A stretch of 64,000 bases of DNA from positions 2,080,657-2,144,656 of the forward strand of contig NC_049988.1 of the NCBI RefSeq assembly GCF_000003815.2. Direction: 5' to 3'. The position numbers and the translations under genes were made by a program. This document shows, in pieces, positions 1 to 64,000 of the stretch (the first letter of the stretch is position 1; each line of letters starts with the position of its first letter). The notes under the pieces are model-generated. The model was not told where the DNA came from, ran no database searches, and was given only the letters and a program-made list of their open reading frames with translations. This DNA is from Branchiostoma floridae (Eukaryota; Chordata; Leptocardii; Amphioxiformes; Branchiostomatidae).

Positions 1-231
1 TCTTATATGTCGGGATAAGGTAGATTTGTAAGCTGCCCTGTACCCACACTCCACACACAGGAAGGGATTATCGCCAGTGGTTGACTTCGGTTGACAGCCC
101 AAATTGGTTTTGGTCGCTGTTGGCTGGTCTTTGGTTTGACTTGCATCCTGGTCACCTAAAACTCCAGTAGGAGACCCATAACAGACGTTCTGGGGAACAG
201 CAGTAAGAGACCCATTACATGCCTCTGCCAT
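1..231 (-). CDS. C2H2 zinc-finger protein, N-terminal exon (runs off left edge)
   Basis: An open frame of 77 codons begins at the ATG complementary to 229-231 and continues past the left edge. The first ~50 residues are polar and low in complexity (rich in T, Q, K, G). They are followed by a linker DNPFLCVECGYRAAYKSTLS and RHIR, which is the CxxC...H half of a classical C2H2 finger; the second His lies beyond the window. Finger proteins with this CGYRA-type finger are abundant in amphioxus and normally act as nuclear DNA-binding proteins, but the target is unknown. The start was chosen because it is the only ATG in frame and the sequence upstream (232-300) has no coding character. It may belong to the same locus as the broken finger at 12.5-12.7 kb, which lies upstream on the same strand. 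Confidence 0.72.
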   Translation of the reverse strand, partial: MAEACNGSLTAVPQNVCYGSPTGVLGDQDASQTKDQPTATKTNLGCQPKSTTGDNPFLCVECGYRAAYKSTLSRHIR

Positions 232-287
232 GTTGAATCTAATGGAATAGAGAAATGTCAGGAATTTCAAGCAAACAAATAAATATT

Positions 288-466
288 ATTATAGAAATTG
301 CTAAACTCTTTCCAACACTGAGTTGATATAGGAACTTACCCTAAGTTTTCGGTCAAACTCCGTCGACCTTGTTCACAGAATGACCCTCTCTATATGTGAC
401 CGAAAATTTAGGGTAAGTTCCTATATTAATTCAGTGTTGGAAAGAACATTTAGCAATTTCTATAAT
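288..466. mobile_element. Fold-back MITE with long terminal inverted repeats
   Basis: The left half, starting ATTATAGAAATTGCTAAA, is the reverse complement of the right half, ending TTTAGCAATTTCTATAAT. The complementarity extends ~64 bp on each side with few mismatches, leaving a short central loop near 355-395. There is no coding capacity. A TA target is possible because both ends read TA, but the duplication cannot be separated from the inverted repeat. Confidence 0.8.
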
Positions 467-1540
467 GTATTCTACCAACACAGATGAACTTTCATGCTAA
501 ATTAAATAAATATTGTTTTCCTATACATGGTCTGGCCTATCAAGCTATGTTAGGTGATTTTTGTTTTATGTGTTTTGCAATTACAAAACATATTGATACA
601 TTATATTCAATATACTAGACTTTACTAGTCAATTTCACTACAAGGTGATAAAAATGATACGATATGTAATGTATTCCCTCGAAGAGATTATTTTTATTTT
701 GTTACAGAAGTTACAGCTCGAACATTTTAGCTCCAAACCCTTATGATTGCCTACAGCCCATACCAAACCATCCGTCATAAAGGCACCTCCCGTATTACAG
801 GAGACTCTCCCGATGACATAATTGACCCCAATGGCATCTTGAATAGAATTATCGGTCGCCTGTCGGGTAGACTCGTCGTTTTAGTGAGGTCTGTTTAGTC
901 TTACACAAAACACATATTAAATCCAGCCCCTCAAACTTTGTCCTGCTACTTGCTACATGTAACCATACACCACAGGGTGTCTGCTACACCTCCAGTAACC
1001 ATGGTGACAGCGGTCTGGCCAGTTCATTATTTGTTTGGACAAGTAAAAGAAACAAAAGCAATGTTTTCCTTCGCTTTCCGTGAAAGTAAAGATGCCCCCC
1101 TCCCCACCCCATTTTCGTCACCCCGAAAAGTCTACGTAATGCAGCCCACATACCATAGAAATGACCTCTATCCCCTATATGTCATAATAATGCAGTCATA
1201 TTGTATGTATACCTTGTTCTTACCTGCTTCCAATGATGATTTTTACCTCCGCACAATCTTCCTGCAAGCGTCTGTCTGGAGCAGCAAGGGGTGAAAGGTG
1301 ACACTTTGGGGTGAAAGGTCAAATTAATACCTGCTTATACACATTCAGTGTGTAGTGTGTTCCGCCTGCACTTCAGATTAGCTGCCCTTTTAATGCGACC
1401 TTTCTGGATTTTCTTTCTTTCCGTTTCTTCCTTAGTACGGAAATAATCAGTTGGTAACGCAATCACGTGCGCCTTGTATTGTTCAGCAATGATGCAATCT
1501 GTCCCTTTATATGTAAACGAGCTTCATAATTCTGTACTAG
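467..1540. other. Non-coding stretch, no gene recognised
   Basis: Ordinary mixed-composition DNA. The longest frame (938-1294, plus) has no recognisable domain and no coding bias that I can see, so I do not call it a gene. Confidence 0.5.
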
Positions 1541-1544
1541 GACC

Positions 1545-1875
1545 GCGGGTTTACGGAAAAGGCTGGGCTGTCTACCTGGGCTGGCTACCTGGGCTGGCTA
1601 CCTGGGTTGGCTATCACGTCAGGCTACTTGGACATACGAAAGCCAATTGGGACAAAAGCTGTTTTAGCAGTAGGGGTTGTTTGTGCTCAATGAAGAAGCT
1701 ATGTGTGAAGCTACTGTGTGTCATTATGTGAATGATCTGTGTGAAGTGGCTTTGTGTGAAGCAGCTGTGTTTGAAGGAGCTGTGTATGTTATATAACCCA
1801 GAGGTTCTGGGTTCGAATCAGTTCATATGCCACCGATCTTGTGCGCTTGGGAAGGGCTCTTAACACGACTTTCCT
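1545..1875 (+). mobile_element. SINE-like repeat, copy 1 (inverted mate at 7.6-8.0 kb)
   Basis: This segment matches 7625-7968 in reverse orientation over ~330 bp. It begins with three 13-bp steps of TACCTGGGCTGGC. A run of degenerate GTGTGAAG/AGCTGTGT repeats follows, then GGTTCTGGGTTCGAATC, which resembles a tRNA B box. The segment ends in a CGATCTTG...TTGGGAAGGGCTCTTAACACGAC block of the kind found in tRNA-derived SINEs of marine invertebrates (family recalled from memory, not searched). A proper tRNA cloverleaf cannot be drawn. Confidence 0.55.
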
Positions 1876-1979
1876 CCCTTCACTAGGGTAGAGAAAAGAG
1901 TACCTAGCTTCGGTATTACACGTCTGAATCTCAGCAGCAGTTTAGTCTGCGCAACCTAGACTGCGCAGGTGACGTATTG

Positions 1980-3310
1980 GATATTTAATGAGGCCAGTTG
2001 GCCATGCACCACCATGCGACATTGGGAAAAATTGCAGGTCTAGAACTGCTTCCATCACTTCTGACCAATCATATACCAGGATTTTGATCACGTGAATCCT
2101 TCATTTTAGAGAAGACGGCAGCCATTGTTCTGGGCTTTGTTGTGATATATTTCTCTCGCATTTCGGCCGAAATTTGGCGTTCATCGGGCCGCTGGAAGTG
2201 CCGCGTCAGCACAACTACGTGCAGGATCATGTGTAGAAGTAAAATCGCGATTTCTACATTTAAGGGAGTTTTGATTCCGCTGAAAAGCACAGATATAGTT
2301 TGTCAAACCTACGAAACGTCATCCTGTTGACAGCTCTTCAGCGTTTGATGTTTTTATTCCACGAGGGAAACCGACCAACACAGGTATGTTTTGTTCGTTT
2401 TGACGCCATATTGCTTGATATCCGAAGCCCTAATGTATATTATTTTGTAGTGTTTCGGTTAATATGACAGTATAATCGAAGATAACTGGTGCTAGAACTC
2501 ATAGAAGTCTTTGTTTACGTCTGCTAGAACAATTTATTTCTATCAAGAAGTTTCCATGGCAACACAATGCATATTTTCTAGCTAGGTGAGTTGTAAAATG
2601 AATATTTCCTGTACAATATCATGACAAGACATGGATAAGAGTGCCATAGAATTTAGCCATTGTTTCTCTGTTTTTCCCCCTATAATTTCCAAACCCCCAC
2701 AAAAACAAGAAATACTCAAGTAAAAAAGCCTCAATATTCATTACTAGTATGATAGTATGAATGTTGGCTTTACAAAGAAAAAGTTGATAATAAGATAACG
2801 TTACTAAAAATGTGCAGTCCCCCCCTGTCTGTAGAGTAGTCTTGTCAAAAATTGATACAGTATTAGGATTTTCATAAATGTACTTGCTACTTATACTAGT
2901 ACTCATAGTACCAATAGTAATATCTAGTGCTCCATTATCATCAGTTACACTTCAATTCCTTGCGTTTTATGTAGTGTCATCACGTCAATCATCATTACTG
3001 TGTAGTACTATACAGTGTCAAACAGCATGTAGTGCAAATCAACACTAGTTGTATACAAATTATGTCAAACACTAACAGCATGTAGTACTGTATACAATGT
3101 CAAACAGCATGTAGTGCAGCTGCCAATCAGTATTACTGTATATAAATTTCAAATTTATCATTGGACTTTAGGATCATGGGAAGCCGATGGTGTTGGTTGG
3201 GCAGACTCCGATCAAATGATTTGTCAGCGTGGACTTCAGCCTTGCCACTGGATCGGGAATGGACATGATGTGTGACGAGGCACTTTATCCTGTACCACAA
3301 AGAAGAAGAA
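1980..3310. other. Non-coding stretch with a possible untranslated first exon
   Basis: No gene is recognised. The patch at 2085-2385 is less AT-rich. It contains a CACGTG E-box at about 2090 and ends in a good 5' splice signal (CACAG|GTATGT near 2382). It could be a promoter with a non-coding first exon on the plus strand, but there is no further support. From 2930 to 3150 short AGTACTATA/CAGCATGTAGT motifs recur. Confidence 0.3.
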
Positions 3311-3317
3311 TGATGAT

Positions 3318-3890
3318 ACATCTGCATCTGCATCTGCATAGGATACCCCCAAATGACCCCGCGAGGGGCAAAAGTAGGGGGGGGGGGAGCTGAGGCTCCC
3401 GGGTTAGGGCGGGCAGGCCGCCTGCCTGGCACGGAAGTGCTCAACGTTGGGAGCGCTTACAACCGTGCCAGGCAGGGCATTCCACTCGGGAATTGTGCGT
3501 GGGAAAAAAGAATGTTTGTAGATATCGGTGCGTGCAAATATGTGTTGATATTTGAAGTCGTGACTACCCCGGGTGCGCCCTTGGGCAGGCTTCAGAATAT
3601 TGCTGGCGTCTATGTTAATATTATTGTTGACTACTTTATAGAAAAAGGTGAGGCGGGCGTTCCTCCTCCTTTCGGAGAGAGGGCGCCACTGCAGGTCTGA
3701 AAGCATTTGTGTCACGCACGATACAGGTGGGTCTTGCCAGGAAGTTGATCAGTGCATGGACATAAAACCCCCTGCTCTGCCATGAACCTGAGCCCGAACC
3801 CCCACCTCCTGATGCAGGGGACCATGTGGTGCTGTAACAGGTGTATCTTGACTGGGACCGTACCATTGGGGACGTTTAGTATGGTAAAAC
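3318..3890 (-). mobile_element. Non-LTR retrotransposon 3' end (CR1/L2-type), decayed
   Basis: The minus strand reads RAGGFMSMH, then an in-frame stop, then an open stretch (3715-3404) with LSDLQWRPLSERRRNARLTF, YKVVNN, and HDFKYQHIFARTDIYKHSFF, PRTIPEWNALP. This is the conserved C-terminal tail after the reverse transcriptase core of CR1/L2/Jockey-like LINEs. The stop after FMSMH and the loss of the usual V-Q-R-R-A-A-R segment show that it is dead. The 3' end carries three ATGCAG units (minus strand, 3319-3340), a short tandem tail typical of CR1/L2 elements. Only the last ~570 bp of the element remain. Confidence 0.75.
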
Positions 3891-4012
3891 AACATGAACT
3901 TTTTGATGGCTTTGTCTGGAAAAGCGAATAAAAGTAACCATAAATGAGTATATGTTAAGTAGCGGGTTGTCTTGACAACATCGGTTAAGTAGAAGGATTG
4001 TTGTAAATGTAA

Positions 4013-4215
4013 CTTGTGTTCCCCAGTTGACTGTAGTTAAGACCAATCTTCTCTTTTGCCTCCAGCAGGTGGCCAGTGGGGATGAAGACTTGCTCAAACT
4101 TCAGCTGGTGCAGCATCCTCCGAAGCTCATCACGTGACACCCGCCGCAGTTCCTCCAGAAGCAGCACTCCAGATTCACCACCACTGACTTTGTCCCTGAC
4201 CTCCTCCATAACCCC
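4013..4215 (-). pseudogene. Unrecognised coding fragment (charged helix, EEVRDKV...)
   Basis: The minus strand reads MEEVRDKVSGG, LLLEELRRVSRDELRRMLHQ, LKFEQVFIPTGHLLEAKEK. The composition and amphipathic pattern look coding, and synonymous-looking CTG/GAG usage is unlike the surrounding DNA. No splice sites or domain were recognised. It is the most downstream of four coding-looking pieces on this strand between 4.0 and 6.1 kb, which may be parts of one decaying gene or transposon gene. Confidence 0.35.
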
Positions 4216-4388
4216 AATTCTTTCTAATGGTAGAAAGGGCTGCCTCTACAGAGGACTTTCTGGGCTTGGGGACAGGTGGGTGGGAGTAAGGGAGAGTGGG
4301 TTGGTTGAAGGGAGGGAGCCCCAGTCGTAAATGGCCGCACTGACTGGGGACACATACGTCCTTTTCTCCTTTCATACAGAATGGTAAG

Positions 4389-4722
4389 CAGGGCTCAAAA
4401 TACCACCTGCATATGCATGTTAGTGCAGGTAGAATTGGAGCTGTGCAGGTATTTTTGGTGTCCACTTGTACCTAACCTGCACTGGTCCATGTACTGGATT
4501 TTATACATATATGTCCTATGATGCAGGTTTATATGGATTGTTATTAGCTGCATTGACTGTTACCACCTCTAAAGACTAAAAGAAAAAAATAGCAATGGTT
4601 CCTGAACAATTCTAGTATGATCCTATAATTTTAGTGGTGCAGGTAAAACTTGTCTGGTGCATGTAATTTTCAATGTTACCAGCACCAGTGCAGCTATGCA
4701 ACAAAGAGGATTTAAAGCCCTG
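4389..4722. mobile_element. Short TIR element with GTAAG target duplication
   Basis: The ends are CAGGGCTCAAAA and TTTAAAGCCCTG (inverted). They are flanked by a direct GTAAG at 4384-4388 and 4723-4727. The interior is rich in TGCAGGT/ACCTGCA motifs and has no coding capacity. CAGGG ends are common in hAT elements, but those make 8-bp duplications, so the superfamily is left open. Removing the element restores a longer minus-strand open frame, so it may have interrupted a coding segment. Confidence 0.65.
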
Positions 4723-4839
4723 GTAAGTTTTCTGCACGGATTTCGTACATAGTCAGGCTCTCCCTGGCCACCCTTCTCGTTAATGTCATCAGAAAATGGT
4801 TGTCAATTTCACCTTCTGGGCGTCAAGTTTCAACTCTTG

Positions 4840-5310
4840 TCTCTCGAGAAGAGGGAGGGTTGTAGAGTGGTTGGGAAAGGAGGGCGTGGGTGGGTTAAAG
4901 GGATGGTGTGAGAGGGGGAATGGGTGGGAGTAAGGGAGAGTGGTTGGGTTGAAGGGATAGTGAGAGAGGGAAAATGGGTGGGAGAGTGGGTGGATGGGAG
5001 AGAGTGGGTGGACCAGATTCTCCCGGCTGTCCTTGGCATTGAAGATGCAAAACACGGCGTTCTCCCTAGAGTTAGGGTACTCCCTGTTCTGTACCTGGAA
5101 GGTCATCTTGGACGAGCTTCCCCCCCATGGTCTCCCCTCAACAAGGGAGGGAGAGAGACAGTGTGTGGGGGGGTGGGGGTGGGGTGGGGGGAGAGAGAGT
5201 GGGGGGGGGGGAGAGAGAGAGAGTGGGGGGGGGAGAGAGAGAGTGGGGGGGAGAGGGAGGGAGGGAGGGAGGGAGAGAGTGGGAGAGGGAGGGAGGGATC
5301 ATTTTGTCAT
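4840..5310. repeat. Purine-rich low-complexity tract (GGGTGGGAGTAAG and GAGAGTGGGG units)
   Basis: 4850-5012 is a degenerate minisatellite of GGGTGGGAGTAAGGGAGAG-like units. 5140-5300 is almost pure G/A with long G runs. The long apparent frames here on both strands are made of repeated dipeptides and are by-products of composition. The G runs could form quadruplexes. Confidence 0.8.
5020..5145 (-). pseudogene. Unrecognised coding exon with PNS...VFCIF.AKDSR.NL motif
   Basis: On the minus strand, SSSKMTFQVQNREYPNSREN is followed by AVFCIFNAKDSRENL. The frame then runs into the low-complexity tract. The pattern FQVxNxxxPNS(x)6-7CxFxAxDSRxNL looks like a conserved domain. I recall similar segments in transposon-encoded proteins of amphioxus and cnidarians, and a weak resemblance to the segment before the RAG1 core. 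Neither can be confirmed here. The reading is broken downstream by the repeats, so it is probably not a functional exon. Confidence 0.4.
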
Positions 5311-5409
5311 GGGAATGAGACCTCCTCTGACAATACAGGCATTCTGCTGGTTAGGTGTCAGGGGACCTTTCTCACTCAGACCAACTGTTATCACAACCTA
5401 CCTACCTAC

Positions 5410-5814
5410 CTACCTAGCAACAGATATGGAAGGTTGGGCATCTTGGCAGGAAGGAGACAGACAGGTAGCAGGGGTAGGTGTAGTAGTCATGGTAGTGGAG
5501 GGAGGGGTTAACACTGTGCGAGGAGTGGAAGGAGGTACAGGTACAGTTACATGTACGGGTGGTGGGATCACCTGAGTGTTAGTGGGAGGCACCATGAGGA
5601 GTAGTTTGACAGGTAGCAGAGGCAGTGCTGTGGTGTGAGAAGGACCAGCCATTTGTTTTGTATTTGTTCTACATTCAATATGGTACTTAAGTTCATCCAG
5701 CCTCAGCTGTGCACAACAGTTTCTACAGTTAAAAGTTAACTGTGCATAGCAGGACCTCCAGGACATGTGAACAGGTGTCAGGTCACTTGCTTTTTTTTGT
5801 TTTGCATATAGCAC
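5410..5814 (-). pseudogene. Unrecognised Cys-motif plus Pro/Thr-rich coding segment
   Basis: A 134-codon open frame. Around residues 20-50 it has SCYAQLTFNCRNCCAQLRLD, ELKYHIECR, a C/C/C/C..H.C arrangement that could bind zinc. A Pro/Thr/Val-rich tail follows. No domain was named with confidence. It lies between two other coding-looking minus-strand pieces and may be part of the same broken gene. Confidence 0.35.
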
Positions 5815-5946
5815 AGTCAGGATTGTTATTTCCAGCTATGTCTGGAACAACTTATGTAAGCATGCAAAGCAAAACATGTGTGCACATAGTGTTTGCACTA
5901 GCAAATACCACAATTGTATGCCTCCAAACTACAGAGTGGTTTGAAT

Positions 5947-6093
5947 CTATCCTGTCCTATTCCTGATCAAGAAGCCATCTAATGTGTTTAAGAGTTCAGA
6001 GAAAGTCTCTTCACTCATAGTTTTGGCACACTCTTCCACCTTTTCACCTTTCTCATTTTTTCTGAGTTTTGGGCCTACCCGGAGACTTCCTTT
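5947..6093 (-). pseudogene. Unrecognised coding fragment (SEETFSELLNTLDGFL)
   Basis: The minus-strand open stretch of 48 codons ends at a TAG (5947-5949) and reads GSLRVGPKLRKNEKGEKVEE then TMSEETFSELLNTLDGFLIR. The basic-then-helical character looks coding. It has no ATG of its own upstream in frame except the internal one in KTMSEE. It is the most upstream of the minus-strand pieces at 4.0-6.1 kb. Confidence 0.35.
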
Positions 6094-6119
6094 TTACTGA
6101 TCTCCCCCCTTTTGTCAGT

Positions 6120-7460
6120 GTTGTTTTCACATTTTCAAAAGGAATTCAGGTTTTTCCATACCAGTGAGCAAGGAGGATAAAAAAATTGTTTTTGTTTGTC
6201 TGCACAAACTCACCACAAAACCAGCAAAGCTTTTTAATGTGTTCTTGTACTTTTGAATCAGTGCTGCAGGTAGACATTTTATACAGTTGACAAGAAAACT
6301 ACTAAGGTTCATGGACATCTACATCTGACAAATTGCAATACTGGCTTATAATTTCTTTATGAGTAGACACAAGATGTATTGTTTATCCAATGTACTACTA
6401 GTATTTTGACAACATATTTTTAGTAGGGCAGCAAAGAGATGTCTCCCTGTGTTTCTCAGCTATAACATATTCACATTATCAATTCTCGGTGATTGTATTG
6501 TGTATCTGTTGTAATATTGTTCTCACAAGAAAAGTTTGATATGCATCAAAGAAATGTCTCCCTGTTGTTTGTCTCAGCTGGGGGAGGGGGGCACATTTTC
6601 TGATATTTTATTTACTGCAATACAACAACACCTTTGCTATGATCAGCCTCGTTGTTTTTCTTTTCAGCTATAACAATTTTGGTAGGGATACAACTTGATT
6701 TAGAACAATAAAGAATGAAATACAAGACTCTACAACAACTGATATTGTTCTAAATATGACCTACGGGTCGTGCACTCTGTCATTTTCATCCGCTTGTAAC
6801 ACAAAGGAAAGACATCAAACGAAGAGAATAAGCACGGATATTAGTAGTGGTAAGTATGATATTGACAACAGATACAAAGATTACTGGTGGGAAACTCCTG
6901 GAGAGAAGCAGTGCTCAGATGAAGAAGAGCAAAATCAAAGGTATGATAAAATTTGCCCGGTGAAGCCCTGTACCCGGAAGTGCGTGTCATGTCCCCGTAT
7001 GTTTGTGATTAGAAACTGTATATCCCCACAGGTCTACATTCATCAATGAGACCTTACAGGGCAGGGTATAAACTCAAGTAAGACAGCTTCTTTGACTATT
7101 ATAAGTGGTTTATTTGCTCAAAAGCACCTTAGTTACGGCAAGCAAATATTCGGTTGCTATGCAGGCACGCGCTGGCACGTGGGCCGGCCGTGCCGGTGTA
7201 ACACGATATGACCATATTTGGGAGAGCCTTGAGAGGCCGCGCAGGCGCAGACTAAGGTAGCATGATTAGGGCCCCAGGCGGTGACGTGATTAAAGGGACC
7301 TCCCTCAGATAGGGCAAAGAACCCACCACACTTACGGAAAAGACTAGGGGTCCTTCCTTCCCAGTGTAAGTGGTTCAAAACCTTAAGTCCTATGGTCACA
7401 CCTGGAGTATTTGCTGTCGTATTGAGGTCACCTAAGTTAGCACCAAATGGCGGCTGTTCC
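6120..7460. other. Non-coding stretch, no gene recognised
   Basis: AT-rich up to 7,100, then a GC-rich patch (7150-7460) with GGCACGTGGGCCGGCCGTGCC and CGCGCAGGCGCAG, which looks like part of a dispersed repeat. The plus frame 6756-7049 is Cys-containing but has no domain that I recognise. Confidence 0.4.
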
Positions 7461-7467
7461 AAACCCT

Positions 7468-7590
7468 TGCACTTTAGCAATGTTTATTTTAAGCTCCTCA
7501 CAATTCAATTGTCGATCCTAATGTATGGCGCAGATGCCTGGACCCTGACAGCCACTAAAGAACGGCTCCTGGTCGCCATTGACCAACTAG
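7468..7590 (+). mobile_element. LINE reverse-transcriptase fragment (YGADAWTL motif)
   Basis: The plus strand encodes FKLLTIQLSILMYGADAWTL then TATKERLLVAID. This is the L...S(I/L)xxYGaEtWTLt...ErrL.a.d signature that follows the catalytic core in RTE/CR1-like LINE reverse transcriptases. Only ~40 codons survive, and SINE-like sequence begins directly after it. Confidence 0.7.
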
Positions 7591-7624
7591 CCACCAGTCT
7601 TAAGACTAATCCAATCAGCCCGAT

Positions 7625-7968
7625 ATGTCGTGTTAATAGCCTTTCCAAAGGGCGCAAGATCGTTGGCATATCAACTGATTTGAACCCAGAACCTCTGGGT
7701 TATGTAACACACACAATTGCTTCACACAAAGCCCCTTCACACACCGCTCCTTCAAACACGGCTCCTTAAAAAAACAGCCCATTCACATACAGTTCCTTCA
7801 CACATAGCTTCTTCATGAGCACAAACAACCCCTACTGCTAAAACAGCTTTTGTCCCAATGGGCTTTCGTAGGTCCAAGTAGCCTGACGTGATAGCCAGCA
7901 TAGGTAGACAGCCCAGGTAGACAGCCCAGATAGACAGCCCAGCCTTTTCCGTTAACCCCTAGGACCGC
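7625..7968 (-). mobile_element. SINE-like repeat, copy 2 (inverted relative to 1.5-1.9 kb)
   Basis: Reverse-complement match to 1545-1875, including the repeated CTGGGCTGTCTAC steps, GGTTCTGGGTTCAAATC and the TTAACACGAC block. The two copies are ~6 kb apart and inverted, so the intervening DNA could form a stem-loop or be inverted by recombination. Confidence 0.55.
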
Positions 7969-7979
7969 AACTTGTCTGT

Positions 7980-8752
7980 CGTTTTAAAGAAATAAATAAT
8001 TCTACTACCAATATCACTAGTATTAGTACAGCACAAATTTAGAAAAAAAGTCATGGTCCACCCTGTTGCGAGTGGTGTGGACAAATGAATGTGTCCGGAT
8101 ATGCAGTGCTAGCTAGTACTCGACAGTACAAACCTGGTGTGTTTACGCCATGAGGCGGTTTACTGGATATGAGGCGTTAATTTGTACACGACAGTACCTT
8201 GTGTATTCTGAGAAGTTTTTTTTTAAATGGATAACTAGATAATGGTAACAGTGTTAAACCAATATTTTATATTTTCTACGTTTTTTGTATCAGTTTATGT
8301 GCAATTGGTCATTGGGCTGGGAAGAAAGCAATTCACACATCCTTACAAAGTACGGATGTGTGTTATACATCAATGACCGAAGACATAGTGCCCACCAGTG
8401 CCCAGTAGTGAAATTTAAAAAAAATTACCAAGGAGGACACTTTTATGGGGCAATGAACTAATTTATACCATTGCAAATTTTACATATATTTGTAAATGTT
8501 TCTTTTAGCGACAGAATTACGCAAATGTTTGAAATGTATTGCAAAACATCACAAGCTCTCTGTAACCCCAAATCAAGACCATATCATATTCATGTCAAAC
8601 GATACAAAAATGAAATTTCTGCTGCAGTACCAATGTTATATACAAGGGGTCCCAAAACTGACTTTGACCTTTATCCAACATCCACCTACATACCAAATAT
8701 TATTGTAATCCATCAAGAGGTTCTTAAGTTAAGCTGACTCAAAAATCCGTAA

Positions 8753-8753
<1 letters not shown>
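7980..8753. other. Non-coding stretch
   Basis: AT-rich DNA without a recognisable gene. At 8640-8735 a phrase CCCAAAACTGACTTTGACC...CATACCAAATATTATTG...CATCAAGAGGTTCTTAAGTT resembles the one at 19,495-19,620, so both belong to a dispersed repeat family. Confidence 0.45.
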
Positions 8754-8803
<50 letters not shown>

Positions 8804-8826
8804 AAAAAAAAACACACACACACAAT
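8754..8826. repeat. (CA)n microsatellite
   Basis: An almost pure CA dinucleotide run interrupted by a short A tract. Confidence 0.95.
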
Positions 8827-8829
8827 CAC

Positions 8830-9950
8830 ACACGTAAAGCAATATCTCTATTTTCATGGAGATAATGGGATTCAAAGAAATTTCCTTATGAAATATTCCA
8901 CTATTATGGCTTTGATATATTTTTTTATACAAAAAAAGCCACGAAAAGCCACGATCATGGCTTCAGGTTTAATTCCGGCGTGAAATTCAAACTGACTACT
9001 GTGAAATGGGAAATTTTGCAGAGTCTACCAATCAGGATGCTTGTAACTTTGACCAACAAGAAGGACTGTAGCATTTGAGCCCTATTTCTAAGGAATCCAG
9101 CGTGTGTTTTGGCTTTAGTTTTCTACATGTTTATTTAGTAAATTTAACAGAAATGGTGACAGTTTGGTGAATGATTTTGTTAGAGGCTTGCAGGAGTGCT
9201 GACAGGGAAATCCCTGAAGGACAAGAAGGCAAGCATGCAGCTGTTTTTGTTGAGATCAAATGATTTATTTCATGCGTGTCTAATGATTTCTAACGTTACA
9301 TGTATGCTTTCTTGTTTTTCTTGGGGCATAAGGAGGTCCAGGTCAGGTCAGATAGGTCAGGTCCCAATTGACATTTCATTGACTCTACCCAAGTCGTAGC
9401 AACGATGATGATGAAGTCATAGTAAGTGGATTTATTTGACTACCTGATATGTGGAGAACATCCAGAAAAATAATTTGCCATTTAGCACAAGGCATATTCT
9501 TTGTTTTCATAATACAACTACAGGTGTGGAGAGGGGGGCACAACTTTTTATTGGGGTGAACATTTGTTTATCAACACTGAACTTATTTGAAATCATGCTT
9601 TATTTTCTTTAATTTTTTGGCCATTGTAACAACATACCAGCATTGTGTATGTGAGGTTGAGTATTTCTACATAGTTTCACGATAAATGACACAAAAACTC
9701 AGCCCCTAGCCAAATGTTTTATTTTGTGAAACTTTTTTGGGAGTGTTGGAAATGTGTTTTTGAGTGGTTTCCATGACGATTGCTCACCTCAGAATGATGG
9801 TATGATGTTTATTTTGCTTGTTGTGGAAAAAATATTCTGTAAGCTTTCCAGTAATATATAGTTTTCCTAGACTCTTTACATAACAGCTGTAATAATAATA
9901 TACAAAACGTACTAGTTGACACCTGTATAGACTGGAATTATACCTCGTAT
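8830..9950. other. Non-coding stretch, no gene recognised
   Basis: AT-rich with no conserved frame. 9330-9420 has GGTCAGGTCAGATAGGTCAGG steps and ends CGATGATGATGAAG, which could be the short-repeat tail of another decayed LINE, but no protein segment supports this. Confidence 0.4.
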
Positions 9951-9956
9951 TGCTAA

Positions 9957-10510
9957 CGTCACATTTCCACAAAGGGGCCCGGTCGGGTATGTTAGGGGCT
10001 GATTTTTTGTCGGGCGGGGCCCCGTAAGACCCCCGGCGGCTGCCGGGCTATTTGGGTCTCGGGTGGGGCCCCGGTTGATTCTAAGTCGGACTTAAAATCA
10101 ACCGGCGCCCGGGCAGGAAAATACGCCGAATCAAAGCCGTTAACTAATCGTGAACACATCGGCAGGGTCCCCTACAGCACCCGCCCGATACCCGCCCGAT
10201 ACCCCGACGGTACCCGACGGTACAGGCCCAACCTTCGTGCATTACAAACTATTGCATCCGTCGTGTCATCCCGGAGCACCGACAGGGTCGCTGACGGGGT
10301 CCCTCGGTCATCAAGCAGGACAATTTGGGCCATGGTCACATTTCCACTTAGGGACCCGAGCGGGTAATTCACAGGCTGTTTTTTGGCACTTCCGGTCGGG
10401 GTCTTGTCGGTCTCCCAGCGGCTGCCGGGTTGTTTTTGGTCTCGGGCGGGGTCTCGGTTGGTTTTAAGTCGGACTTAAAATGAACCAGGGGCCCGCCGGG
10501 GAAATATTAG
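9957..10510. repeat. GC-rich repeat, two direct copies of a ~175-bp unit
   Basis: 9957-10130 and 10334-10510 share GTCACATTTCCAC, a GGGCCCGGTCGGGTA-like block, GGCGGCTGCCGGG, and GTCGGACTTAAAATcAACC in the same order. The DNA between them is also GC-rich, with CCCGACGGTACCCGACGG steps. A third, inverted end (CCCGGGTAATGTGACG) occurs at 11,383-11,396, so the whole stretch could be a DNA element with CGTCACATT ends that was later hit by a LINE. Confidence 0.55.
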
Positions 10511-10827
10511 GGAAATATTAGCAGTAAGAAACTCACTTTCTACTCTTCTCAATGGAAGGTCTTACACACATGAGCAGGTCATAGAACATTCTCCATGCGC
10601 ATGAAGAACTTAAAGTCGCAACAATGTTCTCGCATTAGCTTGCTCATCAGCGTATTGTAGAACCCAAACATGGGTCGGCGCCTCAACCAGAGTTGAACCC
10701 ACCACGATCTTCTTCTCTGGCACTGCCGTTCCACTAGTCTCTCTTCTTGAGCTACCTATACCCATGTAGCAAGAACAAGGAAGCAACGGTGACGAGCCGT
10801 CGCCACCCTCGGCACGTGCTTACTTAC

Positions 10828-11130
10828 TTTTACTTGGGCCCTTCGCCCCTGGCGGAGCATAGGCCACTGATGATAGTCCTCCACTGCACCCGCCTCTGGG
10901 CCTTCTTCTTCAGGTCCTGCCAGTTGTTGCAGATACTTTTCATCTCCTCCTCCGTATCCCTTCTCTAACTGTTCTTGGGCCTCCCCTCTTCCTTTTGCCC
11001 TGTGGGTTCCAAGTCAGAGCTTGGTGTGTAATACTGGATAGTGGCTTCCGGAGGGTGTGGCCGATCCAGGACCACTTTCTCTTGAGGTCACTTTCTCTTG
11101 AGGTGCGGCAGTGGCATTTTCCGCTTCTAC
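10828..11130 (-). mobile_element. RTE-type LINE 3' end, frameshifted
   Basis: The minus strand encodes [31 protein letters not shown], then after one extra base RPKNS, stop, [20 protein letters not shown], and ISGLCSARGEGPK-stop. This is the classic C terminus of RTE-clade LINE polyproteins. One +1 insertion (in the G run after KRKR) and one TGG-to-TAG change kill it. The 3' tail is a short TAAG-type repeat (minus strand, ~10,828). A 15-bp duplication, CCTCAAGAGAAAGTG, sits at the upstream edge. Confidence 0.85.
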
Positions 11131-11652
11131 TAGTGTGCCAGACCCCTACGGGGTACCCCGGAACATCCCCAGGGCAGCTTACGGGTGCCTGACGGAAATC
11201 GACCGATAAATCATTAAAGCATACGACTATTGGACGAAAGCCGCTGGAATGCCCACCGGAGCCCCCCGGGACCTCTAACGGGACGCGTGAAGAAAAAATG
11301 ATTTGTGACTGTGTGAGTCGATGTCTGCCCGCCTTCAGAGCCCGGCCGGGGCCTATATCGGTTAGACACCGCGCGGACACCCCGGGTAATGTGACGTAGG
11401 CCTATATGGTATACAGGAAACATATTTATGTAGTGCTAAACAGGAGGAGGATTAGGATCGTTGCGGTCAGAAGGGAAAGCTATGAGGTCTATGAAAGCTA
11501 GCGATGAACAGGATGAAGTGGACAGATTAAAAGACTGATTCCAGCTGCAAGGTATCCAAACTAAGTAACAACAGAACACAGTGGCACAATATTAAAAACA
11601 TAAGAGTCAATACACATCAATGATGTTTCTTAGATGTCCCGAAATCACATTC

Positions 11653-12514
11653 TTAAAGGGGCATTCCACTCCAGAAACGAGTATTATTATTCCTCAGAGA
11701 ATAAATAATTATTTTTGAATCAAGTTTGTTTGGTCAAATTTACCACAAGTTTAAGCTTAAACGCAGAGGGAACATTGTAGCAAACGAATTCCCCTGAGGA
11801 CCCTTCCAATGCATTGTGCGTTGGTGAGGGAGAACGTGGCTTTGACCATGGGAACAGGTACCGGTTAGTACTAGTATAGATTTCGATACTATGATGTTTT
11901 AGGATGACTTTTTGAGTCAGAACGTTTGTGGGTCATTCTGTAGTAATTTGTTCATGTATAAATTAAAGTAGCCTTTTTAGAGAAGAATGGTCCACAAAAG
12001 TGACCATATCTCTGGATTCCAAGGACCGCTGAGCTTCAAACTTTTTGTGTTCCTTGCTAAATGTCCAATAGCCACTCCAACACTTTCGTTCGCTCAGAAG
12101 TCCGACCGTTAGCGACAAATTGTACCCAACGTCGGCCACACAAATAGTTTTTGCGCCGCCATTTTACGTTGACCGACTTTCAACTCCTTATAGTTCAGTG
12201 GCCAAATATCCACATCCCAAGATGATATAGTCTTCAAACTTTTTTGTATTTCCCTACATGTGTGATAATTACTTGACTGCTTTGTCAAGCTTATCCCGAC
12301 TACCGTTAGCGTGAAGGTGTGACGGAAGTCGCGAACTGATATACGGCGCAGTACATTAGAAGCGGGTCCGTATGGGGGAGAATGGATTTAGAAAAGAATA
12401 TTGTCTAAAAGAAAAATCAGGTAACTTTGCGAAAAGTCGAGTGCATTTGTATCCCAAACAATATCATCTATCAGAAAATAACAATCGCTTCTGGAGTGGA
12501 ATATGTCCCTTTAA
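11653..12514. mobile_element. TTAA-flanked non-autonomous DNA element
   Basis: The left end TTAAAGGGGCATTCCACTCC and the right end GGAGTGGAATATGTCCCTTTAA are inverted repeats, with TTAA at both borders (11,653-11,656 and 12,511-12,514). The interior has no open frame of note. TTAA borders are typical of piggyBac-like and Kolobok-like elements; the terminal bases do not let me decide between them. It abuts a zinc-finger pseudogene. Confidence 0.7.
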
Positions 12515-12520
12515 AAAACT

Positions 12521-12690
12521 GTAGCGTGCTTTGCAATGCTTGTCCAATGCAACATTGCTTGCTCACTCTTGTAAAGCCTTTCACCAGTACAAGTTGTCAT
12601 ATGTGATACTAAGTCAGACTTTCGAGCTGTCCTGTTCCCACACGCCCCACACATGAATGGCTTATCACCAATATGCATTCCATACAAACC
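12521..12690 (-). pseudogene. C2H2 zinc-finger pseudogene fragment
   Basis: The minus strand encodes GDKPFMCGACGNRTARKSDL, VSHMTTCTGERLYK. This is one finger with the second His replaced by Cys, followed by a TGER-type linker. The next segment (EQ..NVALDKHCKARYS) needs one missing base to read as the start of the next finger, which shows decay. It lies on the same strand as the finger exon at 1-231 and could be a broken duplicate. Confidence 0.65.
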
Positions 12691-12873
12691 TTATAGTTCA
12701 GTGGAATTCTAATGATTCCATAGACATTCCACGCGTACAGTACCCGAGTTCACGTTATGGATCAAGATTCCCTTTTAGCAGTTTCAGGCATTTGCTGCAT
12801 GAAGAAACCCATTATTGCTGAAAAATGATATGAATCGCTAGGGGGCCTCAATTACACCTGGTGACTGCCTACA

Positions 12874-13085
12874 TACTGTAAATGTTTTTAAGTTTGCGGG
12901 GATTTAATTTCGCGGTAGCGGGAAAAAGGACTTTTCGCGGTGGATTTAAGTTCGCGGTAACACCATTGACTGCAATCTAATATCATTATAGAAAAATGTT
13001 CGCGGTGGTTTTAAATTCGCGGTGAAGTGGTCACAGCGAAAACCGCGAACACTAATCCACCGCGAACATTTCTGCATTTACAGTA
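12874..13085. mobile_element. MITE with TACTGTAAATG ends (copy 1)
   Basis: It starts TACTGTAAATGTTTTTAAG and ends TTTCTGCATTTACAGTA. The interior is full of TTCGCGGT/ACCGCGAA motifs. A second copy is at 53,126-53,330. TA borders suggest a Tc1/mariner-type relationship. Confidence 0.75.
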
Positions 13086-13117
13086 CCCCATTGGATATTG
13101 TAAAGCTTAAAGGTTGA

Positions 13118-13810
13118 GCTTAAAGGTATTTATGTTATTGTCATTTGTGTATGTGAAGTAGGTACACCCTTGGCAAAGGTCCAGCAGTTTGCACAGTTGG
13201 TCCGCAGATAGGTCGGTTTTATCTGTTAGTGTGTTGGCGGCCTCCAAGGCTTCCTTGACTACCGAGACTGCGTCCTTGGGAGGTATGTTAAGTGAAAAGC
13301 AAATCACATTATAAGAAGTGATGATTGCATCTTCTTCTACATGGAGATCTTTTATTTTGTCAACATATTTTGCACTATTCTGAACAAGATGAGGCTTCAC
13401 CACAATACCTTAGCTAGAGAGCCTGCTAACTCGTACGTGACTGATGACATGCATACATACTATATTGGAGATATACTGGAGACAATAGGACGCAGTGATA
13501 CACACTGTGATTTTGGGACGGCTATAGTATATTGGTCCAAAATAGGATGAAGCCTTAGATAGGTGACACGGTCTATAATTTCCTTATTTTCCGATTCCTT
13601 GAGAACTGTGGTGATTTTCCCTTAAACTTAGTGGTTGTGACCTTTTGCAAGGGCACGTAGGTGTTTTTGATCCCTAAGAGGTCTTGTACCTTCTTGTCAT
13701 ACTGTTCCCTGTCTTTTGTACACCTGCCCTTGTATGCCGGCACAATCACTACTTCTTGATTTATGGTGAAATATTTGACAGCAGTTTGTTCTTCCTGGGT
13801 CATGTTACTG
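13118..13810 (-). mobile_element. Penelope-like element reverse transcriptase, decayed
   Basis: In order on the minus strand: TINQEVVIVPAYKGRCTKD, REQYDKKVQDLL (the ADKG-type N-terminal motif), SLRPIVSSISP (the LRPIVSS motif), YELAGSLAKVL, VQNSAKYVDKIKD, and SYNVICFSLNIPPKDAV (normally SFDVxSLFTxIP). This order is specific for Penelope-like elements. Stops and frame changes occur near 13,450, 13,405 and 13,570. The catalytic Asp of motif A is replaced by Asn (SYNV). Confidence 0.8.
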
Positions 13811-14705
13811 GTAAGGGTTTTTGAAGTTAGAAACTTTCAAAGTCGTAGCTAAATGGCGTGTAGGGCCTCAGCCTGTGTCTGTGACATACGTGCCATATGA
13901 ATTGCCGACTCAGTTTCTGTCATACATATGTTTTTCTCTTCCTCGATTTTTGTTCACCTCCAACAGATCGAAGCTGGTCAGGGGGGTCTATCAGATGACC
14001 TTGTGATAAACTCTCAGTAATTTATCTGTGTTTATTTTTCAGAATTTCTCGGGAGTGGTGGCCGCGGACTGCTCAGTAAGCAGATTCTTCAAATGTAAAG
14101 TGCCTGTGTCGTCACGCTATAGTTTTACCCGTCGGAGATTAACTAAAAAAACCCGTCTGAATAGGGCTAACCCTACCACTTATATTAGCTAGCTGTTATA
14201 GCAAGCTCTTCAGCTCACTTTGTATTTACCCTGCAGCTATATAGAAGTCGCGTTTCCATTAGACATTGTATAATCGAAACGTCCCTATCATAACTTTTTT
14301 CTATATAAAGTGGAAGCGTATACGAAGGCTTACACATGAAGTATACACAAAAACATTGGATTTTATGATATTTATTAGCCACTTGCAGCATTCAGCAATT
14401 GTTAATTTAACAATTGCATTCAAGCAGATGCAAATATTAATGTATATATCATATAACAAAGCCAATTATCTTTATGTCATCGCAATCGAAAATACACAAA
14501 CACACCAAATGCTTCTTTACTATATGAAACAGTACTACAAACTTAACATTCAAGTATTAATTATATTTCAGCCATACCACAGGTATGGTGAAATATATTG
14601 TATTCGTAATTATATTGCAATCCATACATAGTATGGGATTGCAATATATTGTAATATTGCAATCCATACATAGTATGGGATTGCAATATATTGCTTTTCC
14701 TTTGT

Positions 14706-15942
14706 TATATTGCAATCCATACTACAGTATGGGATTGCAATATATTGCTTTTCCTTTGTCTCTCCTGTCAAATTCTTCAAATGGATTCAACTTTTTCATT
14801 TTTGGATCAAATGAACTGAAATTTGGCAGGGTGGTAGAAATAGCAAATACCCCCAGACGTTTTTTTCACTTTCTTGATAGAGGCCTTAGAATTTATGATA
14901 TTTAGGGTTTTTGGTCATTTTTAGACAAAATATGTATATTTTGGGCCGCTGTGCCCTGGAATTACAAGCTAATGACCTGAAATTTGGTACAGAGGTGCAT
15001 TGGACATATGAGCACAGGAAACAATCAACACTTTCTTCATAGATCACTTAAAAAATTAGTTGCTTTAGGGGTTTTGGCCATTTTTGACTAAAAATGTATA
15101 TTTTTGGCTCCTATGCCCTTGTATTACAACCTAATGACCTGAAATTTGGCACAGGGGTGCATTGGACATATGAGCACAGGAAACCATTAACACTCTCTTC
15201 ATAGATTACTTTAAAAATTAGTTATTTGGGTTTTTTTGGCCAATTTTTACTAAAAATGTATATTTTTGGCTCCTATGCCCTTGTATAGAATTCAAATGAC
15301 CTGAAATTTGGTACATAAGTGCATTGGACGTATTGGCACAGGATCCCATCAACGCTTTCTTCACTGACCACTTCAAAAATGAGCTATTTTGGAGTTTTCT
15401 GCCATTTTTGACTAAAAATGTTTATTTTTGGCTCCTATGCCCTTGTATAGAAACCTAATGACCTGAAATTCGGCATGAAGGTGTGTCTGGCATGTGCCCA
15501 CAGTACTTCATTTTCACTTTGTGGATACATTACTTTAAATTGTTGAATTTGGGGATTTTTTGCCATTTTTAGACTAAAAATGTTAAGTTTGGGCTCCTGT
15601 GCCTATGTATGGAAACCAAATGGTCTGAAATTTGGTATAAAGGTGTGTACGGTATATGGCCACAGGGCTCTATTCACACCTATGGTGTACATCAATTGAA
15701 AATTGTGACATTTGGGATTTTTTGCCGTTATTGACCAAAAATGTACATTTTTGCTTCCTGTGTCATGAGAAATCCAACTGATCTGGAATTTGGTATTAGG
15801 GTAGCTTTAGCACTATAATTGGGAATTGGGCCACATAGACTGGTCCATTTTGCATAGATAGGGGTGTTCTGGAAGAGTCCATTATTGTATGATGGATTGC
15901 AATATGCTGTATTTGCTCCCAAGCAAATGTCGGCCTTTCTAG
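14706..15942 (+). mobile_element. Non-autonomous type B Helentron (1.24 kb)
   Basis: 5' palindromic end at 14,706-14,747, a TCTCCTGTCAAAT leader, ~160-bp monomers with the phrase GACCTGAAATTTGGTACA, then GATGGATTGCAATATGCTG, hairpin ATTTGCTCCCAAGCAAAT and GTCGGCCTTTCTAG. No gene. The next left end (15,944) follows one T after the CTAG. Confidence 0.7.
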
Positions 15943-17480
15943 TTATATTGCAATCCATACATAGTATGGGATTGCAATATATTGTTATATTGCAATCCAT
16001 ACATAGTATGGGATTGCAATATATTGTTTTTGCTGAGTTTCTTCTCCTGTCAAATCTTCAGACCCCTTTAACTTTTTCATTTTTAGGCCAAATGAGCCGA
16101 AATTGGGCATGGGGGTAGGGATATCAAATACCCTCAGGTGTTTTTTTCACTTTTTTGATAGAGGCCTTAGAATTTATGATATTTAGGGTTTTTGGTCATT
16201 TTTAGACAAAATATGTACATTTTGGGCCCCTGTGCCCTGGTATTACAAGCTAATGACCTGAAATTTGGTACAGAGGTGCATTGGACATATGAACACAGAA
16301 AACCGTCAACGCTTTATTTATGGATCACTTCAAAAATTAGTTATTTTAGGGTTTTTGGCCATTTATTACGAAAAATGTATATTTTTGGCTCCTATGCCCT
16401 TGTATTAAAACCAAATGACTTGAAATTTGGTACAGAGGTGCGTTTGACATATGACCACAGAACTCCATCAACGCTATATTCATTGTTTACTCCAAAAATG
16501 AGTTATTTTAGGGTTTTTGGCCATTTTTGACTAAAAATGCATATTTTTTGCTCCTATGCCCTTGTATAGAAACCAAATGACCTGAAATTTGGTACAGACG
16601 TGCATTGAACATATGCTCACAGGACCCCATTGACACTTTCTTCATAGAGTACTTCAAAAATTAGTTATTTTGGGGTTTTCAGTCATTTTTGACTAAAAAT
16701 GTATATTTTTGGCTTCTATGCCCTTGTATGTAAACCAACTGACCTGAAATTTGGTACAAAGGTAAATTGGACATATGACAACAGGACCCCATCAACACTT
16801 TCTTCATAGAGCACTTATGAAATGAGTTATTTTGGGGTTTTTAGCCATTTTTAACTAAAAAATGTATATTTATGGCTCCTATGCCCTTGTATGTAAACCA
16901 AATGACCTAAAATTCGGCATGAAGGTGTGTAGGACAAGTGCCCATAGTGCTTCATTTTCCCTTTGAGCAAACATTACTTCAAATTGTTTAATTTTGGGAT
17001 TTTTTTCAAGGATGAAGATGGATTGCAATATGCTGTATTTGCTCCTAAGCAAATGTCGGTCTTTCTAGTTTCTTCTTCTTCTTCTCCTGTCAAATCTTCA
17101 AATGGGATTAACTTTTTTATTTTTGGACCAAATGACCTGAAATTTGGTATGGGCATAGAGTTGGCAAATACCCCCAGACGTTTTTTTCATTTTTTTCACA
17201 AAGGCCTTAAAAATCATTTTATTGCGTTTTTTCGGCAACTTTTGGACAAATTTGCAAATTTGTGGGCCCTGTGCCCTGGTATTACAACGACAAGAACTGA
17301 AATTTGGCACAGGGGTACATTGGACATATGCCCACAGGGTATCATTCGTGTTGGTGATATACACCACTTGGAAATCATTCATTTTTGAGTGTTTTCGGCT
17401 ATATTCCGACCAAAAATGTGCCAAAAACCTCCGAGACACTCTCTTAGAATCCCATGCACGTTCGATGTTCGATATAGTCT
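14790..17480 (+). repeat. ~160-bp tandem monomers, plus-strand block 1
   Basis: Monomers of ~160 bp contain CTATGCCCTTGTAT, ACCAAATGACCTGAAATTTG, CATATG and AAAATGAGTTATTTT-like phrases. They are interrupted at 15,900-16,030 and 17,015-17,070 by element ends. Frames read across them are by-products. Confidence 0.85.
15986..17068 (+). mobile_element. Non-autonomous type B Helentron nested in the leader (1.08 kb)
   Basis: Left palindrome from 15,986, monomers, right hairpin ATTTGCTCCTAAGCAAAT and CTAG at 17,065-17,068. The sequence after it (TTTCTTCTTC) continues the leader of the element that begins at 15,944. Confidence 0.65.
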
Positions 17481-17489
17481 AACGTAATT

Positions 17490-17815
17490 CGTTGATCGAA
17501 CGTGTGTTCCGACATGGGGTTACCTGCGGTCATCCCGTAAACCAGCATCGATCACGTGGAACAACGTTGAAACTTATGGCTGTTTTAACCACTGACGAAA
17601 CTTGACAATGAATAAAATGTTCGCACATCACTGTACTGGTGTTGTTGTACCTGTAAAATTCATACCGACGATGAAAATTTGCCAGTTTACCACGAACGTG
17701 TGCTCCGATTTGGGGTTACCTGCGATCATCCCGTAAACCGACATCGATCGCGCAGCACAACGTTTAAACTCACGGCTGTTTTAACCAAAACTTAAAAACG
17801 AATATAAAATAAGAC
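17490..17815. repeat. Two direct copies of a ~120-bp unit
   Basis: 17,493-17,620 and 17,695-17,815 share CGAACGTGTG(T/C)TCCGA, TGGGGTTACCTGCG(G/A)TCATCC, CGTAAACC, CATCGATC, and GGCTGTTTTAACCA. They lie in the 5' part of the autonomous Helentron, upstream of its gene, and could be regulatory or replication-related; this is inference. Confidence 0.7.
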
Positions 17816-17819
17816 ACAT

Positions 17820-19770
17820 ACATCAATGAGTATTGTTGTTAGAGGTAAGTTATACCGTCAATGATCATACTTTCTCCCGGTTTCTGTTGCCGCGCCTCCT
17901 TACTTGTCGAACCCGGAAGTGCTGTTTTGCACAGCATCCAAACGCTTTCAAAATCAGCTGTTAAGCGCTTTAAACTGATTTCACACCGTTAACTTGTTAT
18001 AGTATAATGTATTTGTATCAGTACCGAATAAATAACTAATGCTCTATGTTTGTTACAGCCGGCTGATGTTTAAAAAATCATTTCTTAGCGTAGATACGCT
18101 GTCTGAAAAGCCAATTCAGTTTGTAGGGGGATAACTTAAAAAATATCAATTTTATTTTACGAATCGAGATACAAAGATGATAAAAACTAATATAAATATA
18201 TTTCTAGTAAATTATCACAACTATGATGTTGATTTTTTTTTACAATATTTGACATGAAGTACTCTATTTATGTGGTATTCTTTATATCCCCCGAATGGCC
18301 ACCATATGATGGTAATAGTATGTTCCAAATATTTGCATACGTTGGAGCGTTCTATTCATATCTAGGGTGAACCCGCTATTGACAACCCAGGTGAATGCCT
18401 TGTTTTTGTAACAATAAACAGTCTTTTACCAAAGATATCTGTATGATAACATTTTGATTAGTATTTTGCATAAAATAAAGAATATTACTTGAACAAAAAC
18501 GAACCCAACCACGACAGTTTTATAAGTTCACCCCTGACAATGCTGGAAGATGGTTTCACCGTTTCGAGTTCGAAGTTCAGACGTGCAGACGTCTCTGAGG
18601 ACGTCAGAACCATTAGGAAGTCCGGAAAGTTTTCTCAGTTCTCTCACGGAAACTTTCCTACTAAAACTTTCTAGCGGTAGCGTCAACAATATCTTGTACT
18701 TCATTTCTTCAAAGTCGAAAGATCGACAAACGTCGAAGCGGTTCAGAGGATCCACTGTCGTGATTTTTCATCAGGGAAGCGAGTGCCGACCAAGGTGCGT
18801 ACATGATAGTAGTTTTCCCGCCAAATGTACATATCACAGAAAACTAAATAAATAATTTAATTTATTGAACTGCTAGAAAAAAAATGTTATATCAGATAGT
18901 GTTTGCAGAAATGTAGGGTGATGCTTCTTCCCTGTACTAAGATGTAGATTTTTTAAAACTGATTTTGTTGTCAAACTAATAAAAAATGCACAAAAGCGTA
19001 ACGACTATGTTCCATAGAACACCCATTCGAGAATTCGAAAGAAAAACAAAACTGTTTTCGGTCCAGTAAATCTACTCAGCTCAGGGTGTCAAGAAATGTT
19101 ATATTCTAGCACTATTTTACTAGAAAATTCTTAGTTTGTTTATCAGCTGAGTATCATGTGTTGTTATTCACAAGATCATCTTATATTTATATGGAATTCC
19201 TTGTGATGTATTATTGAAAGTCAAAGTGATACTTTTGTTGTTGTAAACCTCCCTACTTGAATCACCTCTCTTCCACATACTAGGGAGCAAAATTATTTGT
19301 TACTAGAGTTTATACCTTCACCAAATGATTTTAACCTTTTGAGTGAAGTATAATAAATTTTTTCAATTGACTATGCAAATAAGGTCCTCTTTTATATAAA
19401 TTGTCTTAGCTTATCAATTTCTAAATACACAAATGGCATAACTTGTGTAGAGATACCAAATAGGGAGGTTTTGATGCAGTACCTAGACTTGCAAGCCTCT
19501 ATGAGGCCCGATTTACCAAACTTTGCCTTTGTTTTGCTGACCCTTACCCACATACCAAATATCAACAAGATCCATCAAACGCTTCTGGAGTTATACTGTT
19601 GACAGACACACAGATAAGCACGCCCAGAATGTAACCTTGTTGGCAAAGGTAGAATTGCATGTTTGAATATCGCAAAAAAAAATGAATTACAGCATATCAC
19701 CAACAGTACGTAGATGCTGTATAATTCCCAAAATCTTGTGCAAGATGTAGTTTTTGTACAATTGTAGCTT
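17820..19770. other. 5' region of the autonomous Helentron, no gene recognised
   Basis: AT-rich DNA between the leader and the gene. 17,880-17,960 is GC-richer, with an ETS-type CCCGGAAGTG. 18,528-18,755 (minus) holds a 75-codon frame with some coding look but no recognisable domain. 19,495-19,640 matches a dispersed phrase also seen at 8.64 kb. Confidence 0.4.
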
Positions 19771-19773
19771 CTA

Positions 19774-20202
19774 GCACCCCGTTCATACCAGGATTCGCAT
19801 ATCCGGATATATCCTCATTCGCGGTGAATCCAGATTCGTGAACCCTGGTATGAAAGGTCCGAATCTGGATCTTTATGGGATATAATCATATATCCAGATA
19901 CGCCGAATCCACATCTAGATTTATCCGGATTTGCTGCAAGGTTGCTTTTCCTTCTGTCAAGTGCACGACGCAGCTCGTTGCCTCACTAACCATGCTACAT
20001 CAAAGCAAATTCTACTTAAGAGTTTCATTTGACGTCACCAAGCAGCTTCAGATGGTGTAAATAGGATATATCCAAATCTGATTTTGGACACGAATAATCA
20101 TATCCAGATTCGTCTAACCCTGGTATTAACGCAAATGGACATATCCGGATTTACACCGTATATGGATATATCCGGATACGCGAATCCTAGTATGAACGGG
20201 GC
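19774..20202. mobile_element. MITE with ~38-bp TIRs and CTA target duplication
   Basis: The left end GCACCCCGTTCATACCAGGA and the right end (reverse) GCCCCGTTCATACTAGGATT pair over ~38 bp. CTA flanks both sides (19,771-19,773 and 20,203-20,205). The interior is repeats of ATATCCGGAT/GAATC. A 3-bp duplication and GGCCCCGTTC-like ends fit PIF/Harbinger-type MITEs (inference). It lies just upstream of the large Helentron gene. Confidence 0.8.
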
Positions 20203-20347
20203 CTAATTGACTGCATCACTAGCCCTGGGACAAAGGCCATCATGCATCCAGGAGGTATGGACTTTTATAGCCAGTGACAAATATGCAAAGTGCCTGTATG
20301 TACAATGTTTACTAAAGTCGTGAAAATTGATTGTACATTCTGGTATT

Positions 20348-20472
20348 NNNNNNNNNNNNNNNNNNNNNNNNNNNNNNNNNNNNNNNNNNNNNNNNNNNNN
20401 NNNNNNNNNNNNNNNNNNNNNNNNNNNNNNNNNNNNNNNNNNNNNNNNNNNNNNNNNNNNNNNNNNNNNNNN
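20348..20472. other. Assembly gap (125 N)
   Basis: A run of N. It hides the true 5' end of the following large gene. Confidence 1.
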
Positions 20473-23400
20473 GGAGAAAGCTGAAGAGCAGCAAGTAGAG
20501 GGAGCAAGAGAAAGGCTGGCTGATGAGCAGGAGTGTGAGGTAACAGGGGAGTGGCAGGGGGAAGAGTTCATGTTCAACCCCTTCACAGCAAATGATCAGT
20601 TGCAGCTGGCAGGTCAGTTGAATCTTTCAATTGAACAATATATCAATATCGAGCAAAGGAATGTTCCTTTGGAGACACCCGTCAATCTCATTAGGATGGA
20701 AGGGGATGGAAATTGTTTCTATAGAGCAGTAAGTTTCCATATTTTTGGTACTCAGGAGTATCATGCTGTACTCAGGCAGCGTATGATTGAATACATGTCA
20801 ACAATGTCTGAGGATCTTTGCAGTTTGTTATTGGAACCAGGACAAACCATGGAGAAGTTCCTGTCTGGTGAGTGTCATCCTGAGGGCCCTCCAGCAAAGC
20901 TTGGTACATGGGCCACACAAGTAGAAATAGATGCAATGTCCTTACTACTGGGAAGATGCATCTTTGTGTACGGTAAGTATGGCGACAATTGGGCATGGAT
21001 GAAGTATCCAATAAGGGAAAGTACTTGTGATAGAACCATGTTAGATGACAGTAATGCATTGTACATACAAAATACAAACCTTGACCACTTTGATGTAGTA
21101 ACAACAGTTTTGAGACGTAGACAGACAAGGAGTATGTCACGGTGCCACGGAGAAGAAGCTACAGAGGTCTCACAAGTTCCCAGTAGCAACAGCAAGCACA
21201 CACTAATCGACAACGATGATGATGAGGACCGGAAAAGGGCCAGACGAGATCGAGAAAGGAAGCGATACCATGAGGATCCCCAGTATGCCCGGGCTCAAAG
21301 GGATCAAAAGAGGACCAAGTATCACACTGTGGATGAGCATGCACAGCAGAAGCGAGACCATGAAAGAGATAAATATCACACTGTGGATGAGCATGCACAG
21401 CAGAAGCGAGACCATGAAAGAGATAAATATCACACTGTGGATGAGCATGCACAGCAGAAGCGAGACCATGAAAGAGATAAATATCACACTGTGGATGAGC
21501 ATGCACAGCAGAAGCGACACCATGAAAGAGATAAATATCACACAGATCCAAATCATAGACATTTGAAAGTAAGAAACGTGCAGATTAACAGAGAAAAGCA
21601 CCAGAATTTAGCTGATGTTGAGAGGGACATCGAAAAGTTCCAGATCGAATGCAAAAATGGGCCAGAATATGTCTGCACTGTATGTCATAGGCTTTTGTTT
21701 TGCAATCAAGTTGTAATCTGTGACAAAGATAAGTATGTTGAGGCTGTTAAGCACTGTTTAACAGGTACATATGTACATCAATGCAATATAGAATGCACCC
21801 TACATGCGTGTCCCACAGCAAACTCTTCCAGGGGCCAAGAGTGGATATGTCATTGTTGTCATGAACACTTGTCAAAAAAAAAGACAATTCCATACGAGGC
21901 CCAGAGTAACAAGATGAAGCTCCCAGAAATACCTCCTGAGCTAAAGAGTCTCAATACTCTGGAGTCGCAACTCATGGCCAAGAGAATACCATTCATGAAA
22001 GTTGCAGCTCTCCCGAAAGGGGGTCAGAAAGGAGTTCTTGGCCCAGTTGTGTGCGTTCCAGCAGATGTGAGCGAAACACATGCAATCCTTCCCAGAATGC
22101 CTTCAGAAGCTCAGTTAATCAAAGTCAAACTTAAGAGGAAGCTTCAGTACAATGCGTATCATATGTATAGACAAATCAGTCCATTGAAGGTGGATGTTGC
22201 ACTGAAGTACCTTGTAGAAAATAATGAACATTACAGCGGTACGTCTATTGATGCAGACTGGACTTTGTCGTGGAACAATGGAGAAGGGCTTGTTGAACAA
22301 TCTGATGCTGAACATGGAGGGAATGACAACTTAGAAGTTGGTACAACCGCAGAGCACAGCGAGTTTGTCAATGAGGAGGGCAACGATGTGGTAGGACCGA
22401 CTGGAGATGGAATGGAAGATGATGAAATGGATGACGTTCTTCGTCGACTTCGACAGGTGAATTTGGAAGAGGCGATCGAAGAAGCCAGACAGGTGAATGT
22501 TGAAGAGACGATTGAAGAAGCCGGACAGGTGAATGTGGAAGAGGTGATCGAAGAAGCTGGACAAATGAATGTTGAAGAGACGATCGAAGAAGCCGGACAG
22601 GTGAATGTTGAAGAGACGATCGAAGAAGCCGGACAGGTGAATGTGGAAGAAGCGATCGAAGAAGCCAATCTGATTGAGGAAGAGGAACTGGACAGCCTCT
22701 TACGGGGATTGCCACACGATACTTGCCTCCAGCCAGTAGACATAGGTCAGGATTTCCTAGACCACCACGATGAACGCATCATGTGCGTGGCTCCAGGAGA
22801 GGGGAAGAAGCCTATTTCTGTGTTTCAGGAGGTTGGAGGAGAGGCAATGTCCTTCCCCGTTCAATTCCCTACAGGCAAGTTTTCTTTTAATGACGATCGT
22901 GATGTACGAATTACGCCTAGCAAGTACTTCAAGGCGCGCCTCATGGGTGCAGATGCGCGGTTCGCGAGCGACACTAGCTACATATTCTTTGCACAGTATG
23001 TAACAGAGCTGCACTTCATACAGTCGAATATTTCCATATCTATGCGCAAGGGCTCGCCAATAACAAGCAATGGCCGCGAAATATCTGCTGGTATGTTGTC
23101 AAACAAAGAGGACTTACAGTCCATTCTAAAGTCAGACCAGGGCTATCGCTTCCTTCAGCCAGTCAGGGGTACTCCGCAGTTCTGGGACAAGACGCTAAAT
23201 GAATTGTTCGCGATGATAAGACAGTTGGGAATTCCAACCTGGTTTGCTACATTTTCTGCGGCAGATTTGCGCTGGCCAGAAGTGTTAGAGGCGATTCGCC
23301 AGGATCATGGCACAGTACCAGTAAGCGAGTTGTCGTGGGAAGAGCGTTGCAACATTTTGAAGAGTAACCCTGTCACTGCCGCTCGCATGTTTGATCACAG

Positions 23401-26400
23401 AGTCAAGCTGTTGTTTAAACATCTCATTAAATCTCCATCGCAACCGATCGGTGAGGTCGTAGACACGTTCACGAGGACTGAGTTCCAGCAAAGGGGCTCA
23501 CCTCATATACATTGTTTGTTTTGGGTGAAAGATGCACCAAAATTGGGTGTAAATTCTGAACAAGAGATCTGCTCATTTGTGGACAAATATGTGTGCTGTC
23601 AGCTGCCAAACCCAGAAACAGATAAGGAGTTATTTGACATAGTTAGCCAAGTTCAAATGCACCGAAAGGGTCATACATCATCTTGCAAGAAAGGTGGCAA
23701 GGTCTGTAGGTTCGGTTTCCCTAAACCGCCAGTGAAGCAGACATTTCTGTGCAGCCCTGTGCCCCAGCAGGACCTGACCGATGAAGAATCGGCATCCAAT
23801 GCTGAGAGGAAGAAGCAAGCCGAATCCAACCTGAAGAAGTTCTGGGATGTTTTGGACAAGAACAAAGAGCCAGAGAAGTGCTCTACTGACGACGTTCTCA
23901 GGGAGGCAAACCTCACCACTGCGCAGTTGTGTGACGCTTTGAACTTGATGGCAACTAGGAAGCAAGTATTCCTCAGACGTCAGCCAAAGGACATGTGGGT
24001 GAACAATTTCAATCCGCATCTGCTCCGTGCGTGGAATGGTAACATGGACATCCAATATATCTTCGATGCATACAGTTGTGTCAAGTACATTGTATCGTAC
24101 ATAAGCAAAGCAGAAAGAGAAATGGGAAAGCTGCTCAAAGAGGCTCAGAAAGAGGCAAGGGAAGGTAACGAAGATGTGGTTACAGAAATGAGAAAAGTTG
24201 GCAGTGCCTACCTTCACCATAGGGAAGTGAGTGCTCAGGAGGCGGTCTATCGGGTCTGTAGCCTGAAGTTGAAGGAGTGCTCAAGAGCAGTCACATTCAT
24301 ACCGACAGATGAGCAAGCCAATCGCTTGTCGAAACCTTTGGCAGAGATTCAAAGGCTTGCAAGTGAGGGAAACTGTGATGAAACAAGCATCTGGATGCCA
24401 AGCATTATGGATCGATACAAGGCAAGGCCACTGGAAGAACCCTTCCTATCAATGTGTGCTGCAGAGTTTGTCTCGGAATATCGCGTCGTTTCTTGTTCGG
24501 GCATGCAAGATGATGCCGAGCAGTCGTCCAGAGGAGCAGCAAAACATAACTTGAGGGATAATTTGGGGGTTGTTCAAAAGCGTACAAGATCTCAGCCTGC
24601 AGTCATCCGTTACGCTAAGTTTAACAAAATGAAAGAGCCAGAGCGATTCTACTTGACATTGCTCAAGTTGTACTTGCCACACTATCTTGACACACAGTTG
24701 AAACCACCACAGTATGCAAAGTATGAAGAATACTACTCTGATGGGTTTGCTCCTTTGTCAGAGGAGAGAGTTAATGTCATTGTGCATGGGAACAGGTGTA
24801 AATTTGAGCAAAATGTCGAGGAAATTGAGCAGGCTCGTAAAGACGTGGAAGACGGTAATCTAGATGACGCTTGGGCCCAGATCTTCCCCGAAGTGGAGCA
24901 AGAAAGACTCGAGTGCCTAGATAAGAGGGGAGAAAACGAGGGGAATGATGATGATGAAGGCACTGAGGACGACATTCCTGACCTAGCAACAACTGACAAA
25001 TCAAAAGAGAAAAGCTTTGCCATAGAGGCCTGCCAGAAGCAGATCTCAGAAGAAGCTGCGATCCCCATGATGCAGTCACTCAACCCAATGCAACAGAGGG
25101 TCTTCTATTTTGTACGGAAGTGGTGTATGGAGACTGCACAGGGAAAACGACCAGATCCCTTTCATATTTTTGTAACGGGTGGTGCGGGGACTGGAAAGAG
25201 CCATCTCATCAAATGCATATTCTATGAGGCTACCAAGTTACTGCAACAGACACAAGAAAACCCTGATAATGTCTCTGTCCTTCTTACTGCACCCACAGGA
25301 ACGGCTGCATTCAACATTGGGGGGAGCACGGTGCACCATGCGTTCCATCTGATGCGTGTCTCGAAGACGTATCAGCCGCTGTCTGAAAGTACCCTTAACA
25401 CATTGCGTGCGCAATATGAAAGCCTCAAAATTGTGATTGTAGATGAAGTGTCGATGATTGACAAAATGCTCATGTCTTATATTCATGGTAGGTTGAGTCA
25501 ACTGAAACAGTCAAGGTCAAGTGCAAACTTTGGAAATGTCAGCATCTTGGCAGTAGGCGACATGTATCAGATACCTCCAGTCAGGGGACAGAGTCTCTAC
25601 AAGGGAACAGATATTATTGACTTGTGGAATCCAATCTTTGAGGTTGTTGAACTTGAGGAAATCATGAGGCAGAAGGATGATGCTGCTTTTGCAAAGCTTT
25701 TGAATAGAATGAGAGTAAAGAAAAAAAAGGAGAAACTTTCAGATGAAGATGACAAAACTCTGTCGTCAAGGGTGCTGTGTCTTGACTTTGAATCAGATGA
25801 TTATCCTAAAGATGCACTTCACATCTTTTCCACCAAGAAAGCTGTGGGAGACCATAATGACAAGATGTTGAATCTCAGGTGTTCAGATATTAGATGTTTT
25901 GAAGCCTCTGATTTTGTCAAAGATCCCACCACAGGTTCGATGAAAAAACGAGATCTCGCTAAAGGGGGAAAAGATGATCTGCCCGATAGGGTCCAAGTTG
26001 GGGTAGGCGCTCGTGTCATGCTCTGTAGAAATGTCAATGTTAAGGACGGTCTTGTGAATGGTGCATTTGGAACAGTGACCGGTGTAACAGGTGGTCAGGA
26101 TTCAACTGTCTTTGTGCAGTTTGATAACCCAAAGATAGGTGCTCTTGAAAGGCAAAAAAGTGTGGTTCCTAGCAGTCTACCTGGCAATTCAGTGCCGATA
26201 CGTCAGATCGAGGACAACTTGAGTAACAAAAGTAAAGTTAAACGTTATCAGATTCCCCTCAAGCTAGCTTGGGCTTGTACGGTACACAAAGTACAGGGCA
26301 TGACTGTTCCCGAAGCGGTTGTCTCCATGAAAAATGTGTTTGCATCAGGTATGGCATATGTGGCGTTAAGCAGGGTATGTTCCTTAAGTGGTCTCCACAT

Positions 26401-27199
26401 CACGGACTATAAGCAGGAGTCAATCTACTGTGATGAGCATGTAGAGAAAGCAGTCAAAGAGATGATGCACTTGCAGTTTAGATCTGACCCGTTCAAAAAT
26501 GCCGATGACAGGTCTGAAAGCAATACGGTCTTGAAAATTGTCCATCACAATACTCAAAATCTAGTAAGTAACTTTGAAAGTCTAAAGTCTACCTGTCTGC
26601 TCAAAGCTGATATCATATGCTTGACCGAGACATGGTTATCGGAAGATGTGCAGGATTCTAAGGTGCAGCTAGAAAACTTTGATGTGTTTCGCAAAGACAG
26701 AACACATGTTTGTGAGGAAGAGTCTATGACTAGAAGTTCACCACATGGTGGAGTGGCAGTTTATGTCCGTAATGGATACAGCTGTTATGAAATACCCATT
26801 CCAGATGACATTAGCCTGGAATGTGTGGTTATGCTAATGTCTGTGGAGGACATAGAGATTCTCATTGTACCTGTTTACAGGCCACCTAGTGTGAAAAAAG
26901 ACACATTCATAGTCAATGTAGAGAAATTGATGCAGTACTTGTTGGCCACAGTGAAGCGAACAACCACAATCTTTCTTGGGGACTTTAATGAGAATTTGTT
27001 ATCAGGTGAAGACAACAAAAAGATACAGAAGTTCTTTGAGACAAACAATTTCGAACAGTTGGTGGAAGATCCTACAACCATGAAAGGAACTCTTATTGAC
27101 CATGTTTACATTGCACCACCATCATCAAATGTAAGCTGTGGGGTCATACAGACATTTTACAGTTACCATGATGCTGTGTATTGTACGCTGTATCGGTGA
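20473..27199 (+). CDS. Helentron replicase: OTU - Rep - PIF1-type helicase - endonuclease
   Basis: One open frame from the gap to TGA at 27,197-27,199; residue numbers count from the frame's first codon at 20,327, gap included. OTU cysteine protease: DGNCFYRA with Cys130, His254 in LDHFDV. Four 18-residue copies of DEHAQQKRDHERDKYHTV (21.32-21.54 kb). CxxC cluster (C450/C453, C508/C510/C511). Acidic 12-residue repeats QVNVEETIEEAG (22.46-22.67 kb). Helitron-like N domain from ~846, with the HUH motif GSPHIHC (His1060, His1062) and two tyrosines in VKYIVSYISK (Tyr1254, Tyr1258). SF1B/PIF1 helicase with Walker A GGAGTGKS (1618-1625) and Walker B DE (1706-1707). C-terminal AP-endonuclease-like domain with LTETW (Glu2101), YRPP, GDFN (Asp2219), IDHVYI and SYHD. 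Rep nicks and rejoins DNA and the helicase unwinds it for rolling-circle-type transposition; OTU and EN domains mark the Helentron group. All catalytic residues look present and there is no frameshift. The start codon is hidden; introns within the frame are not needed. Confidence 0.93.
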
Positions 27200-27273
27200 T
27201 GCTGCAATAAGCCATGAAAAAGGCATTGGATTAGAAAAATTCCTTCCTTTGTGATGTTGTGTATCATTATATA

Positions 27274-28140
27274 CACCAGCTCTGGCCTTGCATAGTCTGA
27301 TTGGTCGACCTCATTGTTGACCAAACATGGTATGTGAGGGGGAGGGGTAATGAAGTCGTGGACTCTTACCCGCTCCGCCCTTGCCAACCTCTTACCTCAT
27401 TGGTGGGTAAGGGGGCTCCTGGTAAAACAGGACCCCCCCTTACAAATCATTGGGGTTTGATGTTGGTAAGGGGGTTCCTGGTAATCATCACCAGCTCTGG
27501 TCTTGGTAACCCTGTTTGATCAAAGCTGAACAAACAGGGGATGCGAGAGAGAGGGGTACTGAAGTCGTGGACTCTTACCCGCTCCGCCCTTGCCAACGAC
27601 TCATCTCATTGGTGGGTAAGGGGCTCCTGGTAAAACAGGAACCCCCTTTACCAACCATTGGGGTTTGAATTGGTACGGGGGTTCCTGGTATCAGAAATCA
27701 TCGCCAGCTCTGGCCTTGCATACTCTGATTGGTCGACCTCATTGTTGAACAAACAGGGTATGCGAGGGGGAGGGGTACTGAAGTCGTGGACTCTTACCCG
27801 CTCCGCCCTTGCCAACCTCTTACCTCATTGGTGGGTAAGGGGGCTCCTGGTAAAACAGGAACCCCCTTTACCAACTATTGGGGTTTGGTGTTGGTAAGGG
27901 GGTTCCTGGTATCAGAAATCATCGCCAGCTGTGGCCTTGCATACTCTGATTGGTCGACCTCATTGTTGAACAAACAGGGTATGCGAGGGGGAGGGGTACT
28001 GAAGTCGTGGACTCTTACCCGCTCCGCCCTTGCCAACCTCTTACCTCATTGATGGGTAAGGGGGCTCCTGCTAAAACAGGAACCCCCTTTACCAACTATT
28101 GGGGTTTGGTGTTGGTAAGGGGGTTCCTGGTGTTACAGAC
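27274..28140. repeat. Four tandem ~215-221-bp repeats after the Helentron gene
   Basis: Each unit has CCAGCTCTGGCCTTGCATA, TCTGATTGGTCGACCTCATT, GAAGTCGTGGACTCTTACCC, GCTCCGCCCTTGCCAAC and GGGGGCTCCTGGTAAAACAG. Starts are at about 27,276, 27,488, 27,706 and 27,927 (the last two are 221 bp apart). The ACCAGGAACCCCC/GGGGGTTCCTGGT stretches pair with one another, so the RNA would be highly structured. Confidence 0.85.
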
Positions 28141-28740
28141 TAACGAAGGAAGGGAAGAGAACTCCCCTGTGATTGGGTTTGAAGAAGGAAAAAGATGTCC
28201 CCCTGTGATAGGGGTTGAGGAAAGAAAACTTTCCCTTTTTGTTGGGTTAGATGAGGAAAAAGAGGAAAAAATGTAAATCAAATGCACGACAATTTCTATA
28301 AGCACATTTGACAATAAGCTTATCTATTTTTTTCTTTTCCTTTAGGAGACCATTCCTCTGGGCATTGGAAAAAGAGGAAGGAAACAGAACTCTTCCCTGT
28401 GATTAGGGTAGAGAAAAGGCAGTGAGCTCCCCCGTGATTGGGGGAGAGGAAGGAAACAGAACTCTTCCCTGTGATTAGGGTAGAGAAAAGGCAATGAGCT
28501 ACCCCGTGATTAGGGTAGAAAAAGTAAACTGCTCCCCGTGCTTGGGGTAGGGGAAGGAATTTGAAACAGAAGTCTTTCCCTAGAGAAAAGGCAAAGAGCT
28601 TCCCCTTGATTGAGGTAGAAAGGAACAAGAGGTACCCTTGATTCGGGTAGAGGAAAGAAAAATAGCTCTCCCCGTGATTGGGGTTGAGGAAGGAGAAAGG
28701 GCTCTCCCCTGTGAGTGGGGCTGAGGAAGAGAAATAATGA
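28141..28740. repeat. Minisatellite of ~35-bp hairpin-forming units
   Basis: About 14 degenerate units with the core CTCCCCTGTGATTGGGGTTG and an A/G-rich spacer (GAGGAAGGAAA). The CCCC...GGGG arms within each unit are complementary around GTGATT, so each unit can fold by itself. Units and spacers are unequal and no cas-like gene is near, so this is not a CRISPR array. Confidence 0.8.
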
Positions 28741-29051
28741 GAGAAAAATCTGTTAAATGGAATGCACAATTGTAGCAATAAGCCAATTATCTAATCTCTA
28801 TCTGTGGTCATTTTATTATAATTTTTCCTAATATTATATTATATTATATATGTTCTGTTTTGTAATGTTGTATGTGTGCACATTATCAGTAACTATGTAG
28901 CGTTTTTAAGACTTATGTTCACCATCACAAACATTGTTTTGATATGGGTTCTAGATGTATAGTTTTGAAGTTTGATTGATGTTTTGTCAAATTTTAATTA
29001 CTATTCTATTAACATATATTATGTTCTCCTTTGTTTTTAACTTTTATTTTT

Positions 29052-29205
29052 CCCTCACCGGGATGCCCAAACATTGGCTCCCGATCCTTCCGCCTTGTCG
29101 TGGTGTGAGGGCCCGAATGTACCAATTTCCTGGGGTAGGTGCATCACTCCTACTCTGTAACCTCGAATGAGGGGTTGGAAATTGGAAGTCGCTAAAGGGA
29201 GGATC
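29052..29205 (+). ncRNA. HDV-like (delta-type) self-cleaving ribozyme candidate
   Basis: The nested double-pseudoknot order is complete. P1 CCCTCAC (29,052-29,058) pairs with GTGAGGG (29,105-29,111), a perfect 7 bp. P2 GATCCTTCC (29,083-29,091) pairs with GGGAGGATC (29,197-29,205), 9 bp with one G-U. P3 GCC (29,092-29,094) pairs with GGT (29,102-29,104) around loop TTGTCGT. P4 CCAATTTCC (29,122-29,130) pairs with GGAAATTGG (29,177-29,185), a perfect 9 bp with inner stems. J4/2 is AAGTCGCTAAA, with C29,192 at the place of the active-site cytosine and CTAA directly before P2'. A possible P1.1 pairs CG (29,099-29,100) with CG (29,114-29,115). Self-cleavage would occur just 5' of 29,052. J1/2 is long (24 nt), as in retroelement-associated members. 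Such ribozymes have been described in lancelets (recalled, not checked). It lies inside the autonomous Helentron, 1.85 kb after its gene. Confidence 0.75.
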
Positions 29206-29209
29206 ACGA

Positions 29210-30040
29210 GTCTAGCCTATCAAGGCCCTGCTAGCCATAGGTTTGGACTTTTTATATCTTGAAAGCACTTTGCATATAGTTCATTGCACAGCTGTATTAT
29301 TGTCAGTGATCATTTTTTTTTCCTTTCCTTTTCAAGCGTCAAGCAGTCAAAAGATCATGCTGGAACACATAGCAGGTAAGCTTTTGACAAGATGGAAAAA
29401 TAATTGTTTTGCGTTGAAACTTGATTACAAATGTAAAATAGTTTTTAGTTAACACCAAAGTGTACTCGTGTGGTATGTTTTTGTCACTTTAGAGTGACTA
29501 ACTTTGTCAAAATCAGAATGTTTTTGCTTGACTTAAATACCAAATCTCCTGTTTCTGTCCTCCAGATGGGACCCAACTAGAGAAAGAAAAGCCGCACTAG
29601 GCCTAGGGAAGAACCAGTCAAACCTGATCTCAGCCAGCTGCAGAAGGACATGGCAGATAGCAGCCAGCTTTGCAAAGTTTTGAAGAAGTTGTTTAAGTTT
29701 CAAGTAAAGATTTAAAGTGTATATTATTTCATCTTGCATCATTTTTTCGATTCTCTTTGTATTTGCATTTTTGTATTTATAACAGGTAACAAAATTGCAA
29801 GACAAGTACAAGGTTTCAAAAATTGTTTAATTAAAGCTGTCAAGAAGATTCAATAGTGTACATGACTTATGCTTGCATCTTTCTTTTTTGTTACTTAGAT
29901 TGTGAGAGTGTGTGTAGAGTTAATCATTTTCAACTTTATCCTTGTAGGGCTAAGAACATCTAAACTACTCAGTCAATGTGACTCTGCATTGTCTCTACAA
30001 ACTTGTGAATCGTCGAATGCAAGTAATCACATTCCATTTT
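29210..30040. other. 3' part of the autonomous Helentron, no gene recognised
   Basis: AT-rich. It has good splice-like signals (CCTTTTCAAG|CGTC at 29,334, ACATAGCAG|GTAAGC at 29,374, CTCCAG|ATGGG at 29,565), so a spliced 3' UTR or a small exon of a longer transcript is possible. No retrotransposon frame follows the ribozyme. Confidence 0.4.
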
Positions 30041-30061
30041 GCTTGGATTGCAATATGCTGT

Positions 30062-30093
30062 ATTTGCTCGCGAGCAAATGTCGGCCTTTCTAG
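30062..30093 (+). other. Helentron 3' terminus: 18-nt palindrome plus CTAG
   Basis: ATTTGCTCGCGAGCAAAT (30,062-30,079), spacer GTCGGCCTTT, CTAG (30,090-30,093), followed by T. A hairpin ~10 nt before the end is the expected 3' terminator-type signal of Helitron-class elements. Confidence 0.8.
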
Positions 30094-30109
30094 TTTTTCC
30101 TTTGTCTCT

Positions 30110-31240
30110 TCTTCTCCTGTCAAATCTTCAAATCCCTTCTACTTTTTCATTTTTTGGCCAAATGAGCTGAAATTTGGCATGGAGGTAGAGATAGCAAATA
30201 ACCCCAGACGTTTTTTTCACTTTTTTGATAGAGGCCTTAGAATTTATGATATTTAGGGTTTTTGGTCATTTTTAGACAAAATATGTATATTTTGGGTCCC
30301 TGTGCCCTAGTATTACAAGCTAATGACATGAAATTTGGTACAGAGGTGCATTGGACATATGAGCATAGAAAACCATCAAAACTTTCTTCGTAGATTACTT
30401 CAAAAATGAGTTATTTTAGGTTTTTGGCCATTTTTGACTAAAAATGTCTATTTTTGGCTCCTATGCCCTTGTATTAAAACTAAATGACCTGAAAGTTGGG
30501 ACATAGGTGCATTTGACATATGACCACAGAACCCCATCAATGCTTTTTTCATTGTTTACTCCAAAAATGAGTTACTTTAGGGTTTTTGGCCATTTTTGAC
30601 TAAAAATGTATATTTTTTGCTCCTATGCCCTTGTATAGAAACCAAATGACCTGAAAGTTGGTACATAGGTGCGTTTCACATATGACCACAGAACCCCATC
30701 AACGCTTTTTTCATTGTTTACTCCAAAAATAAGTTATTTTAGGTTTTTTGGCCATTTTTTACTAAAAATGTATATTTATTGCTCCTATGCCCTTGTATAG
30801 AAACCAAATGACCTGAAATTTGGTACAGAGGTGCATTGAACATATGCTCACAGGACCCCATTGACACTTTCTTCATAGATCACTTCAGAAATTAGTTATT
30901 TGGGGGTTTTCAGTCATTTTTGACTAAAAATGTATATTTTTGGCTTCTATGCCCTTGTATGTAAACCAAATGACCTGAAATTTGGTACAAAGGTAAATTG
31001 GACATATGACAACAGGGCCCCAACAACACTTTCTTCATAGAGCACTTATGAAATGAGTTATTTTGCGATTTTTAGCCATTTTTAACTAAAAAATGTATAT
31101 TTTTGGCTCCTATGCCCTTATATTGAAACCAAATGACCTAAACTTCGGCATGAAGGTGTGTAGGACAAGTGCCCACAGTACTTCCTTTTCCCTTTGAGCA
31201 AACATTACTTCAAGTTGTTGAATTTTGGGATTTTTTCAAG
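30110..31240 (+). repeat. ~160-bp tandem monomers, plus-strand block 2
   Basis: The same monomer family as block 1 (GACCTGAAATTTGGTACA etc.) ends in the right-end hairpin and CTAG at 31,295-31,298. It continues the interior of a type B element interrupted by the copy ending at 30,093. Confidence 0.85.
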
Positions 31241-31996
31241 GATGAAGATGGATTGCAATATGCTGTATTTGCTCCTAAGCAAATGTCGGCCTTTCTAGTG
31301 TTTCTTCTTTCTTCTTCTTTCTTTCTTTCTTTCTTTCTCCTGTCAAATCTTCAGAACACGGTATCTCCGTTGTTCCTGAACCGAATGACTTGAAATTTGG
31401 CACAAGGGTAGAGTGGGCCAATACCCTCGGACGTTTTTTTCATTTTTTTCATATCTGTCTCTTAAATGATTTTATTAAGGTTTTTTGGTCATCTTAAGAC
31501 CAAAACTGTATATTTTGGCCCCCTGTACCCTGGTATTATAACCGAATGAGCTGAAATTTGGCACAGATGTGCCTTGATGATTCCCCCATATAAATTCAAT
31601 ATCACTTTTGGTGTACAATATAACGAAATGCTTATTTTTGCGATTTTTTGGTCATTTTTTTTACCAAAAAAGGACACTTTTGGCTCCTGTACCCTGGTTT
31701 TAGAACCGGATGACCTGAAATTTAGTTTAGAGGTGCCCTAGACATATGCGCACATGGATTCATTAACACTTGAGGCATACAGTACAACAAAATGCTTAAT
31801 TTTGCGATTATTTGGCCATTTTATGACCAAAAACGTACACTTTTGGCTCCTGTGCTCTGGTTGTAAAACTAAATGACCTAAATTTTGGTAAAAGGGTGCA
31901 CTAGATATTTATTCAAATGACACATGTATAATTTTTGGCATAAACCACTTCAAAATGATATATTTGGGGATTTTTTGTCATTTTCCAATAGCCAGA

Positions 31997-32026
31997 GGGG
32001 TCAATGACCTTAAGGTCGTTGACCCC
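31997..32026. repeat. 30-nt near-perfect palindrome
   Basis: GGGGTCAATGACCTT faces AAGGTCGTTGACCCC with one mismatch. It lies in the type A Helentron between its monomer block and the 120-bp repeats. Confidence 0.85.
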
Positions 32027-32139
32027 CCACCTGCAGATTACACCTACTGGCATGTATGTCTATTTAATCTAATTAGATAGGTAACCAATCACTTAGCCTG
32101 AATCTATATCCTAAAGAGGGGGGGTGGGAGCCAATCAGC

Positions 32140-32890
32140 GAGCCCGGTGTTATCTGGAAGAGTCCATTCTTACACGGAGGGGTTCATTTTTTTTAAATTC
32201 TTAATTGGACTGGTGAAGCCTTTCAGTGGGTGTATTTTTGGACAGGTCTATTTTGCAATTTTACAGAAGGTGTACTGGAAGAGTCTATTCTCGCACAGAG
32301 GGGGGATTTTTTTAAAATTCATTTTTGGACTTTGGTGACTACAAGTTTGTCAAAGTCTTTCAGTAGGGTTATTTTTGGACTGGTCAAATTTGCAATTTTA
32401 CATGGGTGTGCTGGAAGAGTCCATTCTTGCATGGAGGGGGGCTTTTTTAAAAATACATATTTTGGACTTTAGTGATTATGTCAAAGTCCTATTTTAGCGG
32501 ATGTATTTTTGGACAGCTCTACTTTACATGGAAGAGTCCATTTTTGCACACGGAAGGGGGATTTTTTCAAATTCAGTTTTGGACGGGTGATGATTCAAAA
32601 TTCAATTTTTAGTGGAAGTGTTTTTAGACTGGTCTATTATACCTTTTCATGCACTGGTACCTTTTTTTGCTAAATTTAATGTTGGATTTGGTTTCTTATT
32701 CAAAAGGCCAGGGTTTCAGTGGGAGTATTTCTGGACTGGTCTATTGTGCGAATTCACATAGGGTACACTGGAGTCCATTCTTGAACGGGGGAAGTTTGTA
32801 AGATTCATTTTTGGGTTAAACCATCATTAGTAAAAGTGATTTTTCAAATGGGTGATTTTGAAATAGTCTATTGTTGCATGGGGAGGGAGA
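32140..32890 (+). repeat. Degenerate ~120-130-bp tandem repeats of the type A element
   Basis: CTGGAAGAGTCCATTCTTGC-like phrases followed by GGAGGGGGG and ATTTTTTTAAA recur at about 32,150, 32,275, 32,408, 32,528, 32,765 and 32,862. The last unit runs into the right end of the outer element; a similar last unit (GGAACAGTCCAATGTTGCG) precedes the right end at 47.2 kb. Confidence 0.75.
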
Positions 32891-33168
32891 TGGCTGAAAT
32901 GTGCTGTATTTGCTCTCAAGCAAATGTCGGCCTTTCTAGTTCATAACGCTTTTCTGACAAAAGAAACAAAACGTTTAGATAATAATGACAAAGGTTTACT
33001 AATATATGATTAATCAAGTCAAAGTATACTGATGCATGATTAAGTAATCAAACGCATAACAAATATCATATTTCATATATGCATGAGATAAGGGTAATTA
33101 TCATATAGCCAGATGGAGTTGGCCAATCAGAGGCCCCCATTTCCCATGGGTTATCAGGCAGTAACCTC

Positions 33169-33204
33169 AAAAGTGGTCGGTTATTAGAATAACCGACCAC
33201 TTTT
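33169..33204. repeat. 16-bp perfect inverted repeat with 4-nt loop
   Basis: AAAAGTGGTCGGTTAT-TAGA-ATAACCGACCACTTTT. It lies in the arm-1 flank and is not seen in the corresponding arm-2 sequence, so it may be the remnant of a small insertion. Confidence 0.85.
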
Positions 33205-33441
33205 TGGACCGCACCATTATACAGGGGACAGTCATGAATTTTTTTTGTACTGTTGTTTGTGTGTAAACCATGCATAACTGTCAAAAATATCATGATTGAT
33301 TGGTTATGTTAATTAGGGCTCCACATGGGGAATATAGGGATACTTGAAAAGGAATTATGCTGATTTTACACATTTTCATTATGGCTTTCTAACGTGATTA
33401 AGCCGGTACCTTCCTAAATCACTTCGTATATACGTACTTTG

Positions 33442-33541
33442 NNNNNNNNNNNNNNNNNNNNNNNNNNNNNNNNNNNNNNNNNNNNNNNNNNNNNNNNNNN
33501 NNNNNNNNNNNNNNNNNNNNNNNNNNNNNNNNNNNNNNNNN
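33442..33541. other. Assembly gap (100 N)
   Basis: A run of exactly 100 N, probably a gap of unknown true size. Confidence 1.
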
Positions 33542-34499
33542 CCCTGACAAAAGAAGAACAATACTAGTTAGGAATTGAAGAACCCTTTATTGTCATATGT
33601 TGTCCCGCTCACTATACTTTGGCTGTATGATGTAGTACAATTCACATCAAAAACATCTAAAACATACTCTCTATTTAACCTTATTGTTTTGTACTCCTAT
33701 TATTCCCACTATTACACCACACATTCAGGATTAGTGAAATTCGATATATACATTCAAAGCATAATACAACTAAAAAGGCAACATTTTTGCAAAAATGCAG
33801 AATGTTTTCCCTCAAGCTACTGGCACAAAATTGTTATAGCCCCACTCTTTAGAAAAAGGCCTGAGCAAAAACAATATTGTTTAACCCTTCGGGAAAACAT
33901 AATAATACTTCGAAGTGCTTGCATTTGTTTCGTATTAGTTTTTATGGTCTACAAGCATTTGTACATATTTTTTGATAATTAAATAACTAAATTATATTTG
34001 ATAGTTTTGTATGAGTTCTAATGGTTGAAAATATTTGCCCATATACTTTGATAACTAAATTATTTTCGGTGCTTGATTTTATCGATGAAAATCGTGGTTC
34101 TTTAAATCATGGAATGAACTTTTACATGTTATGCTTTATCAATGTAACTACCAAATAGTATCACTTGTGTACAGTGTAAATTTTTGTACTGCTAATTGTT
34201 TTCAATTCTTTTAGATTCTGCTACATAAATAATGGTAAATTTACTAAACAAATGAATATACCAATAATATCAAAAGCTGTACTTTTAATAGCTTCCACAC
34301 TTTTAATGTAAAATAGCTTCTGACATGTCACCCAAAATTAAGCTATACCTGTAACAAAATTACTATTACATGCTGTAAATATAGTTTATATGCATAAAAA
34401 TCACTTGTGTTACACCAAAAATATAACATCCTCGTCATGTGCAATACACTGCGTACTGAAGTGAATAGGATTCTTATTTGCTATATTTTGACGAAGTTT

Positions 34500-35060
34500 A
34501 GAAAAGTTTTTGACGAAGTTTAGAAAAGTTTTCAATTTTTTTCCTGTTGCCGTTGGTTGACAGGCATTTTGCCGAAAATCGGTTATTTTAGTTCTAACAA
34601 TGCATTTTCACATTTTTATGCTATATTATATTCATACATAAATAAAGTCCTAAGTTATCTAGAATATCTTTTATAATCATATATTCATAGATTTGCTAAC
34701 TTGATGACGTCATCGGCCAAATTAGTAGATGGCGGACCACACGACAAGAATAAAATTAGCTAGCTTATTTTCTCTTAGAATTTGTAAGTATGTGATATTT
34801 TTTTAAATAAAGATGAATGGTTTTAGTCTATTTCCTTTTGTTGTCTTTTTTATTATTTGCTGCGAAGAAATACGAATATTTTTAAATAACGTTATAATAC
34901 GTCATATTACGTCATAATAACGTCTTTAGCGTACATAATTATCAAAAATTTGGTGGTTATAAAAAATTCGTTTAAGAGTTACAGGAGTTAGAATGGGAGG
35001 GCTTCAAAAGATTGCCCCGGTCCAAGATTGACCAAAAAGCCCGGTCGAAATAAAGTTAAA
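34500..35060 (+). mobile_element. TIR element family T, copy 1 (3' of GPCR-A)
   Basis: Shares GTTGCC(A/G)TGG...TTGACAGGCATTT, TTCTAACAATGCATTTT, GATGACGTCATC and a right end AAAGCCCGGTC...GTTAA with the copies at 36.6, 38.4 and 42.95 kb. It sits ~75 bp from the stop codon of GPCR-A at a point where arm 2 has no insertion. Confidence 0.7.
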
Positions 35061-35135
35061 GACAAGCTTTATGTAAACGGAAAAGGGCCGTTTAAAAGAG
35101 AGAAAGAGTAACGTTTACGGACTGTTTAACCATAC

Positions 35136-38100
35136 TCAAACACCAGTTTTCGCGTCGTGCTCTTTTTGTTCATCAAAGCAACTCATCGTTACAGCTTCAG
35201 TAGATGCGTCTTTGGCACTGAATGTAACAAACGAACCCTGTTTGGGGCGTTCCTGTCTGAACAGACATGGGAAGGACAGCTTGATACATCGTCGGTAGTT
35301 TTTCCCTAACAGGGTGTACACGAAAGGGTTTACCGCAGAATTGGAATAGCAGAGAATTTTTGCAACGTCTTGTAGCCAGTAGGTTGTTTCTGATAAACCT
35401 GTCCCAAACTCATACCACATGAAAGTGATTTGAATTGGCAGCCAACAAACGGCAAAGAGAACCACCACACCCACCACCATGCAGGATGTCCGACGGGCCA
35501 GCTGGGCGTCGACGTCCGCCTCCTGGGCGTGGTCCATGCTGAAGCGGTTGAGGATGCTGCGGACGATGAGGGAGCAGCTGACGGTGCAGATGAGCAGCGG
35601 GATGACGTAGGTGATGAGGAAGGTGTACAGCGTGTAGCTTTTCCGTGCTGATAGAGTAGGCCATTTAGGACGGCATAAATATTCAGTGGAATCCAACCAG
35701 ACGACTTCCATGAGCTGAAGGTTCATACCAATGGGCAGGGCAATGAGGAAGGAACCTGGAAATGGTCGTAAGGATAATGACAATGTCTTAAAGAAAATAC
35801 ATACATTACGGATATGGCAAAAACTAGTATATTACGACAATGTCTAAAAACAACTACATCCTACCTATACAAGGCTATGGTAATTAACTAACAGACATGT
35901 CAATATCTGAACATTCAAATATTTCCAAGTCACTAAAGGTTACTAAGTACAAATGCAGATAACTACATCAGTGACATATCATCACCACGTGGGATCCCGT
36001 CTTGTCGACCCCCAAAGTCAAAGACAACAATATGCACGGGTCATCAGGAGTGGCTTGATTAATCTTTTCTATATCAATTTAGAGAGTTTCTTACATATGA
36101 TGTCACTAGCATTGTATTTGATTAGAGGACTGTTCCTCACATCTCTTCAACGGTCCATTGATAAAACAAAAATAAGGCTGAAAATTTAGACTGAGATATT
36201 TTTACCGTTTATATTTTAAACGAACAGTTCGCCTGTATATATACAATTCATCAATGGGCCCTAAGTGTCAGTGTGTGTCCTTAATTAAGCGTCATTGAAG
36301 AATGTGCCGAGTCAGAGAGTCCTATCATTGAATGCAGTGTATCTATAAACGTTTCTCATTAAATATACAAATTTGGTGTTGATTTCCATGAGTAGCATCT
36401 CATTTTATGTCATCATATATTAAAAATGATGACGGTCTATCTATCATTAAAAAATTACGACCACAGCATATCCAAAAGTTCAAAGAACAAAGAAGAAAAT
36501 AATGAAAATTTGCTGCATTACCTTAGTAAGTCGCTAGGGGGCCCAATGTAGAACTTGATCTTCGTTTTTTCTCTACCCATTTACCAAATGCAATCCATCA
36601 ATCTGAAAGGCTTTGCATTATGCCCTTACCCCTCTTCAGACGGGGTGGGGGGTAGTGGTATTTTGAAGACCACGCCAACTTTCATGTCGTACATGTATAA
36701 CGCTAGAACAGCTTACGCTAGAGCCACCAAATATCATGAGTGTACCTAAAATATGGTTGGCAAAAAGTTAAAAAGATTTTCAATGTTTTTCATGTTGCCA
36801 TGGCAATCGTCTTTTGACAGGAATTTTTCACAAAAAATCGCTAATTTCGGTTCTGACAATGCATTTTTCAAGTTAATTTACTATATTACTGCTATTTCCT
36901 TACATAAATAAAATCTTAAATCATCTAGAATATCTTTCAAAATCAAATATGCATAAATTACTCCAATTTGATGACGTCATCAGCCAAAGTCCAAGATGGC
37001 TGATCATATGACCAGATCAAGAATAACTAGTTTATAATCCCTTAGAATTTGTAACTACTTGGTATTTTTTTTATCAAAAGCATTTAAATTCATCTTTTTA
37101 GCTGCCTTATGAGATGTTTTTTTGCAAAATAAGTATTTTTAAAAAATCAAGGTGGTGAATATAATATGGCGGAACCCAACTGGTAGCTTAGATGTGCATG
37201 ACGTCATTTATGACGTAATTTTGTCATCATTGATGTTACTATTGGCAAAAAAAGTTGTAAAAAACATTACGATTCAAAATGATTACGTCATAATAGCATT
37301 GAAATTTTTAGAATCGTCAGATATTATATCAACATCTTTCCCTAAAACTTTCGTGGTTACATGATAAGCCATTCAAGAGTTACAGGGCTTCGAATGGGAG
37401 GGCCACCAAAGCCCGGTCTGAATAGGTTTAACACTCAGACAGGCAGCCAACCAGAGAAATACGCTCAAAACATAACTGTCTGGTAACGGTAGTTTAATAT
37501 ATCTGCCGTACCTATCCATGTGCAGCCACTGATAATTGCGGCCACCTTGGGCGTGCGGAAGTTGATGGAGCGGAGCGGGTGTACAACGGCGCAGTAGCGG
37601 TCAATACTCAGCACTGCAAGCGTGATGCACGTAGCCAGGACTGATACCTGTTAATGCATGCAAAGAAGAAATATAATACTTTTTAGTACGTTTCCTATTC
37701 TCCATATTTCAAAAACTAACAAAAATCGCTACATTAACAACGTTATGTCTACGTTTGAAAGAATGTAAGATAAAATCGCCATCTTGCCTTGAATAGCTGG
37801 TGCAATAAAAGGCATGAAAGCATTTTGGAAATGTTATTTTAAACTCTGAGACAGTTAAAGGTTGTGAGAACGTTTTATGCAACTTTTTAACGGATTTTAG
37901 GTAAATGTATTAATTAGATGAGTAGCTGAAGGCTGCTTAGAAATGCAGCTCAAGCCTGCTTAGAATTGTGGAGCTAGCTCAAAATACCTCCTGTCTCGGT
38001 TGAGGAGGGTAGACAAGGTCTTTGATATATCGCTATAAGTCGCTTATTCCCCCAAAAACAGCTTGATAAAACTCCATTCATTAAGCTTGATAAAAGAAAA

Positions 38101-39574
38101 AGTTTATTTCTCAGTGAATTGAAATTTTTTGAGACTTGTGAACCCCGTGCAAAAAGGAAAAATAAACTTTTTACCACATCACCTGACTTCCTCATTTATC
38201 TGATCCTTTATAGATGACCCTCGTCAAAGTTAGCCTTTCTAGATGTTTCTAGATGTAAATGTACTCATGTTGGGCAGCCACTAATTTACTGCAACTGTTC
38301 ACCTTTTAAAAAAACCTGATCTATGGACGATTAATGACTTGAAAGTTTAAGACATTGTATCTCTTAATAATGTACACTAGGTCGCGGTAGTCCCATCATG
38401 GCTAGTAATTACTACTATAGCTACAAGAATTACATTAAGTTAAAAAATACCTTTTTTTCGTGTTGCCATGACAACCGTTTGTTGACAGGCATTTCCGACA
38501 AATATCGCTATTTTCGGTTCTAACAATAAGTTTTATCGGCTACTATTTTCTTACATAGATAAACATCTAATGGTGTCCAGAATATATTTCAATTAAATAT
38601 GAATAAAGTATGCTAATTTGATGACGTTATCGACCACAATCCAAGATGGTGGATCATTTAACCAGATCAAGAAGAACTAGCTTATTATTTCTTTGAATTT
38701 ATAACTATCTATCTATTTGTATTTTTTAAACGTTTAATTGAACGTTTTTAGTCTATTTCCATTGTTCTTTGCGATTATTTGTTGCAAAAATTGTATTTTT
38801 GAAAATTGAAGGTAGTGGATAATACCTGGCGTAGCCCATCCTCAATATGCATGAAATCATTTTATGACGTCATTTCGCGTAATTGATGTTGCTTTTGACA
38901 ACACAAACATAACAGACATTTTTTCTCTTATATGCACTTGTTGTTACATTTTTGTAGCATACACTGAATATGTTCCCAATCAAAATGATAAAATCATAAA
39001 TACGTCATATTACGTCATAATAGCGTCAATTTCCTAAATTCTTGATAATATGTCAACATAATTTAAAAAGAAATGGTGGTCATATGAATGTCGTTAAAGA
39101 GTTACAGGTGTTAGAGAGGTGGGTCTCAAACAACACCACCCACCCCCACCCCCACCCCCACCCCCATGGCCATGTTGACCTAGAAAGCCTGGACTGAATA
39201 GGGTTAACAAGTCTCACTTTTCTCACCTCTGTCATGTAGGGGACGAAGGTGCACATGGTTTTTCCGAAGATCCAGTCGTACGTCAGGTACTTGATAGTAG
39301 CGAAGGGGACACAGCAGACCAGAAAAGCCAGGTCGGTGACGGCCAGGTTGACCTTGTAATAGTTGGTGACGGTTCTCATATCGCTGTAGCGGGCCACGAT
39401 GTAGATAACCAGCGAGTTGCCGACGCCCCCGATCAGCAAGATGACTCCACAGAAAGTAGCGAAAATGTATTCCTTGGCGCCCGGATCGTAAAACGTCCGG
39501 TTATAGCGCAGCCCGTAAGCCGGAAGGTTCCTGGCGCTGGTGTTGTCGATAAAGTCTTCTGTGAAGTTGTCCAT
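35136..39574 (-). CDS. Rhodopsin-family GPCR, galanin/kisspeptin-receptor type (GPCR-A)
   Basis: Exons (minus): 39574-39227, 37647-37512, 35755-35136; joined 1,104 nt, 367 residues. Splice sites are GT-AG (GAG|GTGAGA, AACAG|GTATCAG, ATAG|GTACGG, CCAG|GTTCC), with phases 0 and 1. The N terminus has three N-glycosylation sites (NFT, NTS, NRT). TM1 has GNSLVIYIV, TM2 NLAVTDLAFLVCC, TM3 LATCITLAVLSIDRYCAVVH with the DRY motif, TM6 CWLP, and TM7 NSAVNPFVYTLLG. A basic helix 8 and a Cys pair (CLF) follow. The family signature (TM2 NLAVTDLAFLVCCVPF and the exon break before V-S-V-x-A-T-C) fits the SOG-type peptide receptors (galanin, kisspeptin, allatostatin A); the ligand cannot be told from sequence. 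It is expected at the plasma membrane, signalling through G proteins. It is head to head with GPCR-B and an inverted duplicate of it. Confidence 0.88.
36600..37435 (+). mobile_element. TIR element family T, copy 2 (intron 2 of GPCR-A)
   Basis: The left part has CTCTTCAGACGGGGTGGGGG and CTTACGCTAGAGCCACCAAA. The right end is AAAGCCCGGTCTGAATAGG. It includes GATGACGTCATCAGCC and CAAGATGGC. It stops ~77 bp from exon 2. Confidence 0.75.
38440..39208 (+). mobile_element. TIR element family T, copy 3 (intron 1 of GPCR-A)
   Basis: Same order of motifs (GTTGCCATGACAACCG, GATGACGTTATCG, CCAAGATGGTGG), ending GGACTGAATAGGGTTAAC at 39,208, ~20 bp from the exon 1 donor. The left end is not clear. A (CCACCC)n run lies near 39,135-39,165. 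Confidence 0.7.
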
Positions 39575-39717
39575 CTTTGTCTCCCTATAACACCTATGAA
39601 GGGTGACAACAATAATGACCCTGCAGTCAACTTTCCGTTAACAGCGCAACTTCATTAATTTTAACCCAAATTAGCATAATGTTGTCAATTATAAAAAATA
39701 TCCTGGATAACATTAGG

Positions 39718-39850
39718 TTTTATTTATGTGAGAAAATAGCAGTAACAATATAGCAAATAAACGTGAAATATGCATTGTTAGATCCGAAATTAGCGATTTT
39801 CGTCCAAAATGCAAACGGTTGCCATGGCAACACGAAAAAATGGAAAAAAT
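39718..39850 (-). mobile_element. TIR element family T, partial inverted copy 4
   Basis: The reverse complement contains GTTGCCATGGCAACCGTTTG, TTAGCGATTTTCG and ATGCATTG...TATTT, as in the other copies. It lies just upstream of GPCR-A. Confidence 0.55.
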
Positions 39851-39859
39851 TTCATACTT

Positions 39860-41230
39860 TGAGAAATTGTTGCCAACTAAATATTCGGAAAAGTATCTAG
39901 CGTAATTCGTTTGGGCGTTATGCGCAAGGGAATTTGGTGTAGGCCTCAAAAGCACGCCCTTTTTTTGAAATTCTTGACGCCAAGTCGTTTAAAAAGTTGG
40001 AAAATTAGAGTCATTTGGCTGCTATGAATTTATTAGTTACGGTTCTACAATCCTACTTTTAAAACTATGTGGTATGTGTCGAATGTTTGGGATCTGGACA
40101 CCGCCTTTATGGGGGAAACTTATATTGGCTGGTAGCAGACAATATGCATGCAGTAGTTCTTGATATCCATTTTAGATGATTAAGATCTATAATGGAAGAA
40201 TTTATAGTTTCTTTTTAGTTTCTTTCAAAGTCCGAATAAGATGGTACGTTGTGTTCAAAGACTAACCGCGTGCTAAATCGCCAGCTACGAATCGACGCCC
40301 TGCTTGACTGAATGGTCCACTAGTCCTGACTAGTGAGGGAGTCTGTAATACAACTCATAAATCCAGTTACTGCTATAATTCACAGACAGTTTATGTCTAG
40401 ACGCGGCCAACTGAGCTATGAAAGTAAATTTTAGGATATCACAAAACCCCATCCAATGCCCACTTTTAATTTCTCGGCAAGGCGTCATCCGATTTAAAAA
40501 CAAAAGGGGCCCAGACCTTATCGAAATGACCAATTTTGACGCGCCGGATGCAGTCCACAATGTTCTCTGACTTATAAAGAGTACCACAAAACAGTTATTA
40601 TCCCCATGCATGTTTCCTTACAGGTTCCACATATTTTAGACATATATTTACAACAGACACCGTCCTGTTGTTTTTTTTTAGAAAGCCCAACCAAACTTTG
40701 CAACCTTATCTTCTTTTGGAAGACGTATTTAGTACCCTGCTTGCCTGGGATAAATTTAGAGTCGTCGATCTCTGTCAGGCAGTAGGAAATAGCGGCCTGC
40801 TAGCTTCGACTTTTCCCACTTTCGACAATGCCAAGTCCGAAAAGAATACATTCCTCCACGAAGTAGCGCCTCGTATCGTCTGACATTCCTCTGACTTGAG
40901 GGGAGAACCGTTGTGTTTGTTGGGGCGGTTCGGAAGGATTCCATGACAAACAAGCGTTTTATTCCTGCGAAACGTTTCTTAAAAATGACTGCATGGTGTG
41001 GGAGCTTAAGCTGACTGAAGTCTATAAATGGTTGATTCCATTTAACAGTCCTTCTAGATTTCAATTTGGAGAAACATCTTAAATCAATTTGACTATACTT
41101 ATTCGAAAAAGAAAAGCAGTATCTGGATCGGTATATGTAGAAATTTGAAATTCATTTGTCCTTCGATGCGTTCCTAACAGAACCTATCGAAATATGCCAG
41201 ATATTATCTATTGATCGCTAAAATCTATTT
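39860..41230. other. Spacer between the GPCR arms, no gene recognised
   Basis: Mixed-composition DNA. Frames of 70-100 codons occur (for example 40,756-41,064 minus), but no domain or splice pattern supports a gene. Confidence 0.45.
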
Positions 41231-41234
41231 TGAA

Positions 41235-41900
41235 TTAAAATGTTGACTTCTTGGCATTTTCCTGCGCAGAGGGACTAACGTTGTCACCAAACGCCTGTTG
41301 ATCCTTCTGCTTCGTCAGATATTTCATGGCTAAGAGGCGTTTGACGACCAGTGCTTCCTGACCGTCCTGCTTAAAAAATTAACGAACTTACCCTTTTATC
41401 AGCGCCCAGAATACAAAGATTCCAAAATGCTGGTTGCGGGAACAACACCAAAAAGAAGAAGAGTGCTCCTTCTGTGAAAATCCAGTCCGGGTTGTCCCCA
41501 AGAATTTGCGGCCCGCGTTCGGTAATGCCGCCGCTTCACTCTCCTGGCATATCCGAGAACTTAGGCTTGGTTCTGAACAGGCACGTTTGGGCACAGAAAG
41601 GTCTGTCTAACACCACAGGTAGTCCGTGCTTTGCCAACCTCAACAAGCATACGAAAATTGATCCCGGCTGGGCAACAAGAGTGTAGCGGCCGGCAGAGTT
41701 AAGGTAAACATTTCCCTCGATATATCGACCAAAACATACCATTAAAAACAGGCCACCCGTTGTTTCTGTAACTCACGTTAAAAGATGGGATCAAAAGCCG
41801 CTTGTCAAGACTCCAACTCCGAAAGAAATAGTGAAGCTGACCCTCCCGAGAACTCCCGTAAGGACATACCAACTTATTCTACCAGATGCAGCTGTACGGT
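41235..41900 (-). pseudogene. Unidentified gene remnant with in-frame TGA (hydrophobic C terminus)
   Basis: Minus strand: 41,780-41,870 reads YGSSREGQLHYFFRSWSLDK, RLLIPSFN, then GTGAGT. 41,742-41,391 reads IEGNVYLNSAGRYTLVAQPG, LDRPFCAQTCLFRTKPKF, SDMPGE, TGA stop, SGGITERGPQILGDNPDWIF, TEGALFFLVLFPQPAFWNLC, ILGADKR, then GTAAGT. 41,366-41,235 reads DGQEALVVKRLLAMKYLTKQ, KDQQAFGDNVSPSAQENAKK, STF and TAA. The pieces look like the last exons of one gene, with a hydrophobic segment and a helical cytoplasmic tail. The TGA and an intron-like gap of only 25 bp (GTAAGT...AAGCAG) argue for a pseudogene or a sequence error. I do not recognise the family. Confidence 0.4.
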
Positions 41901-42099
41901 TATATCCATGAAAAGCAGATACAGATTGCGTTATCAACTCAGGATCCAGTTATCCAGTTTGCACAGTAAAGATGAGCCAACTTTTATTCAATGTCTTTGT
42001 TTAATTACCAGGCCAGGGCTGGAGGTACTTTTTTTCTGCAAAATTCAACTTGCCAACATTATTTTACTGTAGTTTGTAAATCCTTCAAAAATCAACTAG

Positions 42100-42940
42100 A
42101 CAAGTTGTAATTGTAATCCTTCTATAATTATGGATAAATAGAAAACCAAACAGGATGGCTTAGGACAAGATTTTGTATGTTTTTCTTGCAATGAAATATT
42201 TTCCTGCAAAGTTTGTATTTTGAGCCATGATTACTGGTAAAAAGGCGACGAGTAAAACACTATGAGACGTAGTATAGACGCTAGCTAGGCGTGTTTATTT
42301 GCCTAAGACAAGCCGGCCTAATTGCTAGATATATGTCATAACTGAAAATTCAATCAACTAGCAAGTTTGAATGTGTTGATTCCTACTTTTCCAGTATCGT
42401 AAAGCAGATCGATGTCAGATGTCGACCCTGCACAAGGTGATTTCGATCCTTTCGACTGTGACTTTGTCTGGGGGAGCAACACATGTTCCGCTGTCAGAGC
42501 TGGCACTGATTTCTTCAGCCCTTGATTTCTTCAGCCCGCTCAGGGTCAACCCGAGCTAGGGTTGTCGGTGATAAAATGTACTCGAGTGCCTGTTGGCCCT
42601 GGAGCGAAGGAGCTGGCCTGCGCAGGTCCTGGAAACAGCCTCGCATTCAAGCTACGTTGCTTTTCAAAAGGGCAATGTCTCTGGTTCATGTAATCGGCAG
42701 TTGGACTTTAATACGTACATGTAGTAAAAAACTAACAATTATAGAAAAAGTCCTAATTTGGGGTTCTTGTAACATGTACAGAGATCCTTGTCGTAGTGTT
42801 AGGATGAAAATGGGAAGCCCCGGTATGAAAAAAAAAACTGCGTATGTATAAATTATCTTCCTGAACTATTACCTTCTCTCTGCATATCGGTCACCCATGT
42901 ACAAATGTAATGTTTGGCCACCTGTATTAGAAAAAAATAT
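42100..42940. other. Non-coding stretch, no gene recognised
   Basis: No supported coding or repeat feature. Confidence 0.4.
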
Positions 42941-42949
42941 GCAAGTCGG

Positions 42950-43222
42950 GTACTTTTTTGACGTAGTTTTGACGTAATCTGCACGTAATAGCATACTGGG
43001 GATGCCCTTTTTCATTCAATTCAACGTATATGATGACGTCATAAATACGTCACCCTACGTCATCATAGCGTCAAAGTTCTTAAAATCTTTAGATATCATG
43101 TCTACATCATTCTACAAAAAATGAGTGTTCATATGGTAAGTTATTAAAGAGTTAAATGAGCTAGAAAGGGTGTGCCTCAAAAGTGGGTTGGCCAACAAAG
43201 CCCGGTCTGAATAGGGTTAAAG
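42950..43222 (+). mobile_element. TIR element family T, copy 5 (right half)
   Basis: GATGACGTCATAAATACGTC...CGTCATCATAGCGTC and the right end AAAGCCCGGTCTGAATAGGG + TTAA, as in the copies around GPCR-A. Confidence 0.7.
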
Positions 43223-43687
43223 ATTGTTTACCTTAATGTCTGAAAGTCATGAATTTTATTGCCTATAATGCTAAGTGGTACAAGATAACAGTTTGAAATT
43301 GTTTCTTCACTTTTTAGCTCTTAAAGTCCACAGCGTTGAATCATCCCAAGTCTATATTGAGTAACCACAGACACTGATGGTAAGCATCACAGAAGTGGAT
43401 TTTTCTAACCTTTATTCACACGATCAAACGAATTATATGGCGCTACGTACGAACAACCTAATGTACCGCCAGATGAAAACACTTCCAGATAAAAACACTT
43501 TGCAATTTTATCCGTAACAGAAGAGTGAACAGTCAGGTTCAAACTTGCACATTTCATGGCCAAAGTTTTAGATAGTGTATTGTAGATAGTAAAACAGATA
43601 CAGGATAGTTGAATCTTTGTCTGATATATATAACAGATTCCAAAAATGATAAGGTAAAATCCATTTTATTCCCTTTTTGCTTTAAAA

Positions 43688-43825
43688 CACATCATCATCA
43701 TCGTCGCCGCGGGCTACTTGCCCGGACCAGGTCCACTCTCTCCTTCCAAACGTCTCAGTCCCCCATAGCGTTCTCTAAGTCCTCAACCCGCAACCCCACT
43801 TCACGAGCAAGCTGGTCTTAAAACA
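43688..43825 (-). mobile_element. LINE 3' end with one stop
   Basis: The minus strand encodes LAREVGLRVEDLENAMGD, stop (TGA), DVWKERVDLVRASSPRRR, stop. This is followed by GATGATGATGATG, the short repeat tail. This is the C-terminal end of a LINE polyprotein (W-x-x-x-V-x-x-x-R-x-x-x-P-R-R ending). Confidence 0.7.
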
Positions 43826-44004
43826 CAAAAATTAAGCTTTTCTTTTTATAAAAATGAAGCCTTCATGACTTGGTATTTGCATTTTTCAGACACTTTCTTC
43901 AAACAATCACAAATAGATGAGGATATATACTCAAGGCTAATCAAGGCTAATCCAGCCTAACCGAGGATATATAACGAATTGGAGTATAGTCCTGCATCTT
44001 GGAG

Positions 44005-44165
44005 GGTATATACTCCGCCTAAAAGAGTATTTATACTCTGCCTAAAAGAGTATTAATACTCTGCCTGAAAGAGTATTTATACTCTGCCTGATAGAGGATA
44101 AATACTCTGCATGAAGAAGGATGGATCCTCTGCCTGAAAGAGTATTTATACTCTGCCTAAAAATC
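44005..44165. repeat. 23-bp minisatellite with palindromic core GAGTATTTATACTC
   Basis: About seven units GAGTATTTATACTCTGCC + TGAAA or TAAAA. A degenerate lead-in (GAGGATATATACTC) begins near 43,918. Each unit's core is self-complementary. Confidence 0.85.
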
Positions 44166-44169
44166 TCAG

Positions 44170-45370
44170 GAGTAGTCAAGGTGTTGTTTCTGAAAGTCTA
44201 TTATAACAAAGTCACCTGTGATTTGATTATGATGATCAATTTTGCGGTACACATTTTACAAGTTAGGCGTATTCCTTTCATACATATACATACATGACAA
44301 GGTGTATAGAAAACCAGACAATGCATATCTTACTCTGGTAATTTTTGTAGACGCTATCAGTTAACACATAATGCATTGTGACTGTCTGAAAAGCGGCTGG
44401 AAAGAGGAGAAATCGGCCAAATAGACGGAGTAGAGGTTAATCAAAGGAAACGTTAAAACAGTTTATGTTCGGCTAACACATGAAGCTAATTCAATGATAA
44501 TGATTAACATGCATTGGCATAATACCGGTAGTAAGACTTATACCGGTAGATTAAAAATACTGGAACTTAAAGAGATCTACACATGCAACAATAGTTATTT
44601 CTGAGCTGTGCACACTTCAGACATCTAGGTGTCCAATACATCATTTACAAAGCATCGATAACAATGCATTCGAAGACAACAAGGCCAAAAGTTTTCAGTA
44701 TCTTTTTCGGGGTAGGCAGCTCGTCGTGGGACGAACACACTATCACATTCATTGCCAAATTTATAGATCATAATTACACATGCTCACGGCACAAGACGAA
44801 CATGATTCAACAACAATCTTGAATTTCTGTTGGTGACCTACAACTCATGTAAAAGTGTGAAGAACCGTTGCATAATAGCCCGGATCTACGACTGAATGGG
44901 CAAAATTGAACGTACGCAGCCATTTTCCCGCCATTTTTATATCTACGCTAGCAGTGAAGTGTTACATCATAGCGGTTGTGACGGATAGAAGTTGAATGAA
45001 AATTCTTGACAGTATACGTCCGTTTTCTCATGACATTTTGTATGCTCATGCAGGTTTATGTTTTATGCATTTACTGACAGAAAAGGAAGGAACATCAGAG
45101 GATGTATAAATGTACATAGCGGCAGTTAATTGTGCCGTGTTTCTTCCTACCGGTATTTTTTACCCCCTCCCAACCACGCGCCCGTTCGCCGTGTAATTCC
45201 GCGACGTGTTACAATTACAATATTACGCTTTTAGCAGGACAAGAGTGGCAGAAAAGTTACACAGAAGAAGTGGCAAGGGTAACCTATAACAGCAACATGT
45301 AACTGGAGAAAATGATGCGTTGACAATTTGTCAAATCAGTATGGCTAGAGAAATCGTCGTAAACGTACCG
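44170..45370. other. Non-coding stretch, no gene recognised
   Basis: AT-rich DNA without a supported feature. Confidence 0.4.
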
Positions 45371-45377
45371 GTATTAT

Positions 45378-47206
45378 TATATTTCAGCCATACCATATAT
45401 GGTATGGTGAAATATATTGTACTCGTAATGTTTCTTTCTTTCTTTCTTTCTTTCTCCTGTCAAATCTTCAAAGCGATTCATCTCCGTCGTTCCGTGACCG
45501 AATGACCTGAAATTTGGCACAAGGGTAGAGTGGGTCAATACCAAGGTGCTGTTTTCTCATTTTTTTGATATCTGCCTCTAAAATGATTTTATTGAAGTTT
45601 AAAGGTCATGTTTTGACCAAAACGGTATATTGTGGCCCCCTGTTCCCTTGAATTACAATGGAATGACCTTAAATTTGGTGTAGATAGGCATTAGATAGTT
45701 GGTAAAATGATCCAAGTAAAATTTTGGGCATAAACTACTTTAAAATGCTTAATTTCAGCGCTTTTCTGAGGGGAAATTGGTTTTCTTTCGGCTTCCTGCC
45801 GTGAACTCCAGTGACCCCAGAGCCCACACGTGCCAGGTGCCAGCGGTCTGGGGAGAGCGAGAATTAATTACTTTATGGACGCCAGCCAATCAGCGACGAG
45901 AAAGGCGAATGCTAGTTAATATTCATAAGCGGGGCCTTGCAATCCCGTATATACACAAACAGATGCATATTACAGCCTTACAGTGGCCATATGGTCCCCT
46001 TTGCCGGGTTTGAAATTGTAGTTTGCGAGGATTTGGAGTTCAGACAGGGTCATTTGAGCGGTAGCGGACGGTACGCGTGCATTGAACGTTAGTGTCGATG
46101 AATTTACCAACATTCCGCACGGCACTATCAATCATTTTCGGCAGATTTGGACAGGGAAAATTGGACGGCTTGCGTTTAGTTTTGATACGTAAGTTTGACA
46201 GTGGCGAGAATGCATGTATTTTTCCCCGAACAAATGTAGGTACTTCTAGTGTTGTTGTTGTTCTTTTTTGACGTAAACTTTGTACATTCAAATTGTAAGT
46301 AACTTTAAACTGCCAGAGTTTGAGCCCAATAAAACACTCTCAATACCAGAGTATCACCACTGACCTCCGAAAAGAAACCCCCGAACAAAGTAGAAACACC
46401 TATCCTCCAGGTCTCGCACGCTACGAGCAGGAAATTATAACACTCAGACAAGATTACGTCCGATGGCTGATTGCATACAAAGTAAAACAATTTAACAGTG
46501 GTATGCAGGGGCATATACTTAACAAAGAATTCGAAGGAAAATGAAATATATAGATAAAGCCAAATCAAGTTAACTTGTTCGTCCTAGGATTTTTCAGAAA
46601 AGAAAGGAAGCGACAGGGTGGTAAAATTCTTGTAAAATTTCGAGACGTCTCCGTTTATGTAATGGCTCATACAAAACAAGAAGAAGATTGAAGTTTTTAG
46701 CTTGAAAAAAACAACAACACTCCTACTACACAGTACCTGCACCTGACAATTATTAAAACGTATGCCCTACTTGCTTAAAAAAAAGTTCACTGCAATAATA
46801 AATGCACCCACATCACAAGGAGATTATGACGGTACTTAGACCTAGTTATCGAAGTGGAAATTGTTGAATGGCGTCATGTAATTTCATGACGAAAATCTTC
46901 TGAATGGAAGATGCGTTTTTTTTTTCACTCTCGGAAAAATAGGAGCTGCCGCAATTCTAAAAACCAATCAGTTATGCATAGGCGCTCCTGTGGAAGATTA
47001 TATTCTTCCATATGGGCCCGGGGCATATTGGGCAAGCTCTGTTTTGACATGGAATCAATTAACAATATTAGTTCTCTTTTGGGGATAACTTACATTAAAT
47101 ATTGCATTTTTGCGCAGGGGTGACTTGGAACAGTCCAATGTTGCGTGGGAATGGGTATGGCTGAAATATGCTGTATTTGCACCCAAGCAAATGTCGGCCT
47201 TTCTAG
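45378..47206 (+). mobile_element. Complete non-autonomous Helentron, type A ends (1.83 kb)
   Basis: The left end TATATTTCAGCCATACC is followed by the inverted GGTATGGTGAAATATA (a 5' hairpin), a (TTTC)n leader, TCCTGTCAAATCTTC, and one or two monomers with GACCTGAAATTTGGCACA. The right end has GGTATGGCTGAAATATGCTG, hairpin ATTTGCacccaAGCAAAT, GTCGGCCTTT and CTAG (47,203-47,206), then T. The middle (45.78-47.05 kb) is unique and has no gene. It supplies the unbroken reference for the outer element at 14,562-32,940. Confidence 0.8.
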
Positions 47207-47209
47207 TGA

Positions 47210-49425
47210 TAATAGATGTTACAGTAAAAACTGCGTTCTGCAGAAAAGGAATAGACCCTTTGCAGTTTTCGTTAGCTGAATCATACTTGTAAGTTGGAAT
47301 GGTTCAGTCGGTCAATGAATAATCATGGTTTCAGCCAGTCTTTTGTGAATCTACTTGTTATGTTTAAATAAAACCAAGTTAAGACCTATAGACTGCCCTT
47401 CGGTACGCTCTCAATTCTGGCTACATCTTGCAGCTGCTTCTTCCATCAGCGCGAGTGAAACTAGACCATCCTTGCTCACTACCTCCCCTCGTCCCTTCAA
47501 TCCGTTGTTATTCTCTGAGCAGAAACCTGTGGCCAATGAATGAATGAATGAATAAATAAATGAATGAATGAAGAATGACACCTCATACCATATAATGTAT
47601 GCATGCATACAGGTGTCTGTACCTGCTATCACACTAAAATACTTCTGTCACACCTTAGGCTTTCTATCTATGTGGTATTAATGTACAATGAGTTTCTTGT
47701 TTTTTTAAGCTTTAGCTACAAATATACTGATTTCAAGTTAATCAACGTGTCATCCTTCCAGTCATCTTGGAAATTAAGAGATAATGGATAACAGACTGGA
47801 AATTGGCCTTTTATTGGGATTTTAACTTGAGAGACACAGCCCAGAACATAAAGTAAAAAAGGCATTACTTTGTTTCTGTAGTCCGGCTGACAGTTATAAG
47901 TACTGCTCTAATAGCCTCCGTCAGTACTGGTTTCTAAACAACGAATAGACATAAATTAAATTTCATATTCTAGATGCAGAGATTTGAGACTGAAGGCTAA
48001 TCTAACCCTATTCAGACAGGGGGTGAGGCCCGCACCGACTTCCTTGTCGCAAAACGCCTAAACGACTTGCACTAGAGCCACCAAACTTTTCCTTAAATTT
48101 AGAGGGCAGCAAATCATAGCATTTACAAAAATTCATAGCTTTTTTTTTTACCTTGAAGAAGGGTTTCTGACCGTCATATTTTACAAACTTCGCTGATGTT
48201 TGCTTTAAATTTATATGTTTATGTAGTTATAGGGTCAATATACCTCTTAAGTTGCTTGGCGGGTCACAGTGCGAACGCTTACTTCTCGTCCTTGCCCAGG
48301 ACAAGGAAGTGAGCTTTCTTGTCCACTTCATACATGCAAAAACGACCCTACAGATCCACAGCAAACAGCTAGAAGGCCGAAATTAACTGTAGATACGAAT
48401 CGATGCAGAGTGTCCAGACCACTACACAAGCAGAACACAGTGGACTACTACTCCTAAGGATCGGCTAGATACCTTCCTACCACAATAAAGTCAAACCTAT
48501 AATACAGAACACGCTGCTGAAGTACCAAGATCAACCAACGGGGGGTGCAAAATCGACCTTGACCATTAGCCACCGGTCCAAACCCATTGCAGTCCTTCCC
48601 GGAGTTCTTGAGATACTGTCTACCCCCACATAACCTACTCTTAAAGCAGAGGTTGGTTTCCACCAAAGGGTCGGTCGATAGAAAACGGATGAAAACATCG
48701 CGATTTTTCCACCAACCTCTGCTTGGAGAGTACACATAACCTACAGAGCAAAACTGGTATGGCCAAAACACTTCCATCTTCATGGAAGTAATGATGCGAT
48801 GATCTACACTGTTCAAAGGAACCTTCTTGGCAACCACTTTATACTGACATGTCTGGAATACAGTACTTGAGCCTCCACCCTACCGTGCGTCAGAATTGGC
48901 GTTTACGTAAACAATTGCATATTGCCAGTGTTCATAGAGTATCACATACTTCACAGCGAACCTCTAACCATAGACCTCTCGCTTTTATGTAGTTAAAAGC
49001 GGTCACAACAGTTAATTGATAGACCGGTTTCTCAACGTAGGGTATTTCCATGCGTCAGAATACGTATTTTTTTCAGCATCATTTCTGAAACAGTCGTTGG
49101 AAACTACAGTTCTTTGAGAAGTCCGATGTCTTTTTTTGAGCTTGATATAATCTTCTATGATGATGTTGTTTCCAAAGTAATTTAATTCAAATGACTAATA
49201 TTGGTACCGCAAACCCATCTAACATGTATTTGCCACGGAACAATAGTTATCTTCAAGTTGCAATATGTAATTACTGCGCCCTATTTAATTATTGTGGAAC
49301 CATGACCGTAGATCGAACGCAGCTTATTTCCATGACCACGTCGGTGTGTATTGTTCGATGATAATAAAATTGCTGTTCTCGGGAAACTAAATTATGTTTC
49401 AGGCTAGATGTAATCCCTTTTGATG
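47210..49425. other. Spacer DNA; microsatellite and family T fragment only
   Basis: 47,534-47,572 is a (TGAA)n run. 47,998-48,130 carries the left end of family T (CCCTATTCAGACAGGGGG, CTTGCACTAGAGCCACCAAA). 48,635-48,725 holds a 14-bp inverted repeat (AAGCAGAGGTTGGT / ACCAACCTCTGCTT). The 127-codon minus frame at 48,454-48,837 covers that repeat and has no known domain. Confidence 0.5.
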
Positions 49426-49426
49426 A

Positions 49427-51600
49427 AACAGGGTTTTTGGCGTAGAACAATGTGTAATCTGTTTACATTATGTCCCGACAGTTACCATGGCAACAAAGTT
49501 CCATGCATGCCATCTTGATGGGTGGTCCCACCTGCGGTTCATTTTCAATGTGGGTTCTTATATGGTTCATGAACTTGATACTTGTTCTCCGGCACGCATG
49601 TTTGGCTTGCAATTGGTAGCGGCCATTGTTATATAACAAATACATTATCTGTGTGTTATTATATATAGTTCATGGGTGGTCCCACGTGAGCGTTGTTCAT
49701 TCCTCCAGTCCGTCGGTAGAATCCGCTCTATATGGACGTGCGACTGGTCGCTCCTTTCTGAACATCTTGGGGTAAAATACGCGAAATCACGGACTTTTCT
49801 TCTCAGACTCCTCTTGCCAAAATTTCCGAAAATACGCTAATGCTGCTGGTGTTTATATTACTACAAGGACTTGTCTGATCGGACTCCTTTTTCGGGACCT
49901 TCCATAATACGCGAATCCTGTTGGTGTTTACAGCACGGACTTATCTGCCCGGGCTCCTCTTGCCGGACTTTCCCCATTCCCATCGTTTGTTTAGTATCAG
50001 CGAGAACCTCAAGACTTAGTTAATTTTTTCTCGCTATTCTTGCGGTAAGTGCCATACTCTCTAATGTTGTTGTGTTCCATTTTTACTGGCTCTTCCTTTA
50101 CAAAGCTGATAAGGTTTTACCAGCGGCCATCCTCTATTTTCCGTTCCAACTAAAGATGGACCACGGGCTACGGTCCGTCATCACATCGGATCATTCTTTA
50201 GTAAAACGGTTAGAGACCTTTGTTGGGGCACGGACGAGAGCGCCATCCGGCCGTGCAGTGAAACGGGATTTCTTCTTGTTCGGGGCATGCGTGGACTTTT
50301 ATGGTATGCCTGGTTGTAATATCCCCCCGCTTTAGATCTCGTGCACTGCCCTATAGCTACATTCAAGCCTTTCGTCTGAAATTGTGTACGTGGAACTCCG
50401 GGTGTTGTTGACCTCTGAAATCCTGATCTATCTCCAATCGTAATCGCTCGAAACCTCGCAATCCCTGCATTCTCCCTTTAGGAAATCCCAGCTCTAAAAT
50501 TGTCATCTTGTGGGAGCCTCTACGGCGACTGGACAATCCCCCTAACTTGCCCGACTTCTCATGTCGCCTTAGTTACTTTATAAACGCATTGAAAGGAATT
50601 ATTGTTTTGGGCTTCCCTAAGGTCACAGTATGGCCCCACAGAAAATTGTTCAGACGTACCCCAAACTATTTTGCCTCAGACGGTTTACACTTATCTGAAC
50701 TCGGTAACTTGCAATACTACAGGAGTATTTAGATACTCAATTAAATGTATTTAACTTGGCTTGACCGACTTTGTACCTGCCATTTTGTCAAATTATGTTT
50801 TGTTAAAACTTTCACACTAGGGCACAATTAGCGCCCTGTTGGCCGACTTCTATTACTCCGAAACTAAGCGCAAGATTAGGTTCCCGCGCGATTTGGGTGT
50901 TCCGCACGCAGTTAAGCCTGCATTAGCGGGATTGTTGTTGTATAACACATGTACAGCTTGTCAGGCAATTCCAGCAGTCTCGCCCTCATGCATCCGATGT
51001 GCTATTCCTATGGTTTATGGACCGACAGTTTAAAAGGTTGTGTTTTACGCCAAGCACTGTTGTCATTGCTGTTCATCTATGTATCTGTTAGAACAGTTTG
51101 AAGCAAAAAGCTATTTGCCTCGCAAAACAGGGTTTTTGGCATAGAACTATGGACAATCTGTTTTCATTATGTCCCGACAGTTACCATAGAAACAAAGTTC
51201 CATGTCTGTCATCTTGATGGGTGGTCCCACGTGCGCAGTGTTCATTCCTCCAGTCCGTCGGTACAATCCACTCCATTTGGACGTGCGACTGGTCGCTCCT
51301 TTCCGAACATCTTTTGAGAAAACTACGCGAACCACATAGGTTTGCTCATAGGCCCCACAAGTCAGTTACTGTGTTGTTACGTGATTTTCACGCCGGTTCA
51401 ATTTCCATGTGGGTTCTTATATGGTTCGTGAACATGAGACTTGTTCTCCGGCACGCCCGTTTGGGTAAATAGCGACCGGTGTTATATCCTGTAGCAGATG
51501 CATTATCTGTGGGTTCTTGTATGGTTTATGAACTTGAATCCTGTTCTCCTCCGCGGCACACCAGTTTGGCTTGGTAGCGGCCATTGTTATACACTATAAA
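49427..51600 (+). mobile_element. Deleted retroelement with split direct repeats (DIRS/Ngaro-like?)
   Basis: 49,427-49,530 matches 51,125-51,235 (GGGTTTTTGGC, TTATGTCCCGACAGTTACCA, CATCTTGATGGGTGGTCCCA). 49,675-49,775 matches 51,219-51,312 (CATTCCTCCAGTCCGTCGGT, GACGTGCGACTGGTCGCTCC). 49,545-49,655 matches both 51,409-51,512 and 51,511-51,600 (GGGTTCTTATATGGTTC, GGTAGCGGCCATTGTTATA). The interior has a coding remnant (next entry). Direct repeats that are split and re-ordered, plus a hydrolase-like segment, fit Ngaro/DIRS-type elements; a plain LTR element is the alternative. No reverse transcriptase or recombinase frame is left. Confidence 0.5.
50508..50735 (+). pseudogene. SGNH/GDSL-hydrolase-like C-terminal remnant of a retroelement
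   Basis: The plus strand encodes IVLGFPKVTVWPHRKLFRRT then YFASDGLHLSELGNLQYYRS. The DGxHLxxxGNxxYYRS ending is the Asp-His block of SGNH hydrolase-like domains that occur in some retroelement proteins. The sequence upstream contains stops, so the gene is broken. Confidence 0.55.
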
Positions 51601-51602
51601 AG
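51595..51602 (+). promoter_or_regulatory. Putative TATA box of GPCR-B
   Basis: TATAAAAG lies 45 bp before the chosen ATG (51,647). It is at the right edge of the retroelement repeat; the sister repeat at 49,640-49,650 has TATATAAC at the same place. Confidence 0.45.
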
Positions 51603-51646
51603 ATGCATTACCTGCCAATCTTCCTATGTGTTACAGAGAGACAAGG

Positions 51647-54052
51647 ATGGATAACTTCACGGAAAACTTTATCGGCAACACCAGCGCCTCGAATCTGACG
51701 GCTTTCTGGCTGCGCTGGAACCTGTCGGCTTACTGGCTGGACTGGAACCAGACAGATTACTGGATGGACTGGAACCAAACAGATCACTGGATGGACTGGA
51801 ACCTGACGGATTATTGGCTGGACTGGAACCTGACGGCTTACGGCATTGCCTCAAACCTGACGTCTGACGGGCTGACCGCCGTGGCTTATGTCATGCCGAC
51901 CGTCTGCGGAGTCATCTTGTTGATCGGGGGCATCGGCAACTCGCTGGTTATCTACATCGTGGCGCGCTACAGCGAGATGAGAACCGTCACCAACTATTAC
52001 ATCGTCAATCTGGCCGTCACCGACCTGGCCTTCCTGGTTTGTTGTATCCCCTTCATTAGCATCAACTACCTGATGTACGGCTGGATCTTCGGCAAAACCC
52101 TGTGCACCTTCGTCTTCTACATGATGCAGGTGAGAAAAGTGTTGCTTGTNNNNNNNNNNNNNNNNNNNNNNNNNNNNNNNNNNNNNNNNNNNNNNNNNNN
52201 NNNNNNNNNNNNNNNNNNNNNNNNNNNNNNNNNNNNNNNNNNNNNNNNNATGTATCTGCTTTGAGATAGTATTAACTGTGATTTTATACCAGTATCGTAC
52301 CAGCATTGTCAAGATTTTCAGTCCTTCAAACATAACGTTGTTAAAGGCATGTTTTGTCAGTATGGGGAGGAAAAACGTATTAAAAAGTTATATTTTATAG
52401 TTATATTTCTTCTTTGTTCGCATGCCCCTGGCAGGTAACAGTCCAGGCTACGTGCATCACGCTTGCAGTGCTGAGTATTGACCGCTACTGCGCCGTTGTA
52501 CATCCGCTCCGCTCCATCAACTTCCGCACGCCCAAGGTGGCCGCAATTACCAGTTGCTGCACATGGATAGGTACGGCAGATATGTTTTGTTACCTTTGCC
52601 AGAGGATTATGTTTTGATCGTGTTCGTTTGTCTGTCTTTCCGTCTGCCTTTGTGTTAAAAACATAACTCGAGAAGCTTTGTATGGCTGCTAATGATATCT
52701 GTTAGATGGGTAGGGGTCAAGCAAACGAAAGTGAAAATGACAACGCCATCCCCAACGGATTCTTAGGGTACTACATCAAAATTTTCCTTTCATAACTCAT
52801 GCTCTCGCTGTAAATAAGCAACGAGGAACTAGCATATAATCCAATACAGCGTTAATGACACACAACAAATAAGCGACTCTCTGAATTGACATATAAAATA
52901 TTAAGCAAGTAACTTCTGATATCCCGTACATATTGTTGTGTATGCGTGAAAAACGTGGCAATGGCCTGTCACTAATATTTGACAAATAGCTGACCACAAT
53001 ACATGATTTAAAAAAAAAAACTTGAGATATAAGTTAATATGTAAATTACTATTTGACGTCTGCTGTATGCCAAACCATTGTTTTTTTTTTCTGTTGCCAG
53101 CCAGGTAGAGATCCCCTACAGAGTATACTGTAAATGCAGAAACTTTCGCGGTGGTTAATGTTCGCCGTTTTTGCGGCAGCCGCTTTTCACGAACAAGTTT
53201 TTCAAGGCAGTGAGAGACTACAATGCATGGTGCTACCTCTAAATAAAATCATCGCAAAAAGTCCATTTTCCCGCCATCGCAAAATTAAAAGAAATTAAAT
53301 CTCCGCGAACTTAAATTCATTTATTGTAAGTCATTTATGATGGTTGGATAATTGAGGGAGTTAATTAGCAGAAGTTTCTTTTAGAAACCTACTTACTTCT
53401 AGCTTGTGTGTTAACCATCATTTTATATTGTCTTTATATTCTACTTTTGCCAGGTTCATACCTCCTTGCCCTGGCTCTTGGTATGAACCTTCAACTCATA
53501 GAAGTCGACAACTTCGGGCCTCAGGAGATCTGCAAGGATATCTGGCCCAATCCGTATGCACAGAGAAGCTTCATGCTCTACACCTTCCTCATCACCTACG
53601 TCATCCCGCTGCTCATCTGCACCGTCAGCTGCTCCCTCATCGTCCGCAGCATCCTCAACCGCTTCAGCATGAACCACGCCCAGGAGGCGGACGTCGACGC
53701 CCAGCTGGCCCGTCGGACATCCTGCATGGTGGTGGGTGTGGTGGTTCTCTTCGCCGTCTGTTGGCTGCCAAATCATGTCATTAACATGTGGGCTGTGTTT
53801 AAGCCAGTTATGCAGAATATCTCCGAAACAACCTACTGGCTTAAGACCGTTGCGTTGATTCTCTGTTATTCCAATTCTGCGGTAAACCCTTTCGTGTACA
53901 CCCTGTTAGGGGAAAACTACCGCCGATGTATCAAGCTGTCCTTCCCATGTCTGTTCAGACAGGAACAACCCAAACAGGGTTCGTTCAGTGCAAAAGACGC
54001 ATCTAATGAAGTTGTAAAGATGACTTGTTTTGATCCAGATAAACCAAAATAG
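51647..54052 (+). CDS. Rhodopsin-family GPCR, galanin/kisspeptin-receptor type (GPCR-B)
   Basis: Exons: 51647-52129, 52435-52570, 53454-54052; joined 1,218 nt, 405 residues. Splice sites are CAG|GTGAGA, GGCAG|GTAACA, ATAG|GTACGG, CCAG|GTTCA, with the same phases (0, 1) as GPCR-A. The ATG at 51,647 is preferred over one at 51,584 because MDNFTE aligns with the start of GPCR-A and the DNA just upstream is conserved as UTR. The N terminus is longer than in GPCR-A, by nonapeptide repeats of the type NQTDYWMDW (51,692-51,862), and carries nine N-glycosylation sites. TM1 GNSLVIYIV, TM2 NLAVTDLAFLVCC, TM3 QATCITLAVLSIDRYCAVVH, TM6 CWLPNHVINMW (galanin-receptor-like) and TM7 NSAVNPFVYTLLG are intact. 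Introns are short (one holds the N gap) and lack the TIR insertions seen in GPCR-A. Confidence 0.88.
51692..51862 (+). repeat. 27-bp coding repeat in the GPCR-B N terminus
   Basis: About six copies of AAC-CWG-ACR-GMT-TAC-TGG-MTG-GAC-TGG encode N(L/Q)(T/S)(A/D)YW(L/M)DW. Each unit begins with an N-glycosylation sequon. GPCR-A has a single related stretch at this place, so the repeat expanded in one copy. Confidence 0.9.
52150..52249. other. Assembly gap (100 N) in GPCR-B intron 1
   Basis: A run of 100 N between exon 1 and exon 2. Confidence 1.
53126..53330. mobile_element. MITE with TACTGTAAATG ends (copy 2, GPCR-B intron 2)
   Basis: TATACTGTAAATGCAGAAAC at the left, TTCGCGGTGG inside, and a worn right end CCGCGAACTTAAATTC...TTATTGTAA. 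Same family as 12,874-13,085. Confidence 0.7.
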
Positions 54053-54059
54053 CACGACG

Positions 54060-55680
54060 CGGAAACTTTTTATTGAAGCATGCTTAAATGTAACGTGCAT
54101 ATATACATAACGTTAATCTACTCTTTCCGCAACTTAAAGATCCAATCCCGATAACGTAAAGCTTGCCTTTAATGTGCCTAATTTGGATAAGTACGTTAAG
54201 GCACTCATGCCCATGCCTTTCCGGAATATTATATGCCTTTCCGCGATATTTTCGTCTCATTTACGGCATATTTTATATCGGCATGACTCAAATATAACCA
54301 AAATATATCGGGAAGAGAGTTCGCTACTCTTGGTTTCATCAAACACGCAAAGTAACGCTGCTACTTCAACCAAATGAACGTTACCCCCTCCCCTTATGTA
54401 AAATAAGCTCAATGGTAAAGGAATTTTTAAATAGGATCAGCGCAAGACCTTCTAGATACTACATGTAAAGCGCATATTTGAGGTCAAATTAATCAGTTAC
54501 TATTTACACTTAGTCTTGGTGCATTGATTGGTTGTTTTTCTGTTTATCTTTTATTATAACCATCGAGCCTAATATCATAACAGTTGTTGTTAAAATAATC
54601 ATAGATTTTTTACGCTATAGTGACCATACCAACAATTGTGATGGAAATAAATCTTACAACCGCAATAGTTACACACCAAAATGCAAAATGAGTTCAATAT
54701 TTAACACAAATTTAATTTGCATAGCCATTAATCTATTCACCAAGACGCCATATACGTGTATCTATTGCTTTTCATATTTGTTGGTGTTACACAGGCGATT
54801 TTTATGCATATTAAACTATAGGTACAGCATGTAATAGTAATTGTGTTAAAGTTATGGCTTCATTTTGGTGCTGTGCAAGGATCGTGCTTTAGTCTAGTAA
54901 ATGTTCCAGTATTTATGCTGTAAATTGTTTGTATGGTTGAAAAATTCAGCCTTTTAAGATATTTACACTGTGTAAAAGTGATTTTATATGACAGATACAT
55001 TGTTAAAGCATAACAAATAAATGTTCATTCTAACATTATTTTTTTTCCGTCGATACATTTATGCACAGGGTCGCTGAAAATAATTTGATTTAGTTTTTTT
55101 TTAAGTTTCGACCATTAAAACGTATACAAAACTATTGAAAAGAGCTTTTAAAGTAAATAAGCAAATATTTTCTTACCATCAAAGCTCATTAATACAATTA
55201 ACTTTGAGGTATTATGATAATACATTTTGAATGTGTATATTGAATTTCATTTGTTTTTAATTTTTGATTTTCAATCCTGAATATGTGATGTTATCGAAAG
55301 TGGAAATAATAGGAATACTAAACACTAAAATGAAACAGAGAGTATTATTTAGTAGTCTCTTTGTATGGTTATATCTATCACTGTTAATTGCTACATACAT
55401 ATCCACTATCTTGTTTCTACCATGTACATGCAATTAGCCTACGGGCATGAACATTCTTGTTTCTGATGTGAATTGTTCTACATCATACAGTATAATACGA
55501 TGAACAACATGTTTACAATAACCCTTATCTAATGCGTATGTTGAATATAATAGTTGCGTTTAATTACTTAATCATACATCTGTATACTTAAACTAAGTCA
55601 ATCCATTATACATCAATTAGACTTTGCCATTGTTACTTGCTCCTTTTTTATCCAGATACATTATATTGACCAGAAAAGCT
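54060..55680. other. AT-rich 3' flank of GPCR-B, no gene
   Basis: No coding support. AATAAA-like sites occur (for example near 55,015). The segment corresponds to 32,941-35,130 in arm 1. Confidence 0.5.
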
Positions 55681-56656
55681 TTATGAATTAATGACTTTCA
55701 TGTTAACTTTGTAGTGATGTTTAGTTTGGTAAAGATTTTTTTTCAATTATAATGACATCGAGATGAATGACTATGGTAAATGATATATACATTAATAATT
55801 GTTTCTGCTTGAATGCTGAACATAAATCAATAATTGCCCCCTGCTACAATTGGCTAATAAACATCATATAACTCCAATGTTTCTAGTGTAAACCTCATGT
55901 GTAAGCCTGCGTATACGCTTCCACTTTATATAAGTTTTGATATGTACGTTTCGATTATGCAATGTATAAGGGAAACGCGACTTCTGCGTGGTAAAGAAAA
56001 GGTGAGCTTAAAATCTTGCTCCTTCCACACAGCAAGCTAAGTTATAAATTGACAGGGTTAACCCTTTTTTTAATTTCTGAAAGGTAGCCATATAGCTTGA
56101 CGACTTGGGCCCTTTACATTTTACAAGAAACCGCTTGCTAAGCAGTCCACACACGAAATGTTTTAAAGAATAAACACAAATACATTACTGACAGTCTACC
56201 ATAAGGTCACTTTATGAACCCCCTATCCGGCTTCCTTTTGGGGGGGGGGGAGGTGATCCAGAGATCTTGAAAATACAACATGTAGCACAGTTAGCAATTC
56301 ACCGGTCACAGAGACAGGCTGAGGCCTTACGTACTAACTAAATGTAGCCATCACTTTTCAAACCAGTAACATCAATGTAGGCGGTTAAGTATCTTTGTTT
56401 ACGTATGGAAATTCAGCATTAAGCCTTCTGGTGTTTGTTTTGCTTTATTGTGCTTGATTATATATAAAGAAGCCCTGAAACTGACATTGTAGGCTTTGCA
56501 AATGTTAGTTGGCATGTGGACATTTGCAACGTGTCATTGATGCGCCCTAGCAATTCATGTCGTAATTGCAACCATTAGCTTTTTCTATAATAATAACACG
56601 GACCGCTAGGAAGCATTTTTGATCCATGCAATACTCTAATATGGCTATCTATAGTA

Positions 56657-57732
56657 AGGCCATGTTGATTTGATTATATGGATGACATCCTCCGGGAACT
56701 CCAAAACTGATGCGAGCGAGCGAATAAAAATACGTTTGGCCCAAAAAAAAAGGTTGGCAAAAAAAAAAGTTCTGTATGAAATCAAAGTGGCCAGGAAGGT
56801 TGAACATAGGACTAAACACACATAGTATGGTATACCAACAGTTAGGTGTAGGGAACAGTACATCATACGGGTGCAAAACATTTTTTTCTTCTTGGACCAA
56901 TCCGAAAAATACAGACCTGAAAAAAAAAACAGAGGAACAGGTTTCGCCAATTACAAAATGGACACACTATGTCGGCAGCCATTTGGGGTCTAACCGGGGG
57001 GCCAAGAAGACAACAAGAGCGAAGTCAAGTAGACTTTATAGTCAATTGCACCAAGTTTCTATAGTCAAAGGTACAGAGACAGTTAGCCTTTATTACATGG
57101 AGATGGGATTTTAAAATGAAGTGGGAGTCCAATAATCCACCAAACAGATTCCTTTGTAGCAAAATTGACCAATTACCATTGTTTTGAGTATTGCTAGTTC
57201 TCAAGTTTCCACAGACAATCAGGTCCACGTTCATGTCCGGACCTGGAAATGATCCTCTGGACCTGAATTTTCTGTACTGCTACCTCCCCCAACCAACAAT
57301 AGATTTTTTTTTCTTTCTTTCTGTCCTTTCACACCTTATTCTTTGACTTTAGATTCATTTTGGCATTCTATGGCATTAGTTATCTGATACTTTTTTTTTC
57401 AATCTACGGAATATTTGTGCTCATTACCTGCATGTATGCAGGTATGGTTTTCACGGGCGTGGGAACTTTTGGAAGCTGGGGATATAGGGCGCTGTATCTC
57501 AAGAACTGATGGTGCGAGCACAAAGATTTTTAGTACGTGGGTTGGGGGTGGTGGCCTGACACTCAGGTGTGATTTTGGGCCTCCTGGCACTTGACCTTGA
57601 CATTGCAGGTGACATTTTTTTTACAGCTGCTTTGCACAATTTATTGTGTGGTCGAAAACTTTTTTTTTTTGGAAATGGCCGAAAATTGGTGCGATCGCGG
57701 ATGTCATCCATATAATCAAATCAACGTGGCCT
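56657..57732. mobile_element. TIR element, ~1.08 kb
   Basis: The left end AGGCCATGTTGATTTGATTA continues TATGGATGACATCC. The right end is its reverse complement (GGATGTCATCCATATAATCA...GTGGCCT), ~35 bp with two mismatches. The interior has A- and T-runs but no transposase frame. Target duplication is not evident. Confidence 0.75.
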
Positions 57733-57734
57733 AA

Positions 57735-58940
57735 GTATTCGAGTGAATTTTACGAAATTTACAAGGTTTCATAGGAATACATGCTCTTGTTTTGTATCAT
57801 GCCGCTTGTGCGGCAAATGTCTATAGTCCAGAAGGTTCGAATTCCGTGGAAGAATGCAAAAATGGAAGAATGCAATGATCCAGTGCTGTTGCAACGCTGG
57901 TTGCTTCACTAACATTGCAAATTATGCAAAACATATCAGATTTGTTTTGATATTCCATGTTGATGATCCATTGCCATCTGCGTGATGTAATTTATTCTCT
58001 ATAATTACTGAAAATCTTCATTAACAAAGAATTAATCAGGAAATAAAATTTATTCATAAAAATATCTTTTTGCTCAAAAAGTCAGTGTATCACCCAGTAT
58101 ACTCCAGAGTTCGAATTCAACCAGACCACACATTTGCCTAAACCTCAAACAACCGTAGCTTTTGTTCGACTAATCTTACCGAATGGGGTTCAAACTGACC
58201 CCATAACGTTCCGTATAAAAGCATTTTTGTGACTCTTTTTGTGTTTTGTATATATATATATATATATAGTTACATGAATTTGTGCGAGACAGTTTGAGAT
58301 GATTAGGTGTAAATAATTTTCGGTCATAACCATAATTTATGCAAACGATCATAAGGACCACATTTGGCACTAACCTCATATAGACAGGGGAGGCGGATTT
58401 TGATGCCCGTCGCCCATAGCTCCTGAACGGCTTACGCTTGGGCCACCAAACTTGGCATCTTTTCAGAAAATAATGACAATACGGACTTGTCATGCTCTGG
58501 TAGTATGATGCATGTATAGTTCTACATAGCCCATGTTTGTAGACTACCAAATGGATACCACATTAATAGCTATATTTCTTGAAACATAAATTGGCATATT
58601 ATAGTTTTTTTTAAATACAGTCTTAAGAAGACATGTCATCGTGGTAATATTGTTTTCAAAAATATTACCTATAGTTTTGAGCTTACACACACAGTGAAAT
58701 TTTTTCTACACGCCGTTTTCCTGTATACCATACTGGCCCTGTGATTAGCTTAAATCTTTTCAGTCACACAAATTAGTCTGCCTTACAACTCTCCATTCAA
58801 AGTACACAAATCGGTGCTTGTTCTGGTTGACAACATAACGTCCTCGCTCTGGCTAATAATAAGTGAATATTTATTAATTTATCGTCAGGATAAAAGATGT
58901 CGTCTTTCTTTAGATATGTATCATTAGATGTTTTACAGTG
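57735..58940. other. Non-coding stretch with a family T left-end fragment
   Basis: 58,370-58,460 has CATATAGACAGGGGAGGCGG and CTTACGCTTGGGCCACCAAA, matching the family T left end. A (TA)n run lies at 58,249-58,268. No gene. Confidence 0.5.
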
Positions 58941-58946
58941 TAAACA

Positions 58947-61900
58947 CTAGAAAGGCCGACATTTGCTTAGGAGCAAATACAGCATATTGCAATCCATCTT
59001 CATCCTGGAAAAAATCCCAAAATTCAACAATTTGAAGTAATGTTTGCTCAAAGGGAAAATGAAGTACTGTGGGCACTTGTCCTACACACCTTCATGCCGA
59101 ATTTTAGGTCATTTGGTTTCAATATAAGGGCATAGGAGCCAAAAATATACATATTTTAGTTAAAAATGGCTAAAAATCCCAAAATAACTCATTTTATAAG
59201 TGCTCTATGAAGAAAGTGTTGATGGGGTCCTGTTGTCATATGTCCAATTTACCTTTGTACCAAATTTCAGGTCATTTGGTTTACATACAAGGGCATAGAA
59301 GCCAAAAATATACATTTTTAGTCAAAAATGGCCAAAACGCTTAAATAACTCATTTTTTAAGTGATCTGTGAAGAAAGTGTCAATGGGGTACTGTGAGCAT
59401 ATGTTCAATGCACCTCTGTACCAAATTTCAGGTCATTTGGTTTCTATACAAGGGCATAGGAGCAAAAAATATGCATTTTTAGTCAAAAATGGCCAAAAAA
59501 CCTAAAATAACTCATTTTTGAAGTGATCTATGAAGAAAGTGTTGATGGTTTTCTGTGCTGATATGTCCAATGCACCTCTGTACCAAATTTCATGTCATTA
59601 GCTTGTAATACCAGGGCACAGGGGCCCAAAATATACATATTTTGTCTAAAAATGACCAAAAACCCTAAATATCATAAATTCTAAGGCCTCTATCAAGAAA
59701 GTGAAAAAAACGTCTGGGGGTATTTGCTATTTCTACCACCCTGCCAAATTTCAGCTCATTTGGCCAAAAAATGAAAAAAATTAATCCCATTTGAAGATTT
59801 TGAGAGGAGAAACTCAGAAAAAACTTGAAAGGCCGACATTTGCTTTGGAGCAAATACAGCATATTGCAATCCATCTTCATCCTGGAAAAAATCCCCAAAT
59901 TCAACAATTTGAAGTAATGTTTGCTCAATGAGAAAATGAAGTTCAGTGGGCACTTGTCCTACACACCTTCATGCCGAGTTTTAGGTCATTTGGTTTCAAT
60001 ATAAGGGCATAGGAGCCAAAAATATACATTTTTTAGTTAAAAATGGCTAAAAATCCCAAAATAACTCATTTTATAAGTGCTCTATGAAGAAATTGTTGAT
60101 GGGGTCCTGTTGCCATATGTCCAATTTACGTTTCTACCAAATTTCAGGTGATTTGGTTTACATACAAGGGTATAGGAGCCAAAAATATACATTTTTTTGT
60201 CAAAAATGGCCAAAAACCCTAAAATAACTCATTTTTGGAGTAAACAATGAATTAAGCGTTGATGGGGTTCTGTGGTCATATGTCAAACGCACCTATGTAC
60301 CAAGTTTCAGGTCATTTGGTTTTAATACAAGGGCATAGGAGCCATAAATATACATTTTTAGTCAAAAATGGTCAAAAACCCTAAAATAACTAATTTCTGA
60401 AGTGATCTATGAAGAAGGTGTTAATGGTTTTCTGTGCTCATATGTCCAATGCACCTCTGTACCAAATTTCAGGTCGTTAGCTTGTAATACCAGGGCACAG
60501 GGGCCCAAAATATACATATTTTGTCTAAAAATGACCAAAAACCCTAAATATCATAAATTCTAAGGCCTCTATCAAGAAAGTGAAAAAAACGTCTGGGGGT
60601 ATTTGCCACCTCTATGCCCATGCCAAATTTCAGGTCATTTGGTCGAACAATAAAAAAGTTATTCCCATTTGAAGATTTGACAGGAGGAGAGACAAAGAAA
60701 AAACTAGAAAGGCCGACATTTGCTTAGGAGCAAATACAGCATATTGCAATCCATCTTCATCCTTGAAAAAATCCAAAAATTTAACAATTTGAAGTAATGT
60801 TTGCTCAATGGGAAAATAAAGTACTGTGGGCACTTGTCCTACACACATTCATGCCGAATTTTAGGTCATTTGGTTTCAATATAAGGGCATAGTAGCCAAA
60901 AATATACATTTTTTAGATAAAAATGGCTAAAAATCCCAAAATAAATCATTTTATAAGTGCTCTATGAAAAAAATGTCAATGGGATCCTGTTGTCATATGT
61001 CCAATTTACCTCTGTACAAAATTTCAGGTCATTTGATTTACATACAAGGGCATAGAAGCCAAAAATATACATTTTTAGTCAAAAATGACTGAAATCCCCA
61101 AAATAACTCATTTTTGAAGTGATCTATGAAAAAAGTGTCAATGGGGTCTTGTGAGCATATGTTCAATGCACCCCTGTACTAAATTTCAGGTCATTAGGTT
61201 TTCATACAAGGGCATAGGAGCCAAAAATATACATTTTTAGTCAAAAATGGCCAAAAACCCTAAAATAACTCATTTTTTGAGTAAACATTGAATAAAGCGT
61301 TGATAGGGTTCTGTGGTCATATGTCAAACGCACCTATGTACCAAGTTTCAGGTCATTTGGTTTTAATACAAGGGCATAGGAGCCATAAATATACATTTTT
61401 AGTCAAAAATGGCAAAAAACCCTAAAATAACTAATTTTTGAAGTGATCTATGAAGAAGGTGTTAATGGTCTTCTGTGCTCATATGTCCAATGCACCTCTG
61501 TACCAAATTTCAGGTCATTAGCTTGTAATACCAGGGCACAGGGGCCCAAAATATACATATTTTGTCTAAAAATGACCAAAAACCCTAAATATCATAAATT
61601 CTAAGGCCTGTATCAAGAAAGTGAAAAAAACGTCTGGGGGTATTTGCCATTTCTACCACCCTGCCAAATTTCAGCTCATTTGGCCAAAAAATGAAAAAGT
61701 AGAATTCAATTGAAGATTTGACAGGAGAAGAAGAAGAGACAAAGGAAAAACAATATATTGCATCCCATACTATGTATGGGGATTGCAATATAACTAGAAA
61801 GGCCGACATTTGCTTAGGAGCAAATACAGCATATTGCAATCCATCTTCATCCTTGAAAAAATCCCCAAATTCAACAATTTGAAGTAATGTTTGCTCAATG

Positions 61901-64000
61901 AGAAAATGAAGTTCTGTGGGCACTTGTCCTACACACCTTCATCCCGAATTTTAGGTCATTTGGTTTCAATATAATGGCATAGGAGCCAAAAATATACATT
62001 TTTTAGTTGAAAATTGCTAAAAATCCCCAAATAACTCATTTTATAAGTGTTCTATGAAGAAAGTGTTGATGGGGTCCTGTTGTCATATGTCCACTTTACC
62101 TTTCTACCAAATTTCAGGTCATTTGGTTTACATACAAGGGCATAGTAGCCAAAAATATACATTTTTAGTCAAAAATGGCTGAAAACCCCAAAATAACTAA
62201 TTTTTGAAGTCATCTATGAAGAAAGTGTCAATGGGGTCATGTGAGCATATGTTCAATGCACCTCTGTACCAAATTTCAGGTCATTAGGTTTTCATACAAG
62301 GGTATAGGAGCCAAAAATATACATTTTTAGTAAAAAAAATGGCCAAAAACCCTAAAATAACTCATTTTTGGAGTAAACAATGAATAAAGCGTTGATGGGG
62401 TTCTGTGGTCATATGTCAAACGCACCTATGTACCAAATTTCATGTCATTTGGTTTTAATACAAGGGCATAGGAGCCAAAAATATACATTTTTAGTCAGAA
62501 ATGGCCAAAAACCCTAAAATAACTCATTTTTTAAGCAATCTATGAAGAAAGTGTTGACTGTTTTCTGTGCTCACATGTTTAATGCACCTCTGTACCAAAT
62601 TTCAGGTCATTAGCTTGTAATACCAGGGCACAGGGGCCCAAAATATACATATTTTGTCTAAAAATGACCAAAAACCCTAAATATCATAAATTCTAAGGCC
62701 TCTATCAAGAAAGTGAAAAAAACGCCTGGGGGTATTTGCTACTTCTACCACCCTGCCAAATTTCAGCTCATTTGGCCCAAAAATGAAAAAGTTGAATCCA
62801 ATTGAAAGATTTGACAGGAGGAGAACAAAGAAAAAACTCGAAAGGCCAATCCCATACTATGTATGGATTGCAGCATATTGCAATCCATCTTCATCCTTGA
62901 AAAAATCCAAAAATTTAACAATTTGAAGTAATGTTTGCTCAATGAGAAAATAAAGTACTGTGGGCACTTGTCCTACACACATTCATGCCGAATTTTAGGT
63001 CATTTGGTTTCAATATAAGGGCATAGTAGCCAAAAATATACATTTTTTAGATAAAAATGGCTAAAAATCCCAAAATAAATCATTTTATAAGTGCTCTATG
63101 AAAAAAATGTCAATGGGATCCTGTTGTCATATGTCCAATTTACCTCTGTACAAAATTTCAGGTCATTTGATTTACATACAAGGGCATAGAAGCCAAAAAT
63201 ATACATTTTTAGTCAAAAATGACTGAAATCCCCAAAATAACTCATTTTTGAAGTGATCTATGAAAAAAGTGTCAATGGGGTCTTGTGAGCATATGTTCAA
63301 TGCACCCCTGTACTAAATTTCAGGTCATTAGGTTTTCATACAAGGGCATAGGAGCCAAAAATATACATTTTTAGTCAAAAATGGCCAAAAACCCTAAAAT
63401 AACTCATTTTTTGAGTAAACATTGAATAAAGCGTTGATAGGGTTCTGTGGTCATATGTCAAACGCACCTATGTACCAAGTTTCAGGTCATTTGGTTTTAA
63501 TACAAGGGCATAGGAGCCATAAATATACATTTTTAGTCAAAAATGGCAAAAAACCCTAAAATAACTAATTTTTGAAGTGATCTATGAAGAAGGTGTTAAT
63601 GGTCTTCTGTGCTCATATGTCCAATGCACCTCTGTACCAAATTTCAGGTCATTAGCTTGTAATACCAGGGCACAGGGGCCCAAAATATACATATTTTGTC
63701 TAAAAATGACCAAAAACCCTAAATATCATAAATTCTAAGGCCTGTATCAAGAAAGTGAAAAAAACGTCTGGGGGTATTTGCCATTTCTACCACCCTGCCC
63801 AATTTCAGCTCATTTGGCCCAAAAATGAAAAAGTAGAATTCAATTGAAGATTTGACCGGAGAAGAAGAAGAGACCAAGGAAAAACCATATATTGGATCCC
63901 ATACTATGTATGGGGATTGCAATATAACTAGGAAGGCCGAACCTTTGCTTAGGACCAAAACAGCATATTGCAATCCATCTTCATCCTTGAAAAAATCCCC
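58947..64000 (-). mobile_element. Head-to-tail array of non-autonomous type B Helentrons (off right edge)
   Basis: Minus-strand right ends (CTAG or worn CTAG) lie at about 58,947, 59,824, 60,704, 61,794, 62,837 and 63,928. Each is preceded by the hairpin and GATGGATTGCAATATG. Between them are ~160-bp monomers (AAATTTCAGGTCATTTGGTT spaced 161-162 bp apart at 59.26, 59.42 and 59.58 kb). At 61,794 and 63,928 the next element's palindromic left end follows directly. The unit 60.70-62.84 kb is repeated at 62.84-64.0 kb with few changes, a ~2,134-bp higher-order period. Confidence 0.85.

Follow-up and report, generated by a model that had tools for sequence, protein, structure and literature searches.

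A predicted HDV-like ribozyme in a Helentron of Branchiostoma floridae, probably derived from the 5′ end of a LINE

HDV-like ribozymes occur in many genomes, and for some of those found outside LINEs it is not always clear how they came to be there. The locus studied here raises this question directly: how did such a fold come to lie inside a rolling-circle DNA transposon, and is it of any use there? We analyzed a stretch of 64,000 nucleotides of Branchiostoma floridae (contig NC_049988.1, positions 2,080,657 to 2,144,656), called the window below. The original prediction had placed an HDV-like ribozyme in the 3′ region of a Helentron in this window, either as a processor of the replicase transcript or as a 5′ end left behind by a LINE that has since been lost. 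HDV-like ribozymes are known at the 5′ ends of the non-LTR retrotransposons R2, R4/Dong, Baggins, and L1Tc (PMC3774820), and B. floridae is among the species with HDV-like ribozymes (PMC8256844).

An inspection of the site by hand and by script gave the complete helix order P1-P2-P3-L3-P3′-P1′-P4-J4/2-P2′, a nested double pseudoknot at the coordinates first proposed (Table 1). Five helices had been announced. P1, P2, P3, P4, and J4/2 are all present, whereas P1.1 comprises a single pair (G29097-C29112), and the stable J1/2 hairpin had been absent from the earlier description. L3 holds the conserved C and G together with the U-G pair, and J4/2 holds a cytosine at the putative catalytic place, C29192. 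Position +1 of the window ribozyme is a C-G pair; in HDV the +1 pair is a G-U wobble. Conserved L3 residues have been described for HDV-like ribozymes (PMC3774820), in which P1.1 consists of “one or two base-pairs” (PMC4908430). A structured J1/2 strongly speeds cleavage in the mosquito ribozyme drz-Agam-2-1 (PMC4908430), which resembles the window ribozyme in its extended P2 and base-paired, P1.2-like J1/2 hairpin. The two differ in sequence and host. When the P2 strands are kept unpaired, the nested part that is left has a folding energy of −54.6 kcal/mol; the P2 duplex by itself contributes −13.3 kcal/mol, and the best pseudoknot-free fold has −59.5 kcal/mol. Because the first two values together fall below the third before any pseudoknot penalty, the active fold is predicted to be energetically competitive with, though not necessarily dominant over, the pseudoknot-free alternative.

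Table 1 Features of the predicted ribozyme and of the Helentron that carries it (positions in the window)
Feature	Position	Strand	Basis and remarks
HDV-like ribozyme (predicted)	29052..29205	+	Fold by hand and script; descriptor; covariation of relatives
P1, 7 Watson-Crick pairs	29052-29058/29105-29111	+	Fold
J1/2 hairpin (P1.2-like)	29059..29083	+	−11.7 kcal/mol; 5/500 mononucleotide shuffles equally stable
P2, 9 pairs including one G-U	29083-29091/29197-29205	+	Fold
P3 hairpin	29092..29104	+	Fold; 29092-29094/29102-29104, 3 pairs including one G-U
L3, TTGTCGT, HDV-type	29095-29101	+	Fold
P1.1, single pair	G29097-C29112	+	Fold; second position is a T29096 x C29113 mismatch
P4 arm with two terminal hairpins	29114..29191	+	−28.5 kcal/mol; 1/500 mononucleotide shuffles equally stable
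P4 pairing	29114-29116/29189-29191 plus 29122-29130/29177-29185	+	Fold
J4/2, CTAAA, putative catalytic cytosine C29192	29192..29196	+	Fold; CTAAA or CCAAA in aligned relatives
Predicted cleavage site, T29051/C29052, equal to the 5′ end of LINE copies	29051..29052	+	Fold; starts of isolated copies
Stable hairpin 3′ of the ribozyme, remainder of the LINE-derived segment	29206..29250	+	Fold; also in LINE-type L009 and L014
Helentron replicase reading frame, 2,291 aa	20324..27199	+	OTU, DUF6570, Rep, PIF1-type helicase, C-terminal EEP endonuclease (Pfam scan)
221-bp x 3.9 tandem repeat, directly 3′ of the replicase stop codon	27276..28131	+	Tandem Repeats Finder
Degenerate repeats of about 36 bp	28149..28734	+	Tandem Repeats Finder; tblastn against B. 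belcheri models
Helentron 3′ terminus	30045..30093	+	Subterminal inverted repeat GGATTGCAATAT, palindrome 30063-30078, final TTTCTAG
Exon-like block 3′ of the ribozyme	29343..29375	+	Polypyrimidine tract; strong donor CAG/GTAAGC (scored); acceptor CAAG by eye
Second exon-like block	29566..29700 (end arbitrary)	+	Acceptor CTCCAG/ATGGGA; consensus prediction

We first asked how readily such a fold arises by chance. A descriptor devised after the site was known, with a 7-bp P1, a P2 of at least 6 bp, P3, an HDV-type L3, a CNAR J4/2, and P4, matched the window at this site only, with P1 at 29052 (score 48) or 29041 (score 40). Among 4,000 dinucleotide-preserving shuffles, 72 gave any match and one reached the score of 48. 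When 100 shuffle matches were folded, J1/2 attained −8 kcal/mol or lower in four and the P4 arm −25 kcal/mol or lower in two, and none had both extra arms; at the real site the two values are −9.6 and −28.8 kcal/mol. A chance fold is favored by the pairing of P1, P2, and P3, which is unexceptional by itself: once the L3 requirement is dropped, the best of 200 shuffles scores 49 against 48 for the real site. It is opposed by the rarity of the score with the L3 core, by the fact that no shuffle match had both arms, and by covariation, on which the fold appears to rest more strongly than on the shuffle statistics. With 18 distinct relatives covarying, we rule out a chance fold, whose probability we regard as negligible. 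The suggested search with the Rfam HDV models came back empty, as Rfam 15 gave no HDV match in the window at the gathering threshold, none locally at E ≤ 10, and none in seven loci. The Rfam HDV models are narrow and lack the pseudoknot.

The relatives were obtained by a search of the 513-Mb B. floridae assembly with positions 29040-29260 as the query, in which 40 of 56 candidates were scored and 30 were fetched as loci. Twenty copies, 18 of them distinct, formed the covariation set, with the reference structure read from the window copy; L002, L003, L004, L011, L012, L015, L018, L025, L026, and L030 were left out as near-duplicates. L015 and L018 have altered 5′ ends in which the 5′ strand of P1 is not intact, and L009, which is in the count, is likewise altered. 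Over the 18 distinct copies, 96.0% of 897 cells are paired, and slid controls reach at most 52.3%. Changes on both sides were found in 8 of 50 pairs, namely two of the seven in P1, five of the nine in P2, and one in P4. As most of these double changes fall in P1 and P2, the two main helices of the pseudoknot, they support the pseudoknot itself. The seven counted pairs of the J1/2 hairpin are invariant in the 18 sequences and the P1.1 pair is kept in 17, an invariant pair being no evidence by itself. One P4 pair is open in 8 of the 18 sequences and one terminal-hairpin pair in 14. Of five measures, four withstood shuffle control (a); the exception was the number of further pair types, for which 410 of 500 shuffles were as high. 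In the P4 region of the alignment, six bases found in the 15 LINE-type rows are missing from the five Helentron rows.

What are these relatives? Eight of the 30 loci, the window included, are collinear with the Helentron on both sides, and in the remaining 22 similarity is confined almost entirely to the ribozyme, at 81–86% identity. The first base of these isolated copies lies within 3 nt of 29052 in 20 of 22 cases (the exceptions are L009 and L018), no two of their 60-nt upstream flanks match each other at E ≤ 1e-4, and on inspection by eye the sequences downstream group into at least seven sets. Such start points and unrelated upstream flanks are what retrotransposon 5′ ends freed by their own ribozyme would be expected to look like. 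Twelve downstream regions were fetched, and eight frames from eight of them, picked for length, were scanned with Pfam; the four other regions either had no long frame where one was expected (L036 and L039) or were N-rich (L032 and L041). All eight frames contain LINE enzyme domains, RVT_1 in four and EEP-type in seven, of which the EEP of L033 falls below the Pfam cut-off. Single frames of 921–1,055 aa are found in L033, L035, and L038, and the best 120 of 684 matches to the L035 protein include close relatives from B. belcheri, snails, fish, and Schistosoma. From the single EEP-RT frame of about 1,050 aa we refer to these LINEs as RTE-like. Beside the ribozymes of L041 and L032, long frames may be open only through N (2,363 and 1,335 N, respectively). 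The starts at the cleavage site, the unrelated upstream flanks, and the LINE domains downstream all indicate that the motif is the 5′ ribozyme of RTE-like LINEs, and the isolated copies are of the same kind as the 5′ ribozymes of R2, R4, Baggins, and L1Tc. They lend strong support to the earlier suggestion of a stranded 5′ end of a lost LINE.

The window copy has a different host. Its replicase frame fuses a Rep-helicase to an endonuclease (Pfam), as in Helentrons, and OTU, DUF6570, Rep, PIF1-type helicase, and EEP make up the Helentron domain set (PMC4067079). Among the best 120 of 1,795 matches is a protein from a record labeled Branchiostoma floridae x B. japonicum, which is 99% identical over residues 860-1800. 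The ribozyme lies between the replicase stop (27199) and the 3′ terminus (30093), inside the element as first proposed. Several satellite-bearing non-autonomous copies within the window end in a terminus of about 53 bp like that at 30045-30093, so that on the 3′ side the autonomous copy has subterminal inverted repeats and a 3′ palindrome in common with its non-autonomous partners. At their 5′ side the partners carry ATATTGCAATCC; on the 5′ side of the autonomous copy, ATTGCAATCC is absent from 15990 up to the replicase ORF. Satellite-bearing HINEs with comparable termini have been described for oyster (PMC7492417). No Helentron relatives were found in viral contigs.

Several other features of this neighborhood were observed. 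Non-autonomous Helentron-like units that carry a 162-bp satellite form arrays at 14612-17330, 30094-32940, and 58942-64000; the units are bounded by ATATTGCAATCC and GGATTGCAATAT...TTTCTAG, some stand head to tail, and one array directly adjoins the 3′ end of the autonomous Helentron. A long inverted repeat (CACCCCGTTCATACCAGGATTCG ... GAATCCTAGTATGAACGGGG) at 19780-20203, just 5′ of the replicase frame, is MITE-like by eye. Splice-donor-like GGTAAGG words recur in the 221-bp repeat. At the N-terminus of P0013, a B. lanceolatum Helentron protein, the 2A-like peptide motif GDVEENPGP precedes the OTU region, and at the corresponding end the window frame contains 125 N (20348-20472). N-terminal 2A peptides are known from some LINEs.

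How much of a LINE is present in the Helentron? The LINE-type copies L009 and L014 share with it both the ribozyme and the following hairpin, to about 29241-29251, and because this hairpin is common to them, some 200 bp of a LINE 5′ end would be present in the Helentron. We therefore consider it very probable that the segment from 29052 to about 29250 was once the 5′ end of an RTE-like LINE, that an ancestral Helentron received it in its 3′ non-coding part by insertion or capture, without the LINE body, and that it has been copied along since. Helentrons and HINEs are reported to capture gene fragments (PMC4067079, PMC7492417). Given the diversity of the LINE families and a left edge of the segment that coincides with a LINE 5′ end, transfer from LINE to Helentron appears simpler than the reverse. 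Six short frames, five in 29044-30090 and one at 28320-28787, contain no transposon domain at E ≤ 1, in agreement with the earlier statement that no reverse transcriptase lies downstream; with no LINE enzyme in the adjoining frames, this copy is a fragment and not a LINE. Counted against a captured LINE ribozyme are the single-pair P1.1, the C-G at +1, a degraded Helentron copy (L008, below), and the lack of a target-site duplication at 29052, where exact matches reach at most the 6-bp ATTTTT and inexact ones are only T-rich.

LINE insertions are usually cut short at the 5′ end, and for this reason a 5′ end without a body would have to come from a short derivative or from a LINE deleted internally or at its 3′ side. 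Such a derivative is the basis of an alternative in which a short non-autonomous LINE product, a SIDE-like unit of ribozyme and 3′ hairpin, was inserted as a complete unit of about 200 bp. The LINE-like segment does stop just after the stable hairpin, at about 29250, and ribozyme-bearing SIDEs are known for the R2 element of Drosophila (PMC3414825). However, no target-site duplication surrounds 29052, and the likeness to L009 and L014 has no common end, L009 running on into a LINE endonuclease frame (L037). We regard a complete SIDE-like unit as improbable and retain the captured LINE 5′ end as the preferred reading.

Whether the ribozyme is a regular part of this Helentron was examined by a flank search with the ribozyme-free query 29255-29560, which may not reach other Helentron lineages. 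It gave 10 loci, all of which were scored, and in this preset comparison the fold was not absent from other copies: no ribozyme-free copy occurs among the 10 loci, and the ribozyme sequence is of full length in eight (L001-L008, L001 being the window copy). L052 has both ribozyme ends around an N run, and L059 retains only the 3′ end, 29177-29207, joined to unrelated DNA, with a flank that is 78–80% identical. Around the ribozyme, six of the eight copies are near-identical and say little about selection. Replicase state was examined in 10,000 bases for each of the seven other copies. Stop-free replicase stretches measure 1,892 aa in L043, 2,175 aa in L045, and 1,329 aa in L047; one stop interrupts L044 and another the N-terminal piece of L047, the L048 replicase is fragmented and adjoins 5,339 N, and the stretches examined of L046 and L049 contain no replicase match. 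In L004 (G000:C3:9549530), taken with L045, the ribozyme is identical to that of the window and the 3′ region shares 97% identity with it as far as 30002, whereas the replicase is only 90% identical and the 3′ terminus differs; this copy is a possible recombinant.

These copies bear on whether the ribozyme is merely a passenger, that is, a LINE 5′ fragment copied along with a recently amplified Helentron. The six near-identical copies, the broken L008, and the truncated L059 are in keeping with a passenger, an account that is compatible with the LINE origin and to which we give an even chance. The more diverged L007 argues against it. Relative to the window copy, L007 has changed at 3 of 154 ribozyme positions (1.9%) and at 107 of 930 flank positions (11.5%), with 0 of 52 in the core (one-sided Fisher p = 2.9e-5); the flank block 29376-29565, with 51 of 181 changed, may be replaced DNA, and the flanks without it give 56 of 749. 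The ribozyme stretch of L059 is also 93.5% identical, against 78% for its flank. In L008, one of the eight full-length copies, the contrast is marginal (8 of 154 against 90 of 945, p = 0.049); two P1 pairs and the P1.1 pair are disrupted by the changes in this copy. The ribozyme looks intact in most Helentron copies, and the pattern of substitution suggests that the fold may have been kept for some time.

For the LINEs, a likely action of the ribozyme can be proposed. The RNA would fold inside a read-through transcript, the J4/2 cytosine (C29192 here) would promote cleavage just before the first base of P1, and the cut would release RNA with a precisely defined 5′ end that the next insertion can use. 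In the Helentron, catalytic activity is plausible on the modeled fold. As the ribozyme is in sense with the replicase gene and downstream of its stop codon, a replicase transcript that reaches the fold should be cut, at about 1.85 kb past the stop. By the chemistry of the HDV class, which leaves a 2′,3′-cyclic phosphate upstream and a 5′-OH downstream, the cut transcript would carry these two ends.

Could such a cut serve the Helentron? No AATAAA occurs from the replicase stop to the ribozyme, and an ATTAAA is found at 29830. On inspection by eye, the exon-like block at 29343-29375 is similar to a peptide of B. belcheri models, and the second block matches two B. belcheri models weakly (E 0.84 and 4.8). 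Translated repeats similar to those at 28149-28734 stand at the end of four of the seven B. belcheri Helentron models examined (best tblastn E 5e-6, or 1.8e-4 under other settings). The matches of the exon-like blocks and the repeat match under these other settings were obtained with low-complexity masking off and concern repetitive sequences. If the predicted exons are real, the ribozyme would be intronic, as in CPEB3.

On this basis an exapted ribozyme can be considered, one that is kept because its cutting of the 3′ non-coding part, or of a 3′ intron, would trim or limit replicase transcripts. This is a tentative account, compatible with the LINE origin, and it draws on the presence of ribozyme sequence in all 10 flank-identified copies, on the unchanged core and low divergence of L007, and on the lack of an AATAAA before the ribozyme together with the exon-like blocks beyond it, to which the B. 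belcheri models lend weak support. The degraded L008 with its marginal contrast tells against it, as do splice sites that are consensus predictions. That the Helentron gains any use from the ribozyme may be true, though we would not presume it. The LINE ribozyme may conceivably have been taken over as a working Helentron part that sets the 3′ fate of the replicase transcript, with the fold selected while its neighbors drift, and we hold this view with reserve.

Compared with known systems, the window ribozyme shares with the R2, R4/Dong, Baggins, and L1Tc ribozymes the nested double pseudoknot, the conserved L3, the J4/2 cytosine (here putatively catalytic), and a cleavage site (here predicted) at or near the 5′ end of the element (PMC3774820). 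Unlike those, the window copy has no LINE body and lies inside a rolling-circle DNA transposon. The R2 SIDEs of Drosophila likewise have a ribozyme on a short non-autonomous derivative, whereas they are described as using retrotransposon machinery (PMC3414825) and the window module moves with a Helentron. The intronic CPEB3 ribozyme is also an HDV-like fold inside a gene (PMC8256844, PMC10919898); here the host is a transposon gene and the intron is predicted only. In Penelope-like elements, too, a self-cleaving ribozyme regularly belongs to the mobile element (PMC6431247), although it is of another class (hammerhead) and the element is a retroelement. The host resembles known Helentrons and HINEs in its EEP-bearing replicase, subterminal inverted repeats, 3′ palindrome, and satellite-bearing partners, and the accounts of these elements, as far as the consulted portions of PMC4067079 and PMC7492417 extend, mention no ribozyme. 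An HDV-like or self-cleaving ribozyme linked to a Helitron, a Helentron, or a DNA transposon does not appear in the consulted portions of PMC3414825, PMC6431247, PMC1594570, PMC4918198, and PMC8969392, a set that lies apart from the first surveys of HDV-like ribozymes.

LINE 5′ ribozymes were already known, and the new part appears to be the carriage of one by a rolling-circle DNA transposon. In B. floridae the donor (LINE 5′ ends), the carrier (the Helentron), and dozens of related copies are all found in one genome, and for this reason transfer, retention, and function are directly testable there. The finding suggests a route by which catalytic RNA modules may spread by DNA transposition.
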